DNA of 64,000 bases from Gammaproteobacteria bacterium (GTDB lineage: Bacteria > Pseudomonadota > Gammaproteobacteria > UBA4575). The notes under the pieces are model-generated. The model saw only the letters and a list, made by a program, of their open reading frames with translations, did not search any database and was not told where the DNA came from. Positions 1-64,000 of the stretch are shown here, piece after piece. The number at the start of each line of letters is the position of its first letter. The first letter of the stretch is position 1. The translations under genes and the position numbers were made by a program. The DNA is taken from the NCBI GenBank assembly GCA_028279275.1, contig JANQOB010000018.1, positions 372,001 through 436,000 on the forward strand. The letters are read 5' to 3'.

Positions 1-837
1 TACCGCTAGTCCCAGCAGACCAAATATGATCGAAGGCACGGCCGCCAAATTGTTGATATTTACCTCGATAAGGTCGGTCCAGCGATTTTTTGGAGCAAAT
101 TCTTCCAAATAAACGGCTGCAGCAACACCCAGCGGAAATGAAATGATTAATGTTATGAGTAGTGTCAAAGCAGAGCCCACTAAGGCTCCAAGTATGCCCG
201 CACTCTCGGGTTCGCGTGAATCACTGGCGGTGAAAAATGTGCGGTTAAAACGGTTTTCCATTTTACCGTCTTGTATGAGACGGTTTACCCAGCTGACTTG
301 TGATTCGGAAAGTCGTCCAGTGCCAAAGGCTTCATTGTCTTTTAACAATAGATAAGTATCGACTTCATCATCCACAGGTAACCACACTTGTTCCTGAGTG
401 CCAATCAAATCGGGGTTTTCCAGGATTCTGTTTCGTAGTAGGAAATCTGCCCCAGAGCTGACTATCTTATTAAGTTTTCTTAGTTCGGAACGTTCGGTGA
501 CTTCAGGAAATAGTTCACGTAAAGAACTTTTAATGAGAGCCGAATAGTTTGCACGTGAGAGAGTATCCACATCTCGGCCCCCTTCCGGATCAACCACTGT
601 TTCATCGTATGTGATAGGTAACTGAACCTGAGTATATGTGAAAGCAGGAAGGCCCTTGCTTACGATACTTACCAGTAATATCAACAGGAAGGCTATGGCA
701 AGCATAATCGAAACGATTCCATAAATGCGGAAACGTTTTTCTGCAGCATAACGTTTGCCTAAGCTGTCGGTAACTATATCAAAGGCTCGTTTACTCGATG
801 GCATGCTTGTAGTGCCTGAGTGATTGGATTCGCTCAT
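1..837 (-). CDS. pstA: Phosphate ABC transporter permease PstA (3' end outside window)
   Basis: This is the 5' 279 codons of a leftward gene that runs off the window edge. Its ATG at 837 overlaps the pstC stop as ATGA, so the two are translationally coupled. The protein starts with a short cytoplasmic tail, then a membrane segment at about residues 38-60. A soluble region of some 140 residues follows, probably periplasmic, and then a second membrane segment leading into the permease core (LAAVPSIIFGLLGLAV near the edge, typical of PstA). Enteric PstA lacks so large a region between the first two membrane segments, so this is the enlarged PstA type that goes with the enlarged PstC upstream. 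With PstC it forms the inner-membrane channel of the high-affinity phosphate importer. PstB is expected just outside the window. Confidence 0.9.
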   Translation of the reverse strand, partial: MSESNHSGTTSMPSSKRAFDIVTDSLGKRYAAEKRFRIYGIVSIMLAIAFLLILLVSIVSKGLPAFTYTQVQLPITYDETVVDPEGGRDVDTLSRANYSALIKSSLRELFPEVTERSELRKLNKIVSSGADFLLRNRILENPDLIGTQEQVWLPVDDEVDTYLLLKDNEAFGTGRLSESQVSWVNRLIQDGKMENRFNRTFFTASDSREPESAGILGALVGSALTLLITLIISFPLGVAAAVYLEEFAPKNRWTDLIEVNINNLAAVPSIIFGLLGLAV

Positions 838-2222
838 TCGTATTGCTCCCGGTATTTACGCACGATGTGCAAGGCGATGACATTTAAGCTTAGTGTGACC
901 ACAAACAACATTAACCCCAAGGCAAATGCAGCTAGTGTTTTCGCACTGTCGAATTCTTGGTCACCTACTAACAAGGTAACAATTTGCACGGTTACTGTAG
1001 TGACGGAATCCAGGGGGTTAGCCGTTAAATTCGCTGCTAGACCTGCGGCCATGACCACAATCATGGTTTCACCGATCGCTCTCGAAACTGCAAGCAGAAT
1101 ACCGCCAACGATACCAGGCAATGCAGCCCTCAAAATCACTCGTTTTACAGTCTCAGAATGTGTTGCGCCCAATCCATAAGAGCCGTCGCGCATCGATTGT
1201 GGTACTGCATTGATTACATCATCGGAAAGAGAAGAGATAAATGGAATAATCATAATACCCATGACAAGTCCCGCAGCGAGCGCACTTTCAGAAGATACAC
1301 TTAGCCCTATCAAGCCACCACTATCACGTATAAATGGAGCGACGGTCAAAGCCGCAAAAAAACCATACACAACCGTTGGGACACCAGCCAATACTTCTAG
1401 CATCGGTTTGACCACCGATCGAAATTTGCGACTGGCATATTCGGAGAGATAAATAGCAGACATTAAACCAATCGGCACTGCAATGAGCATGGCAATAAAT
1501 GAAATTAACAAGGTACCCGTGAATAAAGGAACAGCACCAAATGCGCTGGAAGATCCAACCTGATCCGCACGTATTGCAGTTTGTGGACTCCACTTGGTTC
1601 CAAATAAAAATTCAGTTAACGGAACGGTTTGAAAAAAACGTACGGCCTCAAATAAAACGGATAATACAATTCCTATCGTAGTAAGTATGGCGATTGTTGA
1701 ACTGGAAATAAGTAAAAACTTAAGGACAATTTCAACATGATTTCTAGCCCTTAAATTTGGTGAAACTCTACTCCATGCATACAAGCCGCCCAGTATCGAA
1801 ATCGCAAGAATTACAACGGTCAGCGCCATATTGCTGATTTGCTGTAAGCGTTTGTAATGATCTATGGCGGGTTTGAGTATAGGATCAGGTTCGCCAAAAG
1901 TTTGCCCGGCTAATTCGTTGTGTAAACGGTTAATAACTAGGTTTCGTTCTGACTCCGGTAAGTTTTGAACTTCGGCAGGCAAATCCTCACTTACAATGTG
2001 AGTGATAATACTTGTTTCTAAAACAAGCCATAGCGATAAGATTAATAGTGCTGGGATAGCACACCATAATGCAGTTAGTGTGCCATAGTATCCGGGTAAA
2101 GAATGTAGAGAAGATTTTTTCTTTTCAGTTACTGTTGCAAGACTAAGCGAGCGTTTACGCCCAAAGGAGTAACTTGCTATCGTCAAGATTGCTAATGTAA
2201 TTAAAAGTACTGAAATAGACAT
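834..2222 (-). CDS. pstC: Phosphate ABC transporter permease PstC, long form
   Basis: Inner-membrane permease of the Pst phosphate importer, 462 residues. The C-terminal half is the conserved permease core (GTLLISFIAMLIAVPIGLMS, then VLAGVPTVVYGFFAALTVAP and the EAA-loop segment GLGATHSETVKRVILRAALP). The N-terminal half has extra membrane segments around residues 5-20, 45-70 and 130-150 and a polar loop between about residues 72 and 125. Enteric PstC is roughly 320 residues, so about 140 are additional. The stop overlaps the pstA start by 4 bp. The gene follows pstS after a 72-bp gap containing a strong hairpin, which probably lowers its expression relative to pstS. Confidence 0.92.
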   Translation of the reverse strand: MSISVLLITLAILTIASYSFGRKRSLSLATVTEKKKSSLHSLPGYYGTLTALWCAIPALLILSLWLVLETSIITHIVSEDLPAEVQNLPESERNLVINRLHNELAGQTFGEPDPILKPAIDHYKRLQQISNMALTVVILAISILGGLYAWSRVSPNLRARNHVEIVLKFLLISSSTIAILTTIGIVLSVLFEAVRFFQTVPLTEFLFGTKWSPQTAIRADQVGSSSAFGAVPLFTGTLLISFIAMLIAVPIGLMSAIYLSEYASRKFRSVVKPMLEVLAGVPTVVYGFFAALTVAPFIRDSGGLIGLSVSSESALAAGLVMGIMIIPFISSLSDDVINAVPQSMRDGSYGLGATHSETVKRVILRAALPGIVGGILLAVSRAIGETMIVVMAAGLAANLTANPLDSVTTVTVQIVTLLVGDQEFDSAKTLAAFALGLMLFVVTLSLNVIALHIVRKYREQYE

Positions 2223-2252
2223 GAAAGTTTGAAAATTGACATTTTAGAAAAA

Positions 2253-2277
2253 AACGGCCGACATATAGTCGGCCGTT
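2253..2277 (-). terminator. Hairpin with U-tract between pstS and pstC
   Basis: A perfect 10-bp stem (AACGGCCGAC / GTCGGCCGTT) with a 5-nt loop is followed, on the minus strand, by a run of T (2254 down to 2248). It sits 18 bp after the pstS stop and 30 bp before the pstC start. This has the form of an intrinsic terminator or attenuator. Partial read-through would give much more PstS than permease, as expected for a binding-protein-dependent importer. Confidence 0.85.
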
Positions 2278-2294
2278 TGTTGTATGTTATGTAG

Positions 2295-3359
2295 CTATTG
2301 TGATGCCAGCTTTAATGCATCAAGGTTGTTGACACTACTTGCCATACCTGAGCGCTCATTATCTGGTAAAGGAATCAAACCTTTTTCTGATAGATAGCCA
2401 TCTGGCCCCCATGCCTTTTCGCTGGTAAATTCAGCTAAAAATTCCTTCATGCCAGGGATTACACCGATGTGTGCTTTTTTAGCATAGAAGTAAAGTGCGC
2501 GAGAAACAGGATAGTCTCCAGATGCAATTGCATCAAAAGTAGGATTAACGCCGCCTACTTTTGAACCTTGCACGATATCGCTGTTTTGATCTAAGAAACT
2601 ATAACCAAATATTCCTAGAGCCTTAGGATTAGCCTCAAGCTTTTGTACGATTAGGTTGTCATTTTCACCGGCTTCAATGTATGCACCGTCTTCACGAATA
2701 GTGTGACATTGAGTTTTGTACGCACTTTTGTCTGATTTTTTAAGCGCCTTAATCCAGTCAAATTTCTTACAACCACCTTCCATTGCTAGCTCGACAAAAG
2801 CATCTCGAGTTCCAGAGGTTGGTGGAGGACCAAGTACTTCAATTTTGTCAGCAGGGAGAGCAGAGTTGACATCCTTCCAGGTCTTGTGCGGATTTGGGAT
2901 AGTTCCCTCACTTCCATCTGGATTAGGAATGTCTTTCGCAAGTGCTAAGTAGATGTCCTTAAGTGTAAGGTCAAGCAGATCTGCTTTCTTAGAATTTGCG
3001 ATAACGATTCCATCATAACCAATTTTGACTTCTACAATTTCTTTAACACCGTTGTCCAAACATTGTTGATATTCTGAATCTTTGATGCGGCGTGACGCAT
3101 TCGTCATATCAGGCGTATCAACGCCAACACCTTTACAAAAAAGCTTCATGCCACCACCAGTGCCGGTAGATTCAACTTTAGGAGTTTTAAATTTGGTGGA
3201 TTTACCAAATTGCTCTGCTACTGTTGTGGAAAATGGATACACAGTCGATGAGCCAACGATACTAATATTATCTCGTGAAGCTGCGAATGCTTGTGTAGAG
3301 ATACCCACTATAGATGCAGATACCAATCCTACTAAAGCGAAAATTGCTTTATTGTTCAT
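2295..3359 (-). CDS. pstS: Periplasmic phosphate-binding protein PstS
   Basis: Secreted phosphate receptor of the Pst system, 354 residues. The N-terminus is a Sec signal peptide (about residues 1-26, ending AFA|AS). The mature protein opens with ISIVGSSTVYPFSTTVAEQF, the conserved first phosphate-binding strand-loop of PstS. It also carries the family's TGTGGGMKLFCKGVG loop and GTRDAFVELAM. Several Cys pairs (FCKG, QQCLDNG, GGCKKF, QCHTI) suggest periplasmic disulfides. The start is supported by CCTCC (read as GGAGG) just upstream on the minus strand. It is first in the pstS-pstC-pstA order, and Pho-box-like repeats upstream suggest PhoB control. Confidence 0.95.
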   Translation of the reverse strand: MNNKAIFALVGLVSASIVGISTQAFAASRDNISIVGSSTVYPFSTTVAEQFGKSTKFKTPKVESTGTGGGMKLFCKGVGVDTPDMTNASRRIKDSEYQQCLDNGVKEIVEVKIGYDGIVIANSKKADLLDLTLKDIYLALAKDIPNPDGSEGTIPNPHKTWKDVNSALPADKIEVLGPPPTSGTRDAFVELAMEGGCKKFDWIKALKKSDKSAYKTQCHTIREDGAYIEAGENDNLIVQKLEANPKALGIFGYSFLDQNSDIVQGSKVGGVNPTFDAIASGDYPVSRALYFYAKKAHIGVIPGMKEFLAEFTSEKAWGPDGYLSEKGLIPLPDNERSGMASSVNNLDALKLASQ

Positions 3360-3594
3360 ATACCCTCCTGGGATTTGTTAAGAGTAAGCTAATAAGAATT
3401 ATTAATTAATAATTTATGAGCTAATAACTTATAAATATTGTTTTACGTAATAACTCACAGTCTTCACTGTATCGGTGTATTGTTACAAAATTATTGTAAT
3501 TGGCCTGAGAAATATAGGATCAATATGGACCAGCTACATTAAAGTTCATGACTCATGCAAGCTTGGGGCTTACCGTTTGGTTTATAACCGTACT

Positions 3595-3616
3595 ATGTTA
3601 CAGATTTATTACAAAT
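3595..3616 (-). promoter_or_regulatory. Pho-box-like PhoB site facing pstS
   Basis: Read on the minus strand this is TTTGTAATAAATCTGTAACA. Two TGTAA half-sites start 11 bp apart, separated by an AT-rich spacer, which is the layout of the PhoB box (CTGTCAT-AAAT-CTGTCA). It lies about 236 bp upstream of pstS and points towards it. The match is by eye, with A in place of C at one position in each half. Confidence 0.6.
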
Positions 3617-3632
3617 TAGGGGTGTTTTGCCG

Positions 3633-3652
3633 TTTGTAACTTGTTTGTAATT
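3633..3652 (+). promoter_or_regulatory. Pho-box-like PhoB site facing phoU
   Basis: TTTGTAACTTGTTTGTAATT is two TTTGTAA half-sites exactly 11 bp apart on the plus strand, oriented towards phoU. Together with the minus-strand box 17 bp away it suggests that PhoB controls both divergent units. It is about 237 bp before the phoU ATG. Confidence 0.55.
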
Positions 3653-3888
3653 GATGAGTTATATTATTGGGGGTAATTATTTTGATATGAATTGTGCCTT
3701 TATTGCTTTGTACACTCGATAACAAGGTAATGGCCGGAATTGCCAAAGTTTTCTATACTGATCAAAATAGCAGCTTGGTTGTAGCCGTTAACTAAAGGAC
3801 ATATTGATAAGCAAATGTAGAGAACAGCTCAAAATCAATTACTTATAGTTAAATACATCTAATTTTTACACACACTACAGAGGCAAAA

Positions 3889-4614
3889 ATGGCATTCCAA
3901 GAACTGGGTCAACATATCTCACATCAGTACGATGATGATTTAGAGTCATTGCGAAGCAGGGTATTGAATATGGGGGGTCTAGTCGAAAAACAAGTCGAAG
4001 ACGCTCTTATTGCCTTGACGAAATCTGACAGTAGTTTGGCAGATGAAGTGGCTACTAGTGATTATAAAATCAACTCAATGGAGGTCGCTATTGACGTTGA
4101 ATGCACACAACTCATCGCTTTGCGCCAACCCGCTGCCAGCGACTTACGTCTAGTGATGGCTATAATCAAAACCATCACGGATCTGGAAAGAATTGGTGAT
4201 GAGGCTGAAAAAATTGGTCGACATGCTGTAAAACTCGCTACCGTAGAACGCACTCCTACCTATTTTTTAGAAGTTAAGCATATGGGAGAGCGGGTGAGAG
4301 CAATGCTGCATGATAGCCTGGATACTTTTGCACGCATGGATACTGAAAAAGCAATAAAGATTGCTCGAAGTGACCGAGAAATTAACGACGAATACGATGG
4401 GCTCGTGCGCCAACTAATCACACACATGATGGAAGATCCACGTTCGATCAAGCGTGCATTGAGGGTGATGTGGTGCGCACGTTCCTTAGAACGTATCGGC
4501 GACCATGCCAAAAATATATGTGAATACGTAATATATACTGTTGCCGGTAAAGATATTCGTCATACCAGCTTTGAACAAGTGAAAAATGAATTGAACGAAT
4601 CGAATTCAAATTAA
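3889..4614 (+). CDS. phoU: Phosphate signalling protein PhoU
   Basis: Cytoplasmic negative regulator linking the Pst transporter to the PhoR-PhoB two-component system. It has 241 residues, the usual PhoU length. The two three-helix repeats are visible: an N-terminal one around residues 18-105 with ALRQPAASDLRLVMAIIKTI and DLERIGDEAEKI, and a C-terminal one around 115-220 with RALRVMWCARSLERIGDHAKNI. These E/D-x-x-x-D stretches are the metal-binding signatures of PhoU. phoU is usually the last gene of the pst operon. Here it is transcribed away from pstS from the shared regulatory region, so it is probably induced in parallel by its own promoter. Confidence 0.95.
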   Translation: MAFQELGQHISHQYDDDLESLRSRVLNMGGLVEKQVEDALIALTKSDSSLADEVATSDYKINSMEVAIDVECTQLIALRQPAASDLRLVMAIIKTITDLERIGDEAEKIGRHAVKLATVERTPTYFLEVKHMGERVRAMLHDSLDTFARMDTEKAIKIARSDREINDEYDGLVRQLITHMMEDPRSIKRALRVMWCARSLERIGDHAKNICEYVIYTVAGKDIRHTSFEQVKNELNESNSN

Positions 4615-4913
4615 TACGAGTTAGAGCCTTATAAATCCATTCAAATCAACACCTTACCTGTTCAAATATTGATAAATTTTATTAATTTACAATACCAAAC
4701 ACGCCTCCGCTTGCTATAATCGTGAGTTGTTTACTCATTCTTGAATGAGTTTTCATACTAATAATAATTACCATAATAAAAATATAGATACTTTATATTC
4801 AGTCAGTAGAGTGCCTACACTAAATTAGCGTCACTGCTTGGAAGAGCATGCTAAATTGACACACTAAAAATATAAAAATCAAAAAATATAATACTTATAG
4901 GAGTGAGTTCGAG
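4615..4913. other. AT-rich intergenic region with one inverted repeat
   Basis: No gene is visible in these 299 bp. ACTCATT / AATGAGT at 4733-4750, followed by TTTT, could be a weak intrinsic terminator for phoU, although it sits about 120 bp after the stop. TATAAT-like hexamers are frequent, but I cannot assign a promoter with confidence. The segment just before 4914 carries an AGGAG ribosome binding site. Confidence 0.4.
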
Positions 4914-5312
4914 ATGTATAAATTAATACTACTATTATTAGTTGCTGCCTTAATGTTTGGTTGCAGCAAAGATGATGCTGAACATGCCGGTGAAGAGGCC
5001 GGTGAAGCCAAAGAACATGCGGGTGAAGAAGCTAAAGAGCACGCAGGTGAAGAGGCAAAAGAACATGCGGGTGAAGAAGCGGATTCTGCAGGTGGCCCTA
5101 AGCTTGAGCCACTACCAGATTGGGATTCTCTTCCTCCTATCGAAGAGGAAATGGCCGCTGAAGATGGCGAAACCATGATGGAGAAAGCTGAAGAGGTTGT
5201 AGAAAAAGCCAAAGAACATGCCGGTGATGCCGCTGAAAAAGCCAAAGAGCATGCGGGAGATGCGGCTGAAAAAGCCAAAGAACATGCCGGTGAAGCAGCT
5301 TCAGACGGCTGA
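4914..5312 (+). CDS. Lipoprotein with LEA-like EHAG repeats
   Basis: A 132-residue predicted lipoprotein: hydrophobic signal peptide (residues 3-16) with a lipobox ending FGC at Cys17. The rest is almost entirely Ala/Glu/Lys/His/Gly. Residues 33-56 are three perfect octamers, KEHAGEEA. Residues 97-129 are three 11-mers, EKAKEHAGDAA (the last with GEA). An acidic Pro-containing linker lies between them. The 11-mer closely resembles the group 3 LEA motif TAQAAKEKAGE, found in desiccation-protective amphipathic helices, and a disordered or helical envelope protein is inferred. The AGGAG ribosome binding site supports this ATG. The antisense frame is also open, but only because of the repeats. 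Exact function unknown. Confidence 0.8.
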   Translation: MYKLILLLLVAALMFGCSKDDAEHAGEEAGEAKEHAGEEAKEHAGEEAKEHAGEEADSAGGPKLEPLPDWDSLPPIEEEMAAEDGETMMEKAEEVVEKAKEHAGDAAEKAKEHAGDAAEKAKEHAGEAASDG

Positions 5313-5361
5313 TAAAACTATAAAAATAGCTTAAACAAAAACAATAATTTAAGGAGAAGCT

Positions 5362-5610
5362 ATGGGTGTTCTGACTTGGATAGTCTTGGGCGGCGTTGTG
5401 GGTGCGATAGCAAAGTTGATTATGCCTGGTAAAGATCCTGGCGGAATCATTGTGACTATTTTGCTTGGAATTGCTGGTGCCTTTGTCGGCGGTTATATCA
5501 GCACCTTATTAGGGTTTGGAACGGTAACAGGCTTCAACTTAATAAGCCTTGTAATTGCTGTTGCTGGCTCATTGATATTACTATTGCTTTATCGAATGAT
5601 AAAAAAATAA
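5362..5610 (+). CDS. GlsB/YeaQ/YmgE family small membrane protein
   Basis: An 82-residue protein of the family annotated as transglycosylase-associated (GlsB/YeaQ/YmgE). It has three hydrophobic, Gly-rich helices (about residues 5-20, 27-50 and 56-78) with the hallmark GGVVGAIAKLIMPGKDPGG and LLGIAGAFVGGYIS motifs. Members are often induced by envelope or general stress; the biochemical role is not established. It lies 49 bp after the LEA-like lipoprotein with its own AAGGAG ribosome binding site and is followed by a clear terminator, so the two may be co-transcribed as a stress pair (inference). Confidence 0.88.
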   Translation: MGVLTWIVLGGVVGAIAKLIMPGKDPGGIIVTILLGIAGAFVGGYISTLLGFGTVTGFNLISLVIAVAGSLILLLLYRMIKK

Positions 5611-5641
5611 TAAATATCAGCCCATCAAATTTTTAAAATGT

Positions 5642-5669
5642 AACGCCTAGAGTAAATCTAGGCGTTTTT
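5642..5669 (+). terminator. Intrinsic terminator after the GlsB-like gene
   Basis: A 10-bp perfect stem (AACGCCTAGA / TCTAGGCGTT) with a GTAAA loop is followed by T-rich sequence. It lies 32 bp after the stop and between convergent genes. Confidence 0.85.
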
Positions 5670-5718
5670 GTTTCTGCAATAGCTTTTTATACTAATCCTG
5701 TAAATCAATAAAAAGCAC

Positions 5719-6903
5719 TTAACCTGCTTTTTCCGGAAGAATGTTTAAGTTTTCTATGTATTGCGGTGATACGCCGACTTTTTCAGCCGCCATATTTCGT
5801 ATTGCGACCATATCATAACCGGGAAATTGCTCAGTAAGCATGTTAATCGCTTCTTGGCATTGTTCAGGTATAGATAACTTAGCCCCAGGTTTTTTACTTG
5901 AACTTGAAGCTAGTTTCATAATGATGGTATTTGAACCAGGTTCTTGTTTTTCATGTTCACGTTTTTTTATGATTTTATGAACTTTAACGCCAGATGCATT
6001 TGGGTCTTTAAATACTTCTTCACGTGCTTTAATGATTGAATCATCAATATTTTCTATAAAACCTGGGCTTACCATAATTGATGACCGATTTGGATCATCC
6101 AGCAACTCTTCACTAAATGTATTTTCACTAGAATCTGCTTGACTATCAATTTGTTTGTTTGAGCTTTTTTTACCTTTTTTAATTAGAGGTAGTTTGGTTT
6201 TAACTTTCGATAAAACACTTGCAGCCTTTTTCTTGGATAAATTTTTAAGTTCATTCTTTTTGGCTAGCGCTGCTAGTTTTCTTTTTTTATCTTGCTCTAC
6301 TTCCTCAGCCCATGTGTCTACTTTCTTTTTATTAGCTGTAATCGGTTTTTTCGCTGATTTGGCAGGTTTCTTTTGTGGCTGCTTAGATGGAGCTTGTTTT
6401 TCTTGAATTTGTGGTTCTTTATTTAGTTTTTCACTTTTTTCTATTATCGACGTGAGAATTTTTTCACGTGTGTCATCATGAGTATCTATTCCTGAGCGTT
6501 TAATTTTTTGTATTGTTGAATCCATAGGTTGTAAACCATGCAATTCAACTTTTGCAAGCCACATATTATTCACCATATGCATGGCCATGACTGCAGCCTT
6601 TTTTGCATCATTATTATCTATAGACTCTCTTAGGCTTTTTTCGAGCAACAATGCAGATAATAAATATTTACGCCGATCCGAGGTTTTTGATTGTCTTAAC
6701 TCGTCTTTTATAAGGGCAGGATCAATATAGTCAGTAACGATTGGAAGTTCAGCTTTTATCCATTCCTGAGCATTATCTAATGTAGCATTACATTCACGAA
6801 AAAAGTCATTTTTAAAACGTCGAAACTTGTCTACACGCTTACTAGTTGATAACGATTCCAAAGAAGCGCTGAATAAGTCGTCGTTATGGTTAGCTGTAGG
6901 CAC
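5719..6903 (-). CDS. Unrecognised protein, larger of a paralogous pair
   Basis: I do not recognise this 394-residue protein. It has no signal peptide or membrane segment. The N-terminal part (about 20-145) is predicted helical, with EWIKAELPIVTDYIDPALI and DAKKAAVMAMHMVNNMWLAK. A long Lys/Ser/Ala-rich, low-complexity linker (about 160-330) looks disordered. The C-terminal ~45 residues (EAINMLTEQFPGYDMVAIRN, then MAAEKVGVSPQYIENLNIL) form a compact module. The same three-part layout and matching motifs occur in the gene 19 bp upstream, so the two are diverged duplicates in one operon. The basic linker could bind nucleic acid or polyanions, but nothing proves this. Confidence 0.75.
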   Translation of the reverse strand: MPTANHNDDLFSASLESLSTSKRVDKFRRFKNDFFRECNATLDNAQEWIKAELPIVTDYIDPALIKDELRQSKTSDRRKYLLSALLLEKSLRESIDNNDAKKAAVMAMHMVNNMWLAKVELHGLQPMDSTIQKIKRSGIDTHDDTREKILTSIIEKSEKLNKEPQIQEKQAPSKQPQKKPAKSAKKPITANKKKVDTWAEEVEQDKKRKLAALAKKNELKNLSKKKAASVLSKVKTKLPLIKKGKKSSNKQIDSQADSSENTFSEELLDDPNRSSIMVSPGFIENIDDSIIKAREEVFKDPNASGVKVHKIIKKREHEKQEPGSNTIIMKLASSSSKKPGAKLSIPEQCQEAINMLTEQFPGYDMVAIRNMAAEKVGVSPQYIENLNILPEKAG

Positions 6904-6922
6904 TTTCAGTTACTTTAAATAA

Positions 6923-7516
6923 TTATTGAGGAGTGATTTCAAGATCATCGAGTTCTTGTTTGGCAACATTCAGACGCGTGGCAGCTAATAATCGCAACGC
7001 GTTCACATTACAGTGTGGGTATTTTTCCTTTAAGTCATTTATAGTTTTTTGATAGTGTTTTAGTTTTTGATCAGCGGATTTTTTATCAGATGTGTTTTTT
7101 GGTTTTACATCAGCGTTTTTATCATCCTTTTTACTTTTTTTATGTATACCGCTGTCATTAGTATCTCTAAGTATTGAGCTGTGCCAAACAGCCTCAAATA
7201 ATTTCATGCTAGCAAGTGCAGCTGTCGAAGCGTCTTGATTTTCTATGGATTTATTAACCGCATCTAATTCAACCACCATTTGTAACGCACAACCTTCGTT
7301 AGTATTCAGGCCATATTTCGTTGTTAATGCTTTTGCTTCTGATACTGCTATAGGAAGCTTAGCTTTTTCCAAAGTTGTATGAGACCAAATCTTAATGTTT
7401 TCGATGGAGTGGTCTAAATCATTTTCGTAAGGATGTTCATCGCTATTGAAGCTTAGTTCATTAACATCAATTTCCGGTAGAAACTCACGTATTTTAGTTA
7501 TTAGGGTTTGTTGCAT
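6923..7516 (-). CDS. Unrecognised protein, smaller of a paralogous pair
   Basis: 197 residues and, as far as I can tell, of unknown family. It aligns with the downstream 394-residue protein at both ends. IWSHTTLEKAKLPIAVSEAK corresponds to EWIKAELPIVTDYIDPALIK. NQDASTAALASMKLFEAVWH corresponds to NNDAKKAAVMAMHMVNNMWL. The tail KTINDLKEKYPHCNVNALRL followed by LAATRLNVAKQELDDLEI corresponds to the tail of its partner. The middle is a short Lys/Asp/Ser-rich linker (about 125-155) instead of the ~170-residue linker of the partner. It is first in the two-gene leftward operon. No signal peptide or membrane segment is seen, so it is probably cytosolic. Confidence 0.72.
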   Translation of the reverse strand: MQQTLITKIREFLPEIDVNELSFNSDEHPYENDLDHSIENIKIWSHTTLEKAKLPIAVSEAKALTTKYGLNTNEGCALQMVVELDAVNKSIENQDASTAALASMKLFEAVWHSSILRDTNDSGIHKKSKKDDKNADVKPKNTSDKKSADQKLKHYQKTINDLKEKYPHCNVNALRLLAATRLNVAKQELDDLEITPQ

Positions 7517-7898
7517 GTTTAAATGATTAAATATAAGTTCAAATTGCGTATCATTATTTTTCTAAGCGATACTTACCTATTAGGGCGTTCTGACCAAAGA
7601 AATATCGCCCTTAGCGCAAAAAACTTCTTTAATTTAAATTCCTTAGAGCATTTTGACTTCATTTGCAGACATGTTAAACCATCCAAAAAAGGCAGTAGAT
7701 GCATGGCAGATAAAGGCCGATATATGGGTTAATGAGTGGCTAATATTAACGACCAGCTGCGGGATAATAATCTACATACCTATGAACCTCGAAAATGACT
7801 TAATGTCTTATTGATTAGGGTCAACTTAACATTAAAGAAAAGGTTTTCTAATTAAGAGTAAATCCACTCGTAAGAGTTGTTTGCAAAAGGAGGCGATA
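7517..7898. other. Divergent intergenic region, no gene assigned
   Basis: 382 bp between the leftward paralog pair and the rightward OmpA-like lipoprotein. A 69-codon frame at 7523-7732 has no recognisable protein character and no ribosome binding site, so I leave it out. TAGGGCG / CGCCCTTA around 7581-7613 is a weak long-loop inverted repeat. Promoters for both directions should lie here, but none stands out. Confidence 0.4.
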
Positions 7899-8576
7899 AT
7901 GAAAATATTATCTAAAGCAAATGTTGTGGGACTCAGCATAATTTTAACGGGGCTTCTTGCCTGTACCACCATTAATCCTTATACAGGCGAAAAACAAACA
8001 AGCAAGGCTGTTATCGGCGCTGGAGCAGGTGCGGCAACAGGTGCGGTCGTTGGTTTGATTACTGGAGATGACAGTCGTGAACGTCGTAAACATGCATTAA
8101 TCGGTGCAGGTGTGGGTGCATTGGCCGGTGGTGCAGTGGGTTACTATATGGATGTGCAGGAAGCCAAGTTACGACAAAAACTTTCGGGAACAGGTGTTAG
8201 TGTAACTCGTGATGGCGATAATATAATTTTGAATATGCCAGGTAATGTTACATTCGCGACAGATAGTGCAGATATAAATGGTGATTTCTTTGCAGTATTA
8301 GATTCTGTCACGTTAGTCGTGGATGAATTTGACAAGACATTAGTTGAAATAATGGGTCATACAGATAGCACAGGACCAAATGAATATAATCAGAGACTCT
8401 CTGAGAAACGCGCTAATGCAGTTTCGCAGTATTTTCAAAGTAGAGAAATTCAACCGCTTCGCTTAGCGACATATGGTTATGGTGAAAATTATCCTGTTGC
8501 CAGTAATGATGATGCTAATGGCCGGAGTCTTAATCGAAGAGTTGAGATTGCTCTAGTACCTCTTACACAAAGTTAA
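7899..8576 (+). CDS. OmpA-family outer-membrane lipoprotein (YiaD type)
   Basis: 225 residues when started at the ATG at 7899, which has an AAGGAGG ribosome binding site 6 bp upstream; an in-frame TTG at 7881 is less likely. The signal peptide ends in a lipobox LLAC (Cys about 22). Next come Gly-rich glycine-zipper segments (GAGAGAATGAVVGLITG, GAGVGALAGGAVGYYMD), then a C-terminal OmpA domain (about 105-222). That domain has the peptidoglycan-binding signature GHTDSTGPNEYNQRLSEKRA and NRRVEI. Such proteins anchor the outer membrane to peptidoglycan. Probably monocistronic, with a strong terminator just downstream. Confidence 0.9.
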   Translation: MKILSKANVVGLSIILTGLLACTTINPYTGEKQTSKAVIGAGAGAATGAVVGLITGDDSRERRKHALIGAGVGALAGGAVGYYMDVQEAKLRQKLSGTGVSVTRDGDNIILNMPGNVTFATDSADINGDFFAVLDSVTLVVDEFDKTLVEIMGHTDSTGPNEYNQRLSEKRANAVSQYFQSREIQPLRLATYGYGENYPVASNDDANGRSLNRRVEIALVPLTQS

Positions 8577-8600
8577 TAAAAAAATAAATTACTTTAAATA

Positions 8601-8632
8601 AATGGCTCCGCTATGCGGAGCCATTTTCTTTT
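8601..8632 (+). terminator. Intrinsic terminator after the OmpA-like gene
   Basis: A perfect 11-bp stem (AATGGCTCCGC / GCGGAGCCATT) with a 3-nt loop is followed by TTCTTTT. It lies 24 bp after the lipoprotein stop and only 16 bp before the first of the gmk start-region copies. Any promoter for gmk must therefore be very close to, or inside, those copies. Confidence 0.92.
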
Positions 8633-8647
8633 GTGTATGATTTAATC

Positions 8648-9368
<721 letters not shown>

Positions 9369-9440
9369 ATGCTGACCAGCAAATTCGCTAAACTCACTCG
9401 GCTAAATAGTGATTATTTGAATAATTAGGAGTACCTGTAT

Positions 9441-10016
9441 ATGGCCCGCGTTACGGTAGAAGATTGCCTCGAACATGTAGAAAACCGCTTCAAACTAGTG
9501 CTATTAGCAAGTAAGCGGGCACGTCAACTTTCTATGGGTACTGAGCCATTGGTTGAATGGGAAAATGACAAGCCAACAGTTGTTGCATTACGTGAAATCG
9601 AACTTGGTTTAGTGAATGAAGAAATGATGCAGGCGGCTTTAGCTGAGCCAGTAGAAGAAGATCTCCCTTATGACGAAGATGATCTTGCTGCAGCTCTGCA
9701 TGCTGAGATCAGTCGTGAACTTAATCAACCTGCTCCAGAAGGACAACTAGCAAGTCAACCAAGCGCTCCAACACAACCAGAACAAATAAGTAATCCATTT
9801 ACTAGCACTCCTGCCGAGACACCGGCAGAACCTCCAGCGATGGAATCAATGGAATCTCTACTTGCAAAAGAACTTGCCGCGAGTTCAGACAACACCCCGG
9901 ACACTCCAGAAATTCCTTCAACGGATGAACCGCTAAGTGATACATCTAATGAGCCATCCAGAGACTATGGAATTCCACTACCAAGTTCTGATACGTCTAC
10001 GGATGGAGATCAATAA
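9441..10016 (+). CDS. rpoZ: RNA polymerase omega subunit with long acidic tail
   Basis: The first ~75 residues are a standard omega subunit: [20 protein letters not shown], then [13 protein letters not shown] and [12 protein letters not shown]. Omega helps assemble the beta-prime subunit and, in proteobacteria, contributes to a ppGpp site on RNA polymerase. The family is usually about 70-105 residues, but this protein has 191. The extra ~110 residues are rich in Pro, Glu, Ser, Thr and Asp and look disordered. The stretch [16 protein letters not shown] could form one helix. The gene follows gmk and precedes spoT, the usual gammaproteobacterial order. Confidence 0.93.
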
Positions 10017-10051
10017 ACTAGGGTAGGCACTTTACACAGCGGCAAATAACC

Positions 10052-12232
10052 ATGGCCTCTGTCGCTGAGTCAAATCATCAAACTACTGGCGCTAGCATTC
10101 CCAGTAATAAGTCTTCACGTTTTTTAATTAGTGACTTATGTGCATTGCTTGATAGCTATTTACCGCCAAAGCAAGTAAAAAAAATCTATAAAGCTTATCT
10201 TTTTAGTGCTAGTGCACATGAGGGTCAAACTCGATTGACGGGTGAGCCATACATATATCATCCGCTTTCCGTAGCTAAAGTCTTAACAGAAATGCATATG
10301 GATGCGCAAACTATACAGGCTGCAATTCTGCACGATGTTATCGAAGATACTGAAACAGCAAAAGAACAGGTAAAGCAAGAGTTCGGTGAGGACGTAGCTG
10401 AACTGGTCGATGGTGTAAGTAAACTCACCCACCTTGAGTTTGAGTCAAAGCTAGAAGCTCAGGCAGAAAATTTTCGCAAAATGATGCTTGCCATGGTGAA
10501 GGATGTGCGAGTAATCATTATCAAGCTTGCGGATCGTTTACATAATATGCGCACGATTGAAGTAATGCCGGAAAAAAAACGCAAACGTATTGCACGTGAG
10601 ACATTGGATATTTATGCGCCCATTGCATTACGTTTAGGCATGCATGAGTTACGTGTTGAATTAGAAGCACTATCGTTTAAATATTTATGGCCGCTACGTT
10701 ACAGAGTGCTCAAAGATGCCATTCGGAGAAATAATATTAATCGGGATGCACTTATTCAAGAAGTTGAAAAGAATATTTGTGAACGATTAGAGCAGGCAAA
10801 CATTGTTAGTCGAATTATCGGTCGTGAAAAAAACATCTTTAGCATCTATCGAAAAATGCAAGAAAAACGATTGCAGTTTTCGGAGGTGTTTGATGTGTTT
10901 GCTTTCAGGATTATTGTCGATGATGTAGACACTTGTTATCGCGTGATAGGCGTAATCCATAACTTATATAAACCTGTTCCAGGTAAATTTAAAGACTACA
11001 TTGCAATTCCCAAAAAAAATGCTTATCAATCTTTGCATACCATTCTATTTGGCCCGAAAGGAATGCCTATAGAAGTACAAGTCCGCTCCGAAGAAATGGA
11101 TCAAGTTGCGCAATCAGGTATCGCAGCACATTGGATGTATAAAGTTGCTAGTAATGAGCAGAATGCGCCACATAAACGAACTCGCGAGTGGTTAAATACA
11201 GTTTCGGAAATGCAGCATCGTTCAGGTAGTTCTTTAGAATTTCTAGAAAGTGTAAAAGTTGACCTTTATCGTGATGAAATTTATGTGTTTACTCCTGCTG
11301 GTGACATTATGGAGCTGCCCATCAATTCAACGACTATTGATTTTGCCTATGCAGTGCATACGGATATAGGCAATCAATGTGTAGCTGCAAAAATAAATCG
11401 TCGTTTAGAACCATTAAGCACCATATTACAAAATGGCCAAACAGTAGAAATTGTCACATCACCTAGCGGTCGGCCCAATCCAGCCTGGTTGAATTTTATT
11501 GTAACTGCAAAGGCGCGTTCTAATATCCGTAGCTTTCTTAAGAATCTACAAAAAGGTGAGGCAGCAGAGCTTGGCAAACGTTTACTTAATCAGGCTTTGC
11601 GAAGCTATGATAAATCATGGCAAGAAATTAGTAGTCGTGAACAAAGTAACCTGCTAAAAGACTTAAAGCTTGATTCAGAAGAAGAGTTATTTATAGAGAT
11701 TGGCTTAGGTGACCGCATGGCGCCTTTTGTTGCGAAACATATTGAATCATTACGCGGAAGCTGGATTAAGTTACGACGTAAGAGCGAAAGCAAACACCCA
11801 TTAGCCATTCGTGGAACAGAAGGAATGGTAGTAAAGTTTGGCAAATGTTGCCATCCAATTCCAGGAGACCCGATTATTGGAATAATGACTGCTGGTAAAG
11901 GTTTAGTCGTACATCACATCAAATGTAAAAACACCAAACGCAAAACTACAAGTCGTGACAAGTGGATTCATGTTTACTGGGCAAATGATATTAGTAACGA
12001 GTTCCGCGCAGAAATTTCTGTACGTACCGCCAATGAACCTGGTGTGCTTGCTTTAGTCGCTACAACAATTTCAGAAGAAGGCTCTAATATTGAAAATATT
12101 GTATTTAATGAAAAGTTAGGTTCAACCACAAATTTAACTGTATTGCTTACGGTTAAAGATCGTGTCCATTTAGCACGGATCATGCGCATAATAAAGAATG
12201 TTCCACAGGTTTATAAAGTAAAACGTAATTAA
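10052..12232 (+). CDS. spoT: Bifunctional (p)ppGpp synthetase/hydrolase SpoT
   Basis: Cytosolic Rel/Spo enzyme controlling the stringent response, 726 residues. Domains in order: HD hydrolase (about residues 50-200) with YIYHPLSVAKVL and AAILHDVIEDTE; synthetase (about 240-365) with GREKNIFSIYRKMQEK and KFKDYIAIPKKNAYQSLH; TGS domain (about 405-465, DEIYVFTPAGDIMELP); a Cys/His region FGKCCHPIPGDPIIG; and a C-terminal ACT domain (about 648-725). The intact HD motif supports ppGpp hydrolase activity. The start used is ATG 10052. It lies 35 bp after rpoZ, so co-transcription is likely. Confidence 0.95.
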   Translation: MASVAESNHQTTGASIPSNKSSRFLISDLCALLDSYLPPKQVKKIYKAYLFSASAHEGQTRLTGEPYIYHPLSVAKVLTEMHMDAQTIQAAILHDVIEDTETAKEQVKQEFGEDVAELVDGVSKLTHLEFESKLEAQAENFRKMMLAMVKDVRVIIIKLADRLHNMRTIEVMPEKKRKRIARETLDIYAPIALRLGMHELRVELEALSFKYLWPLRYRVLKDAIRRNNINRDALIQEVEKNICERLEQANIVSRIIGREKNIFSIYRKMQEKRLQFSEVFDVFAFRIIVDDVDTCYRVIGVIHNLYKPVPGKFKDYIAIPKKNAYQSLHTILFGPKGMPIEVQVRSEEMDQVAQSGIAAHWMYKVASNEQNAPHKRTREWLNTVSEMQHRSGSSLEFLESVKVDLYRDEIYVFTPAGDIMELPINSTTIDFAYAVHTDIGNQCVAAKINRRLEPLSTILQNGQTVEIVTSPSGRPNPAWLNFIVTAKARSNIRSFLKNLQKGEAAELGKRLLNQALRSYDKSWQEISSREQSNLLKDLKLDSEEELFIEIGLGDRMAPFVAKHIESLRGSWIKLRRKSESKHPLAIRGTEGMVVKFGKCCHPIPGDPIIGIMTAGKGLVVHHIKCKNTKRKTTSRDKWIHVYWANDISNEFRAEISVRTANEPGVLALVATTISEEGSNIENIVFNEKLGSTTNLTVLLTVKDRVHLARIMRIIKNVPQVYKVKRN

Positions 12233-12262
12233 GTAAAAATAATAAACACTAAGGAGAGTAAA

Positions 12263-12646
12263 ATGAGTCGTGAAATTATCGCAACAGATAAGGCACCTCA
12301 AGCAATCGGCACCTATTCACAAGCTGTGAAAATAGATCAAACGGTTTATCTTTCTGGGCAAATTCCACTTGATCCAGTCTCTATGGAGGTTGTTGAAGGC
12401 GATATGCGTGTGCAAATAAGCCGAGTCTTTGAAAATTTACAATCGGTTGCGCAGGCTGCGGGTGGATCATTAGATAAATTTGTCAAACTAAATATTTTCT
12501 TAACCGATCTCAGTCATTTTCCTTTAGTGAACGAAGTCATGGCAGAGCATTTCTCAGAACCTTACCCAGCAAGGGCAGCTGTTGGTGTGGCTTCTTTGCC
12601 AAAAGGTGTAGAAATAGAAATGGATGCCATTATGCAATTGGATTAA
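12263..12646 (+). CDS. ridA: RidA family enamine/imine deaminase
   Basis: 127 residues, a complete RidA (YjgF/YER057c) protein. These trimeric cytosolic enzymes hydrolyse reactive 2-aminoacrylate and other enamines released by PLP enzymes such as threonine dehydratase. Motifs: [13 protein letters not shown] near the N-terminus, LSGQIPLDP, and the C-terminal [20 protein letters not shown], which includes the catalytic Arg. AAGGAGA ribosome binding site before the ATG. It sits 30 bp after spoT, where it is also found in Pseudomonas-type genomes. Confidence 0.95.
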
Positions 12647-12689
12647 TTCAATCAACCCACAAATTTTTTAAATAATTCCAATTCAGCAT

Positions 12690-14774
12690 TTGAGTAAAGA
12701 ATCTTTCCCAGAGGTTACTGCGCTAAAAGGTGTGGGGCCTAAAGTCGCTGAGCGCTTGCAACGAATACAGATCTATACCGTACAAGATTTGTTGTTTCAT
12801 TTGCCTATTCGCTATCAAGACCGCACACGCATCAGACCTGTTGCAGCACTTCGTGCAGGCGAAGAGTGTGTGGTGATAGGTAATATTGAACACAGTGAAG
12901 TAGTTTTTCGCAAACGACGTATGTTGTTGGTAAGTGTCGATGACGGTACCGGTAGGGTTTTACTAAGATTCTTTTACTTTAATAAAACCCAGCGTGAAAA
13001 CTTAAGCCGTGGCAGCAAAATAAGATGTTTTGGAGAAATTCGCCAAGGTATTAAAGGACCAGAAATGGTGCACCCTGAATATGAGCTACTACATCAGGAT
13101 GAACCGGCAAAAGTTGAAGATCATTTAACCCCAATTTATGCCACCACAGAAGGCTTGCACCAACTCAGTCTGCGTCGCTTAACTTCACAAGCTTTGCAGT
13201 GGATTAGTAAAAATAATGCACCACAATTAGATTTACTCCCCACTCCACCATTCATTGACGGGCAAACAGTTTGCATTGTAGAGGCCTTGAAGTTTGTACA
13301 TCGCCCTCCACCTGAAGCGGATACGGAGGCCCTAGCCGCTGGTAAACATGCCATGCAGCGTCGTCTATCTTTTGAAGAGCTGTTAGCTCAGCAGCTGAGT
13401 TTGTCCAAGTTAAGATTGCAGATGCAAAAACAACCTGCTATTCCTATTCAAGCGAATGGCCAACTTTATAAAAAATTATTGGATGGGCTTAAGTTTGATC
13501 TAACCCAAGCTCAACAGCGAGTTATCCAAACAGTATTCTCAGATTTGGGTAATGATTCTCCAATGTTGCGTTTAGTACAAGGGGATGTAGGGAGCGGTAA
13601 AACCTTGATTGCAATTGCAGCTTGTTTGCAGGTTATCGAAGCGGGTTATCAGGCCGTTGTTATGGCGCCGACGGAAATATTAGCTGAGCAGCATTTACGA
13701 AATTTTTCGCAATGGCTGGAGCCGTTGGGTGTACGCCTTGCTTGGTTGTCAGGAAAACTCACAGCAAGTAAAGCCAATGAAATGAAGGCGCTTATTGATA
13801 CAGGGACTGCAAACGCCATAGTAGGAACGCACGCATTATTTCAACAAGGTGTAGAGTTTAAAAATTTAGCCTTAGTGGTAATTGATGAACAGCATCGCTT
13901 TGGAGTACACCAACGATTGGCGTTGCGTGAAAAGGGTATTCAAGATGGTATGCATCCGCATCAACTTATAATGACGGCAACCCCTATTCCAAGGACGTTA
14001 GCTATGACGGCTTATGCAGATTTAGATTATTCGGTGATCGATGAATTACCTCCTGGAAGAAAACCCATCAGCACCATTGCCATCCCCATGGAACGTCGCC
14101 AAGAAGTAGTGGATCGAGTGGCCAATGCGTGTCGCAATGGACAGCAAGCTTATTGGGTATGCACCTTAGTGGAGGAGTCTGAAGCATTGCAGTGCCAAGC
14201 CGCAGAAGATGTGTTTCGTGAGCTGAGTCAGTTGTTAAAAGGTGTAAAAGTCGGTTTAGTGCATGGGCGCATGAAAGGCAAAGAAAAAGATTCCGTCATG
14301 CAGGATTTTTCTGCAAAAAAAATAGATTTGTTAATAGCCACGACAGTCATCGAAGTGGGAGTGGATGTGCCCAATGCCAGTTTAATGATTATTGAAAATG
14401 CTGAGCGCCTAGGGTTGGCGCAGTTGCACCAACTACGCGGGCGTGTAGGTAGAGGCACTGAAGAAAGCAGTTGTGTTTTAGTATTTGATCCTCCGCTTAC
14501 GGATAACGCAAAAACTCGTATTGATACCATGCGTAACACCAATGACGGTTTTAAAATTGCGCAAGTCGATTTAGAAATTCGCGGTCCTGGTGAAGTATTG
14601 GGTACCCGTCAAACCGGTATGCTTCAATTACGCATTGCCAACATCATGCGTGATCAAGACCTAATTCCTCTCGTTCAAGAAACTGCTAAACAACTGCTGG
14701 AAGAATATCCACATAACGTGGATGCAGTTATTCAGCGTTGGTTAGGAAAATCAATCGAGTTTGGACAGGTATGA
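12690..14774 (+). CDS. recG: ATP-dependent DNA helicase RecG
   Basis: 694-residue branch-migration helicase that remodels stalled forks and Holliday junctions. An N-terminal wedge/OB domain (about residues 1-230; LKGVGPKVAERLQ, then LLFHLPIRYQDRTR) precedes the helicase motor. Motor motifs are Walker A GDVGSGKTLIA, the DEQH box (VVIDEQHRFGVHQR), MTATPIPRTLAMT and the C-terminal QLRGRVGRGTEESSCVL. No ATG fits upstream, so the start is taken as TTG at 12690, giving MSKESFPEV; its ribosome binding site is weak. The stop codon is the first triplet of a dispersed hairpin repeat. Confidence 0.95.
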   Translation: MSKESFPEVTALKGVGPKVAERLQRIQIYTVQDLLFHLPIRYQDRTRIRPVAALRAGEECVVIGNIEHSEVVFRKRRMLLVSVDDGTGRVLLRFFYFNKTQRENLSRGSKIRCFGEIRQGIKGPEMVHPEYELLHQDEPAKVEDHLTPIYATTEGLHQLSLRRLTSQALQWISKNNAPQLDLLPTPPFIDGQTVCIVEALKFVHRPPPEADTEALAAGKHAMQRRLSFEELLAQQLSLSKLRLQMQKQPAIPIQANGQLYKKLLDGLKFDLTQAQQRVIQTVFSDLGNDSPMLRLVQGDVGSGKTLIAIAACLQVIEAGYQAVVMAPTEILAEQHLRNFSQWLEPLGVRLAWLSGKLTASKANEMKALIDTGTANAIVGTHALFQQGVEFKNLALVVIDEQHRFGVHQRLALREKGIQDGMHPHQLIMTATPIPRTLAMTAYADLDYSVIDELPPGRKPISTIAIPMERRQEVVDRVANACRNGQQAYWVCTLVEESEALQCQAAEDVFRELSQLLKGVKVGLVHGRMKGKEKDSVMQDFSAKKIDLLIATTVIEVGVDVPNASLMIIENAERLGLAQLHQLRGRVGRGTEESSCVLVFDPPLTDNAKTRIDTMRNTNDGFKIAQVDLEIRGPGEVLGTRQTGMLQLRIANIMRDQDLIPLVQETAKQLLEEYPHNVDAVIQRWLGKSIEFGQV

Positions 14775-14827
14775 GCACAGGGATGCGCGAATATAATGTC
14801 CATTAGGGATGATGCAACCGATTAAAG
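14772..14827 (+). repeat. Double-hairpin repeat element, copy 1 (after recG)
   Basis: 56 bp beginning with the recG TGA stop. Reverse-complemented, it matches the copy near 48.3 kb at 52 of 56 positions. In this orientation it has two short hairpins with GGGA (GNRA-type) loops: GCACA-GGGA-TGCGC and CATTA-GGGA-TGATG. There is no T-run after it, so it is not a standard intrinsic terminator. Confidence 0.88.
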
Positions 14828-14966
14828 ATTATAGATCTTGAAATTTCTGTTATTTGCCAAAACAGCCATACAAATACCTTATTTACTCAAATTTCATCTT
14901 GAAATCTAAAAAAATAACCCAATTTATTGTCTTATATACATACTATTTTAATTGACGGGATGGATT

Positions 14967-15269
14967 ATGAACGAAACTGTGTCACCTTCTGCTGAAGAAT
15001 CACCTTTAGCAAAGAACTTAAAATCAAAATCGATTTGGATGCGTCTGTTATTCATGCTGGTAGTAACCTTTCTATATTCTATTTCCAGAATAGTAGTAGG
15101 TGCTGTTGTAGTCGTACAGTTTTTCTGGGTGTTGTTTACAGGTGAAACTAATCAGAAATTAAAAGTATTTGGAAAGTCACTCGCTACGTACACTAATCAG
15201 ATAATTCTGTATCTGACTTTTAATATTGAAGAACGACCATTTCCATTTGATATGGATTGGCCAAATTAG
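14967..15269 (+). CDS. DUF4389 family membrane protein
   Basis: About 100 residues from the ATG at 14967; a TTG 15 bp upstream is in frame but less likely. A polar N-terminal tail is followed by two hydrophobic helices within about residues 25-60 (MRLLFMLVVTFLYSISRIVV and VVQFFWVLFTG). A conserved segment follows (NQKLKVFGKSLATYTNQIILYLTF) and the tail ends ERPFPFDMDWP. This pattern matches DUF4389 proteins of proteobacteria, whose function is unknown to me. It stands alone after the recG-associated repeat. Confidence 0.8.
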   Translation: MNETVSPSAEESPLAKNLKSKSIWMRLLFMLVVTFLYSISRIVVGAVVVVQFFWVLFTGETNQKLKVFGKSLATYTNQIILYLTFNIEERPFPFDMDWPN

Positions 15270-15290
15270 AAATAATTTTTTTGCACCATG

Positions 15291-15321
15291 CCTGCTCTCA
15301 CCTAAAAGCAGGTATATTTTT
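15291..15321 (+). terminator. Weak intrinsic terminator after the DUF4389 gene
   Basis: CCTGCT / AGCAGG, with a 10-nt loop, is followed by TATATTTTTA, 22 bp after the stop. The stem is only 6 bp, so this is a moderate call. Confidence 0.5.
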
Positions 15322-15516
15322 ACTGTTAATTTTATAACCATAAAATTAGACATGCATTTATATGTCTATTGTAGTGCATCAAACTTATAAAATTATTTTA
15401 TTCTTAAGCATCAAACTAATATCTCGATTACGTTTTTACAGTACAATTGAGTGATAAAATATGCATGCTGTTATATTATTCAAATTAGAATAATAAGTAA
15501 TGTCGGAGGTACTAGC

Positions 15517-15852
15517 ATGCAATGCACTAAAACCCATACACACCCGGATCACATTCATAAGGAGGGTTGTGGACACATCGCAATACGTCATGGTGACCAC
15601 ATTGATTACTTACATGATGGTCATATGCATCATCCCCATGAAGACCACTATGATGAGCATACATTAGAAGTTAGTGACATTAATCCAAATGAGTGTCGTC
15701 CTATTTCCTCATGTGGAGATCATGTACATGGACCTGACTGTGGTCATGAACGAGTGCCGCATGGTGATCACATAGACTATTTAGTGGATGGGCGATTACA
15801 CCATGTGCATGGCGATCATTGTGATGATCACGGACCCGTTGAAGTTTTGTGA
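15517..15852 (+). CDS. Histidine-rich, probable metal-binding protein with two repeats
   Basis: 111 residues from the ATG at 15517, which has a GGAGGT ribosome binding site; the open frame extends upstream without support. His is extremely frequent. Two homologous halves are visible. Residues about 6-50 contain CGHIAIRHGDHIDYLHDGHM, and about 67-108 contain CGHERVPHGDHIDYLVDGRL, each followed by an HHxHxDH cluster and preceded by HTHPDHIH or CGDHVHGPD. There is no signal peptide, so it is probably cytosolic. Zinc or another soft metal is the likely ligand (inference from composition). Similar short proteins are sometimes annotated as zinc transporters, which I regard as unsupported since there is no membrane segment. 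Confidence 0.8.
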   Translation: MQCTKTHTHPDHIHKEGCGHIAIRHGDHIDYLHDGHMHHPHEDHYDEHTLEVSDINPNECRPISSCGDHVHGPDCGHERVPHGDHIDYLVDGRLHHVHGDHCDDHGPVEVL

Positions 15853-15940
15853 TTAATACACAAAAAGATTAAAAAATTATTTAAATTTAGTATTCGATAT
15901 TTGTTTGAATGTCGATTTTCGGTCAGCGGTGGTTTATTTT

Positions 15941-16648
15941 CTAAAACCTTAACTCTGCCGAAAGCGGGTTGTGATCGGAAGATTTTACGTTATGCGTTCC
16001 CGTACTCTCAGCAGTTAAAGATCGCACATAGATGTGATCCAATAGCTGGCCAAATACTCTTTTACGATGGTCCTCCTGAAATGACAATGCATCTAACTTG
16101 TGCTCAATAGCTAAGGTTTCGATAATTCTCATACGTTTTTTTCGCCAAGTATTAAAATCACCAGATAAGATTACAGGACCACTATGTTCTGCTAAAACTC
16201 GCCGTACTTTTTCAATTTGTCGACGAAATTGTTTAACACCAAAGGTAAAATTAATAGCATGGATATTTACTACGATGAGTGTTTCATTAGTACCTGATAA
16301 AGCGTATTCCGTTATATTTGTGGCCTTAGGTGTAGCCAACCATGGTTCCCAACATGTGAGGTTGTACTGCCTTAGTGGCTCATGTTTAGAAATTGTCATA
16401 ACGCCAGTAGTCAGCGATTTTGTTTTATAACCCCTAGCAAAAGAATAATGTACAGCCTCACCAAAGACTTCGGGAAAATCTAAACCAAGTGCTGCTTCCT
16501 GAAGTATTACAAGATCTTTACCATCCACTAAACACAACAAATCCTCCCGCCAATTAGGCATTTTTCCCTTTTTTATATTCCAACATAGAAAATTAATGCT
16601 GGCAGTATCAGATTTTGAACATGCAGAGGTTATTGTTTCTTTATCCAT
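15941..16648 (-). CDS. Endonuclease/exonuclease/phosphatase (EEP) family protein
   Basis: 235 residues. EEP-fold motifs in order: NFLCWNIKKG (metal/substrate Asn), DLVILQEAAL (catalytic Glu), VVNIHAIN, VILSGDFNTW (Asp-x-Asn) and a terminal SSDHNPLSAEL (Asp-His pair). All catalytic positions seem present, so it should be an active Mg-dependent phosphodiesterase or nuclease; the substrate is not evident. No clear signal peptide. Transcribed leftward towards the His-rich gene. Confidence 0.88.
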   Translation of the reverse strand: MDKETITSACSKSDTASINFLCWNIKKGKMPNWREDLLCLVDGKDLVILQEAALGLDFPEVFGEAVHYSFARGYKTKSLTTGVMTISKHEPLRQYNLTCWEPWLATPKATNITEYALSGTNETLIVVNIHAINFTFGVKQFRRQIEKVRRVLAEHSGPVILSGDFNTWRKKRMRIIETLAIEHKLDALSFQEDHRKRVFGQLLDHIYVRSLTAESTGTHNVKSSDHNPLSAELRF

Positions 16649-16910
16649 AGTTTAAGGTTTATATATATGGGCAATTTACTAGATTACAAGGTCGCTCCAG
16701 CATAAATATTAAAATAGAAAATTCTATGTAGTGCAGTTGCTAATATTACATATATATTAAATTTTAAAGTCACGACTTTTTTAAACAGCAAATTATTGCC
16801 AATATATGTTATGCCTCCCATGTTGGAATTTATTCGATAGAAAACAACGTTACAACTCCAACATTCTATTAACGGTTGTCTTTTTACGGCTAAACGCAGT
16901 CTCATACTTT

Positions 16911-17477
16911 TTATTGCTTAGCGTACATATAAATCGTGCCCGTAATCGCACCAAGAAGATTTGCAATTAAGTCGATTGCAGTATTGATATATCCACCTAC
17001 ACCATCTGTGCCGAATGCAACAACAGCAAAAAACTCAATAATTTCGTTCAGTGCCCCGAGACTGGATGCTGCCAATATCGTAATTACGCACACTACGAGG
17101 CTACTTGCATTTTGCTTCATTATGTTATGGACCACACTCCACATTAGGATTGACATGACTATGTAACAATAGAAGTGCACAAACTGGTCGTATTTGAGGA
17201 TGTTATATGGATCACCTACCAGGTTGATTAACATCAAATCGTAAAACCGAGTACCTTGATAAGATGCCAAGCCCCCTAAAATATGCAGGATCAACCAAAT
17301 ATTAAATAACCATAAACCTAATTTTTTATATTTAAAATACTGGTCTGTTTTGTAAAGAATAACTATCAATACAACTACTGTTACTGCATATAGTAGAAAT
17401 TCATAGTTTTGGAAAATGATTGTGAGCAGGGTTAACAGTGCTGCTAGAAAAAAGCTGAGTATATAAGGAGCAGTCAT
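16911..17477 (-). CDS. DUF2238 (YjdF-like) integral membrane protein
   Basis: 188 residues with about five or six hydrophobic helices. Characteristic DUF2238 segments: HILGGLASYQGTRFYD, YDQFVHFYCYIV and GALNEIIEFFAV, followed by NTAIDLIANLLGAITG near the C-terminus. Charged or polar residues inside the helices (His, Asp, Glu) hint at a catalytic or transport role, but the family is uncharacterised. Its ATG overlaps the stop of the patatin-like gene by 4 bp, so the two are translationally coupled. Confidence 0.85.
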   Translation of the reverse strand: MTAPYILSFFLAALLTLLTIIFQNYEFLLYAVTVVVLIVILYKTDQYFKYKKLGLWLFNIWLILHILGGLASYQGTRFYDLMLINLVGDPYNILKYDQFVHFYCYIVMSILMWSVVHNIMKQNASSLVVCVITILAASSLGALNEIIEFFAVVAFGTDGVGGYINTAIDLIANLLGAITGTIYMYAKQ

Positions 17478-18727
17478 TCGTTTGGGGTAAATTCGGGTGG
17501 AGCTTTAATCCACGGATAACCATTTTTTGAAAGTTCGTAACCAAGATAGAAAAGTGAATTAGTGTAGTCTGCATCAAAGTCACTTTTAGGTTCCTGATCA
17601 AATGTTTCGGGGATTATTGCTAAATTATAATCAAAACCATCTCGTTTTGCGGTTTCATATATCCTATATAAATCGCCAATTGCTTTATTTTGCATTGTCA
17701 TCATTATAGACCGAAGTGCGATAGAGTACGTTGAAGTTTCAATCGGTTCATATAGCGCTTGACTACGTCCGCTTCGAATGATGTAGAGTTTTGCATTGAA
17801 CTTGTCACTGAGTACTTTTACAGCTCTACTTTTTGCAAACTGAGGTGGGTAAAAGAAAACCTGTCTCGTAACTCCACCATCTACGTGAAGTTCTGTATAG
17901 CTTTTATCACCAACGGTTACTCCCATTAATACCGGTGGGAATAGTCCAGGCACACTCGATGAAGCAAGTAAGATTTTATGAAAAATATCAAGTTTATTTG
18001 GTTTTTGGATAGCGGCTAATGCACCGATGTCCCATATAACAGGTCGACCAGCATCGAGGTTTGTTGTACCAATCCATAAACGACGACCTTTACGATGCTC
18101 TATTGCAATTTGATTCAAAATTTTTGCAGTTACGTGTTTATGTATTAACTCTTTTAGAGGACGAGAGCTATATAATGCTGACCCTCCAAACAAACCGCTA
18201 AATATTTGCGGTCTATAAATATGATCAGCCTCTAAGTTTGCAAAAATTTCGAATAAAACATCATCATACTCAGGACCTAGAAATACGAATGGTGATATTA
18301 ATGCGCCTGCGCTTACTCCAGTTACGACATCAAACTGTGGTCGATCTCCATTACGTGTCCAACCGGTGATAACACCTGCGGCAAAAGGCCCATCTTCTCC
18401 GCCTCCTGACAAAGCAAGGACATTTAATACAGGCAAAGATAAATTATTACTATTTTTATTCTGTGCGCGTTGTTCCAGCCATTGGATGATGTCATCACTA
18501 CTTCTATATTCTGTTGATTCTTCATCTCCCCAAAATCGAATATTTGAAGTTTCTAAGATAGTCGCCTGAGATATGAACTCTTGAGGAACTGGAACATGGT
18601 TGAGCGATGTGGCACACCCAACAGCAAAAATTGTAACCAGTGAAAGCGAATACTTTGTAAAAACTTTCAGAATTAGGCCGCAGTCTTTAACGATTGAATA
18701 CAAAGCATTGAATAGTCTATCAGTCAT
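17474..18727 (-). CDS. Patatin-like phospholipase, predicted lipoprotein
   Basis: 417 residues. A hydrophobic signal segment around 20-37 ends VGC (Cys about 38), a plausible lipobox after an unusually long N-terminal tail; a later start would give a more standard signal. The patatin domain (about 100-340) has the oxyanion loop LSGGGEDGPFAAG, the nucleophile elbow GVSAG and the DGG motif (HVDGGVTRQ), so the Ser-Asp dyad is intact. Patatin enzymes hydrolyse acyl groups from phospholipids. It overlaps the DUF2238 gene by 4 bp. A hairpin repeat lies just upstream at 18738-18771. Confidence 0.88.
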   Translation of the reverse strand: MTDRLFNALYSIVKDCGLILKVFTKYSLSLVTIFAVGCATSLNHVPVPQEFISQATILETSNIRFWGDEESTEYRSSDDIIQWLEQRAQNKNSNNLSLPVLNVLALSGGGEDGPFAAGVITGWTRNGDRPQFDVVTGVSAGALISPFVFLGPEYDDVLFEIFANLEADHIYRPQIFSGLFGGSALYSSRPLKELIHKHVTAKILNQIAIEHRKGRRLWIGTTNLDAGRPVIWDIGALAAIQKPNKLDIFHKILLASSSVPGLFPPVLMGVTVGDKSYTELHVDGGVTRQVFFYPPQFAKSRAVKVLSDKFNAKLYIIRSGRSQALYEPIETSTYSIALRSIMMTMQNKAIGDLYRIYETAKRDGFDYNLAIIPETFDQEPKSDFDADYTNSLFYLGYELSKNGYPWIKAPPEFTPNE

Positions 18728-18737
18728 CTAATTTTCT

Positions 18738-18771
18738 TGAATGTCGGTTTTGGGTCGATAACGGACATTTT
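18738..18771. repeat. AATGTC hairpin repeat, copy 1
   Basis: AATGTCGGTT and AACGGACATT pair with one mismatch around a TTGGGTCGAT loop. A similar hairpin, with AATGTC and GACATT ends, occurs at 20132-20163. It is intergenic, between the divergent patatin and Tat-exported protein genes. It resembles small dispersed palindromes common in gammaproteobacterial genomes (recalled, not searched). Confidence 0.65.
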
Positions 18772-18947
18772 GTACTTCTATGTAAGTGATTCCAACCTAA
18801 TATGCCTCATTTTACGACTGCTTTGTTCTATAACAATCATCCGCTAAAATTTGAATTTCTGAATTTTCACTTCGCGATTGATCTAAATCAAATTTATATT
18901 TTAGTATTTCTATAGTCTGCATTTTCGAATATGAACAAGGAGTTACC

Positions 18948-19262
18948 ATGGAAAGAACTAAACTTAATCGTAGGGAGTTATTAGGAAAAACGGGTGCTTT
19001 ATTGGCTTTAGCTACTGCAGGAGGCACTGCTTCATCCTCTGCAAAAGCTGGATTACATTTTGAAATGTCTTCTGATACAAAAGGCCAATGTGCTACATGT
19101 AATTATTGGGGCGGTATACGCAAACTTTCTAAAGATGGGAAAATAGTAAGTGCACAAAGCCTTGGCTATTGTAACAACCCTGAGAGCCACAACTATCACA
19201 ATACGACTACTCCAGAGACTGGTCCAATGAAAAAATGGCGTAAGTGGGATGCTATCAGTTAA
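18948..19262 (+). CDS. Small Tat-exported Cys-containing protein
   Basis: 104 residues. The N-terminus has a twin-arginine signal: NRRELLGKTGALLALATAGG, then a region ending SSAKA. The mature part has CATCNYWGG and, about 25 residues later, GYCNNPESHN, so three cysteines. Tat export with a CxxC...GYC pattern suggests a metal or Fe-S site assembled in the cytoplasm and recalls HiPIP. However, HiPIP needs four Cys and its spacing differs. AAGGAG ribosome binding site 7 bp before the ATG. I do not recognise the exact family; function unknown. Confidence 0.75.
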   Translation: MERTKLNRRELLGKTGALLALATAGGTASSSAKAGLHFEMSSDTKGQCATCNYWGGIRKLSKDGKIVSAQSLGYCNNPESHNYHNTTTPETGPMKKWRKWDAIS

Positions 19263-19393
19263 CAAATTTATCTTTTGGTGAGTGGAGAATGTGGTGAGTC
19301 AGATTTGCTACCCAAATAATCTTCCCTAACGTTTGGTTGTCTTGCTATTTCTCCACACGCCATCTGGGAAACAATTGACTTATAACATCTAAT

Positions 19394-19455
19394 TCGTTAC
19401 ATCCATGTAACGATGCAATTTCCGCTCTTCCACCATCCATGGTGTTTGTAGCGGA
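19394..19455. repeat. Double palindrome with CATCCATG cores
   Basis: TCGTTACATCCATGTAACGA (19394-19413) is a 9-bp stem around CC, and CACCATCCATGGTG (19431-19444) is a second one. The second is nested inside TCCGCT / AGCGGA (19421-19426 and 19450-19455). The element fills the interval between the Tat protein and the stop of the Fae-like gene. Its design of two adjacent short stems with purine-rich (TGGA on the minus strand) loops resembles the three-copy repeat family elsewhere in the window, but the sequence is different. Confidence 0.65.
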
Positions 19456-19521
19456 TACAAAATTTGTATTCTATATTGACACATTCTTAAATGGTCAAAG
19501 AAATTGTTAATCAAATACAGA

Positions 19522-20070
19522 TTAGATTTTTCCATCCAATCCCATTTGATAATACTTGTGGGTAATCTCTTCTTGGTTTTCTAGTAACCATTCAATATCA
19601 GGTTCATTATTCATTGCTTTATGAATTGCGCTGGCCATGGCTTTACGATGGATATCAAATAAAATTTTATGATCCAAATCTTCCGCTTTTGACACCATAG
19701 GGTTCAACCAAACCGAAACAATGATGCCAAGATCATTTACTTTATTTTTCGGAATATCGCCATTGCGTACTGCATCCAGAACGCCATTTGCAATTGCACC
19801 TTGTACGGTACCCATTAAAATGTTGGTGTAGCGGTCATCCTTAACGGTGACTTTGCTGACCATTAAAGTTGATGGTCTGACTTGGATATCGGTGTTCATT
19901 ATTGCAAGTACACGTGAATGTCCTTTTACTTGATCACCAAGTAAGGTTGCAAATGCGGTACCTACAGGTCCATCTAATTCACCAATAACCACTTCTGGTT
20001 CAGCTGCGGTTCCTGGTGGGCCACCTGCAACCAATGACTCACCTACTCGCATTACTATTCTCTCAGACAT
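19522..20070 (-). CDS. Formaldehyde-activating enzyme (Fae) homologue
   Basis: 182 residues with Fae-like sequence throughout: EVVIGELDGPVGTAFATLLG, HSRVLAIMNTDIQVRPSTLM, VSKVTVKDDRYTNILMGTVQ and DAVRNGDIPKNKVNDLGIIV. Fae condenses formaldehyde with tetrahydromethanopterin in methylotrophs. In Fae sequences I recall, the segment before VIG reads A-H-[IV]-D-L, and that His is the proposed catalytic residue. Here the aligned residue is Glu24 (AEPEVVIG). No methanopterin genes are nearby. It is therefore more likely a Fae paralog with an altered or unknown role than a true Fae. A C-terminal extension carries many acidic residues. Confidence 0.8.
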   Translation of the reverse strand: MSERIVMRVGESLVAGGPPGTAAEPEVVIGELDGPVGTAFATLLGDQVKGHSRVLAIMNTDIQVRPSTLMVSKVTVKDDRYTNILMGTVQGAIANGVLDAVRNGDIPKNKVNDLGIIVSVWLNPMVSKAEDLDHKILFDIHRKAMASAIHKAMNNEPDIEWLLENQEEITHKYYQMGLDGKI

Positions 20071-20131
20071 GCTATTTTCTCCTATTAAATATATATATGA
20101 CCAAATGATGTGAGGTCAGTTGGTGTATTCT

Positions 20132-20163
20132 GAATGTCCGCTATGGATTGTTAGCAGACATTC
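20132..20163. repeat. AATGTC hairpin repeat, copy 2
   Basis: GAATGTCCGCTA and TAGCAGACATTC pair, with one mismatch, around an 8-nt loop. It lies upstream of the Fae-like gene and is related to the hairpin at 18738-18771. Confidence 0.65.
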
Positions 20164-20210
20164 TAAACTTTGTATTTTGAATTCCCAACCTGTGAGGCTT
20201 AAAGTTTTCC

Positions 20211-20270
20211 TAACTTTAATCTGAGCGCATCATCCATGATGCGTCTCATATGCGCACGTCCTGTGCTTAC
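20211..20270 (-). repeat. Double-hairpin repeat element, diverged copy (after the DUF1508 gene)
   Basis: Shares TAACTTTAATC, GCATCATCC-TGATG and GCGCA-TCC-TG with the copy near 48.3 kb, at roughly 70% identity by eye. On the minus strand it starts at the DUF1508 stop (TAAGCACAGG), just as the recG copy starts at TGAGCACAGG. Stems are GCATCAT / ATGATGC and GCAC / GTGC. Confidence 0.75.
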
Positions 20271-20599
20271 GATAAATCTTCTACTTTAGCCTTTGGTGCA
20301 TTCGTTTTAACGCTCTTAACACCGTTGATACATGCCGCTTCTGTTTTATACATTTGTGATGTGCCGATAACTTGTGAATTACCTGCCTTTAAGTTAAACA
20401 TGTGTTTGCCACTTTTTGATTTTTTAATTTCAAAGCGTTTTGCGTCTTTGGCATTTTTTTTGACTGACTCAATACCATTTTTAGCACTTGTTTTAGCTTT
20501 ATAACCTTCGCTTGCGAGGATATTTTCACCATTTCCAGACTTTAGTCTAAATCTAAATTCGCCTTTTTTGTCTTTATATAGTTCAAATTTAGCTGCCAT
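20267..20599 (-). CDS. DUF1508 (YegP-like) protein
   Basis: 110 residues made of two DUF1508 repeats. The first (about 4-50) reads FELYKDKKGEFRFRLKSGNG, then ILASEGYKAKTSAKNGIESV. The second (about 55-100) reads FEIKKSKSGKHMFNLKAGNS, then VIGTSQMYKTEAACINGVKS. This is the YegP architecture of small basic cytosolic proteins with unknown function, often abundant in stress conditions. The ATG has a GGAGTT ribosome binding site. The stop lies inside a dispersed hairpin repeat. Confidence 0.92.
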   Translation of the reverse strand: MAAKFELYKDKKGEFRFRLKSGNGENILASEGYKAKTSAKNGIESVKKNAKDAKRFEIKKSKSGKHMFNLKAGNSQVIGTSQMYKTEAACINGVKSVKTNAPKAKVEDLS

Positions 20600-20707
20600 G
20601 TTTAACTCCTGATTAATTTAGAGAATTTAAAAGGTTTATATATTAGGTTGAAGATAACCTTAATTTTATAGATAAATCACACCGAGAAATATTAAATATT
20701 TTTTACA

Positions 20708-21004
20708 CTAAAGAATATTAAAATTCCCAATCAAAATTGTAGTGATATAAATTCCACTTAAACCAACCAAAGCAAGTAAAGCTATAATCTTTATCCAATT
20801 GGACTTTCCAATCGAGATTCCCCCTATACTAAAAATTAAACCCACAATCGCAATCGCAAATGAAATCCAGAATACAGTTTGGACACACGTAGTTTGGCAA
20901 GTGCGCCCATCAAAAGTGCCAGACAGTAGCTGGGTAGCTAAAAAAACCGCCAGTGCCCAACTAATAAGAGCGCTGAGGACAGAAATCGTTGTATTTAATG
21001 TCAT
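20708..21004 (-). CDS. Small integral membrane protein, unrecognised
   Basis: 98 residues with three predicted membrane helices (about 5-27, 42-64, 70-94). The loop between helices 1 and 2 contains GTFDGRTCQTTCVQT, with two Cys that could form a periplasmic disulfide. I do not recognise the family. It begins 22 bp after the BASS transporter stop on the same strand, so it may be the last gene of the Rieske-BASS-membrane protein set. Confidence 0.65.
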   Translation of the reverse strand: MTLNTTISVLSALISWALAVFLATQLLSGTFDGRTCQTTCVQTVFWISFAIAIVGLIFSIGGISIGKSNWIKIIALLALVGLSGIYITTILIGNFNIL

Positions 21005-21026
21005 GAATGAAAACTCTTCTTATTGG

Positions 21027-21935
21027 TTAATTTTTAGTTTTCGCCCATATTGTAGCAAGTATTGAGCCCGATAGATTATGCCATATTGAAAAAACTGCTC
21101 CAGGAAGTGCTGATATAGCTTGAAAATATTGATTCGCTAAGGCGACGGCCAAACCTGAGTTTTGCATTCCCACTTCAATTGCAAGTGTTTTAGAGTTTGT
21201 ATGATCGAATCCGAGCAGCTTGCTGAAAATATAGCCACATACTAAACCCACGAAATTATGCAAGATCACAGCGATGATCACTATCAATGCAAGGTTTTGG
21301 AGTTTGCTCTGATTGCTGGCAATAATAATTGCAATAATTAAGCAAATACTGAGTATGGAGATACTAGGGAAAATTTTTAATACTATATTTAAGCTCCTTC
21401 CAAATAAATGATTAATAAATACTCCCAGAGCAACCGGCAAAATGATAACTTTTAATAATGTCATCATCATATTGGTCACTGGAACTTCAACACTTTGACC
21501 TAAATAAAGCCAAGTTAGCAAGGGAGTTGCGATCACAGCTAATAAAGTAGAACAACTCGTTAATGCTAGGGATAGTGCAACATTACCTTTCGCCAGATAA
21601 CAAATCACATTTGAAGCCGTACCGCCTGGAGAGGCACCGACTAAGATCATTCCTGTAAGTAACGGGAGAGAAAGCCCCATCATTATACTTATTAACCATG
21701 CGCTTAATGGCATTATCGTAAACTGTAAAATAAGGCCAACTATGATAAGTATTTTTAGCGAAAATAATTTTTTAAAATCACTTAACTTTAAAGTAATTCC
21801 CATTGCTAGCATTACTACAGCAAGTAAATAAATAATGCTTGGTTTTAATGGTATGAAATAATCGGGCAAATAATAAGCAATCATGCTCAAAAGTATTGCC
21901 CAAAGTGGAAACAGAGCATTAAAGCGATGGAGCAT
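21027..21935 (-). CDS. Bile acid:sodium symporter (BASS) family transporter
   Basis: 302 residues, about nine or ten membrane helices. Family landmarks: LLAVVMLAMGITLKLSDFKK near the N-terminus; LVGASPGGTASNVICYLAKG (Na+-binding crossover region); and GMQNSGLAVALANQYF in the second repeat. Bacterial BASS proteins import organic anions with Na+; the substrate is not determinable here. It fits with the Mrp-type operon close by, which would maintain a sodium gradient (inference). It is 17 bp downstream of the Rieske protein gene. Confidence 0.88.
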   Translation of the reverse strand: MLHRFNALFPLWAILLSMIAYYLPDYFIPLKPSIIYLLAVVMLAMGITLKLSDFKKLFSLKILIIVGLILQFTIMPLSAWLISIMMGLSLPLLTGMILVGASPGGTASNVICYLAKGNVALSLALTSCSTLLAVIATPLLTWLYLGQSVEVPVTNMMMTLLKVIILPVALGVFINHLFGRSLNIVLKIFPSISILSICLIIAIIIASNQSKLQNLALIVIIAVILHNFVGLVCGYIFSKLLGFDHTNSKTLAIEVGMQNSGLAVALANQYFQAISALPGAVFSIWHNLSGSILATIWAKTKN

Positions 21936-21952
21936 GGTTGCTGTATTAAGAA

Positions 21953-22291
21953 TTAAACCAGTAAGTAAATATGATTATTTTTAATCTTGAAAGGCAGTGT
22001 TTTAAGACTTTGATTTTTACAGGGCCCATAAATACAAAGACCACTATTTATTTCAAATAAAGCACCATGATTAGCACATTGGATATATTGGTTGTCTAAA
22101 TCTAAAAATTGATCCGGCATCCAATCAAGAGGGCCGAATGTATGCGGGCATGAGTTTTTATAAACCGAGATTTGAGAATCTTTTTTAACGATAAAAAGCC
22201 CAAGCTTTTCATCATCAAGATCAATGCTTAAACCTTTACTACCAGGGTCATCGATTTCATCGACAGAGGCAATTTTTTTTTCTTGAGACAT
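21953..22291 (-). CDS. Rieske [2Fe-2S] ferredoxin-like protein
   Basis: 112 residues. The two cluster-ligand motifs are visible as NSCPHTFGPLDW (Cys-x-His) and IQCANHGALFEINSGLC (Cys-x2-His), and the trailing GPC is typical of small Rieske ferredoxins. No signal peptide or membrane anchor, so a soluble electron carrier is expected. It starts a leftward set with the BASS transporter, and is divergent from the SnoaL-like gene by about 58 bp. Confidence 0.88.
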   Translation of the reverse strand: MSQEKKIASVDEIDDPGSKGLSIDLDDEKLGLFIVKKDSQISVYKNSCPHTFGPLDWMPDQFLDLDNQYIQCANHGALFEINSGLCIYGPCKNQSLKTLPFKIKNNHIYLLV

Positions 22292-22349
22292 ACCAGTTTA
22301 TATGCTTTGCTTCTACTAAATACTTTAACAATCATGTGACGAAGTTACT

Positions 22350-22811
22350 ATGCAAGAAAATAATATATTCACAACATCAGATGAAGCAGAAAAGGCATTT
22401 TATGCGGCTTTTCAGCAGTCTGATCTTGAATTGATGATGTCAGTATGGGCAGACGATCAGGATACAACCTGTATTCACCCTGGCGGTACGCGTTTAGAAG
22501 GGCAATTGAACATTCGTGAGAGTTGGGAGCAAATATTTAGCCACGAAAATAGTATTAAATTTGAGATCAACCAAAAAAGAGTATTGTTAGATAAAGATAT
22601 TGCAATACATCACGTCATTGAGTCTATTTATTTAGCAGGTGAATTACAGTCTGAAATTATTGCGACTAATATTTATCGAAGATCCAATGATAGCTGGCAC
22701 ATGATTTTACACCATGCTTCACCAGAGCTTCGACCAGCTATTGTTTCTACAGATGAAGAAAAAATCGAATTAGAAGATTCAGAGGATAGCGAAAAGAAGA
22801 CGTTTCATTAG
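22350..22811 (+). CDS. SnoaL/NTF2-like (DUF4440-type) protein
   Basis: 153 residues. The NTF2-like fold is suggested by AEKAFYAAFQQSDLELMMSV (N-terminal helices), WADDQDTTCIHPGGTRLEG and RESWEQIF, then strands ending ATNIYRRSNDSWHMILHHAS. The acidic tail (about 135-150) is variable. Such proteins are often annotated as ketosteroid isomerase-like, but the reaction is unknown. The gene converges with the antiporter operon; the two stop codons overlap by 4 bp at 22808-22811. Confidence 0.85.
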   Translation: MQENNIFTTSDEAEKAFYAAFQQSDLELMMSVWADDQDTTCIHPGGTRLEGQLNIRESWEQIFSHENSIKFEINQKRVLLDKDIAIHHVIESIYLAGELQSEIIATNIYRRSNDSWHMILHHASPELRPAIVSTDEEKIELEDSEDSEKKTFH

Positions 22812-24505
22812 TAAATATAATAAAAAATCAAATAGGCGCCCAGCAAAAAAGCCACCCACATCACCATGCTCCCTGTAGGCCAGGTTCTAGACAGAATTCC
22901 TTGTGGGCCATGATGGCGATGCAAACGGGAACCGACCACAAAGGTTAGTTTCTTTAAAGCGCATAAAATGTTTTCTTCTCCGCGTGAAATCATGGTGGCA
23001 AATCCTCTGGCGAGGTAAGCACCGGGTTTCCGATAAAACCAATCAAAGTCTAAATTTGTAGAAGGTATTTCTGGCGGATATAAATTACTACGAAACAGCA
23101 CTACGAAAGCTAATGCAGAAAAAAGTAGTAATTGTAATTGTGTGATCACATGTGAAGCCGTATACGGAATAAAGTCAACAGTGTGAGGGAGTAAGTTATA
23201 TAACAAGCTTGGGTATACTCCAATCACAATACAAAATGCTGCGGCAATACCCATTGCGATGAGCATATTAGCGGGTGCTTCAGCGCAACGTTTGCCACTG
23301 TCATGCGCGAAGAAGCTAAAGAAAGGAACTTTAATTCCGGAGTGATCCAGCACACCGGCAGAGGCGAATAGCAACACCAACCAAATGAGCCAATGCCCTT
23401 CATTTGCTGCGGCAGTGAGAATCATGGCTTTGGAAATAAAACCACTTAACAGTGGAAAAGCAGAAATAGACATCGCACCTATAATGCAAAAACCTGCGGT
23501 CCAAGGCATAGATTTATATAGACCTCCCAGCTCTGAGGCCTTCGTGGTTCCCACACGATATAACACCGCGCCCATGCTCATAAACAACAAAGCTTTATAT
23601 AAGATATGTGCAAACGCATGTGCGACAGTTCCATTTAATGCCATCTCAGTGCCCACGCCAATGCCGACTACCATGAATCCAAGTTGATTGTTTAGGCTAT
23701 AGGAAAGTACCCGACGTAAATCATTTTCAATAACCGCGAAAAAGATCGGAAATGCAGTCATAAGGGCGCCAATCCATATCAACATTTCAGTGCCTGCATA
23801 ACCTCGTGCCAATGCATAGACTGCAAGTTTTGTTGTGTATACAGATAGAGCAACTGTACCCACCACACTTGCTTCAGGATATGAGTCTTGCAGCCAGTTA
23901 TGCAATAAAGGGAAAGCGCATTTGATAGCAAAGGCAATTAAGATCAACCAACCAGACAATGACTCAGTGCCTATATGATCAAAAGCCAGTGAGCCGGTTG
24001 AATGATAATGGAGGATTGCTCCAATTAATAAAAACAAGCCAGAAGTTACATGAATAATAAAATACCGTTGCCCTGCGCGTAACGCACCTTTGGTTTTATT
24101 TGCCCAAATTAACAAGGCTGATGAAATTGCTGTTACTTCCCAAAAAATAAATAAAGTCAGGAGATCTCCCGCCAATACTGCACCTATGGCTGCACCTGCG
24201 TAGACAAACATGCTTGCAAGTTGCAGTTTGTCTTTTTCTTGCCACGCATAAATAGCAACAATGAATAAAGCAATAAGAAAAATAAGCGAAAAGATGAAAC
24301 TTAGTTCATCAACGCGCAGTAAAGTTAATTCGTAGTTAAAAACATGAAATTGACCATAAAACCCGGCATCTAAATTTACTAATACAAATGCACCTAACAC
24401 TGGTAACGCAAGTAGAAAAATTCTACGTAACTGTGTAGGTAAAATGGTTTGTACCAAACCACCCAGAATTAAAATGATTGCGGGATGAAAAAGTATATTA
24501 GTCAT
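22808..24505 (-). CDS. Mrp/Mbh-type antiporter subunit, third NuoL/M/N-like (MrpD family)
   Basis: 565 residues from the ATG at 24505, which overlaps the preceding small gene by 8 bp; the open frame extends 15 codons further without support. It has about 14 membrane helices. Signature segments are FIFWEVTAISSALLIWANKT (with the conserved antiporter Glu) and FPLLHNWLQDSYPEASVVGT followed by a Lys (TTKLAVYALARGY). It is a proton-translocating subunit homologous to complex I NuoL/M/N. It is the last gene of the operon and has a soluble C-terminal segment (about 470-540). Confidence 0.88.
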   Translation of the reverse strand: MTNILFHPAIILILGGLVQTILPTQLRRIFLLALPVLGAFVLVNLDAGFYGQFHVFNYELTLLRVDELSFIFSLIFLIALFIVAIYAWQEKDKLQLASMFVYAGAAIGAVLAGDLLTLFIFWEVTAISSALLIWANKTKGALRAGQRYFIIHVTSGLFLLIGAILHYHSTGSLAFDHIGTESLSGWLILIAFAIKCAFPLLHNWLQDSYPEASVVGTVALSVYTTKLAVYALARGYAGTEMLIWIGALMTAFPIFFAVIENDLRRVLSYSLNNQLGFMVVGIGVGTEMALNGTVAHAFAHILYKALLFMSMGAVLYRVGTTKASELGGLYKSMPWTAGFCIIGAMSISAFPLLSGFISKAMILTAAANEGHWLIWLVLLFASAGVLDHSGIKVPFFSFFAHDSGKRCAEAPANMLIAMGIAAAFCIVIGVYPSLLYNLLPHTVDFIPYTASHVITQLQLLLFSALAFVVLFRSNLYPPEIPSTNLDFDWFYRKPGAYLARGFATMISRGEENILCALKKLTFVVGSRLHRHHGPQGILSRTWPTGSMVMWVAFLLGAYLIFYYIY

Positions 24506-24746
24506 AATAATCTTCTTTACGCTTAATAAACCTGCGCAAGAATTTTGCACTCATGACAATACTTATGTATGCAAGAAAGCCAAACCAAGCATAAAACCCA
24601 AACCAGTTTTCAAAATCAAAATATCCATGTCTATGATAAAAAAATTCGGTTACTAGCAATGCCGCACATACAATGTAAAGCAGGTAAACAATTTTGTTTA
24701 CATTTTCAGCATTGTCTAACCAGTGTTTTTTATTGTTATCTTTCAT
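24498..24746 (-). CDS. Small membrane protein within the Mrp operon
   Basis: 82 residues with two predicted helices (about 17-37 and 47-66) and a basic C-terminus (RRFIKRKEDYYD). It sits between two antiporter subunits: it starts immediately after one stop and overlaps the next start by 8 bp. That tight packing argues it is real and part of the complex or its assembly. I do not recognise a named family. Confidence 0.75.
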   Translation of the reverse strand: MKDNNKKHWLDNAENVNKIVYLLYIVCAALLVTEFFYHRHGYFDFENWFGFYAWFGFLAYISIVMSAKFLRRFIKRKEDYYD

Positions 24747-26213
24747 TTACGGTAGAAATGCAGGAGCTAAAAAATCATAAATAGGCTGAATATAGAAGAA
24801 CATTAAAAATGTAGCCAGTGCGGTAAAACATAAAGGTATCACACATGCTAAAGGAGCTTCTTGTATCTTTATGTTTTGCCCGGCTTCCTCATTATCAGGT
24901 GCTTTAAAAAATGCGCGTAATGCTATAGGTAATAAATAAGCACAGTTAAGTAATGTGCTTAATACAAATGCTAACAGCACGATATAATTATCTACGTTTA
25001 AACTGCCATCAATTAAAAACCATTTACTCCAACTTCCTACCAAAGGAGGCAAACCAATAATACTGATCGCAGCAATGAGGTAAGCAGAAAAAGTGAAAGG
25101 CATCTGCTTGCCAAGTCCGTTTAATTGGCTAATTTGAGTTCGTTTTGTTGCGGTATACACCGCGCCTGCACAAAAGAATAGCGTAATTTTACCAAATGCA
25201 TGTGTGACGATATGCATGGCTCCACCGAGTGCTGCAATGGGATTAGCTAAAGCTGCACCGATTACAATATAGGACAATTGGCTTACAGTTGAATAAGCAA
25301 GACGTGCTTTAAAATTGTCTTTACTCAGCGCAATGATGGATGCAACCAACATCGTGGCAATCGCGATCCATAAAATCCATTGAGCCGCATTTTGATCAGC
25401 TAATACATCTATACCAAAGATATAGACGCTGATTTTTAATACCGAAAACACACCCGCTTTCACCACCGCCACAGCATGTAGTAGTGCACTAACCGGTGTG
25501 GGCGCAACCATCGCTGCAGGCAACCAACGATGAAACGGCATCAAGGCGGCTTTACCAATACCGAACATAAATAACGTGAATAAAATAACTGCACCCGTTT
25601 TGCCAATTTTTCCGTCGAAAATCCCACCTGGAATGAAGTCTAAGCTACCGGCTTGTAACCAGGTAACAACGATTGCCGTTAAGAAAAATAATATAGACGT
25701 GCCAAGCAAAATGCCTAAATAAATACGTCCACCCGTTTTTGCATCTGCATTTTGTTTATGTGTAACCAGTGGAAATGTGCAAAGTGTCAAGGCTTCATAA
25801 AATACAAATAATGTAACTAGGTTTGCAGCAAATGCAATGCCCATGGTCGCAGCAATGGATAAAGCAAAGAATAAATAAAACCGAGTCTGGTTTTTTTCTT
25901 TATTACCACGCATGTATCCGATCGAATAAATCGTCGTAACAATCCATAAACCCGATGCGAGTAATGCAAACATCAGACCAAGTGGTTCAATGTGAAAAGC
26001 TAGCGAAAGCCCCGGCGTGATACTGAATAGTGTATGGGTAACACCTAGCTGCTCGCTTCCGATAAATTGTGTGGTAAAAATGAACAAGACCAATGCGATC
26101 GACAGAGATGACGCTTCACGTAGTGATGGTTGATTGCGAAACAACAAAATTAACAATACCGCGAGCAATGGTATTGCAACGGACAATTCGAAATGTTGTA
26201 ACAATGATTGCAT
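24747..26213 (-). CDS. Mrp/Mbh-type antiporter subunit, second NuoL/M/N-like (MrpA/D-like)
   Basis: 488 residues, about 14 membrane helices. Key motifs: FVFYEALTLCTFPLVTHKQN (Glu in TM5), and PFHRWLPAAMVAPTPVSALL followed by VAVVKAGVFSVLK (the TM7 Lys). The HRWLPAAMVAPTPVSA stretch is closer to NuoL/MrpA-N than to MrpD, so this subunit may supply the MrpA-type channel. It lies between the first MrpD-like subunit and the small membrane protein. Confidence 0.88.
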   Translation of the reverse strand: MQSLLQHFELSVAIPLLAVLLILLFRNQPSLREASSLSIALVLFIFTTQFIGSEQLGVTHTLFSITPGLSLAFHIEPLGLMFALLASGLWIVTTIYSIGYMRGNKEKNQTRFYLFFALSIAATMGIAFAANLVTLFVFYEALTLCTFPLVTHKQNADAKTGGRIYLGILLGTSILFFLTAIVVTWLQAGSLDFIPGGIFDGKIGKTGAVILFTLFMFGIGKAALMPFHRWLPAAMVAPTPVSALLHAVAVVKAGVFSVLKISVYIFGIDVLADQNAAQWILWIAIATMLVASIIALSKDNFKARLAYSTVSQLSYIVIGAALANPIAALGGAMHIVTHAFGKITLFFCAGAVYTATKRTQISQLNGLGKQMPFTFSAYLIAAISIIGLPPLVGSWSKWFLIDGSLNVDNYIVLLAFVLSTLLNCAYLLPIALRAFFKAPDNEEAGQNIKIQEAPLACVIPLCFTALATFLMFFYIQPIYDFLAPAFLP

Positions 26214-26231
26214 CTATTAAGAAGTTAAGTG

Positions 26232-27740
26232 TTATTTAAATAAAGCATTAATCGCAGTGTTGGCAAAACCAAAACTGAAAGAGGTTTCAAAGCCGAAATA
26301 AATACTAGCTGCGACTAATAGCCATAGTGGAATAAGCATTTGTAAAGGCGCTTCTTTTGTTGATGCTGTATCACTATCGATTGTCTTGCTTGAAGTTTTT
26401 AAGTACGCATACTCGATCACCTTCCATACATAAATGATCGCTAATAAAGACCCACCAACAATAACAGCAGCAGCAAGCCAGCTGCGTTGATCGAGTGCTG
26501 CAATTAATAAGTACCATTTACTAATAAATCCTGCGGTGAAAGGTACACCGATTAACCCTAAACCAAGCAGCAACAAGGCTGCCATTGTCCAGGGCATGCG
26601 TTTGCCAAGGCCTGCGAAGTTACTCAGTTGTACCGAGTTAGTCCGGATGACAATACATGCCATAGCAAGGAAAATCCCACCCTTGATAATTGCATGATTA
26701 AATAGATGCAACATTCCAGCAACACTTCCACTCTTCGTTGCCAACCCAATGCCTAATGTCATGTAACCAATTTGTGCAACACTTGAATATGCGAACATGC
26801 GTTTAATGTTATCTTGAAAAATCGCAACAGCTGAGGCAATTAAAATGGCAAGTATGGATAATGGCAACAATATTTTATCCAGGTGAAATTCTCCAAAAGT
26901 GACCTCATTTGAAAACAAACCAAAGAAAAATCTAAATAAAACATAAAGTGAAACTTTTGTTGCGGTCGCGGATAAAAACACTGTAATCATGGAAGGCGCG
27001 TATGCATAGGCATTTGGTAGCCAAAGATGCAAGGGTAAAAGAGCAAGTTTTAGAGAAATTCCAACGGTAAAAAATGCAAATGCAGCATGGAGCGCTCTTG
27101 AATCGAGCAGTTCTGGGATTTTTTGTTGCAGATCAACCAAGTTTAATGTCCCGGTAAGCATATAAAGCAAACCAACACCAATCAAAATAAACGTAGCCCC
27201 AATTGTTCCCATAATTAAATATTGATAAGAGGCAGTTAATGCTTTGCGATTGTTGCCAAGCGCAATTAATACATAAGAAGAAAGAGAGCTAATTTCCAAG
27301 AAAACAAAAATATTAAAGGCATCACCCGTTGCTACAATCCCGAGCAAACCCGTTAAACAAAGTAAAAATGCGGAATAAAACAGACTTATTTTTTCATGTG
27401 CAATTTCTTTTTCGATACTTTTTTGTGCTGCAAGCATTGTAATGCTCGCGATGCCCGAGACGATTAAAAGAACATAAGCACTTAAGTGATCGATCCGGTA
27501 CTCAATCCCCCAAGGAGGTGTCCATCCGCCCAGTTCGTAACTGATATAACCGTGTTTTGAAACTTCAATTGCAAGAAGAATCGAAATTACGAAGGAAATA
27601 AGACTTGCAACAGTCGCAATTAACCAGGCAAGTTTGTTGCTAAAGTATTTGCCCGGGCTTGCTAGAGGTAAAAGTGCACATAGTGGCGCAGAGAGTAAGG
27701 GCACTACAACTTGTAATACTAGCAAATGCTGGGACAGCAC
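26232..27740 (-). CDS. mnhD: Mrp antiporter subunit D
   Basis: 502 residues, about 14 membrane helices. MrpD/NuoN-type motifs: IFVFLEISSLSSYVLIALGN (conserved Glu), LLPLHLWLPNAYAYAPSMIT followed by TATKVSLYVLFRF (Lys), and YSSVAQIGYMTLGIGLATK. It belongs to the multisubunit Na+(K+)/H+ antiporter, which exports cations in exchange for protons and gives tolerance to sodium and alkali. The start overlaps the mnhC stop by one base, and it lies in the canonical C-D order. Confidence 0.92.
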   Translation of the reverse strand: MLSQHLLVLQVVVPLLSAPLCALLPLASPGKYFSNKLAWLIATVASLISFVISILLAIEVSKHGYISYELGGWTPPWGIEYRIDHLSAYVLLIVSGIASITMLAAQKSIEKEIAHEKISLFYSAFLLCLTGLLGIVATGDAFNIFVFLEISSLSSYVLIALGNNRKALTASYQYLIMGTIGATFILIGVGLLYMLTGTLNLVDLQQKIPELLDSRALHAAFAFFTVGISLKLALLPLHLWLPNAYAYAPSMITVFLSATATKVSLYVLFRFFFGLFSNEVTFGEFHLDKILLPLSILAILIASAVAIFQDNIKRMFAYSSVAQIGYMTLGIGLATKSGSVAGMLHLFNHAIIKGGIFLAMACIVIRTNSVQLSNFAGLGKRMPWTMAALLLLGLGLIGVPFTAGFISKWYLLIAALDQRSWLAAAVIVGGSLLAIIYVWKVIEYAYLKTSSKTIDSDTASTKEAPLQMLIPLWLLVAASIYFGFETSFSFGFANTAINALFK

Positions 27741-28117
27741 TAGGATAGATCCTCATCACTATCTTCGTATTCCTCTTCGTCTTTAGCATGAATAATATTT
27801 TCATCAACTGTGCCATATTCTCGATAGATACGAGCAATGATCGCAAGACCTAGCGCAGTTGTGGCAACACCTACAACAATAGCTGTTAATATCAATACAT
27901 GGGGTAGGGGGTTAGAATAAAGTGTAACTTCATCTATAAGTATCGGGGCTGTGCCCCCTTCAACTTTGCTCATTGATATAAATAAAATAAACACAGATGT
28001 TTGAAAAATAGTAATACCAATCATTTTTTTAATAAGATTGGCATCAGAAATTACAATATAAAAACCGATCATCATTAATATGATGGCAACCCAGTAGTTA
28101 TAAAAATCTGCAATCAT
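27740..28117 (-). CDS. mnhC: Mrp antiporter subunit C (NuoK-like)
   Basis: 125 residues with three hydrophobic helices (about 5-25, 30-50, 70-98) and an acidic tail (DEEEYEDSDEDLS). NuoK/MrpC signatures: MIGFYIVISDANLIKKMIGI and PLPHVLILTAIVVGVATTAL. Overlaps mnhB by 4 bp and mnhD by one base, so strictly coupled. Confidence 0.93.
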   Translation of the reverse strand: MIADFYNYWVAIILMMIGFYIVISDANLIKKMIGITIFQTSVFILFISMSKVEGGTAPILIDEVTLYSNPLPHVLILTAIVVGVATTALGLAIIARIYREYGTVDENIIHAKDEEEYEDSDEDLS

Positions 28118-28542
28118 TTTTTTTCTGCGTATTCGTCAAGCATGTAAAAAATCATAATCATTACAGCTGCTACTGTAATTCCAACACCTAGTTCAATTAA
28201 TAAGATACCAAGATGCTGGCCATGCTGAGGGTCGTGAGATAAAACGTTGTAATCAAGAAAGTTCCCACCCATAAACATTGATGCAACTCCTACTCCTGCA
28301 TAAAGCAGTAGACCAATGGAAACAAAATACCGAATGACACTTGTTGGAAATATTTTTTGTGTTTTTTTTCTGCCATAAACAAGTGCGTAAAGTATCACTC
28401 CTGCAGCAAATATAACTCCGGCTTGAAAACCCCCGCCAGGGCCGTATTCACCATGGAATTGCACATATAATGCATACAGCAGCACCGAGGGTATAACAAC
28501 ATTGCTAACCTCGCGTAGAATTAAACTTCTTCTATTATTCAT
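28114..28542 (-). CDS. mnhB: Mrp antiporter subunit B
   Basis: 142 residues, four helices. MrpB motifs: VVIPSVLLYALYVQFHGEYG, the very conserved GPGGGFQAGVIFAAGVILYA, and NFLDYNVLSHDPQHGQHLGI followed by IELGVGITVAAVMI. Overlaps its upstream neighbour by 8 bp. Confidence 0.94.
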   Translation of the reverse strand: MNNRRSLILREVSNVVIPSVLLYALYVQFHGEYGPGGGFQAGVIFAAGVILYALVYGRKKTQKIFPTSVIRYFVSIGLLLYAGVGVASMFMGGNFLDYNVLSHDPQHGQHLGILLIELGVGITVAAVMIMIFYMLDEYAEKK

Positions 28543-29092
28543 GCTTTTTAGGTTTGGATTTTCGTTTTATTACTCCACCCAGTAATAGCATCACACCGAT
28601 AGCAGCGGTAAACACGACCGTTACTTCACCTAAAGTGTCATAGCCTCGGTAACTTGCAAGTACAGAAGTGACAATATTTGGTATGCCAATTTCTTCACCG
28701 CTCATTTCGATATAACGCGGAGCAACATGTGTATGTATGGGTGCCATAGGATCGCCAAACTTAGGCATGTCAAGCGTGCCATAAATTAGTGCTGCGGCTG
28801 TAACAGTGGTCACTGCAATGGGTAGGATTCTGCTATGTCGTGTAACGGATTGTTCCCGGCCAGTTATCGCAACCGCTCCAAGTAGTAAAACCGTAGTTAA
28901 GCCTGCACCTACTGCAGCTTCTGTAAAAGCAACATCCACTGCATCTAAACTTACAAATAAACCTGCCGTAAGAAGACTATATATGCCGCTTAGTAGCACA
29001 GCAGCTAATAGATTATTCAAGCGCAGTAAAATTAACGCTGTGACGGCAAGCAGCGTTAACAGAGAAATATCTACAATGGTCTGGATGTCCAT
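28535..29092 (-). CDS. MbhD/MbhE-like subunit (C-terminal part of MrpA)
   Basis: 185 residues. The N-terminal ~80 (LLRLNNLLAAVLLSGIYSLL, then VDVAFTEAAVGAGLTTVLLL) is the DUF4040/MbhD domain. The C-terminal part, with NIVTSVLASYRGYDTLGEVT and VVFTAAIGVMLLLGGVI, is MbhE-like. In classical Mrp systems these domains are fused to the end of MrpA; here they are a separate gene placed between the G and B subunits, as in archaeal Mbh/Mbx gene order. Confidence 0.88.
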   Translation of the reverse strand: MDIQTIVDISLLTLLAVTALILLRLNNLLAAVLLSGIYSLLTAGLFVSLDAVDVAFTEAAVGAGLTTVLLLGAVAITGREQSVTRHSRILPIAVTTVTAAALIYGTLDMPKFGDPMAPIHTHVAPRYIEMSGEEIGIPNIVTSVLASYRGYDTLGEVTVVFTAAIGVMLLLGGVIKRKSKPKKHE

Positions 29093-29116
29093 AATGTCTA
29101 AATGATAAGCATGAAA

Positions 29117-29419
29117 TTATTTGTTACGTAACTTCATTTCTTTGTCGGTAATGTTTGCTGAACGCGCTAAAGCATGAACAGCTGTAGGTCCGGTTAACAT
29201 CATAAACAAGAGAATGAATAAAAGTTTTACGATGACTAAGAAGTCCTGTGTTTGTGTGATTAAACCAATCAAAATCAGAATCGCACCCAGGCTATCCACG
29301 ACCCCCGCGGCATGAACCCTGGAATAGAAATCAGGTAAGCGAATTAATCCTATTGAGCCAACCAAGCAAAAGAAACATCCAGATAATAGGAAGAACCAGC
29401 CTAAAATATTTAATGCCAT
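29117..29419 (-). CDS. mnhG: Mrp antiporter subunit G
   Basis: About 100 residues from the ATG at 29419; the open frame runs 8 codons further to a GTG. Three helices. MrpG motifs: LLSGCFFCLVGSIGLIRLPD, FYSRVHAAGVVDSLGAILIL and FMMLTGPTAVHALARSA. It begins 5 bp after the mnhF stop. Confidence 0.93.
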   Translation of the reverse strand: MALNILGWFFLLSGCFFCLVGSIGLIRLPDFYSRVHAAGVVDSLGAILILIGLITQTQDFLVIVKLLFILLFMMLTGPTAVHALARSANITDKEMKLRNK

Positions 29420-29423
29420 ATCA

Positions 29424-29693
29424 TTACTCGTCGAAGTTCTCACCTAAATTGCCATAACGAAAGAGCTTTAATACTGCAATTGTTGAAATAAAATTGATTA
29501 ATGCATACAGCAATGCGATATCCATAAAATCCGGACGGTCTGTCAAAAATCCAAATAAAGCAATTAACAATACAGTAGCTGTGCCAAATGTATTAATAGC
29601 CAAAATTCGATCAAACACTGTTGGTCCTAATGCTGCTCTCAAGAGCACTAGAAGCATTACAATAATTATGGCGATGGTTGCGGTGATAAACAT
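29424..29693 (-). CDS. mnhF: Mrp antiporter subunit F
   Basis: 89 residues, three helices. MrpF signature: LRAALGPTVFDRILAINTFG and DIALLYALINFISTIAVLKL. It starts directly at the mnhE stop. Confidence 0.93.
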   Translation of the reverse strand: MFITATIAIIIVMLLVLLRAALGPTVFDRILAINTFGTATVLLIALFGFLTDRPDFMDIALLYALINFISTIAVLKLFRYGNLGENFDE

Positions 29694-30194
29694 TTATTCA
29701 CTTGAGCTATTTTTAGCCGATTTAGGCTCTATTAAAGAAATTCGTCTACTCATTTCACCAGTTTGTAATTCTTTTGCCAGCGCTTTAGTTAACGAATGGA
29801 CTTCAATACTATTATCATCAAGATCCAGGCTATATGTGCCAGGTGTAAGCGTAATACAATTTGCATAAATTGCTGTAGCGAGATCACTATGTTGTGATGC
29901 ATCAACTGTCATGACATTAGGTTCAATGGGAAGCTTAGGGTGTAAAATTCTCCAACATACATCAATATTAGACTTAACGACTTCAATAAAGAACCAAGGT
30001 AAAAAAACTGGAATTTTAAGAGTGAGTTTAAGTGTAGAAAAATCACTTCTAAATAATCCGAACTTTTCTGACACCCAAGCAACAAAAACACAGCTCAATA
30101 CACCAAGTGATAGTAGAAGCGCGCCGAAGTATCCTGATAAAAGTATCCATAATATGAATAACACAAAGGTGGCGAGGAGGAGGCGAAACAGCAT
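29694..30194 (-). CDS. mnhE: Mrp antiporter subunit E
   Basis: 166 residues, first gene of the leftward antiporter operon. Two N-terminal helices (about 5-45), then the MrpE core FFIEVVKSNIDVCWRILHPK, TAIYANCITLTPGTYSLDLD and IEVHSLTKALAKELQTGEM. Promoters should lie in the interval before it, after hemY. Confidence 0.92.
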   Translation of the reverse strand: MLFRLLLATFVLFILWILLSGYFGALLLSLGVLSCVFVAWVSEKFGLFRSDFSTLKLTLKIPVFLPWFFIEVVKSNIDVCWRILHPKLPIEPNVMTVDASQHSDLATAIYANCITLTPGTYSLDLDDNSIEVHSLTKALAKELQTGEMSRRISLIEPKSAKNSSSE

Positions 30195-30356
30195 TGCTAA
30201 TATAGATTTTTGGCTAGATAAAAAGAGTTTGAATTGGTAAGCGCAAAATACTTAAGCCTAGCCAATTATTCAAGTCAATCTAGGCGAAATTTTGCAAACT
30301 TGCTGTGACGAATAACAGTCACATTAATGATTTAAGAAAAAATGATTTTTAATAAA

Positions 30357-31532
30357 CTAAGTGCTTCGAGCGGCAATTTTTAAGCCTTTTTTTGTGCATC
30401 TTTGTGCTTCATCCATTTCACCTAGCTGTTCATGTAATGCAGCGAGTTCAGCATAGGTTTCTACTAATGGTTTACGACTTAAGCTTGATTCAAAGTAAGC
30501 CTTAGCTTTACCCCAAAGTTGTGCTTTAATGCAAATACGTCCCGAAGTGAGGTAAAGATTTGCATCATCTGTATGTTGTTCTGCCCACTTTTCAACGTTG
30601 TTTAATGCTTTAGTGGTATCTGGTAAATCTATCAAACCATATTCTCGTACTAGCATTGAGCTCCAATTTTTATTTAATGCGGCGGCGGCAACTTTTTCAG
30701 CCAACGAATGTTTGTTTTGTGTTCGCAATGCACTAACGTATTCGACTGTCAGCTCTTTATCGGATAACAGTGAATCTTTGAACTTCGTGCCAATTTCTTC
30801 AGCGTTGCTTTGCTTACTGCTAAGCAAACCTTTTAAAGCTTGCTTCTCTACTTGGTTAAAATATTTTTCATTTATGTTTTTGGTATTTTTAAGCTGCGGA
30901 AGTATATTGGCTAATTTATTCCAATCTTTGAGTTGTTCATAAGCACTTGCAAACAAGGCTGCAATTTTTGGATTAGACCTAATCGCATCACTATGCTTAT
31001 TTAAACTCGCTAGTGCTTGCTCTGGCATATGTTGCTCTAGTAACAGCTCTGCTTGTAGCACTTCAAGTGCAGAGGTCTCATTGGGGTTGGTTTTTTTTGC
31101 AGATGTAAGATGAGCATCGCGATCAGAAAAGTCACCTCGATTGTGCGCTGCACGTGCCGCCCATATGTAATTTATAGCAGAAGTTGAAGAGTTATCTGCG
31201 CCTCGCAATAAAAGTTTTTCTGCTTGTGCCCAGTCACCTTGCACGTATTTTGTTAAACCTTGTTGAGTGTCATCTAAAGCTTTGTGATGACGGCGGCGAT
31301 CCATTGCGGAATGAATGCGTTTAGGAGCGCTGAAAATCAAACTAAACAAACGAATTAAAATATAAAAAATTGTGAATAAAATAAATAAGCCAATTACAAA
31401 TTCAACTAATGGCAATTCATAAGTAGTGTTGCCATAGGTAAAACTTGCAATCCCTGGGGCTTGCATAACAATGAAAACGGCAGCTGTGAATACAGCAAGA
31501 AAGAAAATAAAAACCAATAATGCTCGAATCAT
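30357..31532 (-). CDS. hemY: HemY, heme-biosynthesis-associated TPR protein
   Basis: 391 residues. Two N-terminal membrane helices (about 4-25 and 41-65; the segment APGIASFTYGNTTYELPLVE between them is typical) are followed by a TPR-like cytoplasmic domain. FESSLSRKPLVETYAELAAL near the C-terminus is the usual HemY TPR end. HemY is inner-membrane-bound and genetically linked to heme synthesis, but its biochemical role is not settled. It starts 10 bp after hemX, last of the hemC-D-X-Y cluster. Confidence 0.92.
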   Translation of the reverse strand: MIRALLVFIFFLAVFTAAVFIVMQAPGIASFTYGNTTYELPLVEFVIGLFILFTIFYILIRLFSLIFSAPKRIHSAMDRRRHHKALDDTQQGLTKYVQGDWAQAEKLLLRGADNSSTSAINYIWAARAAHNRGDFSDRDAHLTSAKKTNPNETSALEVLQAELLLEQHMPEQALASLNKHSDAIRSNPKIAALFASAYEQLKDWNKLANILPQLKNTKNINEKYFNQVEKQALKGLLSSKQSNAEEIGTKFKDSLLSDKELTVEYVSALRTQNKHSLAEKVAAAALNKNWSSMLVREYGLIDLPDTTKALNNVEKWAEQHTDDANLYLTSGRICIKAQLWGKAKAYFESSLSRKPLVETYAELAALHEQLGEMDEAQRCTKKGLKIAARST

Positions 31533-31542
31533 ATATTCGCTC

Positions 31543-32658
31543 TTAATAACTGTTATCTATGTTTGCGGCGATTTCTGACAATAAAGTGCTTGCTTCGGTA
31601 ATGTCTGGCAATTCGGGCTCTAGATTTATCCCATTGAGTTCGTCTAGCTCCTCAATGATTTCCCTTTTACCTGTTAAAGTTTCATCAGAGGCTAACCAAG
31701 CAAGAGCAGCTTCAAGTTCTCGGTGGTAGGCATCATCATCTCGGCTGGCAACAGCATATTTAGCGCCGAGTAACTTACCACGTAAAAACTCATATGCACG
31801 TTCACTTTCTTGCTGGCTGATAAACATTTTTATTCTTTGCTCTTCTCTGGTTACTTTTATTGAATCGTTAATTGAGTTTTTCACACCATCTACAAGTTTT
31901 TCCCAGCCAGTGAGATTCTCATTATTATCCTGATTATCTTTTTCTTCTTTTTTATCAGCAATATTGTTTTGCTTATGTTTAGCGCTTTTTATAATGTTTC
32001 GTTTTATTCCTGCAAGTAGATTATCTAACTGTAAACTAATACCAACCCAATCAGGATAAGGGAAGTTTTTTAATTTACCTATTTGTTTAGATATAGTTTC
32101 TCTGATCGGTAATAAGCGCGGATCTTTAAGCTCATGAAGACGATTACTAGCAGCATTTAGTGCAGTGATGCTGCCAGAAACATCACGTTCAATGCGAAGT
32201 CGGTGGTTTGCCATACGCAACACATGCTCAACTTCTTTTAGCCCCCACCCGAGCTGACTACGATTTACAACCTCGAGGGTTTCTTGTGTAGTTAAACTAA
32301 TCTCTTGTTGAGCGTCGGCTTGCTTTTGTATTTTAATTGCTAACTCATCAACTTGTTGGTTGACTTGTTCAACGTTGCTCTCTACTTGTTTCTTGAAACT
32401 TTGTAATTTTATACTTTCGTCAATGGTGGCAATTTCATGCGCGATTGATTGTCGATCCACCGCTGCTTGATCTAGGCGTTTATTCATATCTAACCAAGCC
32501 TTATATCCAATAACGATACCAGCGCTTGAAATTAGCAAAGCAAGTAACGCCAATAAGGCAACAAAAAAACGACCGAATCCCCCAGAACTTTTTTTGGTTG
32601 TTTTATTTGATGAAGAGTCTTTATCAACAGGTTTGGAATTTTGTTGTTTGTCTGACAT
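31543..32658 (-). CDS. hemX: HemX, uroporphyrinogen-III methyltransferase-like membrane protein
   Basis: 371 residues. A Ser/Lys-rich cytoplasmic tail, one membrane helix (about 30-52), a coiled-coil (about 55-125), then the conserved HemX domain with GLKEVEHVLRMANHRLRIER and DPRLLPIRETISKQIGKLKN. It lacks the SAM-binding domain of true methyltransferases, as is normal for HemX. Likely a membrane scaffold in heme synthesis. Lies 57 bp after hemD. Confidence 0.92.
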   Translation of the reverse strand: MSDKQQNSKPVDKDSSSNKTTKKSSGGFGRFFVALLALLALLISSAGIVIGYKAWLDMNKRLDQAAVDRQSIAHEIATIDESIKLQSFKKQVESNVEQVNQQVDELAIKIQKQADAQQEISLTTQETLEVVNRSQLGWGLKEVEHVLRMANHRLRIERDVSGSITALNAASNRLHELKDPRLLPIRETISKQIGKLKNFPYPDWVGISLQLDNLLAGIKRNIIKSAKHKQNNIADKKEEKDNQDNNENLTGWEKLVDGVKNSINDSIKVTREEQRIKMFISQQESERAYEFLRGKLLGAKYAVASRDDDAYHRELEAALAWLASDETLTGKREIIEELDELNGINLEPELPDITEASTLLSEIAANIDNSY

Positions 32659-32715
32659 GATTTAATTTCTCAATGTACTAATTGTAAGTGCCTTGAAGAC
32701 ACTATCTGGAAACAC

Positions 32716-33495
32716 TTACTGGGTTATGGACCGGTCTATTAGTGCTGCCAGCATCGCCTGGTCACTTGGATTTTCCGCTATTATAGAATTATTTACATAC
32801 TCAACCCTAGTAGTTGCTTTCGCTATACGCTCACTGGCAATTATAAAAGTGACCCTCTTTAACCATTCATGCTCTTCGGGTCTACAAAGTGACCATAGGT
32901 TTTGTGCTGACTCTATGCTGTATAAAAGTACAAAGCTGCTATTTATGGGTAGTTCATTTAAATTAATAGAGTTGCGATTTTTAGGGAGTTTGCGTTGATA
33001 CACTTCTGCGTATTCTACATGCGCACCGCGTGACTCTAATGTGTCACGTAAGTATTCGCGTCCACCATGCCCACGTACAATTAGAATGCTCTGTCCGGCA
33101 ATACTTTTAAATGAAGAATCGGCTAATAGAGCTTCGCTATTGAAGTCTATCTGCGGAATGATATCAACTTCGTAGCCATGATTTTCTAATGCACGCTTCG
33201 TAGCAGGTCCGACTGCTGCTAATTTACAGTTATCAAATGTGATATCAAATTCTTTTGCCAATGTAATTGCATAGTGCGCTGCATTCGCACTAATAAAAAT
33301 GACGATCTGAAAATTTGCTAGGTTATTAAACTGTTGTTGAACAGCAGTAATGTTTTCAGTTTGATGAATTGCGATGACTGGAAAATGTACAGTAGTTGCT
33401 AGATGGCTTTCTAAAGTTTCCAATAGTTGCTGTGCCTGTGATAAGGGACGAGTAACGACAACCGTTTTACCTTCAAGGTTAGTATCTACAGACAT
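32716..33495 (-). CDS. hemD: Uroporphyrinogen-III synthase
   Basis: 259 residues, the usual length. It closes hydroxymethylbilane with inversion of ring D to give uroporphyrinogen III. The sequence is poorly conserved in this family; recognisable parts are VVVTRPLSQAQQLLETL at the start, VIFISANAAHYAI, LAAVGPATKRALENHGYEVD and ILIVRGHGGREYLRDTLESR. Position directly after hemC and before hemX confirms the call. Confidence 0.93.
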   Translation of the reverse strand: MSVDTNLEGKTVVVTRPLSQAQQLLETLESHLATTVHFPVIAIHQTENITAVQQQFNNLANFQIVIFISANAAHYAITLAKEFDITFDNCKLAAVGPATKRALENHGYEVDIIPQIDFNSEALLADSSFKSIAGQSILIVRGHGGREYLRDTLESRGAHVEYAEVYQRKLPKNRNSINLNELPINSSFVLLYSIESAQNLWSLCRPEEHEWLKRVTFIIASERIAKATTRVEYVNNSIIAENPSDQAMLAALIDRSITQ

Positions 33496-33569
33496 GAATT
33501 CCTCAGCTGATCAAATGTAGCCGACTTATATTACCGAAAAATTGTATAAATTGATTTTACACAGGATGA

Positions 33570-33674
33570 TTAAGAACAGGCTGCAAGAATATCGCTAGCT
33601 CCAGGGCTGCTTGAATAATTTATGAGCGCTGCTTTCGTTTCGCCAGTATCGATCACATTGAGACCTATGAACAT
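33570..33674 (-). other. 34-codon frame resembling a second hemC C-terminus
   Basis: Overlapping the end of hemC in another frame is an open frame whose last residues, GASDILAACS, closely match the hemC end GANEILKACS, with different codons and then TAA. The part before it does not align well. It may be a decayed duplicate of the hemC 3' end, or chance. No ribosome binding site points to it as an independent gene. Confidence 0.4.
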
Positions 33675-34582
33675 GCTTTGAGTATCTCGTTTGCGCCTAA
33701 ACTCACCAACTCCGCCGCAACTCGGTTACCCAATTCTATTGGGTTTGATTTAGAACCAGTTGATTCACTACGACAAATTTTACTGCCATCCGGCATACCC
33801 ACAAGTGAGCGTAAATGGATTGCATCATTATCTAGCTGTGCATAAGCGGCTATGGGTAGCTGACAACCCCCTTCAAGGCTTTGACTGATGGCACGCTCAG
33901 CAGTGACGCAAATATTTGTCTCACTGTGATTAAGTGGTGCAATTAACTTTTCTACATCATTATCATTCTTACGGCATTCGATACCGATAGCTCCTTGACC
34001 TATTGCAGGTAGAGATACGTCAGTAGATAGACGCGAGCGAATTCTTTCATCAAACCCCAGACGCTGTAGGCCCGCTGCGGCTAGAATGATTGAATCATAT
34101 TGTCCTTCATCTAATTTAGCGAGACGAGTATTTACATTGCCACGCAGTAATTTAATTTCTAAATGCGGGTACAAGGCCATAATTTGACATGCACGCCGCG
34201 AACTAGAGGTGCCTACGATTGCATTATTAGGTAAGTCTTTTAATTCATCATAAGTATTAGAAACAAACGCATCACATGGGTTCGCACGTTTAAGAATTAC
34301 AGGTAAGTGTAGTGAATCAGGTAGCTCAATTGGCACATCCTTCATGGAATGCACGGCTATATCAGCATCATGGTCTAATAAACCACGCTCTAATTCTTTT
34401 ACGAAAAGGCCCTTTCCACCTTGAGTGGCGAGTGATTCTTTTAATAGTTGATCACCCGTCGTAGTCATTTTTATAAGTCTAATGCTAAGACTATCGCCAT
34501 GTATTTCACGTAATAAACGTGAAACTTCTTCAGCTTGCCAGAGTGCTAGCGCGCTCTTTCGGGTTGCGATTCTTAATTCCAT
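33665..34582 (-). CDS. hemC: Hydroxymethylbilane synthase (porphobilinogen deaminase)
   Basis: 305 residues. Polymerises four porphobilinogens on a dipyrromethane cofactor. Motifs: RIATRKSALALWQAEEVSRL; AVHSMKDVPIELP; GTSSSRRACQIMALYPHLEI followed by LLRGNVNTRL; and the cofactor-attachment Cys in SLEGGCQLPIAAYAQ. All are intact. It lies downstream of algR, as in Pseudomonas, after a 191-bp spacer dominated by a long palindrome. Confidence 0.96.
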   Translation of the reverse strand: MELRIATRKSALALWQAEEVSRLLREIHGDSLSIRLIKMTTTGDQLLKESLATQGGKGLFVKELERGLLDHDADIAVHSMKDVPIELPDSLHLPVILKRANPCDAFVSNTYDELKDLPNNAIVGTSSSRRACQIMALYPHLEIKLLRGNVNTRLAKLDEGQYDSIILAAAGLQRLGFDERIRSRLSTDVSLPAIGQGAIGIECRKNDNDVEKLIAPLNHSETNICVTAERAISQSLEGGCQLPIAAYAQLDNDAIHLRSLVGMPDGSKICRSESTGSKSNPIELGNRVAAELVSLGANEILKACS

Positions 34583-34645
34583 TATAGTTATATGCGGGGC
34601 TAGAAAAGATAAGAGGTTCGTGAATTAAGTCCACTCATGAGAAGG

Positions 34646-34763
34646 TTTGATTTGATAGCGATAGTGGCTGAAACGAGGCAAAGAAATTTTTCAAAAGCGG
34701 AGTTTACTAGCCCGTAAATGAGCATTATAAAAAATTTCTTTAACGAAGTGTCAGATCAAATCA
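34646..34763. repeat. Long imperfect palindrome between algR and hemC
   Basis: Outer arms TGATTTGAT / ATCAAATCA (34648-34656 and 34755-34763) enclose perfect 12-bp inner arms AAAGAAATTTTT / AAAAATTTCTTT (34680-34691 and 34730-34741). Between the arms, CTGAAACGAGG and its counterpart CGAAGTGTCAG also pair partly. The ~38-nt loop has TTTAC / GTAAA. The 118-bp structure fills most of the spacer. Size and shape suggest a MITE- or REP-like element; no T-run makes it a simple terminator. Confidence 0.75.
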
Positions 34764-34773
34764 GAGCTTCAGG

Positions 34774-35505
34774 CTATCTAGACTTCAAGAATTTACGCAC
34801 TTCTGCTACATGCCTACGACTAATCTCAAGTCGGTCTTCAATTTCGCGGAAAGTAACTACAAAGCGACCATCCTGATTTTTTTCCATGCCACTGATGTAG
34901 TGCGTACTAACCAATGCATTGCGGTGAATGCGAATCAGTTTTCCTTCAAATTCACTTTCTAAGTTTTTTAGCGCATCCTCAATGAGCACTTCTCCGCCTA
35001 AATGGCGCACGGTGATGTATTTTTGGTCGGCTTGAAAGTAAAGGATTTCATCTACGGGAATCAATTCAAGGTTACCGCGAATACGTGCGCAAATGTGACT
35101 ACGACCTTGACTGTCCGTTTCAGTATTTAATGTCGCGATTTGTGCTTTAGTGAGCTTTTTAGCGCGCGCAATGGAGGTTTCCAGTTTTTCTTGTCTCACG
35201 GGCTTTACCAGATAACCCACAGCGGAGGTATCAAATGCTTCCAGTGCATGTTCGCTATAAGCTGTAGTAAAGATAATCGCAGGGGGTTCGTCCATTTCGG
35301 TTAAATGCCGTGCCGCTTCCAGTCCATCCATACCAGGCATACGAATATCCATGAGCACCACATCCGGGCGTGTAGATTGCACCATCTCTACAGCTTCTAT
35401 GCCGTTACTTGCTTCCCCAGCGGTTTGTACATCATCAATGCTGCCTAACATATGTGCTAAGCGATCACGTGCGGGAGCTTCGTCATCTACGATCAAAATT
35501 TTCAT
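34774..35505 (-). CDS. algR: LytTR-family response regulator AlgR
   Basis: 243 residues. Receiver domain (about 1-115) with ILIVDDEAPARDRL, phospho-acceptor Asp in DVVLMDIRMPGMDG, and VGYLVKPVRQEKLE. LytTR DNA-binding domain (about 140-240) with VDEILYFQADQKYITVRHLG and IRIHRNALVSTHYISGME. In Pseudomonas AlgR regulates alginate, type IV pili and virulence; targets here are unknown. It overlaps its kinase gene by 4 bp. Confidence 0.93.
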   Translation of the reverse strand: MKILIVDDEAPARDRLAHMLGSIDDVQTAGEASNGIEAVEMVQSTRPDVVLMDIRMPGMDGLEAARHLTEMDEPPAIIFTTAYSEHALEAFDTSAVGYLVKPVRQEKLETSIARAKKLTKAQIATLNTETDSQGRSHICARIRGNLELIPVDEILYFQADQKYITVRHLGGEVLIEDALKNLESEFEGKLIRIHRNALVSTHYISGMEKNQDGRFVVTFREIEDRLEISRRHVAEVRKFLKSR

Positions 35506-36620
35506 ACATCTGCCTCGATAGGAATGTTAAATGAAACCTTATAAAAGCCTTGCTCATGGCGAATGTCCATTCTGCTGAAATCACCATAAGCTAATTGTAG
35601 CCTCTGTCTGATGTTTTCTTGCGCCATTTTATTGCCCGGGCGTTTTTGGTCAATATTTATGTCTCCAACTGGGTTGCTAATTGTAAAGTGTAAATCGTGC
35701 TGAGTGGAAGTAATGTCGATATTAACTGTGCCACCTTTGGTGAGGGGTTCAACTCCATGGTAAATAGCGTTTTCTACTATTGGTTGAAGAATGAGTGCTG
35801 GTACCTTGGTATTTAAGCTTATACCTTGTTGTATTTTTAATTCAATAGTTAGGCGATCTCCTAAGCGCAGTTTCTCCATATTTATGTAGCGACGCGTGAA
35901 ATTGAGCTCTTCCTGCAGAGTGACTTTATCCTGGTGGCCTAATGAGGCCCGAAATAAATCGGCTAAATCCTCTACAGCCTTCTCTGCCAAATCAGGACGG
36001 GTATGGGTCAAGCTTGCTATCGTGTTCATGCTATTGAACAAAAAATGAGGCCGGATTCGTGCTTGTAATGCTTGAATACGTGAGCGTGCTTCTACTTGTA
36101 TATTGGCTTTCCACTGATGCTGCACATAAAAATAACGCAGAGCCACAGCAGATACGATGGCGCTGATTGCCATATTACGAATCAGAATATCACTTGTTAG
36201 GATATGCAAAAGACCAATACTTTGAACATTTTCAGGCGAAGCCGCCCAAAGTGCTTCAGAAGGCGTGACAATTATTCCAACTATAGAAACAACCAAAGTG
36301 ATACTTAAACTCAGTACATAATAACTTATAGCTGCAACAGCAGGGTGTAAGTTTTGCAAGAATCTGCGACTCACACACAAGACTAAAATATTACCTATAG
36401 CAATGAAGGTGACGAACAGTGACACAAGAGAAAGGTAGACCCAAAAATCAGGTCTTGAGATGCCTCCAGCCAAGGTCAAGATTAATGAGAGTAGCTGCGC
36501 AATTAATATTGCTAAAAAGATAATTCTGGCATTGCAAAAGTCAGGAAGAAAAGTGCGTTCCCCAGCTTCTGCTTCACCTTTAGAAGATTTCTTAGTGTCT
36601 GTCTGTGATTTATTCACCAT
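35502..36620 (-). CDS. algZ: LytS-type sensor histidine kinase AlgZ/FimS
   Basis: 372 residues. Four or so membrane helices (about 35-170), then a His_kinase domain: RIQALQARIRPHFLFNSMNT, with the phospho-acceptor His in RPHFLFN. The ATPase part includes QPIVENAIYHGVEP and a Gly-poor G box. These unusual 'LytS/YehU' kinases lack a standard HK dimerisation motif. The adjacent AlgR is the cognate regulator (4-bp overlap). Divergent from argH, exactly as in Pseudomonas. Confidence 0.92.
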   Translation of the reverse strand: MVNKSQTDTKKSSKGEAEAGERTFLPDFCNARIIFLAILIAQLLSLILTLAGGISRPDFWVYLSLVSLFVTFIAIGNILVLCVSRRFLQNLHPAVAAISYYVLSLSITLVVSIVGIIVTPSEALWAASPENVQSIGLLHILTSDILIRNMAISAIVSAVALRYFYVQHQWKANIQVEARSRIQALQARIRPHFLFNSMNTIASLTHTRPDLAEKAVEDLADLFRASLGHQDKVTLQEELNFTRRYINMEKLRLGDRLTIELKIQQGISLNTKVPALILQPIVENAIYHGVEPLTKGGTVNIDITSTQHDLHFTISNPVGDINIDQKRPGNKMAQENIRQRLQLAYGDFSRMDIRHEQGFYKVSFNIPIEADV

Positions 36621-36723
36621 AACTATTCTATAACAACTGTATGAATCAAGCTTAGCTGTGGCTAGGCAAGCTAGTGCTATACTTCGGCCCTAAATATATT
36701 AGCGGAAGAAATGAACCAGAAAG

Positions 36724-38118
36724 ATGAGTAACAAGGATTCAAAACTTTGGGGAGGTCGTTTTACCGAAGCTACAGATGAATTTGTTGAACAATTTAACGC
36801 ATCTGTGGGATTTGATAAACGACTTTTTAAACAAGATATCCTTGCTTCGCGTGCACATGCTCAAATGCTCGCACATATTGGTGTGCTCAATGATAAAGAT
36901 TGCGACGCATTGCTACAAGCGCTCGATAAAATCGAAACAGAGATAGAGGCAGGGGAGTTTAATTGGAAATCCAGCCTTGAAGATGTGCATATGAATATAG
37001 AAGCGCGACTTACTGAATTGGTGGGCGAAGCAGGTAAAAGAATCCATACGGGCCGATCGCGTAATGATCAAGTAGCCACCGATGTGCGACTATATTTACG
37101 AGAGGCTATTGAGGAGATTGATGCACGTATTGAATCGTTACAACAGGCTATTTTGAAAATAGCTGAACAAGAAAGCGGTACCATCATGCCTGGCTTTACT
37201 CATTTACAAGTTGCACAAGTAATTACATTTGGGCATCACATGTTAGCTTGGTTTGAAATGATTCAACGTGATCGATCTCGATTACATCAATGCCTGGTTA
37301 GCACCAATGTCATGCCACTGGGTTCTGCAGCACTTGCAGGAAGTGGTTTTAATTTGGATAGAGAGTTTGTGGCAAAAAAATTAAATTTTGCGTCAATAAC
37401 TCATAACAGTTTAGATGCCGTAAGTGACCGTGATTTTGCTATCGAATTTTGTGCATTCGGTGCGATTTTGTTTGCGCATCTCTCACGTATTGCAGAAGAA
37501 CTTGTATTGTGGACTTCAACACAATTCAACTTTATTGAATTGCCTGACCGTTTTTGTACCGGTTCATCCATTATGCCGCAGAAAAAAAATCCGGATGTAC
37601 CCGAACTCGTGCGTGGCAAGACGTCGCGTGTGTACGCAAATTTATTTGCTTTACTGACGTTGATGAAGAGCCAGCCGTTAGCTTATAACAAGGATAATCA
37701 GGAAGATAAGGAGCCGTTATTTGATACCGTAGATACGGTGCATGATTGTGTCGTAGCATTCGCTAACATGCTGCCGCATATAACTGTGAATAGAGAAGTG
37801 TTATTGAATGCGGTACAACAAGGTTATGCCACGGCAACAGATCTTGCAGATTATCTTGTACAAAAAAAGGTTCCATTCCGTGATGCGCATGAAGTGGTTG
37901 GTAAAACAGTGAAGTATGCTATTCAGCAGAATAAAAGATTGGATGAATTAAGACTGGATGAGTTACAAAAATTTAGTCCATCGATTTCTGATGACGTGTT
38001 TGAAATACTTTCATTAGAAGGTTCGGTTGTCTCCAAGAATACTTATGGTGGAACTGCGCCTGCAAGAGTTAAAGAACAAATCGAGTTAGCCAAACAGCGA
38101 ATGAAAGAGTTTGCTTAG
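36724..38118 (+). CDS. argH: Argininosuccinate lyase
   Basis: 464 residues. Final step of arginine synthesis: argininosuccinate to arginine and fumarate. Motifs: [38 protein letters not shown], and the fumarase-superfamily signature [35 protein letters not shown] is the flexible active-site region. A six-codon frame (36711-36731, MNQKDE) overlaps the start in another frame and may influence initiation. Confidence 0.96.
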
Positions 38119-38121
38119 ACG

Positions 38122-38784
38122 TCATTGCCAGCAACTTAATAAAAATTTGCGTATATCTAGAATCTCTTCAGCACACACAGTATGAGCGCAGAGGTAAGTA
38201 CGCCATTGCACGCTAAAGTTTTGTCCTTCTAATATTTCTTTTGCCTCCTGAGCAAATGCCATAGGTACGACATCATCATAACTTCCATGCGCTAAAAAAA
38301 TGCGTAATCCGCGAGATGCGAATTTGGCTGCGTCTGCAATTTGATCTCGCAAGGGTAGGTAACATGACAGTCCCATTAATCCGGATAATTTTTTTGAAAA
38401 CGTAAGACCCGCATACAAAGCCAATGCACCTCCTTGCGAAAAACCTGCCAATACAATTTTATCCGCTGTAATCCCTAGGTGGAGTTGATCATCTATCATG
38501 GCGTGTACTTCATGGGTGATTTTTTCTACACCCTGTATGTCCTCTTTACTATCCATTTCCAAACTGTAAATGTCATACCAAGCAGGCATTTGGATTCCAC
38601 TGTTTAAGGTAACAGCTCGTACCGGAGCATGAGGAAATATAAATCTCGCGTGTATTGAATCTGGCAAGTTTAATTCGGAAACAATAGGCTCAAAGTCATG
38701 GCCATTAGCACCTAGTCCATGTAACCAAATTACCGCACAACTCGGATTATTTTGAGTGTCGATTTGAATAGATTGCAGTGGCAT
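38122..38784 (-). CDS. Carboxylesterase/phospholipase, alpha/beta hydrolase
   Basis: 220 residues, abhydrolase_2 family (EstB/acyl-protein-thioesterase type). Landmarks: VIWLHGLGANGHDFEPIVSE, PHAPVRAVTLNSGIQMPAWYDI, nucleophile elbow AGFSQGGALALYAGL (Ser), AHGSYDDVVPM (Asp) and the final CAHTVCAEE (His). The triad is complete. Cytosolic, no signal peptide. Converges with argH; the stops are only a few bases apart. Confidence 0.92.
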   Translation of the reverse strand: MPLQSIQIDTQNNPSCAVIWLHGLGANGHDFEPIVSELNLPDSIHARFIFPHAPVRAVTLNSGIQMPAWYDIYSLEMDSKEDIQGVEKITHEVHAMIDDQLHLGITADKIVLAGFSQGGALALYAGLTFSKKLSGLMGLSCYLPLRDQIADAAKFASRGLRIFLAHGSYDDVVPMAFAQEAKEILEGQNFSVQWRTYLCAHTVCAEEILDIRKFLLSCWQ

Positions 38785-38878
38785 GGTTTTAATTCCCCAG
38801 TGATTTTATTGCGTTAAGGTTTCTTGTCACCTGAATGGTCTATACAATAGCGACCAGTTTTAAAAGAGTATAGCGACG

Positions 38879-39031
38879 ATGCACATCAAACCCTATCTTC
38901 TAGTGTTTTTTATACTTGCTTCATTGCATATAGTCTCTTGTGGGCAAACAGGGGATCTATACCTGCCAGAAAACGAAAAACCACAAAAAGAAAAACAAGC
39001 AGAATCTGAAGCAAAAAAATCAAAAAACTAA
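38879..39031 (+). CDS. lptM: Small lipoprotein LptM (YifL-like)
   Basis: A 50-residue gene. Signal peptide with lipobox IVSC (Cys21) followed by GQTGDLYLP, very close to the LptM hallmark CGQKGPLYLP, then a Lys/Glu/Ala-rich tail ending KSKN. LptM binds and helps oxidative maturation of the LptD/E lipopolysaccharide translocon in E. coli. It lies directly upstream of lysA, the conserved gammaproteobacterial position. The TAA is 68 bp before the lysA start. Confidence 0.9.
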   Translation: MHIKPYLLVFFILASLHIVSCGQTGDLYLPENEKPQKEKQAESEAKKSKN

Positions 39032-39098
39032 TTCTTTTTGAAACCTTTTTCACAAACACATATCCATAGTTGATTAATTTTTTTTGGTGTATACAGCC

Positions 39099-40349
39099 AT
39101 GAGTGCATTTGAATATCGTAATAAAAAATTACATGCCGAAAATGTAAACTTGCAGGAGCTTGCCGAAACATACGGCACGCCATGCTATGTGTACTCAAAA
39201 GCCACAATTGAAAAGAATTACCGCGCTTTTGAAGACGCCTTACGTAAATGGTCCTCGCGTATTTGTTATGCCGTAAAAGCCAATTCCAATCTTGCAATTT
39301 TGAACTTACTCGCGAAGCTTGGTTCGGGGTTTGATATTGTCTCTATAGGCGAGTTAGAACGTGTTATCCGCGCAGGCGGCGATGTCAGTAAAGTCGTTTT
39401 TTCAGGTGTGGCAAAGCGTTCTGATGAAATTCGTCGTGCTCTCATTATGGGTGTGGATTGTTTTAATATTGAATCCATTGCAGAGCTAACTCGACTAGAT
39501 GCAATCACACGTGAGATGGACGTTCAGGCTAACGTCTCATTACGTGTAAATCCAGACGTAGATGCGAACACGCATCCATATATAGCTACCGGATTAAAAG
39601 AAAATAAGTTTGGTGTGGATATAAATTTAGCTTTGGATATCTACCAACAAATAGAACAGTGTAGTCATATGCAAGCCGTGGGTGTGGATTGCCATATCGG
39701 TTCGCAATTATTAGATTTGAGCCCATTCCAAACGAGTTTTGAAAAAGTTTTTGCTCTTGTTGATCAATTAGCCAGTATTGGCATTGTGTTACAACATGTA
39801 GATCTCGGAGGCGGATTAGGTATTCGTTATCAAAATGATGATCATCCCCCCAGTGCAGCACAATATGTTGAAATACTCGCGCCTTTTATGGAGGGACGAA
39901 ACATTCAGGTTTTCATTGAACCTGGTCGCTCTATAGTAGGTGATGCCGGAATATTGCTTACACGTGTTGAGCATATAAAAGAAACCCGCGACAAAAATTT
40001 TGCCTTAGTCGATGCCGCCATGAATGATTTTATGCGCCCATCTCTGTATTCAGCCTGGCACGACATTACACCTATCGAGCAAACCGCGAATTCTTCCACA
40101 ACCTATGATGTAGTGGGCCCGGTGTGTGAGACGGGAGATTTCCTTGGTAAGCAGCGTCCTCTTGCGATACAAGAGGGCTCTTTACTCGCAGTGCATGCTG
40201 CCGGAGCATATGGCTCGGTAATGTCGAGTAATTACAATACTCGCTTACGTGCGCCAGAAATATTAGTGGATGGAGAGGAGGCGCACCTAATTCGCATGCG
40301 CGAAACGTTTGACCAATTAATGGCAAATGAAATCATTCCGGAAAGCTAG
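39099..40349 (+). CDS. lysA: Diaminopimelate decarboxylase
   Basis: 416 residues from the ATG at 39099; a TTG five codons upstream is less likely. PLP enzyme converting meso-diaminopimelate to lysine. Motifs: CYAVKANSNLAILNLLAKLG (Schiff-base Lys), KFGVDINLA, VDCHIGSQLLDL, VDLGGGLGIRY, FIEPGRSIVGDAG, VVGPVCETGDFLG (active-site Cys) and AAGAYGSVMSSNYNTRLRA. Together with dapF downstream it forms part of the lysine/peptidoglycan pathway. Confidence 0.96.
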   Translation: MSAFEYRNKKLHAENVNLQELAETYGTPCYVYSKATIEKNYRAFEDALRKWSSRICYAVKANSNLAILNLLAKLGSGFDIVSIGELERVIRAGGDVSKVVFSGVAKRSDEIRRALIMGVDCFNIESIAELTRLDAITREMDVQANVSLRVNPDVDANTHPYIATGLKENKFGVDINLALDIYQQIEQCSHMQAVGVDCHIGSQLLDLSPFQTSFEKVFALVDQLASIGIVLQHVDLGGGLGIRYQNDDHPPSAAQYVEILAPFMEGRNIQVFIEPGRSIVGDAGILLTRVEHIKETRDKNFALVDAAMNDFMRPSLYSAWHDITPIEQTANSSTTYDVVGPVCETGDFLGKQRPLAIQEGSLLAVHAAGAYGSVMSSNYNTRLRAPEILVDGEEAHLIRMRETFDQLMANEIIPES

Positions 40350-40355
40350 ACCAGA

Positions 40356-41021
40356 ATGGAAAGAATACTTGAGCCAGAGCTTATGAACGATGCTGAGCAA
40401 GTATTGGCCTATTCCAATGCGGATTTCGAAGAAGCGCATCAATCCATAATCGATAATTTTTCACAAATCTTTCCTAACATCGAACCATTACATGAAGTGT
40501 TGGATCTGGGATGTGGGTCGGGAGATGTCACGGTACGTTTTGCACTGCGTAATAAAGAATGTCACATTGATGCTATTGATGGAGCAGAAGAGATGCTCAA
40601 GCAAGCTGAAATTTTAATTTCTCAGCATTCATTAAATGACCGTATTACATTGCATTTGCAACAATTGCCAAATTGCACTATCGGGAATAAAACCTATCAC
40701 GCCATTATTTCAAATAGTTTGTTGCATCATTTACATGAACCACAGCATATGTGGTCAACGATTAAACAATTTGCAACAGCCGATACAGCAATTTATGTGT
40801 GTGACTTGTATCGACCTGAGTCTAAACAGGATGCACAACAATTAGTTGATCGATATGCAGGCGATGAACCAGAAATTTTACGCAGAGACTTTTACAACTC
40901 TTTGTTAGCGGCTTTCACACCTGATGAAATTCGCATACAAATCATCACTGCAGGACTAGATAGTTTACAAATAGATAAAGTAAGCGACCGACATATACTT
41001 ATTTATGGCTACTTACAGTGA
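40356..41021 (+). CDS. Class I SAM-dependent methyltransferase
   Basis: 221 residues. Motif I VLDLGCGSGDVTVRFALRNK (SAM-binding glycine loop), motif post-I CHIDAIDGAEEMLKQAE, and motif IV-like HAIISNSLLHHLHEPQHMWS. The substrate is not evident; sequence around SLLHHL recalls methyltransferases acting on small molecules. It starts 6 bp after lysA, inserted with the following gene between lysA and dapF. A later ATG at 40383 is an alternative start. Confidence 0.85.
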   Translation: MERILEPELMNDAEQVLAYSNADFEEAHQSIIDNFSQIFPNIEPLHEVLDLGCGSGDVTVRFALRNKECHIDAIDGAEEMLKQAEILISQHSLNDRITLHLQQLPNCTIGNKTYHAIISNSLLHHLHEPQHMWSTIKQFATADTAIYVCDLYRPESKQDAQQLVDRYAGDEPEILRRDFYNSLLAAFTPDEIRIQIITAGLDSLQIDKVSDRHILIYGYLQ

Positions 41022-41029
41022 GTTGATCA

Positions 41030-41452
41030 ATGCGAGATAACTATAATTTACCAAGTGACGAAGCATTGATTGACCTTTTTAAACGTGTTGAAAGGATTGC
41101 AGTGATCGGATTATCACCCAAAGAAAGCCGACCTAGTCATCGCGTTGCTAAGCGCTTGCTAGAGTTTGGATACGAAGTCATCCCAGTTCGACCCGCAGTC
41201 AAGGAAGTTTTAGGTACTAAAGCATATGCTTCATTACAAGACATGCCATTTACAGTAGATTTAGTGGATGTATTTCGTGCACCAAAGTATGTAGCAGAGA
41301 TTACTGAGCAATGCATAGACAAAAAAATCAGTGCATTATGGTTACAAGAAGGTGTTGTGGATGTAGAAAGTGCAAACCGCGCCTATCAAGAAAATATTTT
41401 CACGGTAATGGATAAGTGTATTTATAAAGAGTATGTTCGTTTAATGAAGTAG
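41030..41452 (+). CDS. CoA-binding protein (YccU-like)
   Basis: 140 residues, a single CoA_binding_2 Rossmann-type domain: RIAVIGLSPKESRPSHRVAK, LLEFGYEVIPVRPAVKEVLG, DLVDVFRAPKYVAEITEQCI and ALWLQEGVVDVESANRA. Members bind CoA but the physiological role is not established. Eight bases after the methyltransferase stop, so in the same transcript. Confidence 0.9.
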   Translation: MRDNYNLPSDEALIDLFKRVERIAVIGLSPKESRPSHRVAKRLLEFGYEVIPVRPAVKEVLGTKAYASLQDMPFTVDLVDVFRAPKYVAEITEQCIDKKISALWLQEGVVDVESANRAYQENIFTVMDKCIYKEYVRLMK

Positions 41453-41532
41453 TGTTTGTAATACTCTAAAGAATATTCTTAATGAATAGGATTAATTAAA
41501 ATTTTTTTACTACCATAAAATACAAGTTAGAT

Positions 41533-42363
41533 ATGCAAGTTCGATTTGCAAAAATGCACGGATTAGGTAATGATTTCGTCGTCTTTGATGCTGTGAATCA
41601 AGATGTGCAACTTACTGGCGAAAAAATTCGTTGGATTGCAGATCGAAAATTAGGTGTAGGTTGTGATCAAGTTTTGGTCATTCGTCCCGCGACAGATGCG
41701 GATATTGATTTCAACTATCAAATCTACAACAGCACTGGAGAAGAAGTTGAGCAATGTGGAAACGGTGCACGATGCATTGGAAAGTTTCTAACATTAAATG
41801 GATTAACGAACCAAACTTCAATAAACATCAAAACAATTAGTGGTGTATATCAAATTTACCTGCACGAAGACGATATGGTTACTGTAAACATGGGAGCACC
41901 CATATTCGAACCTGGAGAAATTCCATTTTCAGCAGATACCCAAGCAACAAGCTATCAGATTGATGTAGAGGGTGAAAGAGTGGAAATTGGTGCAGTTTCG
42001 ATGGGCAATCCACATGCAGTATTGCAGGTAGATGATATAAATAAAGCACCAGTAGATATTTTAGGCCCCAAACTAGAGAAACACTCGATGTTTCCAAACA
42101 AAGCTAACGTAGGATTTATGCAAGTGTTAAGTCCTAAGCACATTGCTTTACGTGTTTTTGAAAGACACGTGGGCGAAACTAGTGCTTGTGGCTCAGGAGC
42201 ATGTGCAGCCGTTGCAATCGGACAGGCCCAAGGCCTGCTAGATAAGAATGTAACCGTAGACCTGCTTGGTGGAAGTTTGCAAATTGAGTGTGAAAATTCT
42301 GCAGCACCCGTAATGATGACTGGTCCTGCGCAATATAGTTTTGAGGGGAGCCTTAACTTATGA
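41533..42363 (+). CDS. dapF: Diaminopimelate epimerase
   Basis: 276 residues. Converts LL- to meso-diaminopimelate. Both catalytic cysteines are present, in EQCGNGARCIGKF (about 75) and ETSACGSGACAAVAIG (about 219). N-terminal FAKMHGLGNDFVVFDA is the family start. Its stop overlaps the DUF484 start as ATGA. Confidence 0.97.
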   Translation: MQVRFAKMHGLGNDFVVFDAVNQDVQLTGEKIRWIADRKLGVGCDQVLVIRPATDADIDFNYQIYNSTGEEVEQCGNGARCIGKFLTLNGLTNQTSINIKTISGVYQIYLHEDDMVTVNMGAPIFEPGEIPFSADTQATSYQIDVEGERVEIGAVSMGNPHAVLQVDDINKAPVDILGPKLEKHSMFPNKANVGFMQVLSPKHIALRVFERHVGETSACGSGACAAVAIGQAQGLLDKNVTVDLLGGSLQIECENSAAPVMMTGPAQYSFEGSLNL

Positions 42364-43109
42364 CGACACAGAGTAAGCCTAAATTATCGGCGAAGATAGC
42401 AACGAGTGAACCTGCGAGTGGAGCGAAGGTAAAAATAACGCGCGAACAAGTCGCACGTTATTTACGTACCCATAGTGATTTTTTCATGCACCATGGCGAG
42501 TTAATTGAAACACTCGCTATTCCACATGAGACAGGTGAAGCCGTATCACTGGTTGAACGCCAGGTAGAATTACTTCGTAATAAGAATAAAGAGCTTGACC
42601 ACAAGCTTCATCAGCTCATCACCGTAGCTAAAGAAAATGAAAGGGTTAGTCGTCGTCTACATGCGTTAACTTTAGGCCTAGTCTCCATAAAAGGCTTTGA
42701 TGAATCGCTTACGGGCATTTGCGAACTACTACATTCAGATTTTCCTGGCACAAAAGTCCTGCTACGTTTGTTCGAGCTATTGCCCGATACCAGTGTTAAA
42801 AACTGCTCTGAAATGGAGAGAGCGTTACAAAAATCAAAACTTATTCAAGACTTATTTTCTAGTCGACGCCGTGGTGTGGCTTTTCTTACCAAGCGACAAA
42901 TTGATAACGTTTTTGACAATGAAAAAGCCAAAAAACCAATTCGATCAGCTGCAGCGGTAGCATTGAAGAAAAAACATCAACTAGGCGTATTATTTTTAGG
43001 TAGTACAGATGCGAATCGTTTCCAAAGTGGTATGGGCACTTTGTTTTTAGGAAACTTAGGTGAAATTGTAGGGGCTAAACTTCAGCAGTTTGTTTCTGCA
43101 GATGTATAA
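42360..43109 (+). CDS. DUF484 family protein (GAF-like)
   Basis: 249 residues. DUF484 motifs: VARYLRTHSDFFMHHGELIE, VSLVERQVELLRNKNKELDH (coiled coil), and a C-terminal GAF-like half ending LGVLFLGSTDANRFQSGMGT, LFLGNLGEIVGAKLQQF. It is always found between dapF and xerC in Pseudomonas-type genomes; exact role unknown. Confidence 0.93.
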   Translation: MTTQSKPKLSAKIATSEPASGAKVKITREQVARYLRTHSDFFMHHGELIETLAIPHETGEAVSLVERQVELLRNKNKELDHKLHQLITVAKENERVSRRLHALTLGLVSIKGFDESLTGICELLHSDFPGTKVLLRLFELLPDTSVKNCSEMERALQKSKLIQDLFSSRRRGVAFLTKRQIDNVFDNEKAKKPIRSAAAVALKKKHQLGVLFLGSTDANRFQSGMGTLFLGNLGEIVGAKLQQFVSADV

Positions 43110-43263
43110 AAGAAAAAGTTTTAGCCTGGCAAATAAATTTCGATTAAAATTACCAATAAACCTGTAATACATTAATTTTATCTGTTAAATAAAGCTTAAA
43201 GTTATACAAACACACTGAATTAATGCTAAGTTAGCTAACAATTCTGTAAATTTAGGTTTGTCT

Positions 43264-44229
43264 ATGGCAGTAGTAATCAGTCCTGAAGCAGGACAACAAA
43301 CTACCCAACAACTTTTTCAACGGTACCTGCGTTATCTACAGGATGAGCGCCGCTACTCTCTCGCTACAATAGATAGCTATCAAAGAGACCTTCAACAGTT
43401 TTTCGAATTTATCAATGCCGTAAATGTTTATGACTGCTGTGATGTAGATAGTTTGCACGTGCGCAATTACGCAGGTTCGCGTCGCAGACGCGGTGTTTCA
43501 GCAAGGAGCTTGCATCGATCACTTAGCGCAATCCGAGGTTTTTTTACTTTTTTACAACGTGAGCAGTTGGTGGAAAACAATCCTGTAGCCGATGTAAGCG
43601 GGCCCAGCATTCAGAAGAAACTACCTAATTTATTAGATGTTGATGAAATTAACCGACTGCTTAATGAAGGTCCACAAAACCCCCTTAAGTTACGTGATGT
43701 AGCAATGATGGAACTGATGTACTCATCTGGTTTACGTTTAGCAGAATTAGTAAATCTAAATTTAGATGCCATTGATCTTCAACAGGCACAAGTTCAGGTA
43801 ATGGGTAAAGGCAACAAGATGCGCTACTTACCTATTGGTACAAATGCCTGTAAAGCAATAAAGCGTTGGCTTGAGGCACGCCCAAATATTGCAAGCGATG
43901 ATGAATTGGCCGTATTCGTAAATAATCGTGGTAAACGATTATCTCCACGTGCGGTGCAACAACGTATGGCACAACTAGGAAGAGAACAAGGTATCGATAA
44001 ACATGTACATCCACATATGTTGCGACATTCTTTTGCCAGTCATTTATTAGAATCCAGTGGAGATTTGCGAGCCGTGCAAGAAATGCTCGGCCATGCAGAT
44101 ATCAGCACTACACAAGTGTATACACATCTAGATTTTCAACATCTTGCCCAGGTGTATGACGAAGCCCACCCCCGTGCGAAGAAAACACATCAAAAAAGTT
44201 TAAACAAAGACTTCTCTAAAGACGATTAA
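43264..44229 (+). CDS. xerC: Tyrosine recombinase XerC
   Basis: 321 residues from the ATG at 43264, with AGG 7 bp upstream; an in-frame TTG is 6 bp earlier. Resolves chromosome dimers at dif with XerD. N-terminal SAM-like domain (LQDERRYSLATIDSYQRDLQ). Catalytic residues R-K-H-R-H-Y visible in SSGLRLAELVNL, MGKGNKMRYLPIG, HMLRHSFASHLLESS and MLGHADISTTQVYTH. Preceded by 150 bp without a gene. Confidence 0.96.
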   Translation: MAVVISPEAGQQTTQQLFQRYLRYLQDERRYSLATIDSYQRDLQQFFEFINAVNVYDCCDVDSLHVRNYAGSRRRRGVSARSLHRSLSAIRGFFTFLQREQLVENNPVADVSGPSIQKKLPNLLDVDEINRLLNEGPQNPLKLRDVAMMELMYSSGLRLAELVNLNLDAIDLQQAQVQVMGKGNKMRYLPIGTNACKAIKRWLEARPNIASDDELAVFVNNRGKRLSPRAVQQRMAQLGREQGIDKHVHPHMLRHSFASHLLESSGDLRAVQEMLGHADISTTQVYTHLDFQHLAQVYDEAHPRAKKTHQKSLNKDFSKDD

Positions 44230-44266
44230 ACCCCACATTTACCCCGTTAATAGTTTAATTTGAGCT

Positions 44267-44295
44267 CTTGAAAATGGGTTATAGAAACCCAATAT
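44267..44295 (+). promoter_or_regulatory. Sigma-32-like heat-shock promoter for hslVU
   Basis: CTTGAAAA (44267-44274), a 13-bp spacer and CCCAATAT (44288-44295) match the sigma-32 consensus CTTGAAA ... CCCATnT well. It lies 52 bp before the hslV ATG, as expected for a protease under heat-shock control. The spacer also forms a TGGGTT / AACCCA inverted repeat. Confidence 0.75.
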
Positions 44296-44347
44296 AGAAT
44301 AATTGAAAATGCATATTCTACTTCTTATTCAATAGCACATTCTTTCT

Positions 44348-44881
44348 ATGGAACAGTTCAAAGGCACAACGATTGTCTCATTGCGTCGCAATGGCAGCGT
44401 AGCCCTGGGTGGAGATGGCCAGGTATCACTTGGTAACACTATTATGAAAGGTAACGCACGCAAAATTCGTCGTTTATATAACGATAAAGTCATTGCAGGT
44501 TTTGCGGGCGGTACGGCAGATGCATTTACCTTATTTGAACGGTTTGAAGCAAAACTTGAGCAACATAATGGCCAACTTACACGTGCTGCAGTTGAACTCG
44601 CGAAAGATTGGCGCACAGATCGCATGCTTCGTAGATTAGAGGCCTTACTTGCCGTGGCAGATAAAGAAACTTCACTTATTATTTCGGGTAATGGTGATGT
44701 GATTGAACCTGAAGACGCACTGGTTGCTATTGGCTCAGGTGGGCCGTTTGCTCAAGCCGCAGCTAGAGCGTTGTTAGAAAATACTGAATTAAGTGCCAAA
44801 GAAATCGTCGAAAAATCCTTAAACATTGCTGCCAATATTTGTATTTATACCAATACTAATATCTCCATCGAAGAATTATAA
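44348..44881 (+). CDS. hslV: ATP-dependent protease proteolytic subunit HslV
   Basis: 177 residues. Proteasome-like dodecameric peptidase. The mature N-terminal Thr is in the [10 protein letters not shown] stretch after a short MEQFKG propeptide. Core motifs: [57 protein letters not shown]. Followed 40 bp later by its ATPase partner. Confidence 0.96.
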
Positions 44882-44920
44882 AACATAGTTATCACAAACT
44901 TTTAGGAACAGTCTTTTTAT

Positions 44921-46246
44921 ATGTCAAATATGACGCCGCGAGAAATCGTCCAAGAACTTGATAAACATATCGTTGGCCAAAATGAGGCTAAGCGTGCAGT
45001 TGCGATTGCACTACGAAATCGTTGGCGGCGTCAACAATTACCCGAGGAGTTACGCGTAGAAGTCACTCCTAAAAACATTCTTATGATGGGCCCCACCGGT
45101 GTAGGCAAAACTGAAATTGCACGACGTTTAGCTAAGCTAGCGAATGCCCCTTTTATAAAAGTGGAAGCAACTAAATTCACAGAAGTAGGATATGTTGGAA
45201 AAGAAGTTGATTCCATTATTCGCGATTTAGTGGATACCTCAGTCAAAATGATGCGCGAAACGGAAATGGAAAAAGTTCGCTTCAGAGCAGAAGAAGCTGC
45301 TGAAGAACGCATTTTAGATATTTTAGTACCTTCGCGTGTAGATCCATCGGATGATAGACCCGACTACAATCAAGAGACGCGTCAAAAGTTTCGTAAAAAG
45401 TTACGTGAAGGAGATCTAAACGATACTGAAATCGAAATCGATTTAGCCGCAGCGCCATTGGGTGTTGAAATTATGACACCGCCGGGTATGGAGGAGATGG
45501 CTAGTCAGTTATCCGGTATGTTTCAAAATTTAAATACTGGAAAAAAGAAAACTCGTAAAATGCGAATTGAAGATGCTATGAAAGCTTTAACGGATGAAGA
45601 AGCACATAAATTAGTAAATGAAGAAGAACTCAAAGCGAATGCATTAGAAAACGTTGAACAAAACGGCATCGTATTTTTAGATGAAATTGATAAAGTTGCT
45701 AAAAGTGGGCAAACCAGCGGAGCAGATGTATCTCGCGAAGGTGTACAGCGCGATTTACTACCATTAGTTGAGGGATGCACGGTAAACACAAAATACGGAA
45801 TTGTTAAAACAGACCATATTTTATTTATTGCTTCAGGTGCTTTTCATGTTTCCAAACCGTCTGATCTTATTCCGGAGCTACAAGGGCGTTTACCCATTCG
45901 TGTAGAACTGAAAGCGCTCTCAACTGATGATTTTGTGCGCATTCTTACTGAACCAGACGCATCATTAACAGAGCAATACACAGCACTATTGAATACTGAA
46001 GGTGTAAAGCTTGATTTTGCAGAAGACGGAGTACGAAAAATCGCTCAAGTTGCGCATGATGTGAATGAATCTACTGAAAATATTGGCGCACGCCGCCTGC
46101 ATACCGTCATGGAAAGGCTACTAGAAAATATTTCCTACAGTGCACCTGACGAAAGCGGTAAATCGTTTACCGTAGATGCTGGGTATGTAGATGAAAATAT
46201 TGGAGAGCTTGTTAAGGATCAAGATTTGTCTAAGTATATCTTATAA
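44921..46246 (+). CDS. hslU: ATP-dependent protease ATPase subunit HslU
   Basis: 441 residues. AAA+ unfoldase feeding HslV. Walker [16 protein letters not shown], Walker [15 protein letters not shown], sensor region and the C-terminal tail SKYIL which docks into HslV. The long I-domain (about 110-240) is present with [20 protein letters not shown]. Confidence 0.97.
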
Positions 46247-46271
46247 GCAAGAACACCAGGATTTAATTATT

Positions 46272-46637
46272 ATGGCCATAGCAGTTCCAACTAAAATTGA
46301 GCTTCATCAAAAATCCAGAATTTTGGAAATAGAGTTTGATGATGGGCAACGTTTTGAACTAACTTGCGAATATTTACGCACACACTCCCCTTCGGCAGAA
46401 GTGCAAGGTCATGGGCCGGGTCAAGAAGTACTGCAAGTTGGTAAAGAAGATGTAAACATTACTGAGATAAATCCAGTTGGCAATTATGCTGTGCAGCTAG
46501 TGTTCGATGACAATCACAATTCAGGCATTTTTTCCTGGGACCACTTGCATAATTTAGGTACAAACAAAGAAGCAAATTGGTCACGTTATTTAGAGCGATT
46601 AAAAGCCGCTGGCTATGAGCGAAAAAGCAATGGCTAA
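46272..46637 (+). CDS. DUF971 family protein
   Basis: 121 residues from the ATG at 46272; the open frame extends upstream into hslU without support. Gamma-butyrobetaine hydroxylase N-terminal-like (DUF971) fold: KIELHQKSRILEIEFDDGQR, EYLRTHSPSAEVQGHGPG and VGNYAVQLVFDDNHNSGIFS followed by WDHLHNLG. The conserved neighbour of hslUV and ubiE in gammaproteobacteria; Fe-S cluster related roles have been suggested for relatives, but are not evident here. Confidence 0.9.
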   Translation: MAIAVPTKIELHQKSRILEIEFDDGQRFELTCEYLRTHSPSAEVQGHGPGQEVLQVGKEDVNITEINPVGNYAVQLVFDDNHNSGIFSWDHLHNLGTNKEANWSRYLERLKAAGYERKSNG

Positions 46638-46752
46638 ATTACAATGAACTGTCTTTCTTATTAAAGTTAATAGTTCTTAATTAATTTTGTCCGCTTTCGT
46701 CCAATATTAGAAATTTAAATTACACTAGATAACTATTATTGCCCCTATGTAT

Positions 46753-46785
46753 ATACGGGTGGTAATAAATTATTGCCACCCGTAT
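46753..46785. terminator. Strong hairpin after the YHS-protein gene
   Basis: Fifteen pairs (one G-T) with a 3-nt loop: ATACGGGTGG pairs with CCACCCGTAT, extended by the AT-rich inner pairs. It lies 16 bp after the YHS gene stop (minus strand) and also between it and the convergent DUF971 gene. There is no T-run on either side, so it may be an mRNA 3'-end stabiliser or a bidirectional terminator rather than a classic intrinsic terminator. Confidence 0.65.
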
Positions 46786-46801
46786 TCTTAAGCTAGCCAT
46801 G

Positions 46802-47254
46802 CTAGAGAGAAGCAGGGTCTTTATCTTTTATTTCTTCCCACTTAGCATCAGCAGCTTTAATGCGACCAGGCACATCCTTGAACCAGGCATCTTGTATATT
46901 TGCATCTAAGTTTAGATATAAACGATTATCTACCACACGCCAAACTTCAGGATCACCTACAAATTTCTTGCCAACTGAAACACCGTATGCACAGTAACCA
47001 CCATAGGCGGGTACGTAACGGTCTGGATTCGAATTAAAGGTATCCAGATTTTCCTGACTAGAAAACAAGTAAGTCGCCCCATCGTGCGTAGCTGTAAAAT
47101 GACCATTTCCACGCACTGGTCTTTTTTCTGCTTGGTATGAAACTACATCATAACCTTTTACTGCAGGTGTACTGTGTGTAGCACTGCCCGCATGAGCTAC
47201 AGATGTAAAGCCGACCAAGGCCAACAATAGAATTAAATAATAGTGTAATTTCAT
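46802..47254 (-). CDS. Secreted YHS-domain protein
   Basis: 150 residues. Signal peptide about 1-22 (ending AHA|GS). YHS domain: VKGYDVVSYQAEKRPVRGNG, YLFSSQENLDTFNSNPDRYV and PAYGGYCAYGVSVGKKFVGD. YHS modules often bind metals via the Cys and nearby residues. The C-terminal helix is rich in Lys and Asp. It is divergent from the AraC-type regulator (111 bp), which may control it. Confidence 0.88.
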   Translation of the reverse strand: MKLHYYLILLLALVGFTSVAHAGSATHSTPAVKGYDVVSYQAEKRPVRGNGHFTATHDGATYLFSSQENLDTFNSNPDRYVPAYGGYCAYGVSVGKKFVGDPEVWRVVDNRLYLNLDANIQDAWFKDVPGRIKAADAKWEEIKDKDPASL

Positions 47255-47365
47255 GCTTTACTCCTATTCACAAAGGTTGTTGAAAGTGAATCTAGAGTAG
47301 TTATGCATGTCCTTTTAAACCATGTGTGGGACTCTCAAATCTATGTCTGATAGTCTTTCTTTGTT

Positions 47366-48259
47366 ATGGATGTACTCAGTGATCTGCTCAATACTTTTAG
47401 GATTCAGTCCAAGGTATTTCACAACGGACAATATTGTGGCAGCTGGAATATAGATACTTCTGGTACGAAAAAAGCATCTTTTCATATTGTTACTCATGGC
47501 ACCTGTGAACTTTTACTTGATCAAGGCAAGCGACACGAAGGCCTACTTGAGGCCGGAGACTTGGTGCTATTCCCCAGGGATTTACAACATCAATTAACCA
47601 ATGATATTCACACTACGATTGCATTAAATAGTGTGCCGTCAAGAAAATTTTCTGAAGGTTTACGTAATGATGGAACAGGTCTGGTATGCGGGCATCTAGA
47701 GTTCGAACATCCTTATAACAATATACTATTTGATATCTTGCCGGATTATCTCGTGGTGAGCAGCAAACAAAGTCCATGGGATCAACAATTACGACCCATA
47801 TTAGAAGTTGTTTTGTCCGAATCTCGTTCTGAGTTACCTGGAGTAGAAGTAACTCTAAATCGATTAACCGAAGTAATTTTCATGATATTAATTCGAGAAT
47901 ACATAGACAAGGGATTTGCTAAAAATGGATTAGCCGCTGCACTTAAAGACAAACGAATTACAAAAGTTCTTGAAGCCATACATTCAGATCCTGCAAAAGA
48001 CTGGACAGTTGAATCTTTAGCAGAACTTGCGTTTATGTCACGGTCAGCCTTTGCTAAGAAATTTAAAGAACTTATAGGAATGACTCCACTAGGTTATGTA
48101 CAGCGTTGGCGGATGAATAATGCCTATCGTTGGATGCGTGATGATAATATTAGTATTGGTGAAGCTGCAGATAGAACTGGTTATTCAACAGAAGCAGCAT
48201 TTTCAAAAGCATTTAAACGTGAGATTGGAATATCTCCAGGTAAAATTAAAAATAATTAA
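47366..48259 (+). CDS. AraC-family transcriptional regulator, cupin type
   Basis: 297 residues. N-terminal cupin (about 20-150) with HIVTHGTCELLLDQGKRHEG and LLEAGDLVLFPRDLQH, matching the AraC_binding_1/cupin_6 group. C-terminal double HTH (about 195-296): DWTVESLAELAFMSRSAFAK, FKELIGMTPLGYVQRWRMNN, then ISIGEAADRTGYSTEAAFSK and AFKREIGISPG. A ligand-responsive activator; the ligand is unknown. Divergent from the YHS gene. Confidence 0.9.
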   Translation: MDVLSDLLNTFRIQSKVFHNGQYCGSWNIDTSGTKKASFHIVTHGTCELLLDQGKRHEGLLEAGDLVLFPRDLQHQLTNDIHTTIALNSVPSRKFSEGLRNDGTGLVCGHLEFEHPYNNILFDILPDYLVVSSKQSPWDQQLRPILEVVLSESRSELPGVEVTLNRLTEVIFMILIREYIDKGFAKNGLAAALKDKRITKVLEAIHSDPAKDWTVESLAELAFMSRSAFAKKFKELIGMTPLGYVQRWRMNNAYRWMRDDNISIGEAADRTGYSTEAAFSKAFKREIGISPGKIKNN

Positions 48260-48310
48260 TCTTAATAGTTTAGTGATATATATTGACGTATTAAAAAATA
48301 CTGTATTGCT

Positions 48311-48370
48311 TAACTTTAATCGGTTGCATCATCCCTGATGGATATCATATTCGCGCATCCCTGCGCTCAC
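48311..48370 (-). repeat. Double-hairpin repeat element, copy 3 (after the 2-TM gene)
   Basis: 52 of 56 positions match the recG copy (in reverse). On the minus strand it follows the stop of the small membrane-protein frame at 48371 by 0 bp and has stems GCGCA-GGGA-TGCGC and CATCA-GGGA-TGATG with GNRA-type GGGA loops. Confidence 0.88.
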
Positions 48371-48547
48371 TCACATGTCCCACCATGCAACGAGTAAGAA
48401 CCCTACAAAGAAAACCAATGTAACTAAAAAATATTTCGGTTTTCTATGTTTTTGTCGGATGGGGTCGAGTGCAACCCAGATGGATATCACTACGCCAATA
48501 AAACATATCAGCATGAGTAGTGATGGAATTTTTGACATATCAAACAT
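48371..48547 (-). CDS. Small two-helix membrane protein
   Basis: 58 residues from the ATG at 48547. Two predicted membrane segments (about 8-26 and 39-55), with the basic loop RQKHRKPK between. No ribosome binding site is evident and no family is recognised. Support comes from context: its stop is followed by the same hairpin repeat that abuts the stops of recG and the DUF1508 gene. Confidence 0.5.
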   Translation of the reverse strand: MFDMSKIPSLLMLICFIGVVISIWVALDPIRQKHRKPKYFLVTLVFFVGFLLVAWWDM

Positions 48548-48709
48548 ATTTTTTAACAAAAATCTCAGGATAAATCGAAGCTTCTTGATCCTAACTCTAA
48601 CAAATTCAATCTAATACCTGCAGCCAAAATTCTAATCCCCATTAGCACTGAATTTGTTTAAACTGTGCCCAGAAGAAAACCAGAAAATTTCTATAAGAAT
48701 TAAGCACGT

Positions 48710-49459
48710 ATGCCTGATAAATCCACACACTTTGGTTACCAAGATGTAAGTCCTGAGCAGAAAACTGAAAAAGTTACTGCTGTCTTTGAGTCAGTTGCCA
48801 GTAAATATGATGTGATGAATGATGTGATGTCATTCGGCTTACATCGTTTATGGAAACGACAATTTGTCCATCTGGCAAATATCCGACCCCATTTTCAAAT
48901 TCTAGATTTGGCGGCTGGCACAGGAGATATATCTACCTTAATAGTGCCAAAGTTAGACAAGAAGGGTTCAGTCACTTTATGTGATCCCAATGGTGCGATG
49001 CTGGAAGAGGGCCGCAGGCGCATGGTGGATAAAGGTTTGTTAAATAATATTCATTATGCACAAGCTATGGGCGAGAACTTACCGTTCCCTGATGATCATT
49101 TTGATCGTGTGATGATTGCATTTGGTTTGCGCAACTTTACTGATAAAGACAAAGCCTTAGTTGAAATATTTAATTTATTAAAACCTGGTGGGCAATTATT
49201 AGTGTTGGAATTTTCTAAACCGCAGCAATGGATGCAAGAAGCATATGATGTTTACTCATTTAAGTTTTTGCCCAAAATGGGCGAGATTATTGCTAAAGAT
49301 GCAGATAGTTATCAGTACTTAGCTGAATCCATTCGCAAGCACCCTGATCAAGAAACATTGAAGTTGATGTTTGAAACCGCAGGTTTTGAAAAATGTGAAT
49401 ATTTAAATTTAAACGGCGGTATTGTCAGCATTCATCGTGGCCACAAACTTTCAATTTAA
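48710..49459 (+). CDS. ubiE: Ubiquinone/menaquinone methyltransferase UbiE
   Basis: 249 residues. C-methylation step in ubiquinone (and menaquinone) synthesis. Motif I ILDLAAGTGDISTLIVPKLD, then VTLCDPNGAMLEEGRRRM and VMIAFGLRNFTDKDKALVEI, with VASKYDVMNDVMSFGLHRLW as the N-terminal signature. First of ubiE-ubiJ-ubiB. Confidence 0.96.
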   Translation: MPDKSTHFGYQDVSPEQKTEKVTAVFESVASKYDVMNDVMSFGLHRLWKRQFVHLANIRPHFQILDLAAGTGDISTLIVPKLDKKGSVTLCDPNGAMLEEGRRRMVDKGLLNNIHYAQAMGENLPFPDDHFDRVMIAFGLRNFTDKDKALVEIFNLLKPGGQLLVLEFSKPQQWMQEAYDVYSFKFLPKMGEIIAKDADSYQYLAESIRKHPDQETLKLMFETAGFEKCEYLNLNGGIVSIHRGHKLSI

Positions 49460-49464
49460 TAAAA

Positions 49465-50088
49465 ATGTTACTTAAGCTTATCAATAACGCGGTGCAGAAA
49501 TATTTGGATAGTGATCCCGAGATTGCAGCTAAGTTGAATCAGTATGAAGGTAAAAAATTACTCGTTCACTTAAATGATATTGATAAGAAATTTATTGTTA
49601 CACCTGAGCTATCCAGTATTACGGTGAGTGAGTATGCAGAGGATGCAGATCAAGAAGAAAGCCAACAGGAATTTACAACAACGATATACTCGAACATTAT
49701 CAGCTTAATCAGGCTGGGTTTGGGCGCAGAGTACCAAGCCATGTTAAACAGTGGTTCTTTAAGAATTGAGGGTGACATAGAGTTTGCCAATCAATTACGT
49801 TCTATTTTTAAAGAAGTAGATATTGATTGGGAAGAAGTTGCTTCAAAATATGTAGGTGATTCGGTTGCTTATCAGTTAGGCGTGTTTGCTAAACGCTTTG
49901 GGAGTTACGGCAAACGTTCCTTGGATAATTTTCAAATGGATGTGAGTGAATACTTACAAGAAGAATCTCGCATTCTACCCACTAGAGTTGAAATCAATCA
50001 TTTCATGAGTGATGTAGATGATTTAGATGCATATGTGCAACGTTTAGAAGCGCGTATTCAGCGTTTAGAAAACTTATCAGATTCATAA
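49465..50088 (+). CDS. ubiJ: UbiJ (SCP2-domain) ubiquinone accessory factor
   Basis: 207 residues. An N-terminal SCP2-like lipid-binding domain (LVHLNDIDKKFIVTPE, TTIYSNIISLIRLGLG and NSGSLRIEGDIEFANQLRSI) and a C-terminal helical end with a coiled coil (DDLDAYVQRLEARIQRLENL). UbiJ organises the soluble Ubi metabolon with UbiK. Starts 5 bp after ubiE and ends 2 bp before ubiB. Confidence 0.92.
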   Translation: MLLKLINNAVQKYLDSDPEIAAKLNQYEGKKLLVHLNDIDKKFIVTPELSSITVSEYAEDADQEESQQEFTTTIYSNIISLIRLGLGAEYQAMLNSGSLRIEGDIEFANQLRSIFKEVDIDWEEVASKYVGDSVAYQLGVFAKRFGSYGKRSLDNFQMDVSEYLQEESRILPTRVEINHFMSDVDDLDAYVQRLEARIQRLENLSDS

Positions 50089-50090
50089 AA

Positions 50091-51653
50091 ATGCGCTATA
50101 TCCGGTTACTATTTCGCATCTTGCACATCAATGTGGTGTTGTTTCGACATGGCTTAGAAGAAGTCCTACTCACAGTACCTTTTTTTCGGCCTATTCGTTT
50201 TTTATTGTATTTATTACCCTGGCATTGGTTTCGTAAATTAGAAACCAGTCATGGAGCGCGTATTCGCCGGGCGCTTGAAGATCTAGGTCCAATCTTTGTC
50301 AAGTTTGGACAAGCACTTTCTACACGACGAGATCTTTTATCCGAGGATATTGCTAATGAGCTGGCTTTACTACAAGACCGTGTGCCGCCATTCTCAGGTG
50401 AAATCGCACGAGAAATTATCGAAAAAGCCTTTAAAGAACCAGTAAGCAAAACCTTTGCAGAGTTTAGTGTCGAGCCACTAGCTTCGGCCTCCATTGCTCA
50501 AGTACATACCGCAAAATTGCATGATGGTAAAGATGTGGTTGTAAAAGTTCTGCGTCCTGATGTTCATAAGCAAGTGCGAAAAGATTTAGAACTCATGCAT
50601 ACCTTGGCATCCATCGCACATCGTTATTGGGAAGACGGTCGACGTTTACGTCCTAAAGAAGTCGTCGACGAATATGAACAAATTATTATGGATGAGCTGG
50701 ATTTGATGCGTGAGGCATCCAATGCTAGTCAGTTGCGCAGAAATTTTGAAAACTCAACTGACTTGTATGTGCCAGAAGTGTATTTTGATTTGTGCACGCG
50801 CAATGTCATGGTGCAAGAGCGTATACACGGTATACCTGTGAATGATATTGATGCATTACGCAAACATGGTGTGAACTTAAAGAAATTGTCTGATCGCGGC
50901 AGTCATATCTTCTTTACTCAGGTGTTTACACACAATTTTTTTCATGCAGACATGCATCCGGGAAATATCTTCGTTTCTTATGAAAATCCAGAAGATCCAA
51001 AGTATGTAGGTGTTGATTTTGGCATCATGGGGACTTTGTCACCATCAGATCAACGTTATCTTGCTGAAAATCTTCTTGCATTTCTTAATCGTGATTATCG
51101 GCGTGTAGCAGAATTACACTTAGAATCTGGTTGGGTACCATCGTATACGCGCGTTGATCAATTTGAATCTGCAATACGAACCGTTTGTGAACCTATTTTT
51201 CAGCGTCCGTTAAAAGAAATTTCATTTGGTAGTTTATTGCTGCGTTTATTTCAAACTGCACGACGTTTTGATATGGAGGTACAACCACAACTTGTGTTAT
51301 TGCAAAAAACATTATTAAACATTGAAGGATTAGGGCGAACGCTTGATCCCGATTTAGATCTTTGGAAAACCGCTAAACCATTTTTAGATCGTTGGATGAG
51401 TGAACAAGTAGGTGTGCGTGCATTGGTTTCAGGAATACAAAAACAGTTGCCACATTTGGCAGAACGCTTACCAGAAATTCCGGATTTAGTTTATTCCACT
51501 CTGAAAACCTTTGAGCAGGGACAAACCAAACTCGAAATGCATAGCCAAGAGCTTATTGAATTACGTAAAGAAATTAAAAAGTCCAACCAAAATTTATTGT
51601 ATGTATTGGTGCTTGGTTTCGTGGGTGTATTAGCGGCACTGTGGTTTTTTTAG
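50091..51653 (+). CDS. ubiB: UbiB, atypical kinase-like ATPase for ubiquinone synthesis
   Basis: 520 residues. ABC1/ADCK family. Hallmark KxGQ: GPIFVKFGQALSTRRDLLSE; Ala-rich loop EPLASASIAQVHTAKLHDGK; catalytic loop FFHADMHPGNIFVS; DFG-like VDFGIMGTLS. Two C-terminal membrane helices close the protein (LYVLVLGFVGVLAALWFF). Confidence 0.95.
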   Translation: MRYIRLLFRILHINVVLFRHGLEEVLLTVPFFRPIRFLLYLLPWHWFRKLETSHGARIRRALEDLGPIFVKFGQALSTRRDLLSEDIANELALLQDRVPPFSGEIAREIIEKAFKEPVSKTFAEFSVEPLASASIAQVHTAKLHDGKDVVVKVLRPDVHKQVRKDLELMHTLASIAHRYWEDGRRLRPKEVVDEYEQIIMDELDLMREASNASQLRRNFENSTDLYVPEVYFDLCTRNVMVQERIHGIPVNDIDALRKHGVNLKKLSDRGSHIFFTQVFTHNFFHADMHPGNIFVSYENPEDPKYVGVDFGIMGTLSPSDQRYLAENLLAFLNRDYRRVAELHLESGWVPSYTRVDQFESAIRTVCEPIFQRPLKEISFGSLLLRLFQTARRFDMEVQPQLVLLQKTLLNIEGLGRTLDPDLDLWKTAKPFLDRWMSEQVGVRALVSGIQKQLPHLAERLPEIPDLVYSTLKTFEQGQTKLEMHSQELIELRKEIKKSNQNLLYVLVLGFVGVLAALWFF

Positions 51654-51655
51654 GG

Positions 51656-53845
51656 ATGGACGTAACCCCGATACTAGACCCTCTTAATGAGGCACAACGA
51701 GAAGCAGTGAGTGCTGCTGCAGTTCCTTCATTAGTTATTGCTGGTGCAGGCAGCGGAAAAACACGCGTATTGGTACATCGTATCGCATGGTTATGTGAAG
51801 TAGAGGGGATCTCACCTTTTAGCATCCTTGCTGTGACGTTCACCAATAAAGCTGCGGCAGAAATGCGCGCGAGAGTGGAGGAGCTACTTAATAATCACTT
51901 GGCAGGCATGTGGATTGGCACCTTTCACGGAATATCGCATCGTATGTTGCGTGCACATTGGCAGGAAGCAAAGCTCAAACAAAGTTTTCAAATTTTAGAC
52001 AGCGGTGATCAGCTGCGCTTAGTGAAACGTGTTATCCAAGGTTTGGGATTAGATGAAGATAAATGGCCGCACAAACATGCATGCTGGTTTATTAATTCTC
52101 AAAAGGAAGAAGGTCATCGTCCTAAAGATTTGCATGATAATGGTGACATTACACAACGCCAGTTAATCCGTATTTATACTGCTTATCAGGAAGCTTGTGA
52201 ACAAACTGGTTTAGTCGATTTTGCTGAATTATTACTACGCAGCTTAGAGCTACTAAAACATAATCCTGAATTGCTCGCGCATTATCAAACAAAGTTTCGT
52301 CATATATTGGTAGATGAGTTTCAAGATACTAATTCAATTCAGTACTTGTGGTTAAAATTATTAGCGGGTGAGCAAAACCCAATTTTTGCAGTAGGCGATG
52401 ATGATCAATCTATCTATGGTTGGCGTGGTGCACGCATTGAAAATATACAGAGCTTTGAAAAAGATTTTAAGAACTCGCAAATTTTTCGCTTAGAACAAAA
52501 CTATCGTTCTACAAATACAATTTTATCTGCGGCCAATTCTTTAATCGATAACAATCAAGGTCGCATGGGGAAAAAATTATGGACCGATGGCGATGATGGC
52601 GATCCCATATATTTATATGCATCATTTAATGAGCAAGACGAAGCGCGTTTTGTTGCGGATAAAATTAAACATTGGATTGATACCTGCAATGGTAAACGAG
52701 AAGAAGTAGCCATCTTATATCGTTCCAATGCGCAATCCCGAATTTTTGAAGAAGTGTTTATATCGCAAAGTATTCCCTATCGTGTATACGGCGGCTTACG
52801 TTTCTTTGAACGTGCAGAAATTAAAGATGCGCTCGCCTATCTGCGTTTGGCAAAAAACACGGATGATGATCCGTCATTTGAACGTATTATCAATGTACCA
52901 ACGCGTGGCATAGGTCAGCGCACGGTTGCACTCATTCGTGATTTTGCTAAACAACACCAAATCACACTTTGGCAAGCAGCACATAAAGTTGTGCAATCAA
53001 GTTTATTGGCAGCACGAGCAGCCAATGCAGTGACACAGTTTATGAATTTGATGCAGAAACTCTCGCAAGATATTTCTGAGCTCGAACTTAATGAGCAAGT
53101 TGATCACGTTGTGCGAGTATCTGGTTTGATGACGCATCACGGTAAAGATGGAAGCGAAAAAGCTAAATCGCGCATTGAAAACCTGGAAGAGCTTGTAGTT
53201 GCGGCACGTGGTTTTCGTATGGATAACGAATTGTATGAAGATATGACACCGTTAGATGCGTTTCTTACTCATGCTGCACTTGAGGCTGGTGAAGGGCAAG
53301 GCGCGCAGTGGGATGATTGTGTGCAATTGATGACTTTGCACGCGGCTAAAGGGCTAGAATTTCCATTGGTATTCATAGTGGGCATGGAAGATGGTTTATT
53401 TCCATCCAACATGTCGATGGAAGAGCCCGGCAAATTAGAAGAAGAACGAAGGCTGTGTTATGTGGGAATCACACGTGCACGTAAACAATTAGTGATGACT
53501 TACGCTGAATCAAGACGGCAGTATGGATCAGATAATTACAATCCACCATCAAGGTTTATTGCAGAGATTCCAGCGGATCTGATAGCAGAAGTGCGTCCTC
53601 GAGCTATGGTAACGCAACCGATGCGTCAATCTTCAACTATGGTCAATGGTATGAGCGCCAAAGCGGATGCGCTTGCAGATACAGGTATTAAAATTGGTGG
53701 ACGTGTATCGCATGCCAAATTTGGAGAGGGCGTGGTATTGGATTGCGAAGGCAAAGGCAGCAACGCAAGGGTACAAGTTCATTTTGAAGATGCAGGCAGT
53801 AAATGGCTAGTGTTGGCCTATGCTAATTTAAACATCATTGCTTAA
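51656..53845 (+). CDS. uvrD: DNA helicase II UvrD
   Basis: 729 residues from the ATG at 51656, 2 bp after the ubiB stop. SF1A helicase in nucleotide excision and mismatch repair. Opening DVTPILDPLNEAQREAVSAA is a UvrD rather than a Rep start. Motifs: GAGSGKTRVLVHRIA (Walker A), LAVTFTNKAAAEMR, VDEFQDTNSIQY (Walker B), VGDDDQSIYGWRGA, LEQNYRST, LMTLHAAKGLEFPLVFIVGM and RLCYVGITRARKQL. The C-terminal tail has a Tudor-like AKFGEGVVLDCEGKGSNARV. Confidence 0.95.
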   Translation: MDVTPILDPLNEAQREAVSAAAVPSLVIAGAGSGKTRVLVHRIAWLCEVEGISPFSILAVTFTNKAAAEMRARVEELLNNHLAGMWIGTFHGISHRMLRAHWQEAKLKQSFQILDSGDQLRLVKRVIQGLGLDEDKWPHKHACWFINSQKEEGHRPKDLHDNGDITQRQLIRIYTAYQEACEQTGLVDFAELLLRSLELLKHNPELLAHYQTKFRHILVDEFQDTNSIQYLWLKLLAGEQNPIFAVGDDDQSIYGWRGARIENIQSFEKDFKNSQIFRLEQNYRSTNTILSAANSLIDNNQGRMGKKLWTDGDDGDPIYLYASFNEQDEARFVADKIKHWIDTCNGKREEVAILYRSNAQSRIFEEVFISQSIPYRVYGGLRFFERAEIKDALAYLRLAKNTDDDPSFERIINVPTRGIGQRTVALIRDFAKQHQITLWQAAHKVVQSSLLAARAANAVTQFMNLMQKLSQDISELELNEQVDHVVRVSGLMTHHGKDGSEKAKSRIENLEELVVAARGFRMDNELYEDMTPLDAFLTHAALEAGEGQGAQWDDCVQLMTLHAAKGLEFPLVFIVGMEDGLFPSNMSMEEPGKLEEERRLCYVGITRARKQLVMTYAESRRQYGSDNYNPPSRFIAEIPADLIAEVRPRAMVTQPMRQSSTMVNGMSAKADALADTGIKIGGRVSHAKFGEGVVLDCEGKGSNARVQVHFEDAGSKWLVLAYANLNIIA

Positions 53846-53877
53846 CGCATATTTAAATTTAATTCAGAGAAATCATT

Positions 53878-54993
53878 ATGCAAAGAAGAAAATTTTTACA
53901 GTACGCTGGCATTAGTGCATTTACAGGTGCTGGCTTAGCGAGTTGCAAAGGCGACGAGAAAGCAGATTCAAATTCTCATCAAGCTAAAACTGAAGCATTT
54001 AAAACGTTGCAATGGAAAATGGTTACGACTTGGCCAAAAAATTTTCCAGGGTTAGGAACGGGTGCGGAGTTTTTAGCAAAACAGATAAACGAAATGTCTA
54101 ATGGGCGTATCCATGTAACGGTTTATGGTGCAGGCGAACTCGTACCCGCATTCGAAATTTTTGATGCGGTGTCTAATGGTTCTGCACAAATGGGCCACGG
54201 TTCAGCATACTATTGGAAAGGTAAAAATCCTGCACTACAATTTTTTTCAACCACACCTTTTGGAATGACAGCTATGGAAATGAACGCATGGTTGTACCAC
54301 GGCGGCGGTATGGAGCTTTGGCAAGAAGCCTATAAGCAATTTGGTTTAGTGCCTGCTGCTGCTGGCAACACGAATGTGCAAATGGCCGGCTGGTTTAACA
54401 AAGAAATTAATACACTTGAGGATTTAAAAGGATTAAAAATGCGTATCCCGGGTTTGGGAGGCGAAGTGTTGAAACGCGCAGGTGGCACTCCAGTTAATTT
54501 ACCAGGTGGAGAGTTATTTACTTCATTGCAGTCGGGTGCGATCGATGCAACAGAGTGGGTTGGACCGTACAATGATTTAGCATTTGGGTTTCATAAAATC
54601 GCGAAGTATTACTATTACCCGGGTTGGCATGAACCCGGCACCACACTTGAGTGCTTTATTAATCAAAAAGCATTTGAAGAATTACCTGCAGACTTGCAAG
54701 CTATCGTGATAACGGCTTGTCGAGTGGCAAATCAAGATATGGCACTAGAATATATCGCGCGTAATAATGATGCGTTGGATACATTGATTAATGAACATAA
54801 TGTCGATGTAAGGAAATTGCCGGATGATGTGATTAAAAAGCTAGCTACATTATCCAAAGAAGTAACTGCCGAGTTGGGTTTTACCGACCCATTAGCTCGC
54901 AAGATCTATGATTCTTATAGCGATTTCTTCAATAAATCTCGTGCTTGGCTAGATATTTCAGAACGTGCCTACTTGAACTTACGCACTGGATAG
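53878..54993 (+). CDS. TRAP transporter solute-binding protein (DctP type), Tat/lipoprotein
   Basis: 371 residues. The N-terminus has twin-Arg RRKFLQYAGISAFTGAGLAS and Cys23 in a lipobox-like LASC. Ligand domain with WKMVTTWPKNFPGLGTGAEF, NGSAQMGHGSAYYWKGKNPA, LKGLKMRIPGLGGEVLKRAG and EWVGPYNDLAFGFHKIAKYY. The latter patterns resemble TRAP receptors for keto-acid type ligands. It has its own promoter region and is followed by a small membrane protein. The matching permease genes lie on the other strand. Confidence 0.9.
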   Translation: MQRRKFLQYAGISAFTGAGLASCKGDEKADSNSHQAKTEAFKTLQWKMVTTWPKNFPGLGTGAEFLAKQINEMSNGRIHVTVYGAGELVPAFEIFDAVSNGSAQMGHGSAYYWKGKNPALQFFSTTPFGMTAMEMNAWLYHGGGMELWQEAYKQFGLVPAAAGNTNVQMAGWFNKEINTLEDLKGLKMRIPGLGGEVLKRAGGTPVNLPGGELFTSLQSGAIDATEWVGPYNDLAFGFHKIAKYYYYPGWHEPGTTLECFINQKAFEELPADLQAIVITACRVANQDMALEYIARNNDALDTLINEHNVDVRKLPDDVIKKLATLSKEVTAELGFTDPLARKIYDSYSDFFNKSRAWLDISERAYLNLRTG

Positions 54994-55064
54994 ACTAAAA
55001 AAGACTATTGATATAAATTACTACAAAATAACCATAATAAAAATACAGGAAAGGAGTAGTACCC

Positions 55065-55304
55065 GTGGAAGATTTAATGGTCAAATGGCAAACAATGTGG
55101 GATGCCAAGGAATACACCACCCAAGCATTTTTTTTGGTTAACTTATTAATTGCGATGTATATCGCTTCCATACCCATGCGTTCTACCGGGAAGGAAATAA
55201 CTACTACTAACAAAGCGATTATGCTTGTGTTCGGAATTGGTTATGCAATTTTAATAGTTATTGCATATTTTCAATTGGTACCAACGTTCTCACCTTACGG
55301 TTAG
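55065..55304 (+). CDS. Small membrane protein next to the TRAP genes
   Basis: 79 residues from the GTG at 55065 with an AAGGAG ribosome binding site 8 bp upstream; an ATG at 55077 is possible. Two predicted helices (about 20-36 and 50-70). No recognised family. It lies between the solute receptor and the convergent permease genes, so a role in the same transporter is a guess from position. Confidence 0.65.
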   Translation: MEDLMVKWQTMWDAKEYTTQAFFLVNLLIAMYIASIPMRSTGKEITTTNKAIMLVFGIGYAILIVIAYFQLVPTFSPYG

Positions 55305-55321
55305 ATTTAAAACCTATTTAT

Positions 55322-55359
55322 AAAACGGTGCATTAGTTATATCTAGTGCGCCGTTTTTT
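55322..55359. terminator. Bidirectional terminator between the TRAP halves
   Basis: A 14-bp stem with two G-T pairs (AAACGG / CCGTTT at the base) and a 6-nt loop, with a T-run on the plus side and A-run on the other. It separates convergent genes. Confidence 0.88.
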
Positions 55360-55379
55360 ATGGTCGACAATTTTTTAAA

Positions 55380-56753
55380 TTAGTAAATTTTTTCAGGTAA
55401 CCAAGTTGCAAGCTCAGGAAAGTATGCAATTAGCATCAATGCTACTACCTGTATTGCAATAAAGGGCGCAACGCCTTTGTAGATTTGTTTTGTCTGGATT
55501 TCTTTAGGTGCCACCCCGCGCAAGTAAAATAAAGCAAAGCCAAAGGGTGGAGTTAAAAATGAAGTTTGCAAATTTATGGCTATCATCACACCTAGCCACA
55601 CAGGGTCTACCCCCAAAGTCAACAACACGGGACCCACGATGGGCACAACTACAAAAGTAATTTCTATAAAGTCCAGAATAAATCCAAGCAAGAACATTAA
55701 CAGCATAACAATGAAAACTGCAGAAACTACGCCGCCAGGTAATTGCGTCAGTAATTCATGCACAGCATTGTCACCGCCATAACCACGAAACACCAACGAG
55801 AATATTGAAGCGCCAATAAAAATCATAAACACCATACATGTAACGCGTACAGAACGTTGCATGACATCCTTTAAACACGGCATGTCTAAGCGACGATTAA
55901 ATAATGCTAATAAAATTGCACCCACTGCACCTACGGATGCTGCTTCAGTAGGTGTGGCGATACCTTTGAAAATAGAACCCAGTACCGCAACAATTAAAAT
56001 TATCGGTGGTAAAAGTGCTCGTGTTATACGTTTTAACCAAGCTGCAATATCTAAGTCATCTTGTTGAGCAACAGCAGGCATAGCATCCGGTTTTGAGTAT
56101 GCAATAAAAATTAAGTACAAAAGATATAAACCAACCAGTAATAAACCAGGAAATACTGCGCCTAAAAACAAATCACCCACCGAAACCGTTTCAGGTGAAA
56201 ATATCCCAAGTTTTAGTTGTGCTTGTTGATAAGCAGAAGAAAGAATATCCCCCAGCAGTACTAAAATTATAGAAGGTGGGATGATTTGACCTAACGTGCC
56301 TGATGCACATATTAGACCAGTCGAAATTTCGGTACGATAACCACGATTCAGCATAGTCGGCAATGAAAGTAAACCAAGAGTGACAACGGTTGCTCCAACG
56401 ATGCCAGTGCTCGCGGCTAACAACATACCGACTAATACAACTGAAATACCTAAGCCTCCTCGTAAACTGCCAAATAATGAAGCCATGGCATCGAGTAGCT
56501 CTTCGGCAATGTTTGAGCGCTCTAACATTACTCCCATAAACACAAATAAAGGCACTGCAATTAAAGTCTCATTCGTCATGATGCCAAATAAGCGACTTGG
56601 GAATGCGTGCAGCAGCGCCGGATCAAAATAGCCGGTCAGAACACCTACGAATGCAAACAGTAATGAAACTCCTGCAAGGGTGAAGGCCACCGGAAATCCA
56701 AATAGCAGCACACAGATAACTGCTAAAAATAATATGAAAGCAATTATTTCCAT
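55380..56753 (-). CDS. TRAP transporter large permease DctM
   Basis: 457 residues, about 12 membrane helices. DctM motifs: AVPLFVFMGVMLERSNIAEE, ASTGIVGATVVTLGLLSLPT, SGTLGQIIPPSIILVLLGD and IATPTEAASVGAVGAILLAL. It carries the transport path of a Na+-driven TRAP system. Follows dctQ by 11 bp. The cognate receptor is probably the DctP on the opposite strand. Confidence 0.92.
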   Translation of the reverse strand: MEIIAFILFLAVICVLLFGFPVAFTLAGVSLLFAFVGVLTGYFDPALLHAFPSRLFGIMTNETLIAVPLFVFMGVMLERSNIAEELLDAMASLFGSLRGGLGISVVLVGMLLAASTGIVGATVVTLGLLSLPTMLNRGYRTEISTGLICASGTLGQIIPPSIILVLLGDILSSAYQQAQLKLGIFSPETVSVGDLFLGAVFPGLLLVGLYLLYLIFIAYSKPDAMPAVAQQDDLDIAAWLKRITRALLPPIILIVAVLGSIFKGIATPTEAASVGAVGAILLALFNRRLDMPCLKDVMQRSVRVTCMVFMIFIGASIFSLVFRGYGGDNAVHELLTQLPGGVVSAVFIVMLLMFLLGFILDFIEITFVVVPIVGPVLLTLGVDPVWLGVMIAINLQTSFLTPPFGFALFYLRGVAPKEIQTKQIYKGVAPFIAIQVVALMLIAYFPELATWLPEKIY

Positions 56754-56764
56754 TTGCTAGATCG

Positions 56765-57265
56765 TTATGGTTTTCTTAGCTGTATCCAAGCGCGTCCTGC
56801 CAGAGATATGGCTTGCAGAGATAGCAATATAGCCATTAAAGGAATCAAAGTTTTTAAAAGATACACCAAAGGCAAACCGCCTGCCTCGCGTGATCCCTCA
56901 AGCAATTTCCAGGAATTGCTTACATAGTTAAAACTCACCCAAACAATGAAAATTGCAAAGGGCAGTAATAAAAATAGAGTTCCGAAAAAATCGACTTTGG
57001 CTTTATTGTGCGGTGACATGCTTTGGTAAAAAATGTCTACGCGAACATGCTCATTGTGTTTAAGAGTGTATGCACCAGCCAGCATAAATACTAAAGCATG
57101 CATATAGGTAATGGATTCTTGAATGGCAATGCGGCCAAAGTTAAAACCATATCGCATTACTACCACCAAAAAAGTTACGCAAACCATTGCCAGGACAAAC
57201 CATGCTATTAATTGCCCTATGCGTTCGTTTAAAGCATCAATTTTATTACATAGATTTTCCATCAA
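56765..57265 (-). CDS. TRAP transporter small permease DctQ
   Basis: 166 residues, four membrane helices (about 18-38, 52-68, 92-112, 135-155). DctQ pattern: LIAWFVLAMVCVTFLVVVMR, AIQESITYMHALVFMLAGAY and TLKHNEHVRVDIFYQSMSPH. Directly upstream of the large permease, 9 bp after the homoserine kinase stop. Confidence 0.92.
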   Translation of the reverse strand: MMENLCNKIDALNERIGQLIAWFVLAMVCVTFLVVVMRYGFNFGRIAIQESITYMHALVFMLAGAYTLKHNEHVRVDIFYQSMSPHNKAKVDFFGTLFLLLPFAIFIVWVSFNYVSNSWKLLEGSREAGGLPLVYLLKTLIPLMAILLSLQAISLAGRAWIQLRKP

Positions 57266-57274
57266 CTTAGAACG

Positions 57275-58213
57275 TTACACTAGGTTGGGAACATTACCGA
57301 TACGAGCTAGTAAAATATTTTTAAATACATCGGGATCTTTGATATGAGTGATTTCCCCATCCTTTGGAAAAATTTTGTCCTGTAAACGTGATAGCCAGAA
57401 GCGTAATGCTGCGGCGCGTAACATATATTGCCAAACATCGGCTTCAGTTGAATGGAATTCACGTTCCGCTTGATAGGCATTTATGAGAGCTTCATAACAC
57501 TCCATGTTTAATTCGCCACTCTCAAGACTACACCAATCATTTATTGTTACAGCTAAGTCATAGAGTAATACATCATTGCAGGCGTAGTAAAAATCGATAA
57601 TTCCTGTTAAGGCTTGACCCTTAAACATCACATTGTCACGAAATAAATCCGCATGAATAACACCTCTAGGCAAATCATCAGACAATGTTTGTTTGCGAAA
57701 CTTAATTTCTTGTTCAAGGATAAGTTGATCGTCTTTGGGAAGATGACTAAAAACACGTTCGGCAGTTTTTTCTGTCCACGCAATCCCACGCGGGTTTTCA
57801 AGCACGCCATCAAATGACTGACCAACCGTATGCATTTGTGCAAGTGCATGACCCACGGCAGCACAATGTGATTGGGAGGGTTGGAGTTCATTTTTACCTT
57901 CTAAGCGTCGCACTATGGCTGCTGGTTTTTCTTTCAATGTACGCAGGTAATTATTATCTAAATCTGCGATGGGATGAGCAGTAGGCATACCATGGTCGGA
58001 TAAGTGCGCCATCAAATTTAAGTAGTAGGGCAAAATATCAAACCCAATTTCTTCAAAAATTGTTAGGACAAATTCTCCATTTTCGGTGGATACAAAATAA
58101 TTTGTATTCTCAATTCCCGCATTGATGCCTTCATAGTTGATGAGTGCACCAAGGGAATAATTTTCAAGAAAAACTTCGAGTTCGGATTGCTTGATGTATG
58201 TATAGACCGACAT
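57275..58213 (-). CDS. thrB: Homoserine kinase, APH-fold type (ThrB2)
   Basis: 312 residues. Phosphorylates homoserine in threonine synthesis. Unlike the GHMP-family enzyme of E. coli, this is the phosphotransferase-fold type of Pseudomonas: INAGIENTNYFVSTENGEFV, then the catalytic GVIHADLFRDNVMFKG and metal-binding GIIDFYYACNDVLLYDLA. Divergent from polA. The dctQ and dctM genes follow on the same strand. Confidence 0.94.
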   Translation of the reverse strand: MSVYTYIKQSELEVFLENYSLGALINYEGINAGIENTNYFVSTENGEFVLTIFEEIGFDILPYYLNLMAHLSDHGMPTAHPIADLDNNYLRTLKEKPAAIVRRLEGKNELQPSQSHCAAVGHALAQMHTVGQSFDGVLENPRGIAWTEKTAERVFSHLPKDDQLILEQEIKFRKQTLSDDLPRGVIHADLFRDNVMFKGQALTGIIDFYYACNDVLLYDLAVTINDWCSLESGELNMECYEALINAYQAEREFHSTEADVWQYMLRAAALRFWLSRLQDKIFPKDGEITHIKDPDVFKNILLARIGNVPNLV

Positions 58214-58435
58214 TTTGAAGTGGTGTTTTAATTATTCTTATTGCTGAGCTTTAACCAAAAAGTTTAATGGCTAAGGAATCTAAACAATTCGTTCAACATT
58301 TAAACAATATTGTGGATCGCCACACCTATAATAGACCAGACATAAGTTGTGGAATATATTTAGTCACTTTCATGCTTCAATTTTAGCGACATGATAACGT
58401 TCAACTTGATTGATCACTAGCGATAACTTCTATAC

Positions 58436-61177
58436 ATGCCTAAAAAAACTGTACCGCCTCTGGTTTTAGTGGATGGTTCATCTTATTTGTATCGAGCTTT
58501 TCACGTACCTAACTTACAGCATCTTTCTACTTCTAATGGAATGCCAACGGGAGCGATCTATGGTGTGGTGAATATGTTGAAGCGATTAATGAAAAGTGTA
58601 GAACCCGAGTACATAGGGGTTGTTTTTGATGCTAAGGGCAAAACATTCCGCCACGACATATATAAAGAATACAAAGCAAATCGGCCACCAATGCCGGATG
58701 ATTTGCAAATACAAATTGAACCACTACATAACATGGTGCGAGCTTTAGGCCTCCCTCTTATTTCTGAAGTAAGTGTTGAAGCAGATGACGTGATTGGTAC
58801 TTTGGCAAATCAGGCGGTAAAGCAAGGTCATGAAGTATTAGTTTCAACCAGCGACAAAGATATGGCGCAGCTTGTGAACGATCATGTAACTCTTGTTAAC
58901 ACCATGACGAATGTAAAAATGGATGCCGAGGGTGTCGTGGAAAAATTTGGAGTAGCACCACATCAAATCATTGAGTATCTCGCGCTGACGGGTGACAAAT
59001 CAGACAATATTCCCGGCGTACCTAGTGTGGGACCAAAAACTGCTGCAAAGTGGTTGAATGAATATGAAACCCTTGATGAATTAATTAAAAATGCCGATGC
59101 CATAAAAGGCAAAGTCGGCGAGAAGTTTCGTTCACACTTAGATCAAATTCCTTTATCAAAAGAACTTACGACCATCCGCTGTGATTTGAAGCTTGATACA
59201 GACATTGACGATTTAGCCGTAAAACCTGAAGAAACCACAACGTTAAGAAAACTCTATACAGAATTAGAATTTAAAACTTGGCTAAAAGCGATGGGCGAGG
59301 AAGATGAGTCAAATGAATCCACTGAAAATGTTAATGAAAACAAAATAGAAGAGGCGACGAAAACAGTTAAAAAGAAATACCAATTAGTGCTTACGAAGAT
59401 AGATTTCAACACTTGGTTAAAAAAACTAAAAGCAGCAGATTTGATTGCATTTGATACGGAAACGGATAGCTTAGATTACATGCAAGCCAATGTAGTGGGT
59501 TTATCATTTGCAGTGAAACCAGGAGAAGCAGCTTACGTGCCTTTTGCACATACTTTTACGGGTGCTCCTAAGCAGTTGGATCGTGATGAAGTGCTCAAGC
59601 AATTAGAACCCATATTAAATAACAAAGAGGCAAAAATAATCGGTCATAATTTGAAATATGATCGTAGCGTTTTACTCAATCATGGAATTGAATTAAATGG
59701 CATACAGCATGACACGATGCTGGAGTCTTATGTTTGTAATTCCGTTGCAAGTCGCCATGACCTGGATACTTTATGTGAAAAGTATTTAGACCATACCAAT
59801 ATTCATTTTGAAGATGTAGCCGGCAAGGGGGCAAAGCAAATCACATTTGACAAAGTTGGACTTGATGTTGCATTGGACTATGCCGCAGAAGATGCTGATA
59901 TGGTGTTACGTTTACACCACGTGTTTTGGGGAGAATTACAGCAAAAAACCAAACAAAAGAAGCTTTACGAAACTATCGAATTGCCGATGTTAAAGGTGCT
60001 TTCAAATGTTGAGCGCAATGGAGTGTTGTTGGATGCCAAGCAGTTAGACAAACAAGGTAAGCAACTTAGTAAACGAATTGTTGAAGTTGAAGAAGAAGCT
60101 TTTGAACTTGCTGGTCAAAAATTCAATTTGAGTTCACCCAAGCAAATTCAAGAAATTCTGTTTGAGAAACAAGGTATCCCCATTATACGCAAAACCCCTA
60201 AAGGACAGCCATCTACAGCTGAGGATGTGTTACAAGAGCTTGCAGATAATCACCCATTACCAAAGTTACTCCTTGAGCACCGCATGCTGAGTAAGCTTAA
60301 ATCTACATACGTAGATAAGTTGCCTAGTCTAATAAATTCTAAAACTAATCGCGTGCATACTTCTTACCATCAAGCCGTAGCCATTACCGGCAGGTTGTCA
60401 TCCTCCGATCCTAATTTACAGAATATCCCAATACGCACAGAAGAAGGCAGGCGCGTGCGCCAGGCATTTGTAGCAGAAAAAGGATATCAAATATTGGCTG
60501 CAGACTATTCGCAAATTGAATTGCGCATCATGGCACACCTTTCAAATGATGAGAGATTATGTGAAGCATTTGCAAAAGGCGAAGACATTCATCGCGCGAC
60601 GGCTGCAGAAGTGTTTGGTTTGAAATTAGATGAAGTTGAAGCAGAACAAAGACGTGCTGCTAAAGCAATTAATTTTGGACTCATTTATGGAATGTCGGCA
60701 TTTGGTTTAGCTAAACAATTGGGAATTTCTCGAACTGAAGCTCAACAATACGTCAGCTTGTACTTTGAGCGTTATCCAGGAGTGAAAAAATATATGGATA
60801 GCATTCGAGAAAAAGCGCGTGAACAAGGTTATGTAGAAACTTTATTTGGTAGAAGACTATATTTGCCAGATATTAATAATAAAAATGTTCAGCGACGACA
60901 ATATGCTGAACGCACAGCGATCAATGCGCCTATGCAAGGTACGGCCGCCGATATTATTAAGCGCGCAATGATCATAATAGATGACTATCTGCAAGATAAA
61001 AAAACAGATTGCAAAATGATTATGCAAGTACATGATGAACTGGTGTTTGAAGTAAAAGAAAAATCAGTAGATACAATTAAAAAAAATGTTGTTGAACAGA
61101 TGGAAACCGCGGCTGAGCTTTCAATACCATTAGTTGTTGATGCCGCTATTGGTGCGAATTGGGATGAGGCTCATTAA
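58436..61177 (+). CDS. polA: DNA polymerase I
   Basis: 913 residues with three domains. The 5' nuclease (1-290) has LVDGSSYLYRAFHV, STSDKDMAQLVNDHV and LTGDKSDNIPGVPSVGPKTA. The 3'-5' exonuclease (about 320-510) has the intact DxE (IAFDTETDSLD) and DYAAEDADM. The polymerase has motif A LAADYSQIELRIMAHLS, motif B RRAAKAINFGLIYGMSAFGL and motif C MQVHDELVFEV. Proofreading is probably functional. Downstream is the sRNA locus. Confidence 0.97.
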   Translation: MPKKTVPPLVLVDGSSYLYRAFHVPNLQHLSTSNGMPTGAIYGVVNMLKRLMKSVEPEYIGVVFDAKGKTFRHDIYKEYKANRPPMPDDLQIQIEPLHNMVRALGLPLISEVSVEADDVIGTLANQAVKQGHEVLVSTSDKDMAQLVNDHVTLVNTMTNVKMDAEGVVEKFGVAPHQIIEYLALTGDKSDNIPGVPSVGPKTAAKWLNEYETLDELIKNADAIKGKVGEKFRSHLDQIPLSKELTTIRCDLKLDTDIDDLAVKPEETTTLRKLYTELEFKTWLKAMGEEDESNESTENVNENKIEEATKTVKKKYQLVLTKIDFNTWLKKLKAADLIAFDTETDSLDYMQANVVGLSFAVKPGEAAYVPFAHTFTGAPKQLDRDEVLKQLEPILNNKEAKIIGHNLKYDRSVLLNHGIELNGIQHDTMLESYVCNSVASRHDLDTLCEKYLDHTNIHFEDVAGKGAKQITFDKVGLDVALDYAAEDADMVLRLHHVFWGELQQKTKQKKLYETIELPMLKVLSNVERNGVLLDAKQLDKQGKQLSKRIVEVEEEAFELAGQKFNLSSPKQIQEILFEKQGIPIIRKTPKGQPSTAEDVLQELADNHPLPKLLLEHRMLSKLKSTYVDKLPSLINSKTNRVHTSYHQAVAITGRLSSSDPNLQNIPIRTEEGRRVRQAFVAEKGYQILAADYSQIELRIMAHLSNDERLCEAFAKGEDIHRATAAEVFGLKLDEVEAEQRRAAKAINFGLIYGMSAFGLAKQLGISRTEAQQYVSLYFERYPGVKKYMDSIREKAREQGYVETLFGRRLYLPDINNKNVQRRQYAERTAINAPMQGTAADIIKRAMIIIDDYLQDKKTDCKMIMQVHDELVFEVKEKSVDTIKKNVVEQMETAAELSIPLVVDAAIGANWDEAH

Positions 61178-61286
61178 CTATTATTAGCGTGAAAACCAGT
61201 GCTTAATTTAATATCAGTTAGTTACGATCCACTCAGTTGCACCATACAATCAACATAATCCATTTATCATTTCACACTCGCCTCTT

Positions 61287-61310
61287 ATCTTGCTGCATGC
61301 TCAGCAAGAT
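61287..61310. other. Hairpin after polA
   Basis: ATCTTGCTG / CAGCAAGAT with a 6-nt loop, 110 bp after the polA stop. No T-run follows. It may be a 3'-end structure of the polA transcript. The 220-bp interval between polA and the next gene shows nothing else. Confidence 0.5.
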
Positions 61311-61397
61311 CTGATAGAAATATAATCGTTGTCAATTCACTTGGAGTTGGAACATCTTTCAAAGTGAATAATCTTTTTTCTTGTTATAGGACAGATA

Positions 61398-61793
61398 ATG
61401 ATAAGGAACATCATTACTGCAGCAATACTATCTGCCGCGTTTATATCCTTGGCTTCAATTGCACAACTAGCAAGTGCAGTTGAACCCAATTTAAATCTAG
61501 AGCTTCCTTTAGTAGAAGATCGCACAGATACATTTGATCATCCCTTCGCTTGGACGCCAGATCTGGCACAGCAAAAAAGAATTAAAAATTTATATCAGCA
61601 CCTAATAATGCCAAAAAACATACAGGGCAGTAGTTTTTCTGGCGCCATAACACCTGAGCAACGACTATTTTCTTTCGAGATCTATCAAGGTGATGGTTTA
61701 GATGATTTACGTAGCAAACCTAATCAAGGTGGTCTTACTCTTCCAGATGAAGACGAAAGTGCCTATGGAGTGTCTGTCAAACAACGTTTCTAG
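61398..61793 (+). CDS. Unrecognised exported protein after polA
   Basis: 131 residues. Signal peptide about 1-27 (ending LASA|VE). The mature part is soluble and polar, with DTFDHPFAWTPDLAQQKRIK, PEQRLFSFEIYQGDGLDDLR and a basic terminus SVKQRF. I do not recognise the family. It separates polA from the sRNA candidate. Confidence 0.7.
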   Translation: MIRNIITAAILSAAFISLASIAQLASAVEPNLNLELPLVEDRTDTFDHPFAWTPDLAQQKRIKNLYQHLIMPKNIQGSSFSGAITPEQRLFSFEIYQGDGLDDLRSKPNQGGLTLPDEDESAYGVSVKQRF

Positions 61794-61848
61794 ACACCAA
61801 CACATTCACCTGCACAAAGAGCTGTTTAAATTTTAACCGTTTCGGTGC

Positions 61849-61875
61849 GAACTTTTACTGCTGAATATCCTCTAA
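61849..61875 (+). promoter_or_regulatory. Sigma-E/AlgU-like promoter for the sRNA candidate
   Basis: GAACTT (61849-61854), 16 bp, then TCTAA (61871-61875) match the extracytoplasmic sigma-E/AlgU consensus GAACTT-N16/17-TCTGA. The predicted transcription start is about 61881, just before the first stem of the sRNA. Pseudomonas ErsA is transcribed by the same sigma class. Confidence 0.8.
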
Positions 61876-61880
61876 CTATT

Positions 61881-61988
61881 GACGCTATTGCGTCACCCGC
61901 TTCCCTCCCTTAGCGGGCTAAAATACGGCTCGGGCTCCCCAACCGAGTCATTCTTGGCCCCGGTTCATAATAACCGGGGCGCTTTTTT
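61881..61988 (+). ncRNA. Candidate Hfq-type small RNA (ErsA/Spot 42-like position)
   Basis: About 108 nt between a sigma-E-like promoter and a strong terminator in the polA-engB interval. Hairpins: GACGC-tatt-GCGTC (61881-61894); CCCGCT / AGCGGG (61896-61917) with the loop TCCCTCCCTT; GGCTCGG / CCGAGTC (61927-61949) with a loop containing CTCCCC; then the terminator. Spot 42 (enterics) and ErsA (Pseudomonas) occupy this locus, and both end in a GCCCC..GGGGC terminator. C-rich loops could pair with Shine-Dalgarno sequences, as the UCCCC of ErsA does. I infer an ErsA-like, envelope-stress-induced sRNA. Confidence 0.8.
61957..61988 (+). terminator. Intrinsic terminator of the sRNA candidate
   Basis: GCCCCGGTT / AACCGGGGC (9 bp, 6-nt loop) followed by GC and six T. 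It lies 3 bp before the engB stop (convergent gene). Confidence 0.95.
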
Positions 61989-61990
61989 AC

Positions 61991-62599
61991 CTATTTCTTC
62001 ATAGCAGAGTTTAACCAGTCGACGATCTTGTTTTGTGCCTGATGGAGACCAATCTGCTTAGTGGCAGAGAAGGTTTGAACCCCACAATTAAATCCTTCTT
62101 GCTCTAATTTTGAAGTGACTAAAGTCATGGCCTTTGTTGTGTGATTGCGATTCACTTTATCTGCTTTAGTCAACAGAATATATAGCGGTAATTGGTAATG
62201 GTTTGTCCAGTGAATCATCGTCCAATCAATTTCTGTCAATGGATGGCGTATATCCATAAGTAACACTAAACCACATAAAGACTCTCGAATCGTTAGGTAG
62301 TCTTCCATTAACCGTTGCCATTTTTGCTGTACTTTAGCGGGTGCTTTGGCATAACCATAGCCAGGTAGATCAACCAAGCAAGTATCACCATCTAATTTGA
62401 AAAAATTGATTAATTGCGTGCGACCTGGGGTTTTGCTGGTACGTGCAAGATTTTTCTGTCCACATAATGCGTTAATTGCACTGGATTTACCCGCATTGGA
62501 GCGACCACAAAATGCGATTTCAGCCACGATATTATTAGGGAAATCTTGCTTTGCTGAAGCACTTCGCAAAAAGTGTGCTTTTGACAGTACAGAACTCAT
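61991..62599 (-). CDS. engB: Ribosome-biogenesis GTPase EngB (YihA/YsxC)
   Basis: 202 residues. TrmE-Era-EngA-EngB-Septin family GTPase needed for 50S ribosome assembly. G1 FCGRSNAGKSSAINALCG, G2/Sw1 PGRTQLINFF, G3 LVDLPGYGYAKAPAKV, G4 LLTKADK. It converges with the sRNA gene. Conserved neighbour of polA in gammaproteobacteria. Confidence 0.96.
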   Translation of the reverse strand: MSSVLSKAHFLRSASAKQDFPNNIVAEIAFCGRSNAGKSSAINALCGQKNLARTSKTPGRTQLINFFKLDGDTCLVDLPGYGYAKAPAKVQQKWQRLMEDYLTIRESLCGLVLLMDIRHPLTEIDWTMIHWTNHYQLPLYILLTKADKVNRNHTTKAMTLVTSKLEQEGFNCGVQTFSATKQIGLHQAQNKIVDWLNSAMKK

Positions 62600-62811
62600 A
62601 TTGGCTTGTTTTAATTGGTTTTTATGGAGCTACTCAGTAAGTAAGATGGATTTTAGCGTCATTGAGCTCAACAATTGTGTCCACTATAAATGAGCAACTA
62701 TTTTGCGGCTATTAGTGCTTTTGCTATATCATGGCGCGCTTCAAATAGGCACGATAGTAATAAACCAATCAAACTTAATTCATCAAATACTCTGTAGCAA
62801 GGATTCTATAA

Positions 62812-63453
62812 ATGAAGAGATTATATTGTTTGCTTATCTTAGCGTTATTAATTGTTTCACTGCATGCAACCGCTGTGCATGCTGCAGGTGACCCAGAAGC
62901 CGGCGAACAAAAGTCTCAACCTTGTGTGGCATGTCATGGTGTAGCTGGTGTGAGTGTAAATCCTGCTTGGCCCAATATTGCGGGACAAGGAGAGAAATAC
63001 TTGATTGATCAACTGCATTTATTCAAAGACAAGGTTCGTGTGAATGCTTTGATGAATCCGCAAGCGGAAAATTTATCTGACCAAGATATCAAAGATCTTG
63101 CCGCCTATTACTCTAGCCAGGAACCTGCCCGAGGAAGTGCAGATCCGGACAAAGAATATAAGGGAGAGAAGTTGTATGAAATAGGCGAAAGAATTTATCG
63201 TGGAGGTAATTCTGAAACAGGAGTGCCTGCTTGTATGTCATGTCATGGGCCTGATGGTGCAGGTAACGGACCGGCAAAATTTCCACATCTCGCAGGCCAG
63301 CACGCAGCATATACTGCGGCTACATTAAGGGCGTATCGTAGTGGCGATCGCTATCACCCTGATGACAATCTGAACATGATGAAAGATATTGCAGCCTATA
63401 TGAGTGATACTGAAATTGACGCGGTATCGGAATATATTTCTGGCTTACATTAA
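62812..63453 (+). CDS. Diheme cytochrome c4
   Basis: 213 residues. Signal peptide about 1-24 (ending VHA|AG). Two heme c motifs: CVACHGVAGVSVNPAWPNIA (CVACH) and CMSCHGPDGAGNGPAKFPHL (CMSCH). Met ligands are likely in NALMNPQAENLS and NLNMMKDIAAYMS. Soluble periplasmic electron carrier to terminal oxidases. Divergent from engB; dsbA follows, matching the cytochrome c4-dsbA synteny in Pseudomonas. Confidence 0.93.
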   Translation: MKRLYCLLILALLIVSLHATAVHAAGDPEAGEQKSQPCVACHGVAGVSVNPAWPNIAGQGEKYLIDQLHLFKDKVRVNALMNPQAENLSDQDIKDLAAYYSSQEPARGSADPDKEYKGEKLYEIGERIYRGGNSETGVPACMSCHGPDGAGNGPAKFPHLAGQHAAYTAATLRAYRSGDRYHPDDNLNMMKDIAAYMSDTEIDAVSEYISGLH

Positions 63454-63556
63454 ATAGTCTGTTTATAGGATGAGCGGTAAAAAAAGCGACTAAACTCTAG
63501 AACTAGTAGCTATCGGGTGAGTCAAAATAATTAATCAATCTCAGCTTAATAAAAAT

Positions 63557-64000
63557 ATGAATATGCTTACATCGCGCGCTATTTTTACAACTATAAATGC
63601 CTTGTTACTTACAACACTTTTAGTGTTGTCTGCACATGCAGAAGATGGTCATCAGCATGCCAATCTAACTAATCCCCAAGAGGGACAGCACTATCATAGA
63701 ATTACTCCAGACGTACCCACAGAAGTTGAAGAAGGTAAAGTCGAGGTGGTGGAAGTGTTTTGGTACGGTTGCCCACATTGTTTTGATTTTGAGGTACATC
63801 TTGAGAGCTGGAAAGAAAATCTTCCGGAACATATAAGTTTTAAGCGTATGCCTGCAGTGTTAAACCGTAGTTGGGTTGCACATGCAAGAGCTTTTTATGC
63901 ATTAGAAACAATGGGTGAATTAGACAGAATACACCCTCTTTTTTTCGAAGCCATCCATACACAAGGAAGACGCTTAAGAGATAAAGAATCAATGGCAAGA
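63557..64000 (+). CDS. dsbA: Thiol:disulfide interchange protein DsbA (5' part)
   Basis: The first 148 codons, open to the right edge. Signal peptide about 1-28 (ending AHA|ED). The thioredoxin-fold active site is VVEVFWYGCPHCFDFEVHLE (C-P-H-C). DsbA oxidises new disulfides in the periplasm. A short His-rich insert (DGHQHANLTN and GQHYHRI) precedes the fold. The ATG at 63557 begins MNMLTSRA. Confidence 0.92.
   Translation, partial: MNMLTSRAIFTTINALLLTTLLVLSAHAEDGHQHANLTNPQEGQHYHRITPDVPTEVEEGKVEVVEVFWYGCPHCFDFEVHLESWKENLPEHISFKRMPAVLNRSWVAHARAFYALETMGELDRIHPLFFEAIHTQGRRLRDKESMAR

Follow-up and report, generated by a model that had tools for sequence, protein, structure and literature searches.

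Csr/Rsm regulation is generally attributed to a handful of dedicated sponge RNAs. The sponge sRNAs CsrB, RsmY and RsmZ are non-coding and carry repeated GGA-loop hairpins, and the known sites of CsrA, RsmA and RsmE lie mostly in 5′ UTRs, in early coding sequence or in dedicated sRNAs. According to PMC7652899, the CsrA/RsmA site obtained by SELEX is RUACARGGAUGU, with a six-nucleotide loop and AC/GU pairing, the RsmE structures contain an ANGGAN hexaloop, and one CsrA/RsmA dimer bridges sites 10-63 nt apart. The E. coli CsrA site from CLIP-seq is AuGGAug within a short stem-loop (PMC5694010). GGA-bearing RsmA-binding RNAs inside mRNA 3′ UTRs are also reported, namely RsmW in P. aeruginosa and RsmU in Xanthomonas. 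For RsmU, binding in vitro reportedly survived mutation of all four predicted GGA motifs, a result that warns against over-reading GGA alone.

Here we describe a 58-nt element of an uncultured gammaproteobacterium, present in three copies in a 64,000-nucleotide stretch of its genome (hereafter, the window) and in at least 41 copies in the genome. It shares with CsrB, RsmY and RsmZ the repeated GGA-loop hairpins, the lack of coding sequence and a possible titration of CsrA, but there are two hairpins per copy, beside genes and in predicted mRNA tails, instead of one stand-alone sRNA gene. RsmW and RsmU are the nearest precedents, each a single locus, whereas the element forms a repeat family over dozens of genes. 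The TAACTGA repeats of marine Beggiatoaceae are likewise abundant and intergenic, and CsrA binding was considered for them; they lack GGA and canonical CsrA was judged unlikely by the author of that work, whereas the element has GGA in both loops. REP, REPIN and BIME repeats are also short, palindromic, extragenic, lineage-specific and numerous. Published descriptions give their unpaired end tag as GTAG or CGTC, and add that RAYT is not universal and that REPtrons can be missing; the element differs in its 5′ end (TGAG), its direct double hairpin and the lack of RAYT in element-rich genomes. In the window no Rfam model was matched at its gathering threshold, which rules out a known Rfam family, and the RsmZ and CsrB models (RF00166 in five genomes, RF00018 in three) gave nothing above cut-off, which rules out CsrB/RsmZ homology. 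A reading as a C4-like element proved wrong. We found no earlier description of a dispersed CsrA-site repeat in the open-access literature.

Three window copies and two covarying hairpins

The first-pass annotation of the window had reported three double-hairpin copies at or beside stop codons, and that observation is confirmed. Copy 1 (14772-14829, + strand) begins within recG (12690-14774, +; Pfam RecG_wedge and RecG_dom3_C), its bases 1-3 (14772-14774) being the recG stop TGA. Copy 2 (20212-20269, −) likewise supplies, at 20267-20269, the stop TAA of a DUF1508 gene (20267-20599, −; ORF, PF07411). Copy 3 (48312-48369, −), at 88.3 bits the top-scoring copy of the genome, lies behind a small conserved ORF of 58 aa (48371-48547, −) whose TGA (48371-48373) ends one base before it. 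This ORF is real, because an orthologue with the same C-terminus, VAWWDM*, precedes the orthologous element (L041) in the relative G001. Covariance-model E-values for copies 1, 2 and 3 are 5.9e-20, 1.7e-13 and 3.1e-23. Between copies 1 and 3, 52 of the first 56 positions are identical, as already counted, and 53/58 overall; copy 2 aligns with copies 1 and 3 at 42/59 and 45/59 identities, about 71-76% where about 70% had been given.

In copy 1, hairpin 1 (GCACAGGGATGCGC, 14775-14788, alignment columns 4-17) has the loop AGGGAT with GGA at 14781-14783 and an A.C mismatch in its stem. The hairpin 2 region, with the core CATTAGGGATGATG, spans 14799-14816 (columns 28-45; GGA 14807-14809), and an A/T-rich tail, GATTAAA, is recognized by column conservation at 14820-14826. 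The hairpins of copy 2 are GCAC-AGGAC-GTGC (20254-20266; GGA 20259-20261) and, from its predicted fold, CGCATCA-TGGA-TGATGCG (20226-20243; GGA 20233-20235), and the whole element folds with a z of −3.63. Those of copy 3, also from its fold, are GCGCA-GGGA-TGCGC (48353-48366; GGA 48358-48360) and CATCA-GGGA-TGATG (48327-48340; GGA 48332-48334). The window also holds tandem repeats in two places: an ORF at 4914-5312 with 24-bp and 33-bp repeats (GAAGCAAAAGAACATGCGGGTGAA units), and a 50-bp repeat of 2.6 copies at 8655-8782, intergenic into the start of an ORF at 8745.

Across 121 distinct copies in the combined set, conservation was tabulated for the 59 that score at least 38 bits and are exactly 58 nt long, and the element consensus is TGAGCRCANGGATGYGCGAATATGAGTYGCATCANGGATGATGCATCAGATTAAA. 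Covariation was scored on 56 of these, leaving out L030 (window copy 2), L035 and L112, in which one-base indels shift the register. Standard pairs fill 83.8% of cells, compared with 74.6% in shuffles and at most 41.2% in slides. Cells with a double change number 59 against 17.5±3.6, a count reached in 0/500 shuffles, and the covariation score of 0.296 (0.138 in shuffles) is exceeded by none of the 500 shuffles and by no slide; related sequences can beat shuffles without any structure, and the slide control preserves relatedness. The two hairpins, which have different stems, both covarying, and stand in direct rather than inverted order, are thus supported by covariation.

Copy 1, with its stem-1 mismatch, has a predicted fold other than the double hairpin. 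By minimum-energy folding alone, 7 of 10 copies form both GGA-loop hairpins, and window copy 1 (z +0.66), L003 and L122 do not. Some copies fold into stable double hairpins (z −3.6 to −6.5), and in a CCATC subfamily AUCC is able to pair with GGA.

Loop pattern, spacing and the encoded CsrA

The loops had been described as GNRA tetraloops reading GGGA, and here the family departs from that account. Over the 59 ungapped copies, loop 1 has A in column 8 in 56, a free position in column 9 (T24, G23, A10, C2), then G10 in 57, G11 in 50 and A12 in 54; loop 2 has A34 in 47, a free column 35 (G30, T19, A10) and G36, G37 and A38 in 55 each. The free positions carry 0.34 and 0.54 bits and the GGA letters 1.31-1.75 bits. 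With the first loop base not fixed as G, a GNRA tetraloop is ruled out, and copy 2 itself has the loops AGGAC and TGGA; what is kept is A-N-GGA. Each element carries two A-N-GGA-N hexaloops in which the N is free. Closing pairs are standard between columns 7 and 14 in 50/56 copies and between columns 6 and 15 in 53/56, whereas columns 8 and 13, at the outer edge of the loop, pair in only 38/56, which often leaves an open hexaloop. When hairpins were found by pairing alone in the 121 copies, GGA fell in the loop of 97/113 hairpins 1 and 89/116 hairpins 2, compared with 24/696 control hairpins in flanks 400-1000 nt away.

The consensus GCACANGGATGTGC fits the published CsrA/RsmA site, with GGA in an ANGGAN loop, AC/GU closure of a six-nucleotide loop and a short stem with a closing C-G. 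The two GGA motifs (columns 12 and 36) are 23 nt apart, within bridging range, and judged by sequence the loops and this spacing fit the known site and dimer-bridging geometry. The difference from described CsrA, RsmA and RsmE hairpins is one of location, in that these predicted sites form a dispersed repeat behind stops. The loop identity, which the first-pass annotation did not contain, points to a function other than end protection.

The pattern has exceptions and company. In one orthologue, L098, loop 1 reads GTA and has lost its GGA, and some other copies are without GGA or fold poorly. GGA is also not more conserved than other parts of the 59 copies, namely an unpaired 5′ TGAG, a GAATA.GA spacer and an ATTAAA tail, and we know of no role of these three in CsrA binding. 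In the flanks, GGA-loop hairpins are modestly enriched within 120 nt upstream (8, against 1 with TCC) and stand at 3 vs 3 downstream. Among upstream trinucleotides GGA is weakly enriched (1.56-fold), less than TAG, GTG and GAG, and ANGGA occurs within 20 nt upstream in 17/118 copies, while the three bins that cover 20-80 nt have it in 11-13 each.

The home genome (G000) encodes one CsrA of 63 aa at G000:C11:269948-270103, beside lysC. Its residues 1-57 match solved CsrA chains, the best being 1vpz_A (1.2e-28, 49 of 56 aligned residues identical), which we take to be P. aeruginosa RsmA. L4 and R44, named as important in PMC4950607, are both kept. One csrA gene each was found in G000, G002, G003 and G007 and none in the drafts G001 and G015; the G001 contig breaks off about 150 nt past lysC, at the place of the csrA start in G003. 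The gene is equally present in family members that have no element, and thus csrA does not predict the element.

Distribution, placement and gain

With 13 copies as its seed, a covariance model found 41 copies at E≤0.02 in the 2.7-Mb home genome; 150 of 1414 first-look candidates were scored, so that there are at least 41. Another model, seeded with 56 copies, raised the number to 46 at E≤0.1. BLAST with copy 1 hit 12 places, at 79-94% identity to it, and the hairpin-1 pattern with up to three mismatches matched 34 times (0 in the backward control), 31 of these within whole elements. In a search of 55 genomes, home included, the same-genus genomes G001, G002 and G003 have 25, 12 and 23 copies; G007, of the same family but another genus, has 27, G015 has 3, G005, G013 and G034 have a single weak match each, and the remaining 46 have none. 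Among 274 genomes of the class, searched with strict filters and 20 candidates scored per genome, matches at 1e-4 occurred only in the home genome and in G005, of the same family. The RecG relatives, 74-89% identical, come from MAGs of uncultured Gammaproteobacteria, and two of these MAGs hold the element at E≤0.1 (SS_bin_92, 31 copies; L1_Bin_METABAT__212_1, 15) and are apparently G001 and G002, given identical contig positions; six others searched alongside hold none. The exact degenerate pattern had 0 matches among named genomes, a set that possibly leaves out the home genome or its near relatives. The element does not extend beyond a single family-level lineage of uncultured marine Gammaproteobacteria.

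Placement was compared with genes called by a simple codon-score script rather than curated annotation, using copies outside called genes and flanked by them on both sides (40 of 41 in G000). Of the 40 home-genome copies, 23 have their 5′ end within −5 to +30 nt of a stop on the same strand, an undercount by at least one because the script missed the 58-aa ORF before copy 3. When position and strand were drawn at random inside the same intergenic stretches, the mean was 7.66 and the maximum 16, with 0/2000 simulations reaching the observed value, and strand flips alone gave a mean of 12.1 and a maximum of 21. Only one home-genome copy has its 3′ end at an opposing gene's stop. Anchoring is weaker in G001 (6/19 against a null of 2.55; 40/2000 simulations) and within the null in G002 (1/4), G003 (4/23) and G007 (3/17), and most copies in G003 and G007 are tens to hundreds of nucleotides from stops. 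Gene context was tabulated for all copies of G000 and G003 and for 20/25 in G001, 10/12 in G002 and 23/27 in G007. Upstream of the element, the nearest gene shares its strand in 85 of the 117 tabulated copies (32/41, 16/20, 6/10, 14/23 and 17/23 in G000, G001, G002, G003 and G007). Sense orientation behind a gene, as first proposed, is thus the general tendency, whereas only the home genome, and perhaps G001, shows tight anchoring at stops.

In eight recG relatives (74-89% identical) the protein stops at the same residue, the stop codon is TAA or TAG, and no element follows. The home lineage therefore most likely acquired the recG copy, which brought its own TGA. Other sites are common to the home genome and G001, namely the 58-aa ORF, L024/L101, L026/L104, L039/L103 and L067/L098. 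At L039/L103 the stem changed from GCAT..ATGC to GCGC..GCGC with pairing kept, and at L067/L098 the GGA of loop 1 was lost. Host genes are diverse and share no theme (recG, uvrB, folE, moaA, amtB, ilvA and others by Pfam, run on 27 of 29 listed upstream proteins, two of 72-75 aa being omitted); a sponge would predict such a mix, and a regulon would not.

Other repeats adjoin the element. In two of the eight recG relatives (L126 and L127) a different hairpin repeat, AATGTCYGCTTTCGG...AGCGGACATT, follows the recG stop; it also lies at about 20136-20167 of the window and upstream of many G002, G003 and G007 copies. This second family likewise stands directly behind stops, and often immediately 5′ of the GGA element (CCGCTTTCGGCCAATAG joined to TGAGC). 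A longer module of type CCGCCATGGATGGTGGAAGTGCAGAAATTGCAGGAGCAAATTTCTGCCGGCCAATAG, whose own hairpins have ATGGAT and CAGGAG loops, is found 5′ of the element in L094, L099 and L100 (G001) and in L075 and L077 (G003). Fusion of an extra hairpin-1-like unit, GAGCRCANGGAWG, 5′ of the element gives a third ANGGA in L003, L017, L033 and L040 (G000) and in L110, L114 and L116 (G007). A G003 subfamily (L082, L085, L089, L091, L093) has a larger nested hairpin in place of hairpin 1, and most of its members carry GTGCAGGATGCAC and GACAGGATGTC or near variants, which are further AGGA loops. Also in G003, L083 and L084 (G003:C1:18396-18453 and 2632996-2633053), near both contig ends, are identical in element and 80-nt upstream flank, perhaps through assembly overlap or duplication.

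A predicted CsrA sponge and its alternatives

The most probable reading is a dispersed, lineage-specific element of 3′ UTRs that would bind CsrA and serve as a distributed sponge for it. Each copy of about 58 nt would place two CsrA/RsmA-type hairpins, in sense orientation, in a 3′ UTR or intercistronic stretch and would be transcribed within the host mRNA, where one CsrA dimer could bridge it. At least 41 copies, or about 80 sites per genome, would then jointly titrate CsrA in trans from mRNA 3′ ends, and in cis a bound dimer may affect 3′-end decay or readthrough. The element would work like a CsrB/RsmZ sponge split into two-hairpin pieces, though it is not a member of that family.

The chief alternative, compatible with the CsrA reading, is a mobile DNA repeat whose CsrA-like loops are incidental. 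In this account, which we think unlikely, a transposase reads the hairpins of a REP- or MITE-like repeat as single-stranded DNA and lands near stops, and GGA is kept by descent or for the transposase. The diversity of host genes, the close identity of the BLAST copies to copy 1, the recG relatives that end at the same residue without a copy, and the conserved unpaired TGAG, which recalls a REP tag, would all suit it. Yet Y1_Tnp (PF01797) is absent from the five element-rich genomes G000, G001, G002, G003 (complete) and G007, in a search positive in 9/29 genomes and in E. coli, which rules out a REP/RAYT system as currently mobilised. The hairpins are direct, and the tag is neither GTAG nor CGTC. 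Since nearly all hairpin-1 matches sit in whole elements, with ends parted by a gene not seen, an IS200-type element with separated ends is ruled out as well. Nor would this account explain why the N is free inside an otherwise fixed A-N-GGA, carried on two stems unrelated to each other. The original suggestion of a mobile element that targets stops thus stands as to dispersal and gain locus by locus, but strong targeting is seen only in the home genome and the REP/RAYT transposase is missing.

The other original suggestion, an element that defines or protects mRNA ends, seems to us improbable; the double hairpin would then act without CsrA, as a barrier to 3′ exonucleases or as a mark for RNase cleavage. 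Sense orientation after genes, the conserved single-stranded spacer with its AU-rich tail and the stable double hairpins of some copies argue for such 3′-end protection or processing, which needs stable stems; yet constraint falls on the loops, some stems are weak, and G003 and G007 copies mostly lie well away from stops. An mRNA-end-defining, terminator-like role was not borne out, in that no intrinsic terminator (a GC stem followed by a T run) occurs at the three window copies. Taken as a whole, the first interpretation is partly supported. Chance resemblance or ordinary intergenic sequence is refuted by the 41 covariance-model matches in one genome, the hairpin-1 pattern matches with none in the backward control, and a covariation score above all shuffles and slides.

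Under the CsrA-sponge reading, a further and more tentative step is possible. A self-spreading repeat that puts CsrA-docking hairpin pairs behind stops might turn dozens of unrelated mRNAs into one transcriptome-wide sponge, so that free CsrA would report the total transcription of ordinary genes, possibly in place of a dedicated CsrB/RsmZ RNA in these bacteria. If true, CsrA sites spread by a repeat in mRNA tails would be a different wiring of a global regulator. It would also connect short repeats between genes with post-transcriptional regulation, and a kind of repeat that is often regarded as a genomic parasite would gain a function.

Follow-up and report, generated by a model that had tools for sequence, protein, structure and literature searches.

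A sigma-E-type-promoter sRNA between polA and engB and its probable family across the Gammaproteobacteria

The window analysed here, a stretch of 64,000 nucleotides of gammaproteobacterial DNA, includes a short interval between polA and engB in which a first-pass annotation, made from the letters alone, had placed an sRNA gene resembling ErsA and Spot 42. The locus raises the question of whether this RNA belongs to one of the known classes, belongs to something broader, or is a separate RNA at all.

The locus and its promoter

Direct reading of the window sequence at 61849 to 61988 reveals a sigma-E-type promoter, then three hairpins, then an intrinsic terminator. The features of the region are these.

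58436 to 61177, plus strand: polA, the upstream neighbour, which many relatives also have on this side of the RNA
61398 to 61793, plus strand: ORF for a putative exported protein of 131 aa, between polA and the sRNA
61849 to 61854, plus strand: -35 element GAACTT, read directly and kept in relatives
61871 to 61875, plus strand: -10 element TCTAA, after a 16-bp spacer from the -35 element
61881 to 61988, plus strand: sRNA gene of about 108 nt, supported by fold z score and by covariance models R1 and R2, with a 5' end predicted from the spacing to the -10 element
61881 to 61894, plus strand: hairpin 1, a short stem GACGC/GCGUC, supported by the fold and by covariation in the family
61896 to 61917, plus strand: hairpin 2, with the C-rich loop UCCCUCCCUU at 61902 to 61911, supported by the fold and by class-wide covariation
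61927 to 61949, plus strand: hairpin 3, with the C-rich loop GCUCCCCAA at 61934 to 61942, supported by the fold and by class-wide covariation
61957 to 61988, plus strand: intrinsic terminator, a GCCCCGGUU stem and six U, supported by the fold and by class-wide covariation
61991 to 62599, minus strand: engB (yihA/ysxC), convergent with the sRNA

The predicted fold of the sRNA has an energy of -48.7 kcal/mol, compared with -30.2 +/- 3.4 kcal/mol for shuffled sequences (z = -5.5), and none of 200 shuffles folds as well. The sequence reading and this fold confirm the gene with three hairpins and a terminator that had been called at 61849 to 61988. Its position between polA and engB, with an extra exported-protein ORF after polA, holds as well, and the C-rich loops noticed earlier are present in hairpins 2 and 3. 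The terminator stem spans 61957 to 61980 and is followed by GC and a six-T tract (61983 to 61988); the terminator loop of the window copy is CAUAAU, which is not C-rich.

The engB stop codon lies just two bases beyond the six-T tract. A bidirectional terminator that also serves engB was considered and rejected, because the opposite strand carries no T run. No Pfam family matched the exported-protein ORF at 61398 to 61793. C-termini akin to that of this ORF (YGVxVKQRF) are present in close relatives.

The promoter, previously assigned to the sigma-E/AlgU class, reads GAACTT-N16-TCTAA. The motif has one match in the 64 kb against 0.28 expected, which alone is not beyond chance, so the case for the promoter rests on its conservation in relatives.

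Close relatives

Across the genus and its family, promoter and hairpins are preserved in this interval, as is a near-invariant core, CCGCTTCCCTCCCT-AGCGG. Thirteen family members were put through a plain MAFFT alignment, in which 10 of the 27 pairs are changed on both sides, compared with 6.4 in shuffled alignments, and the covariation score is 0.265, compared with 0.174 for shuffled alignments and at most 0.10 with slid partners. This family-level evidence comes from hairpins 1 and 3 and the terminator. Hairpin 2 is invariant among the 13 members and therefore supplies no covariation evidence at that depth. Four of the five pairs of hairpin 1 show changes on both sides in the family; class-wide support for this hairpin is weaker.

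Three genomes from a sister genus in the same family (L027, L029 and L035) have only a diverged RNA at the site. Matches to the class-wide model R2, described below, are weak in L029 and L035 (20.0 and 23.0 bits), and a GAACT promoter-like sequence is still visible in L027 and L029.

Distribution across the class

Two covariance models were built. R1 derives from 22 sequences, of which 14 lie outside the window's family, and R2 was built from A4, an alignment of 94 sequences that includes no member of the window's family. Because diverse members misalign at hairpin 1 in MAFFT, both models omit that hairpin. R1 has a single strong match in the window's genome, at 89.6 bits, with the next match at 20.7 bits, and R2 reaches 77 bits (E 1.7e-19) on the window RNA even though the window's family had no part in its construction.

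At E <= 1e-3, R1 matches 208 of the 369 genomes sampled from the class. It also matches 52 of 95 engB-flanking loci at E < 0.01, many of these outside the training set; the 95 loci represent mostly one genome per family of the class. The first-pass annotation had anticipated an extension to another lineage. The window RNA is such a new member, but the scope was underestimated, as the family is present in more than half of the sampled class genomes. A phage origin of the sRNA was also considered and rejected, because viral contigs lack the core pattern.

Covariation and constant loops

In A4, 93.3% of cells pair, and both partners show changes in 21 of the 22 pairs. The covarying pairs include all six in hairpin 2, all seven in hairpin 3, and eight of nine in the terminator. 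The covariation score is 0.50, compared with 0.185 for shuffled alignments and at most 0.12 for slid ones. Fitting A4 to the R1 structure biases the alignment towards it; however, the large gap between these scores and the agreement of the 13-member MAFFT result make the fitting an unlikely cause of the covariation. Compensatory changes among relatives, the lack of which had been proposed as a refutation, are thus present in both the family and the class alignments.

The loops are far more constant. CCUCCC occurs in the hairpin 2 loop at 84% of loci, the hairpin 3 loop contains UCCCC in 70% and CCC in 95%, and the terminator loop contains CCC at 85%. Stems that change freely around fixed loops are the pattern to be expected of single-stranded seeds. 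From these sequence patterns, the hairpin 2 loop is likely a seed and the most conserved element of the RNA, and the hairpin 3 loop is likely a second seed. The earlier suggestion was of a possible second C-rich seed; the hairpin 2 loop, however, is the most conserved feature of the family and not an addition.

Because E. coli Spot 42 has an annotated small protein, SpfP, the transcript might be supposed to encode a short protein. Yet the plus strand of 61881 to 61988 is without any ATG, and the stems vary by compensating changes, so that a coding function is extremely improbable.

A promoter that travels with the RNA

To avoid circularity, 81 loci were chosen solely on a match to the RNA model, in genomes that had not contributed to the engB set. 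A gene for engB lies near 50 of these structure-found loci, convergent with the RNA in 49 and inverted in one, and engB or polA lies within 1.7 kb in 63 of them. R1 does not cover the region upstream of the RNA in which the promoter was scored. In that region, GAACY-N15-18-TC is found at 70 of the 81 loci, compared with 2.4 in dinucleotide shuffles, and a version with a fuller -10 element is found at 51 of 81, compared with 0.06. When the structure-found loci are aligned on GAAC only, the resulting logo reads TGAACTTT, then GTC(T/A)(T/A)A at the right distance. This logo corresponds to the sigma-E consensus known from E. coli.

The element follows polA and the 131-aa ORF on the same strand, and its hairpins could in principle be the mere 3' end or terminator of a polA/exported-protein transcript, with no separate sRNA. 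This explanation would leave unexplained a promoter that most members conserve at constant spacing upstream of hairpin 1, and that is retained by 17 of 18 copies unlinked to polA or engB and by 17 of 21 copies in multi-copy loci. Constant C-rich loops are also needless for a terminator. We regard a simple transcript end as very unlikely, and a separate sRNA gene with its own promoter remains the preferred reading.

At several loci the sRNA is present two to four times in tandem (L215/L234 in genome G188, L217 in G295, and L180, L181, L195, L229 and L250). Most copies in these arrays have their own sigma-E-type promoter, and several arrays lie between polA and engB. It is possible that the tandem copies are redundant siblings.

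Comparison with known RNAs

No Rfam family matches the window over its own cut-off. The covariance search against the Rfam Spot_42 and ErsA models that the first-pass annotation had proposed likewise stayed below cut-off: the Spot_42 model (cut-off 80 bits) scores 16.8 bits in the window (E 9.1), and the ErsA model (cut-off 50 bits) has no match in the window's genome at E <= 0.01, nor in the window region at E <= 10. The sX13 model (cut-off 50 bits) has no match in the window's genome at E <= 0.001.

Spot 42 (RF00021) of enterics and vibrios shares with the window RNA the position between polA and engB/yihA. The window RNA might therefore be a true Spot 42 orthologue, a CRP-controlled carbon regulator of different appearance. 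It occupies the same site as spf, a GC-rich terminator ends both RNAs, and E. coli Spot 42 is matched weakly by R1 (18.6 bits) and R2 (17 bits). However, that alignment to R1 runs through the terminator only; Spot 42 is without the two C-rich hairpins, the Rfam model reaches only E = 9 on the window, and the window promoter is of the sigma-E type, whereas Spot 42 is repressed by CRP-cAMP, according to work cited in PMC3295665. Orthology with Spot 42 is accordingly hard to credit, and of the earlier description "Spot 42-like" only the position stands.

The nearest Rfam model is anti-hemB (ncS04, RF02837) of Burkholderia. It scores the window RNA at 37.1 bits (E 3.2e-6, cut-off 49.5), the whole model aligns, and the CCUCCCU loop of hairpin 2 is common to both. 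The Rfam model, unlike the window RNA, does not have hairpins 1 and 3 as pairs, and the best-scoring anti-hemB copy (L244) has no clear sigma-E promoter. R2 scores anti-hemB copies at 42 to 52 bits, and several anti-hemB matches sit downstream of polA.

ErsA (RF01719, Pseudomon-1) of Pseudomonas shares with the window RNA the polA-engB region, a promoter of the sigma-E class (sigma-22/AlgU), stem-loops with a C-rich loop, and a terminator. The kinship with ErsA claimed earlier is upheld by the class-wide models, as an ErsA copy over the Rfam cut-off scores 29.6 bits with R1 and 33.4 bits with R2. The copy examined, unlike the window RNA, lacks a clear CCUCCC hairpin 2, and ErsA has a U-rich unstructured linker (PMC8575079). 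Sigma-22 drives ErsA synthesis, and the RNA, acting with Hfq, represses the porin gene oprD (PMC8395346).

The sX13 RNA (RF02232) of Xanthomonadaceae lies downstream of polA and has three stem-loops with apical C-rich loops, whereas the window RNA has C-rich loops in hairpins 2 and 3 only. R2 matches sX13 copies that pass the Rfam cut-off, at 41 bits, and the sX13 and ErsA copies found here are directly downstream of polA. The sX13 RNA was reported as restricted to Xanthomonadaceae and acts without Hfq; its C-rich loops repress mRNAs bearing G-rich motifs, and both the loops and the target motifs are required (PMC3771888).

Another explanation is convergence, in which ErsA, sX13, anti-hemB, and the window RNA are analogues that arose repeatedly beside polA; this would leave the window RNA a sigma-E sRNA all the same. 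C-rich loops do recur in unrelated RNAs. GsrN of Caulobacter, for example, is also driven by an alternative sigma factor and has an exposed C-rich loop, but it depends on sigma-T/EcfG, in most relatives lies close to the general stress locus, and has no link to polA (PMC5869019). The scores of ErsA are modest, and the anti-hemB model gives below-cut-off matches in some unrelated control genomes. On the other side, the order of hairpins is the same among the families, and sX13, ErsA, and several anti-hemB matches share their place downstream of polA. Moreover, single loci match several Rfam models, as does L234: with four copies in tandem between polA and engB, it scores 48.3 bits with sX13, 41.8 with anti-hemB, and 37.1 with ErsA. 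This favours one family with lineage-specific branches, and convergence is unlikely. We conclude that 61881 to 61988 probably encodes a trans-acting sRNA with a sigma-E-type promoter, belonging to a Gammaproteobacteria-wide family that ancestrally lay between polA and engB and that includes ErsA, sX13, and anti-hemB.

Proposed mechanism and candidate targets

We infer transcription, stress control, Hfq use, and targets of the sRNA from sequence and by analogy with the studied RNAs. Under envelope stress, RpoE freed from RseA/RseB would transcribe the sRNA from its own sigma-E (RpoE/AlgU)-type promoter, and the transcript would end at its own terminator. The RNA would act in trans: its covarying stems would display the two constant single-stranded C-rich loops, which may pair with G-rich ribosome-binding sites (GGGAGG/GGGGAG) and so reduce translation. 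The targets are plausibly mRNAs of envelope proteins, and perhaps Hfq takes part. The window's genome encodes RpoE (312 bits), followed directly by RseA- and RseB-domain proteins, and Hfq (102 bits).

Candidate targets were sought by pattern searches of the genome sequence. The perfect 9-base complement of the hairpin 2 loop, AAGGGAGGG, occurs in the window's genome only at the sRNA itself, so any pairing by this loop elsewhere in the genome must be shorter. The reversed control of AAGGGAGGG occurs six times in the same genome, and the scarcity might reflect avoidance, or chance.

The pattern GGGAGG-N4-10-ATG has 47 matches, compared with 16 for the reversed control, and many of the matches are not gene starts. 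Those in the window's genome that look like real genes include ones for a Gcw_chp-family protein with a signal-like N-terminus, a TonB-receptor plug protein, MscL, and a sodium:alanine symporter. Three relatives, G003, G008 and G014, share an outer-membrane-like protein whose ATG is preceded by AAGGGAGGAGAA, and the symporter turns up again in G001. G008 and G014 are closely related and the motif doubles as a Shine-Dalgarno sequence, so these genes are candidates only; as sRNA targets, the GGGAGG-bearing envelope genes are no more than suggestive.

The outer-membrane-like protein, of at least 501 aa, has its AAGGGAGGAGAA-type leader at loci L314, L311 and L312 of the three relatives. No Pfam family matched its 501-aa stretch.

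Evolution and significance

The window RNA itself is of a kind already known; what stands out is the class-wide unification of ErsA, sX13, and anti-hemB. No paper linking these three RNAs was found in the open-access library searched, and earlier recognition in subscription papers is possible.

The data suggest that sigma-E control with C-rich loops is the ancestral state. On balance, we lean toward a history in which one ancient sRNA, under sigma-E control and with constant C-rich seed loops, was established beside polA early in the Gammaproteobacteria (in the GTDB sense, which includes Burkholderiales). ErsA, sX13, and anti-hemB would be its lineage-specific descendants, the RNA would duplicate in tandem or relocate along with its promoter, and Spot 42, under CRP control, would be a derived or replacement occupant of the site.

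A recurrent promoter-plus-RNA unit ties together three RNAs that were described separately, and the model, the promoter, and the conserved seed loops are supplied for testing across a large part of the class. They offer a starting point for RNA-seq annotation in the many lineages in which the curated Rfam cut-offs miss the sRNA. If the proposed history is true, the ancient polA-side sRNA would be among the most widespread envelope-stress sRNAs known.
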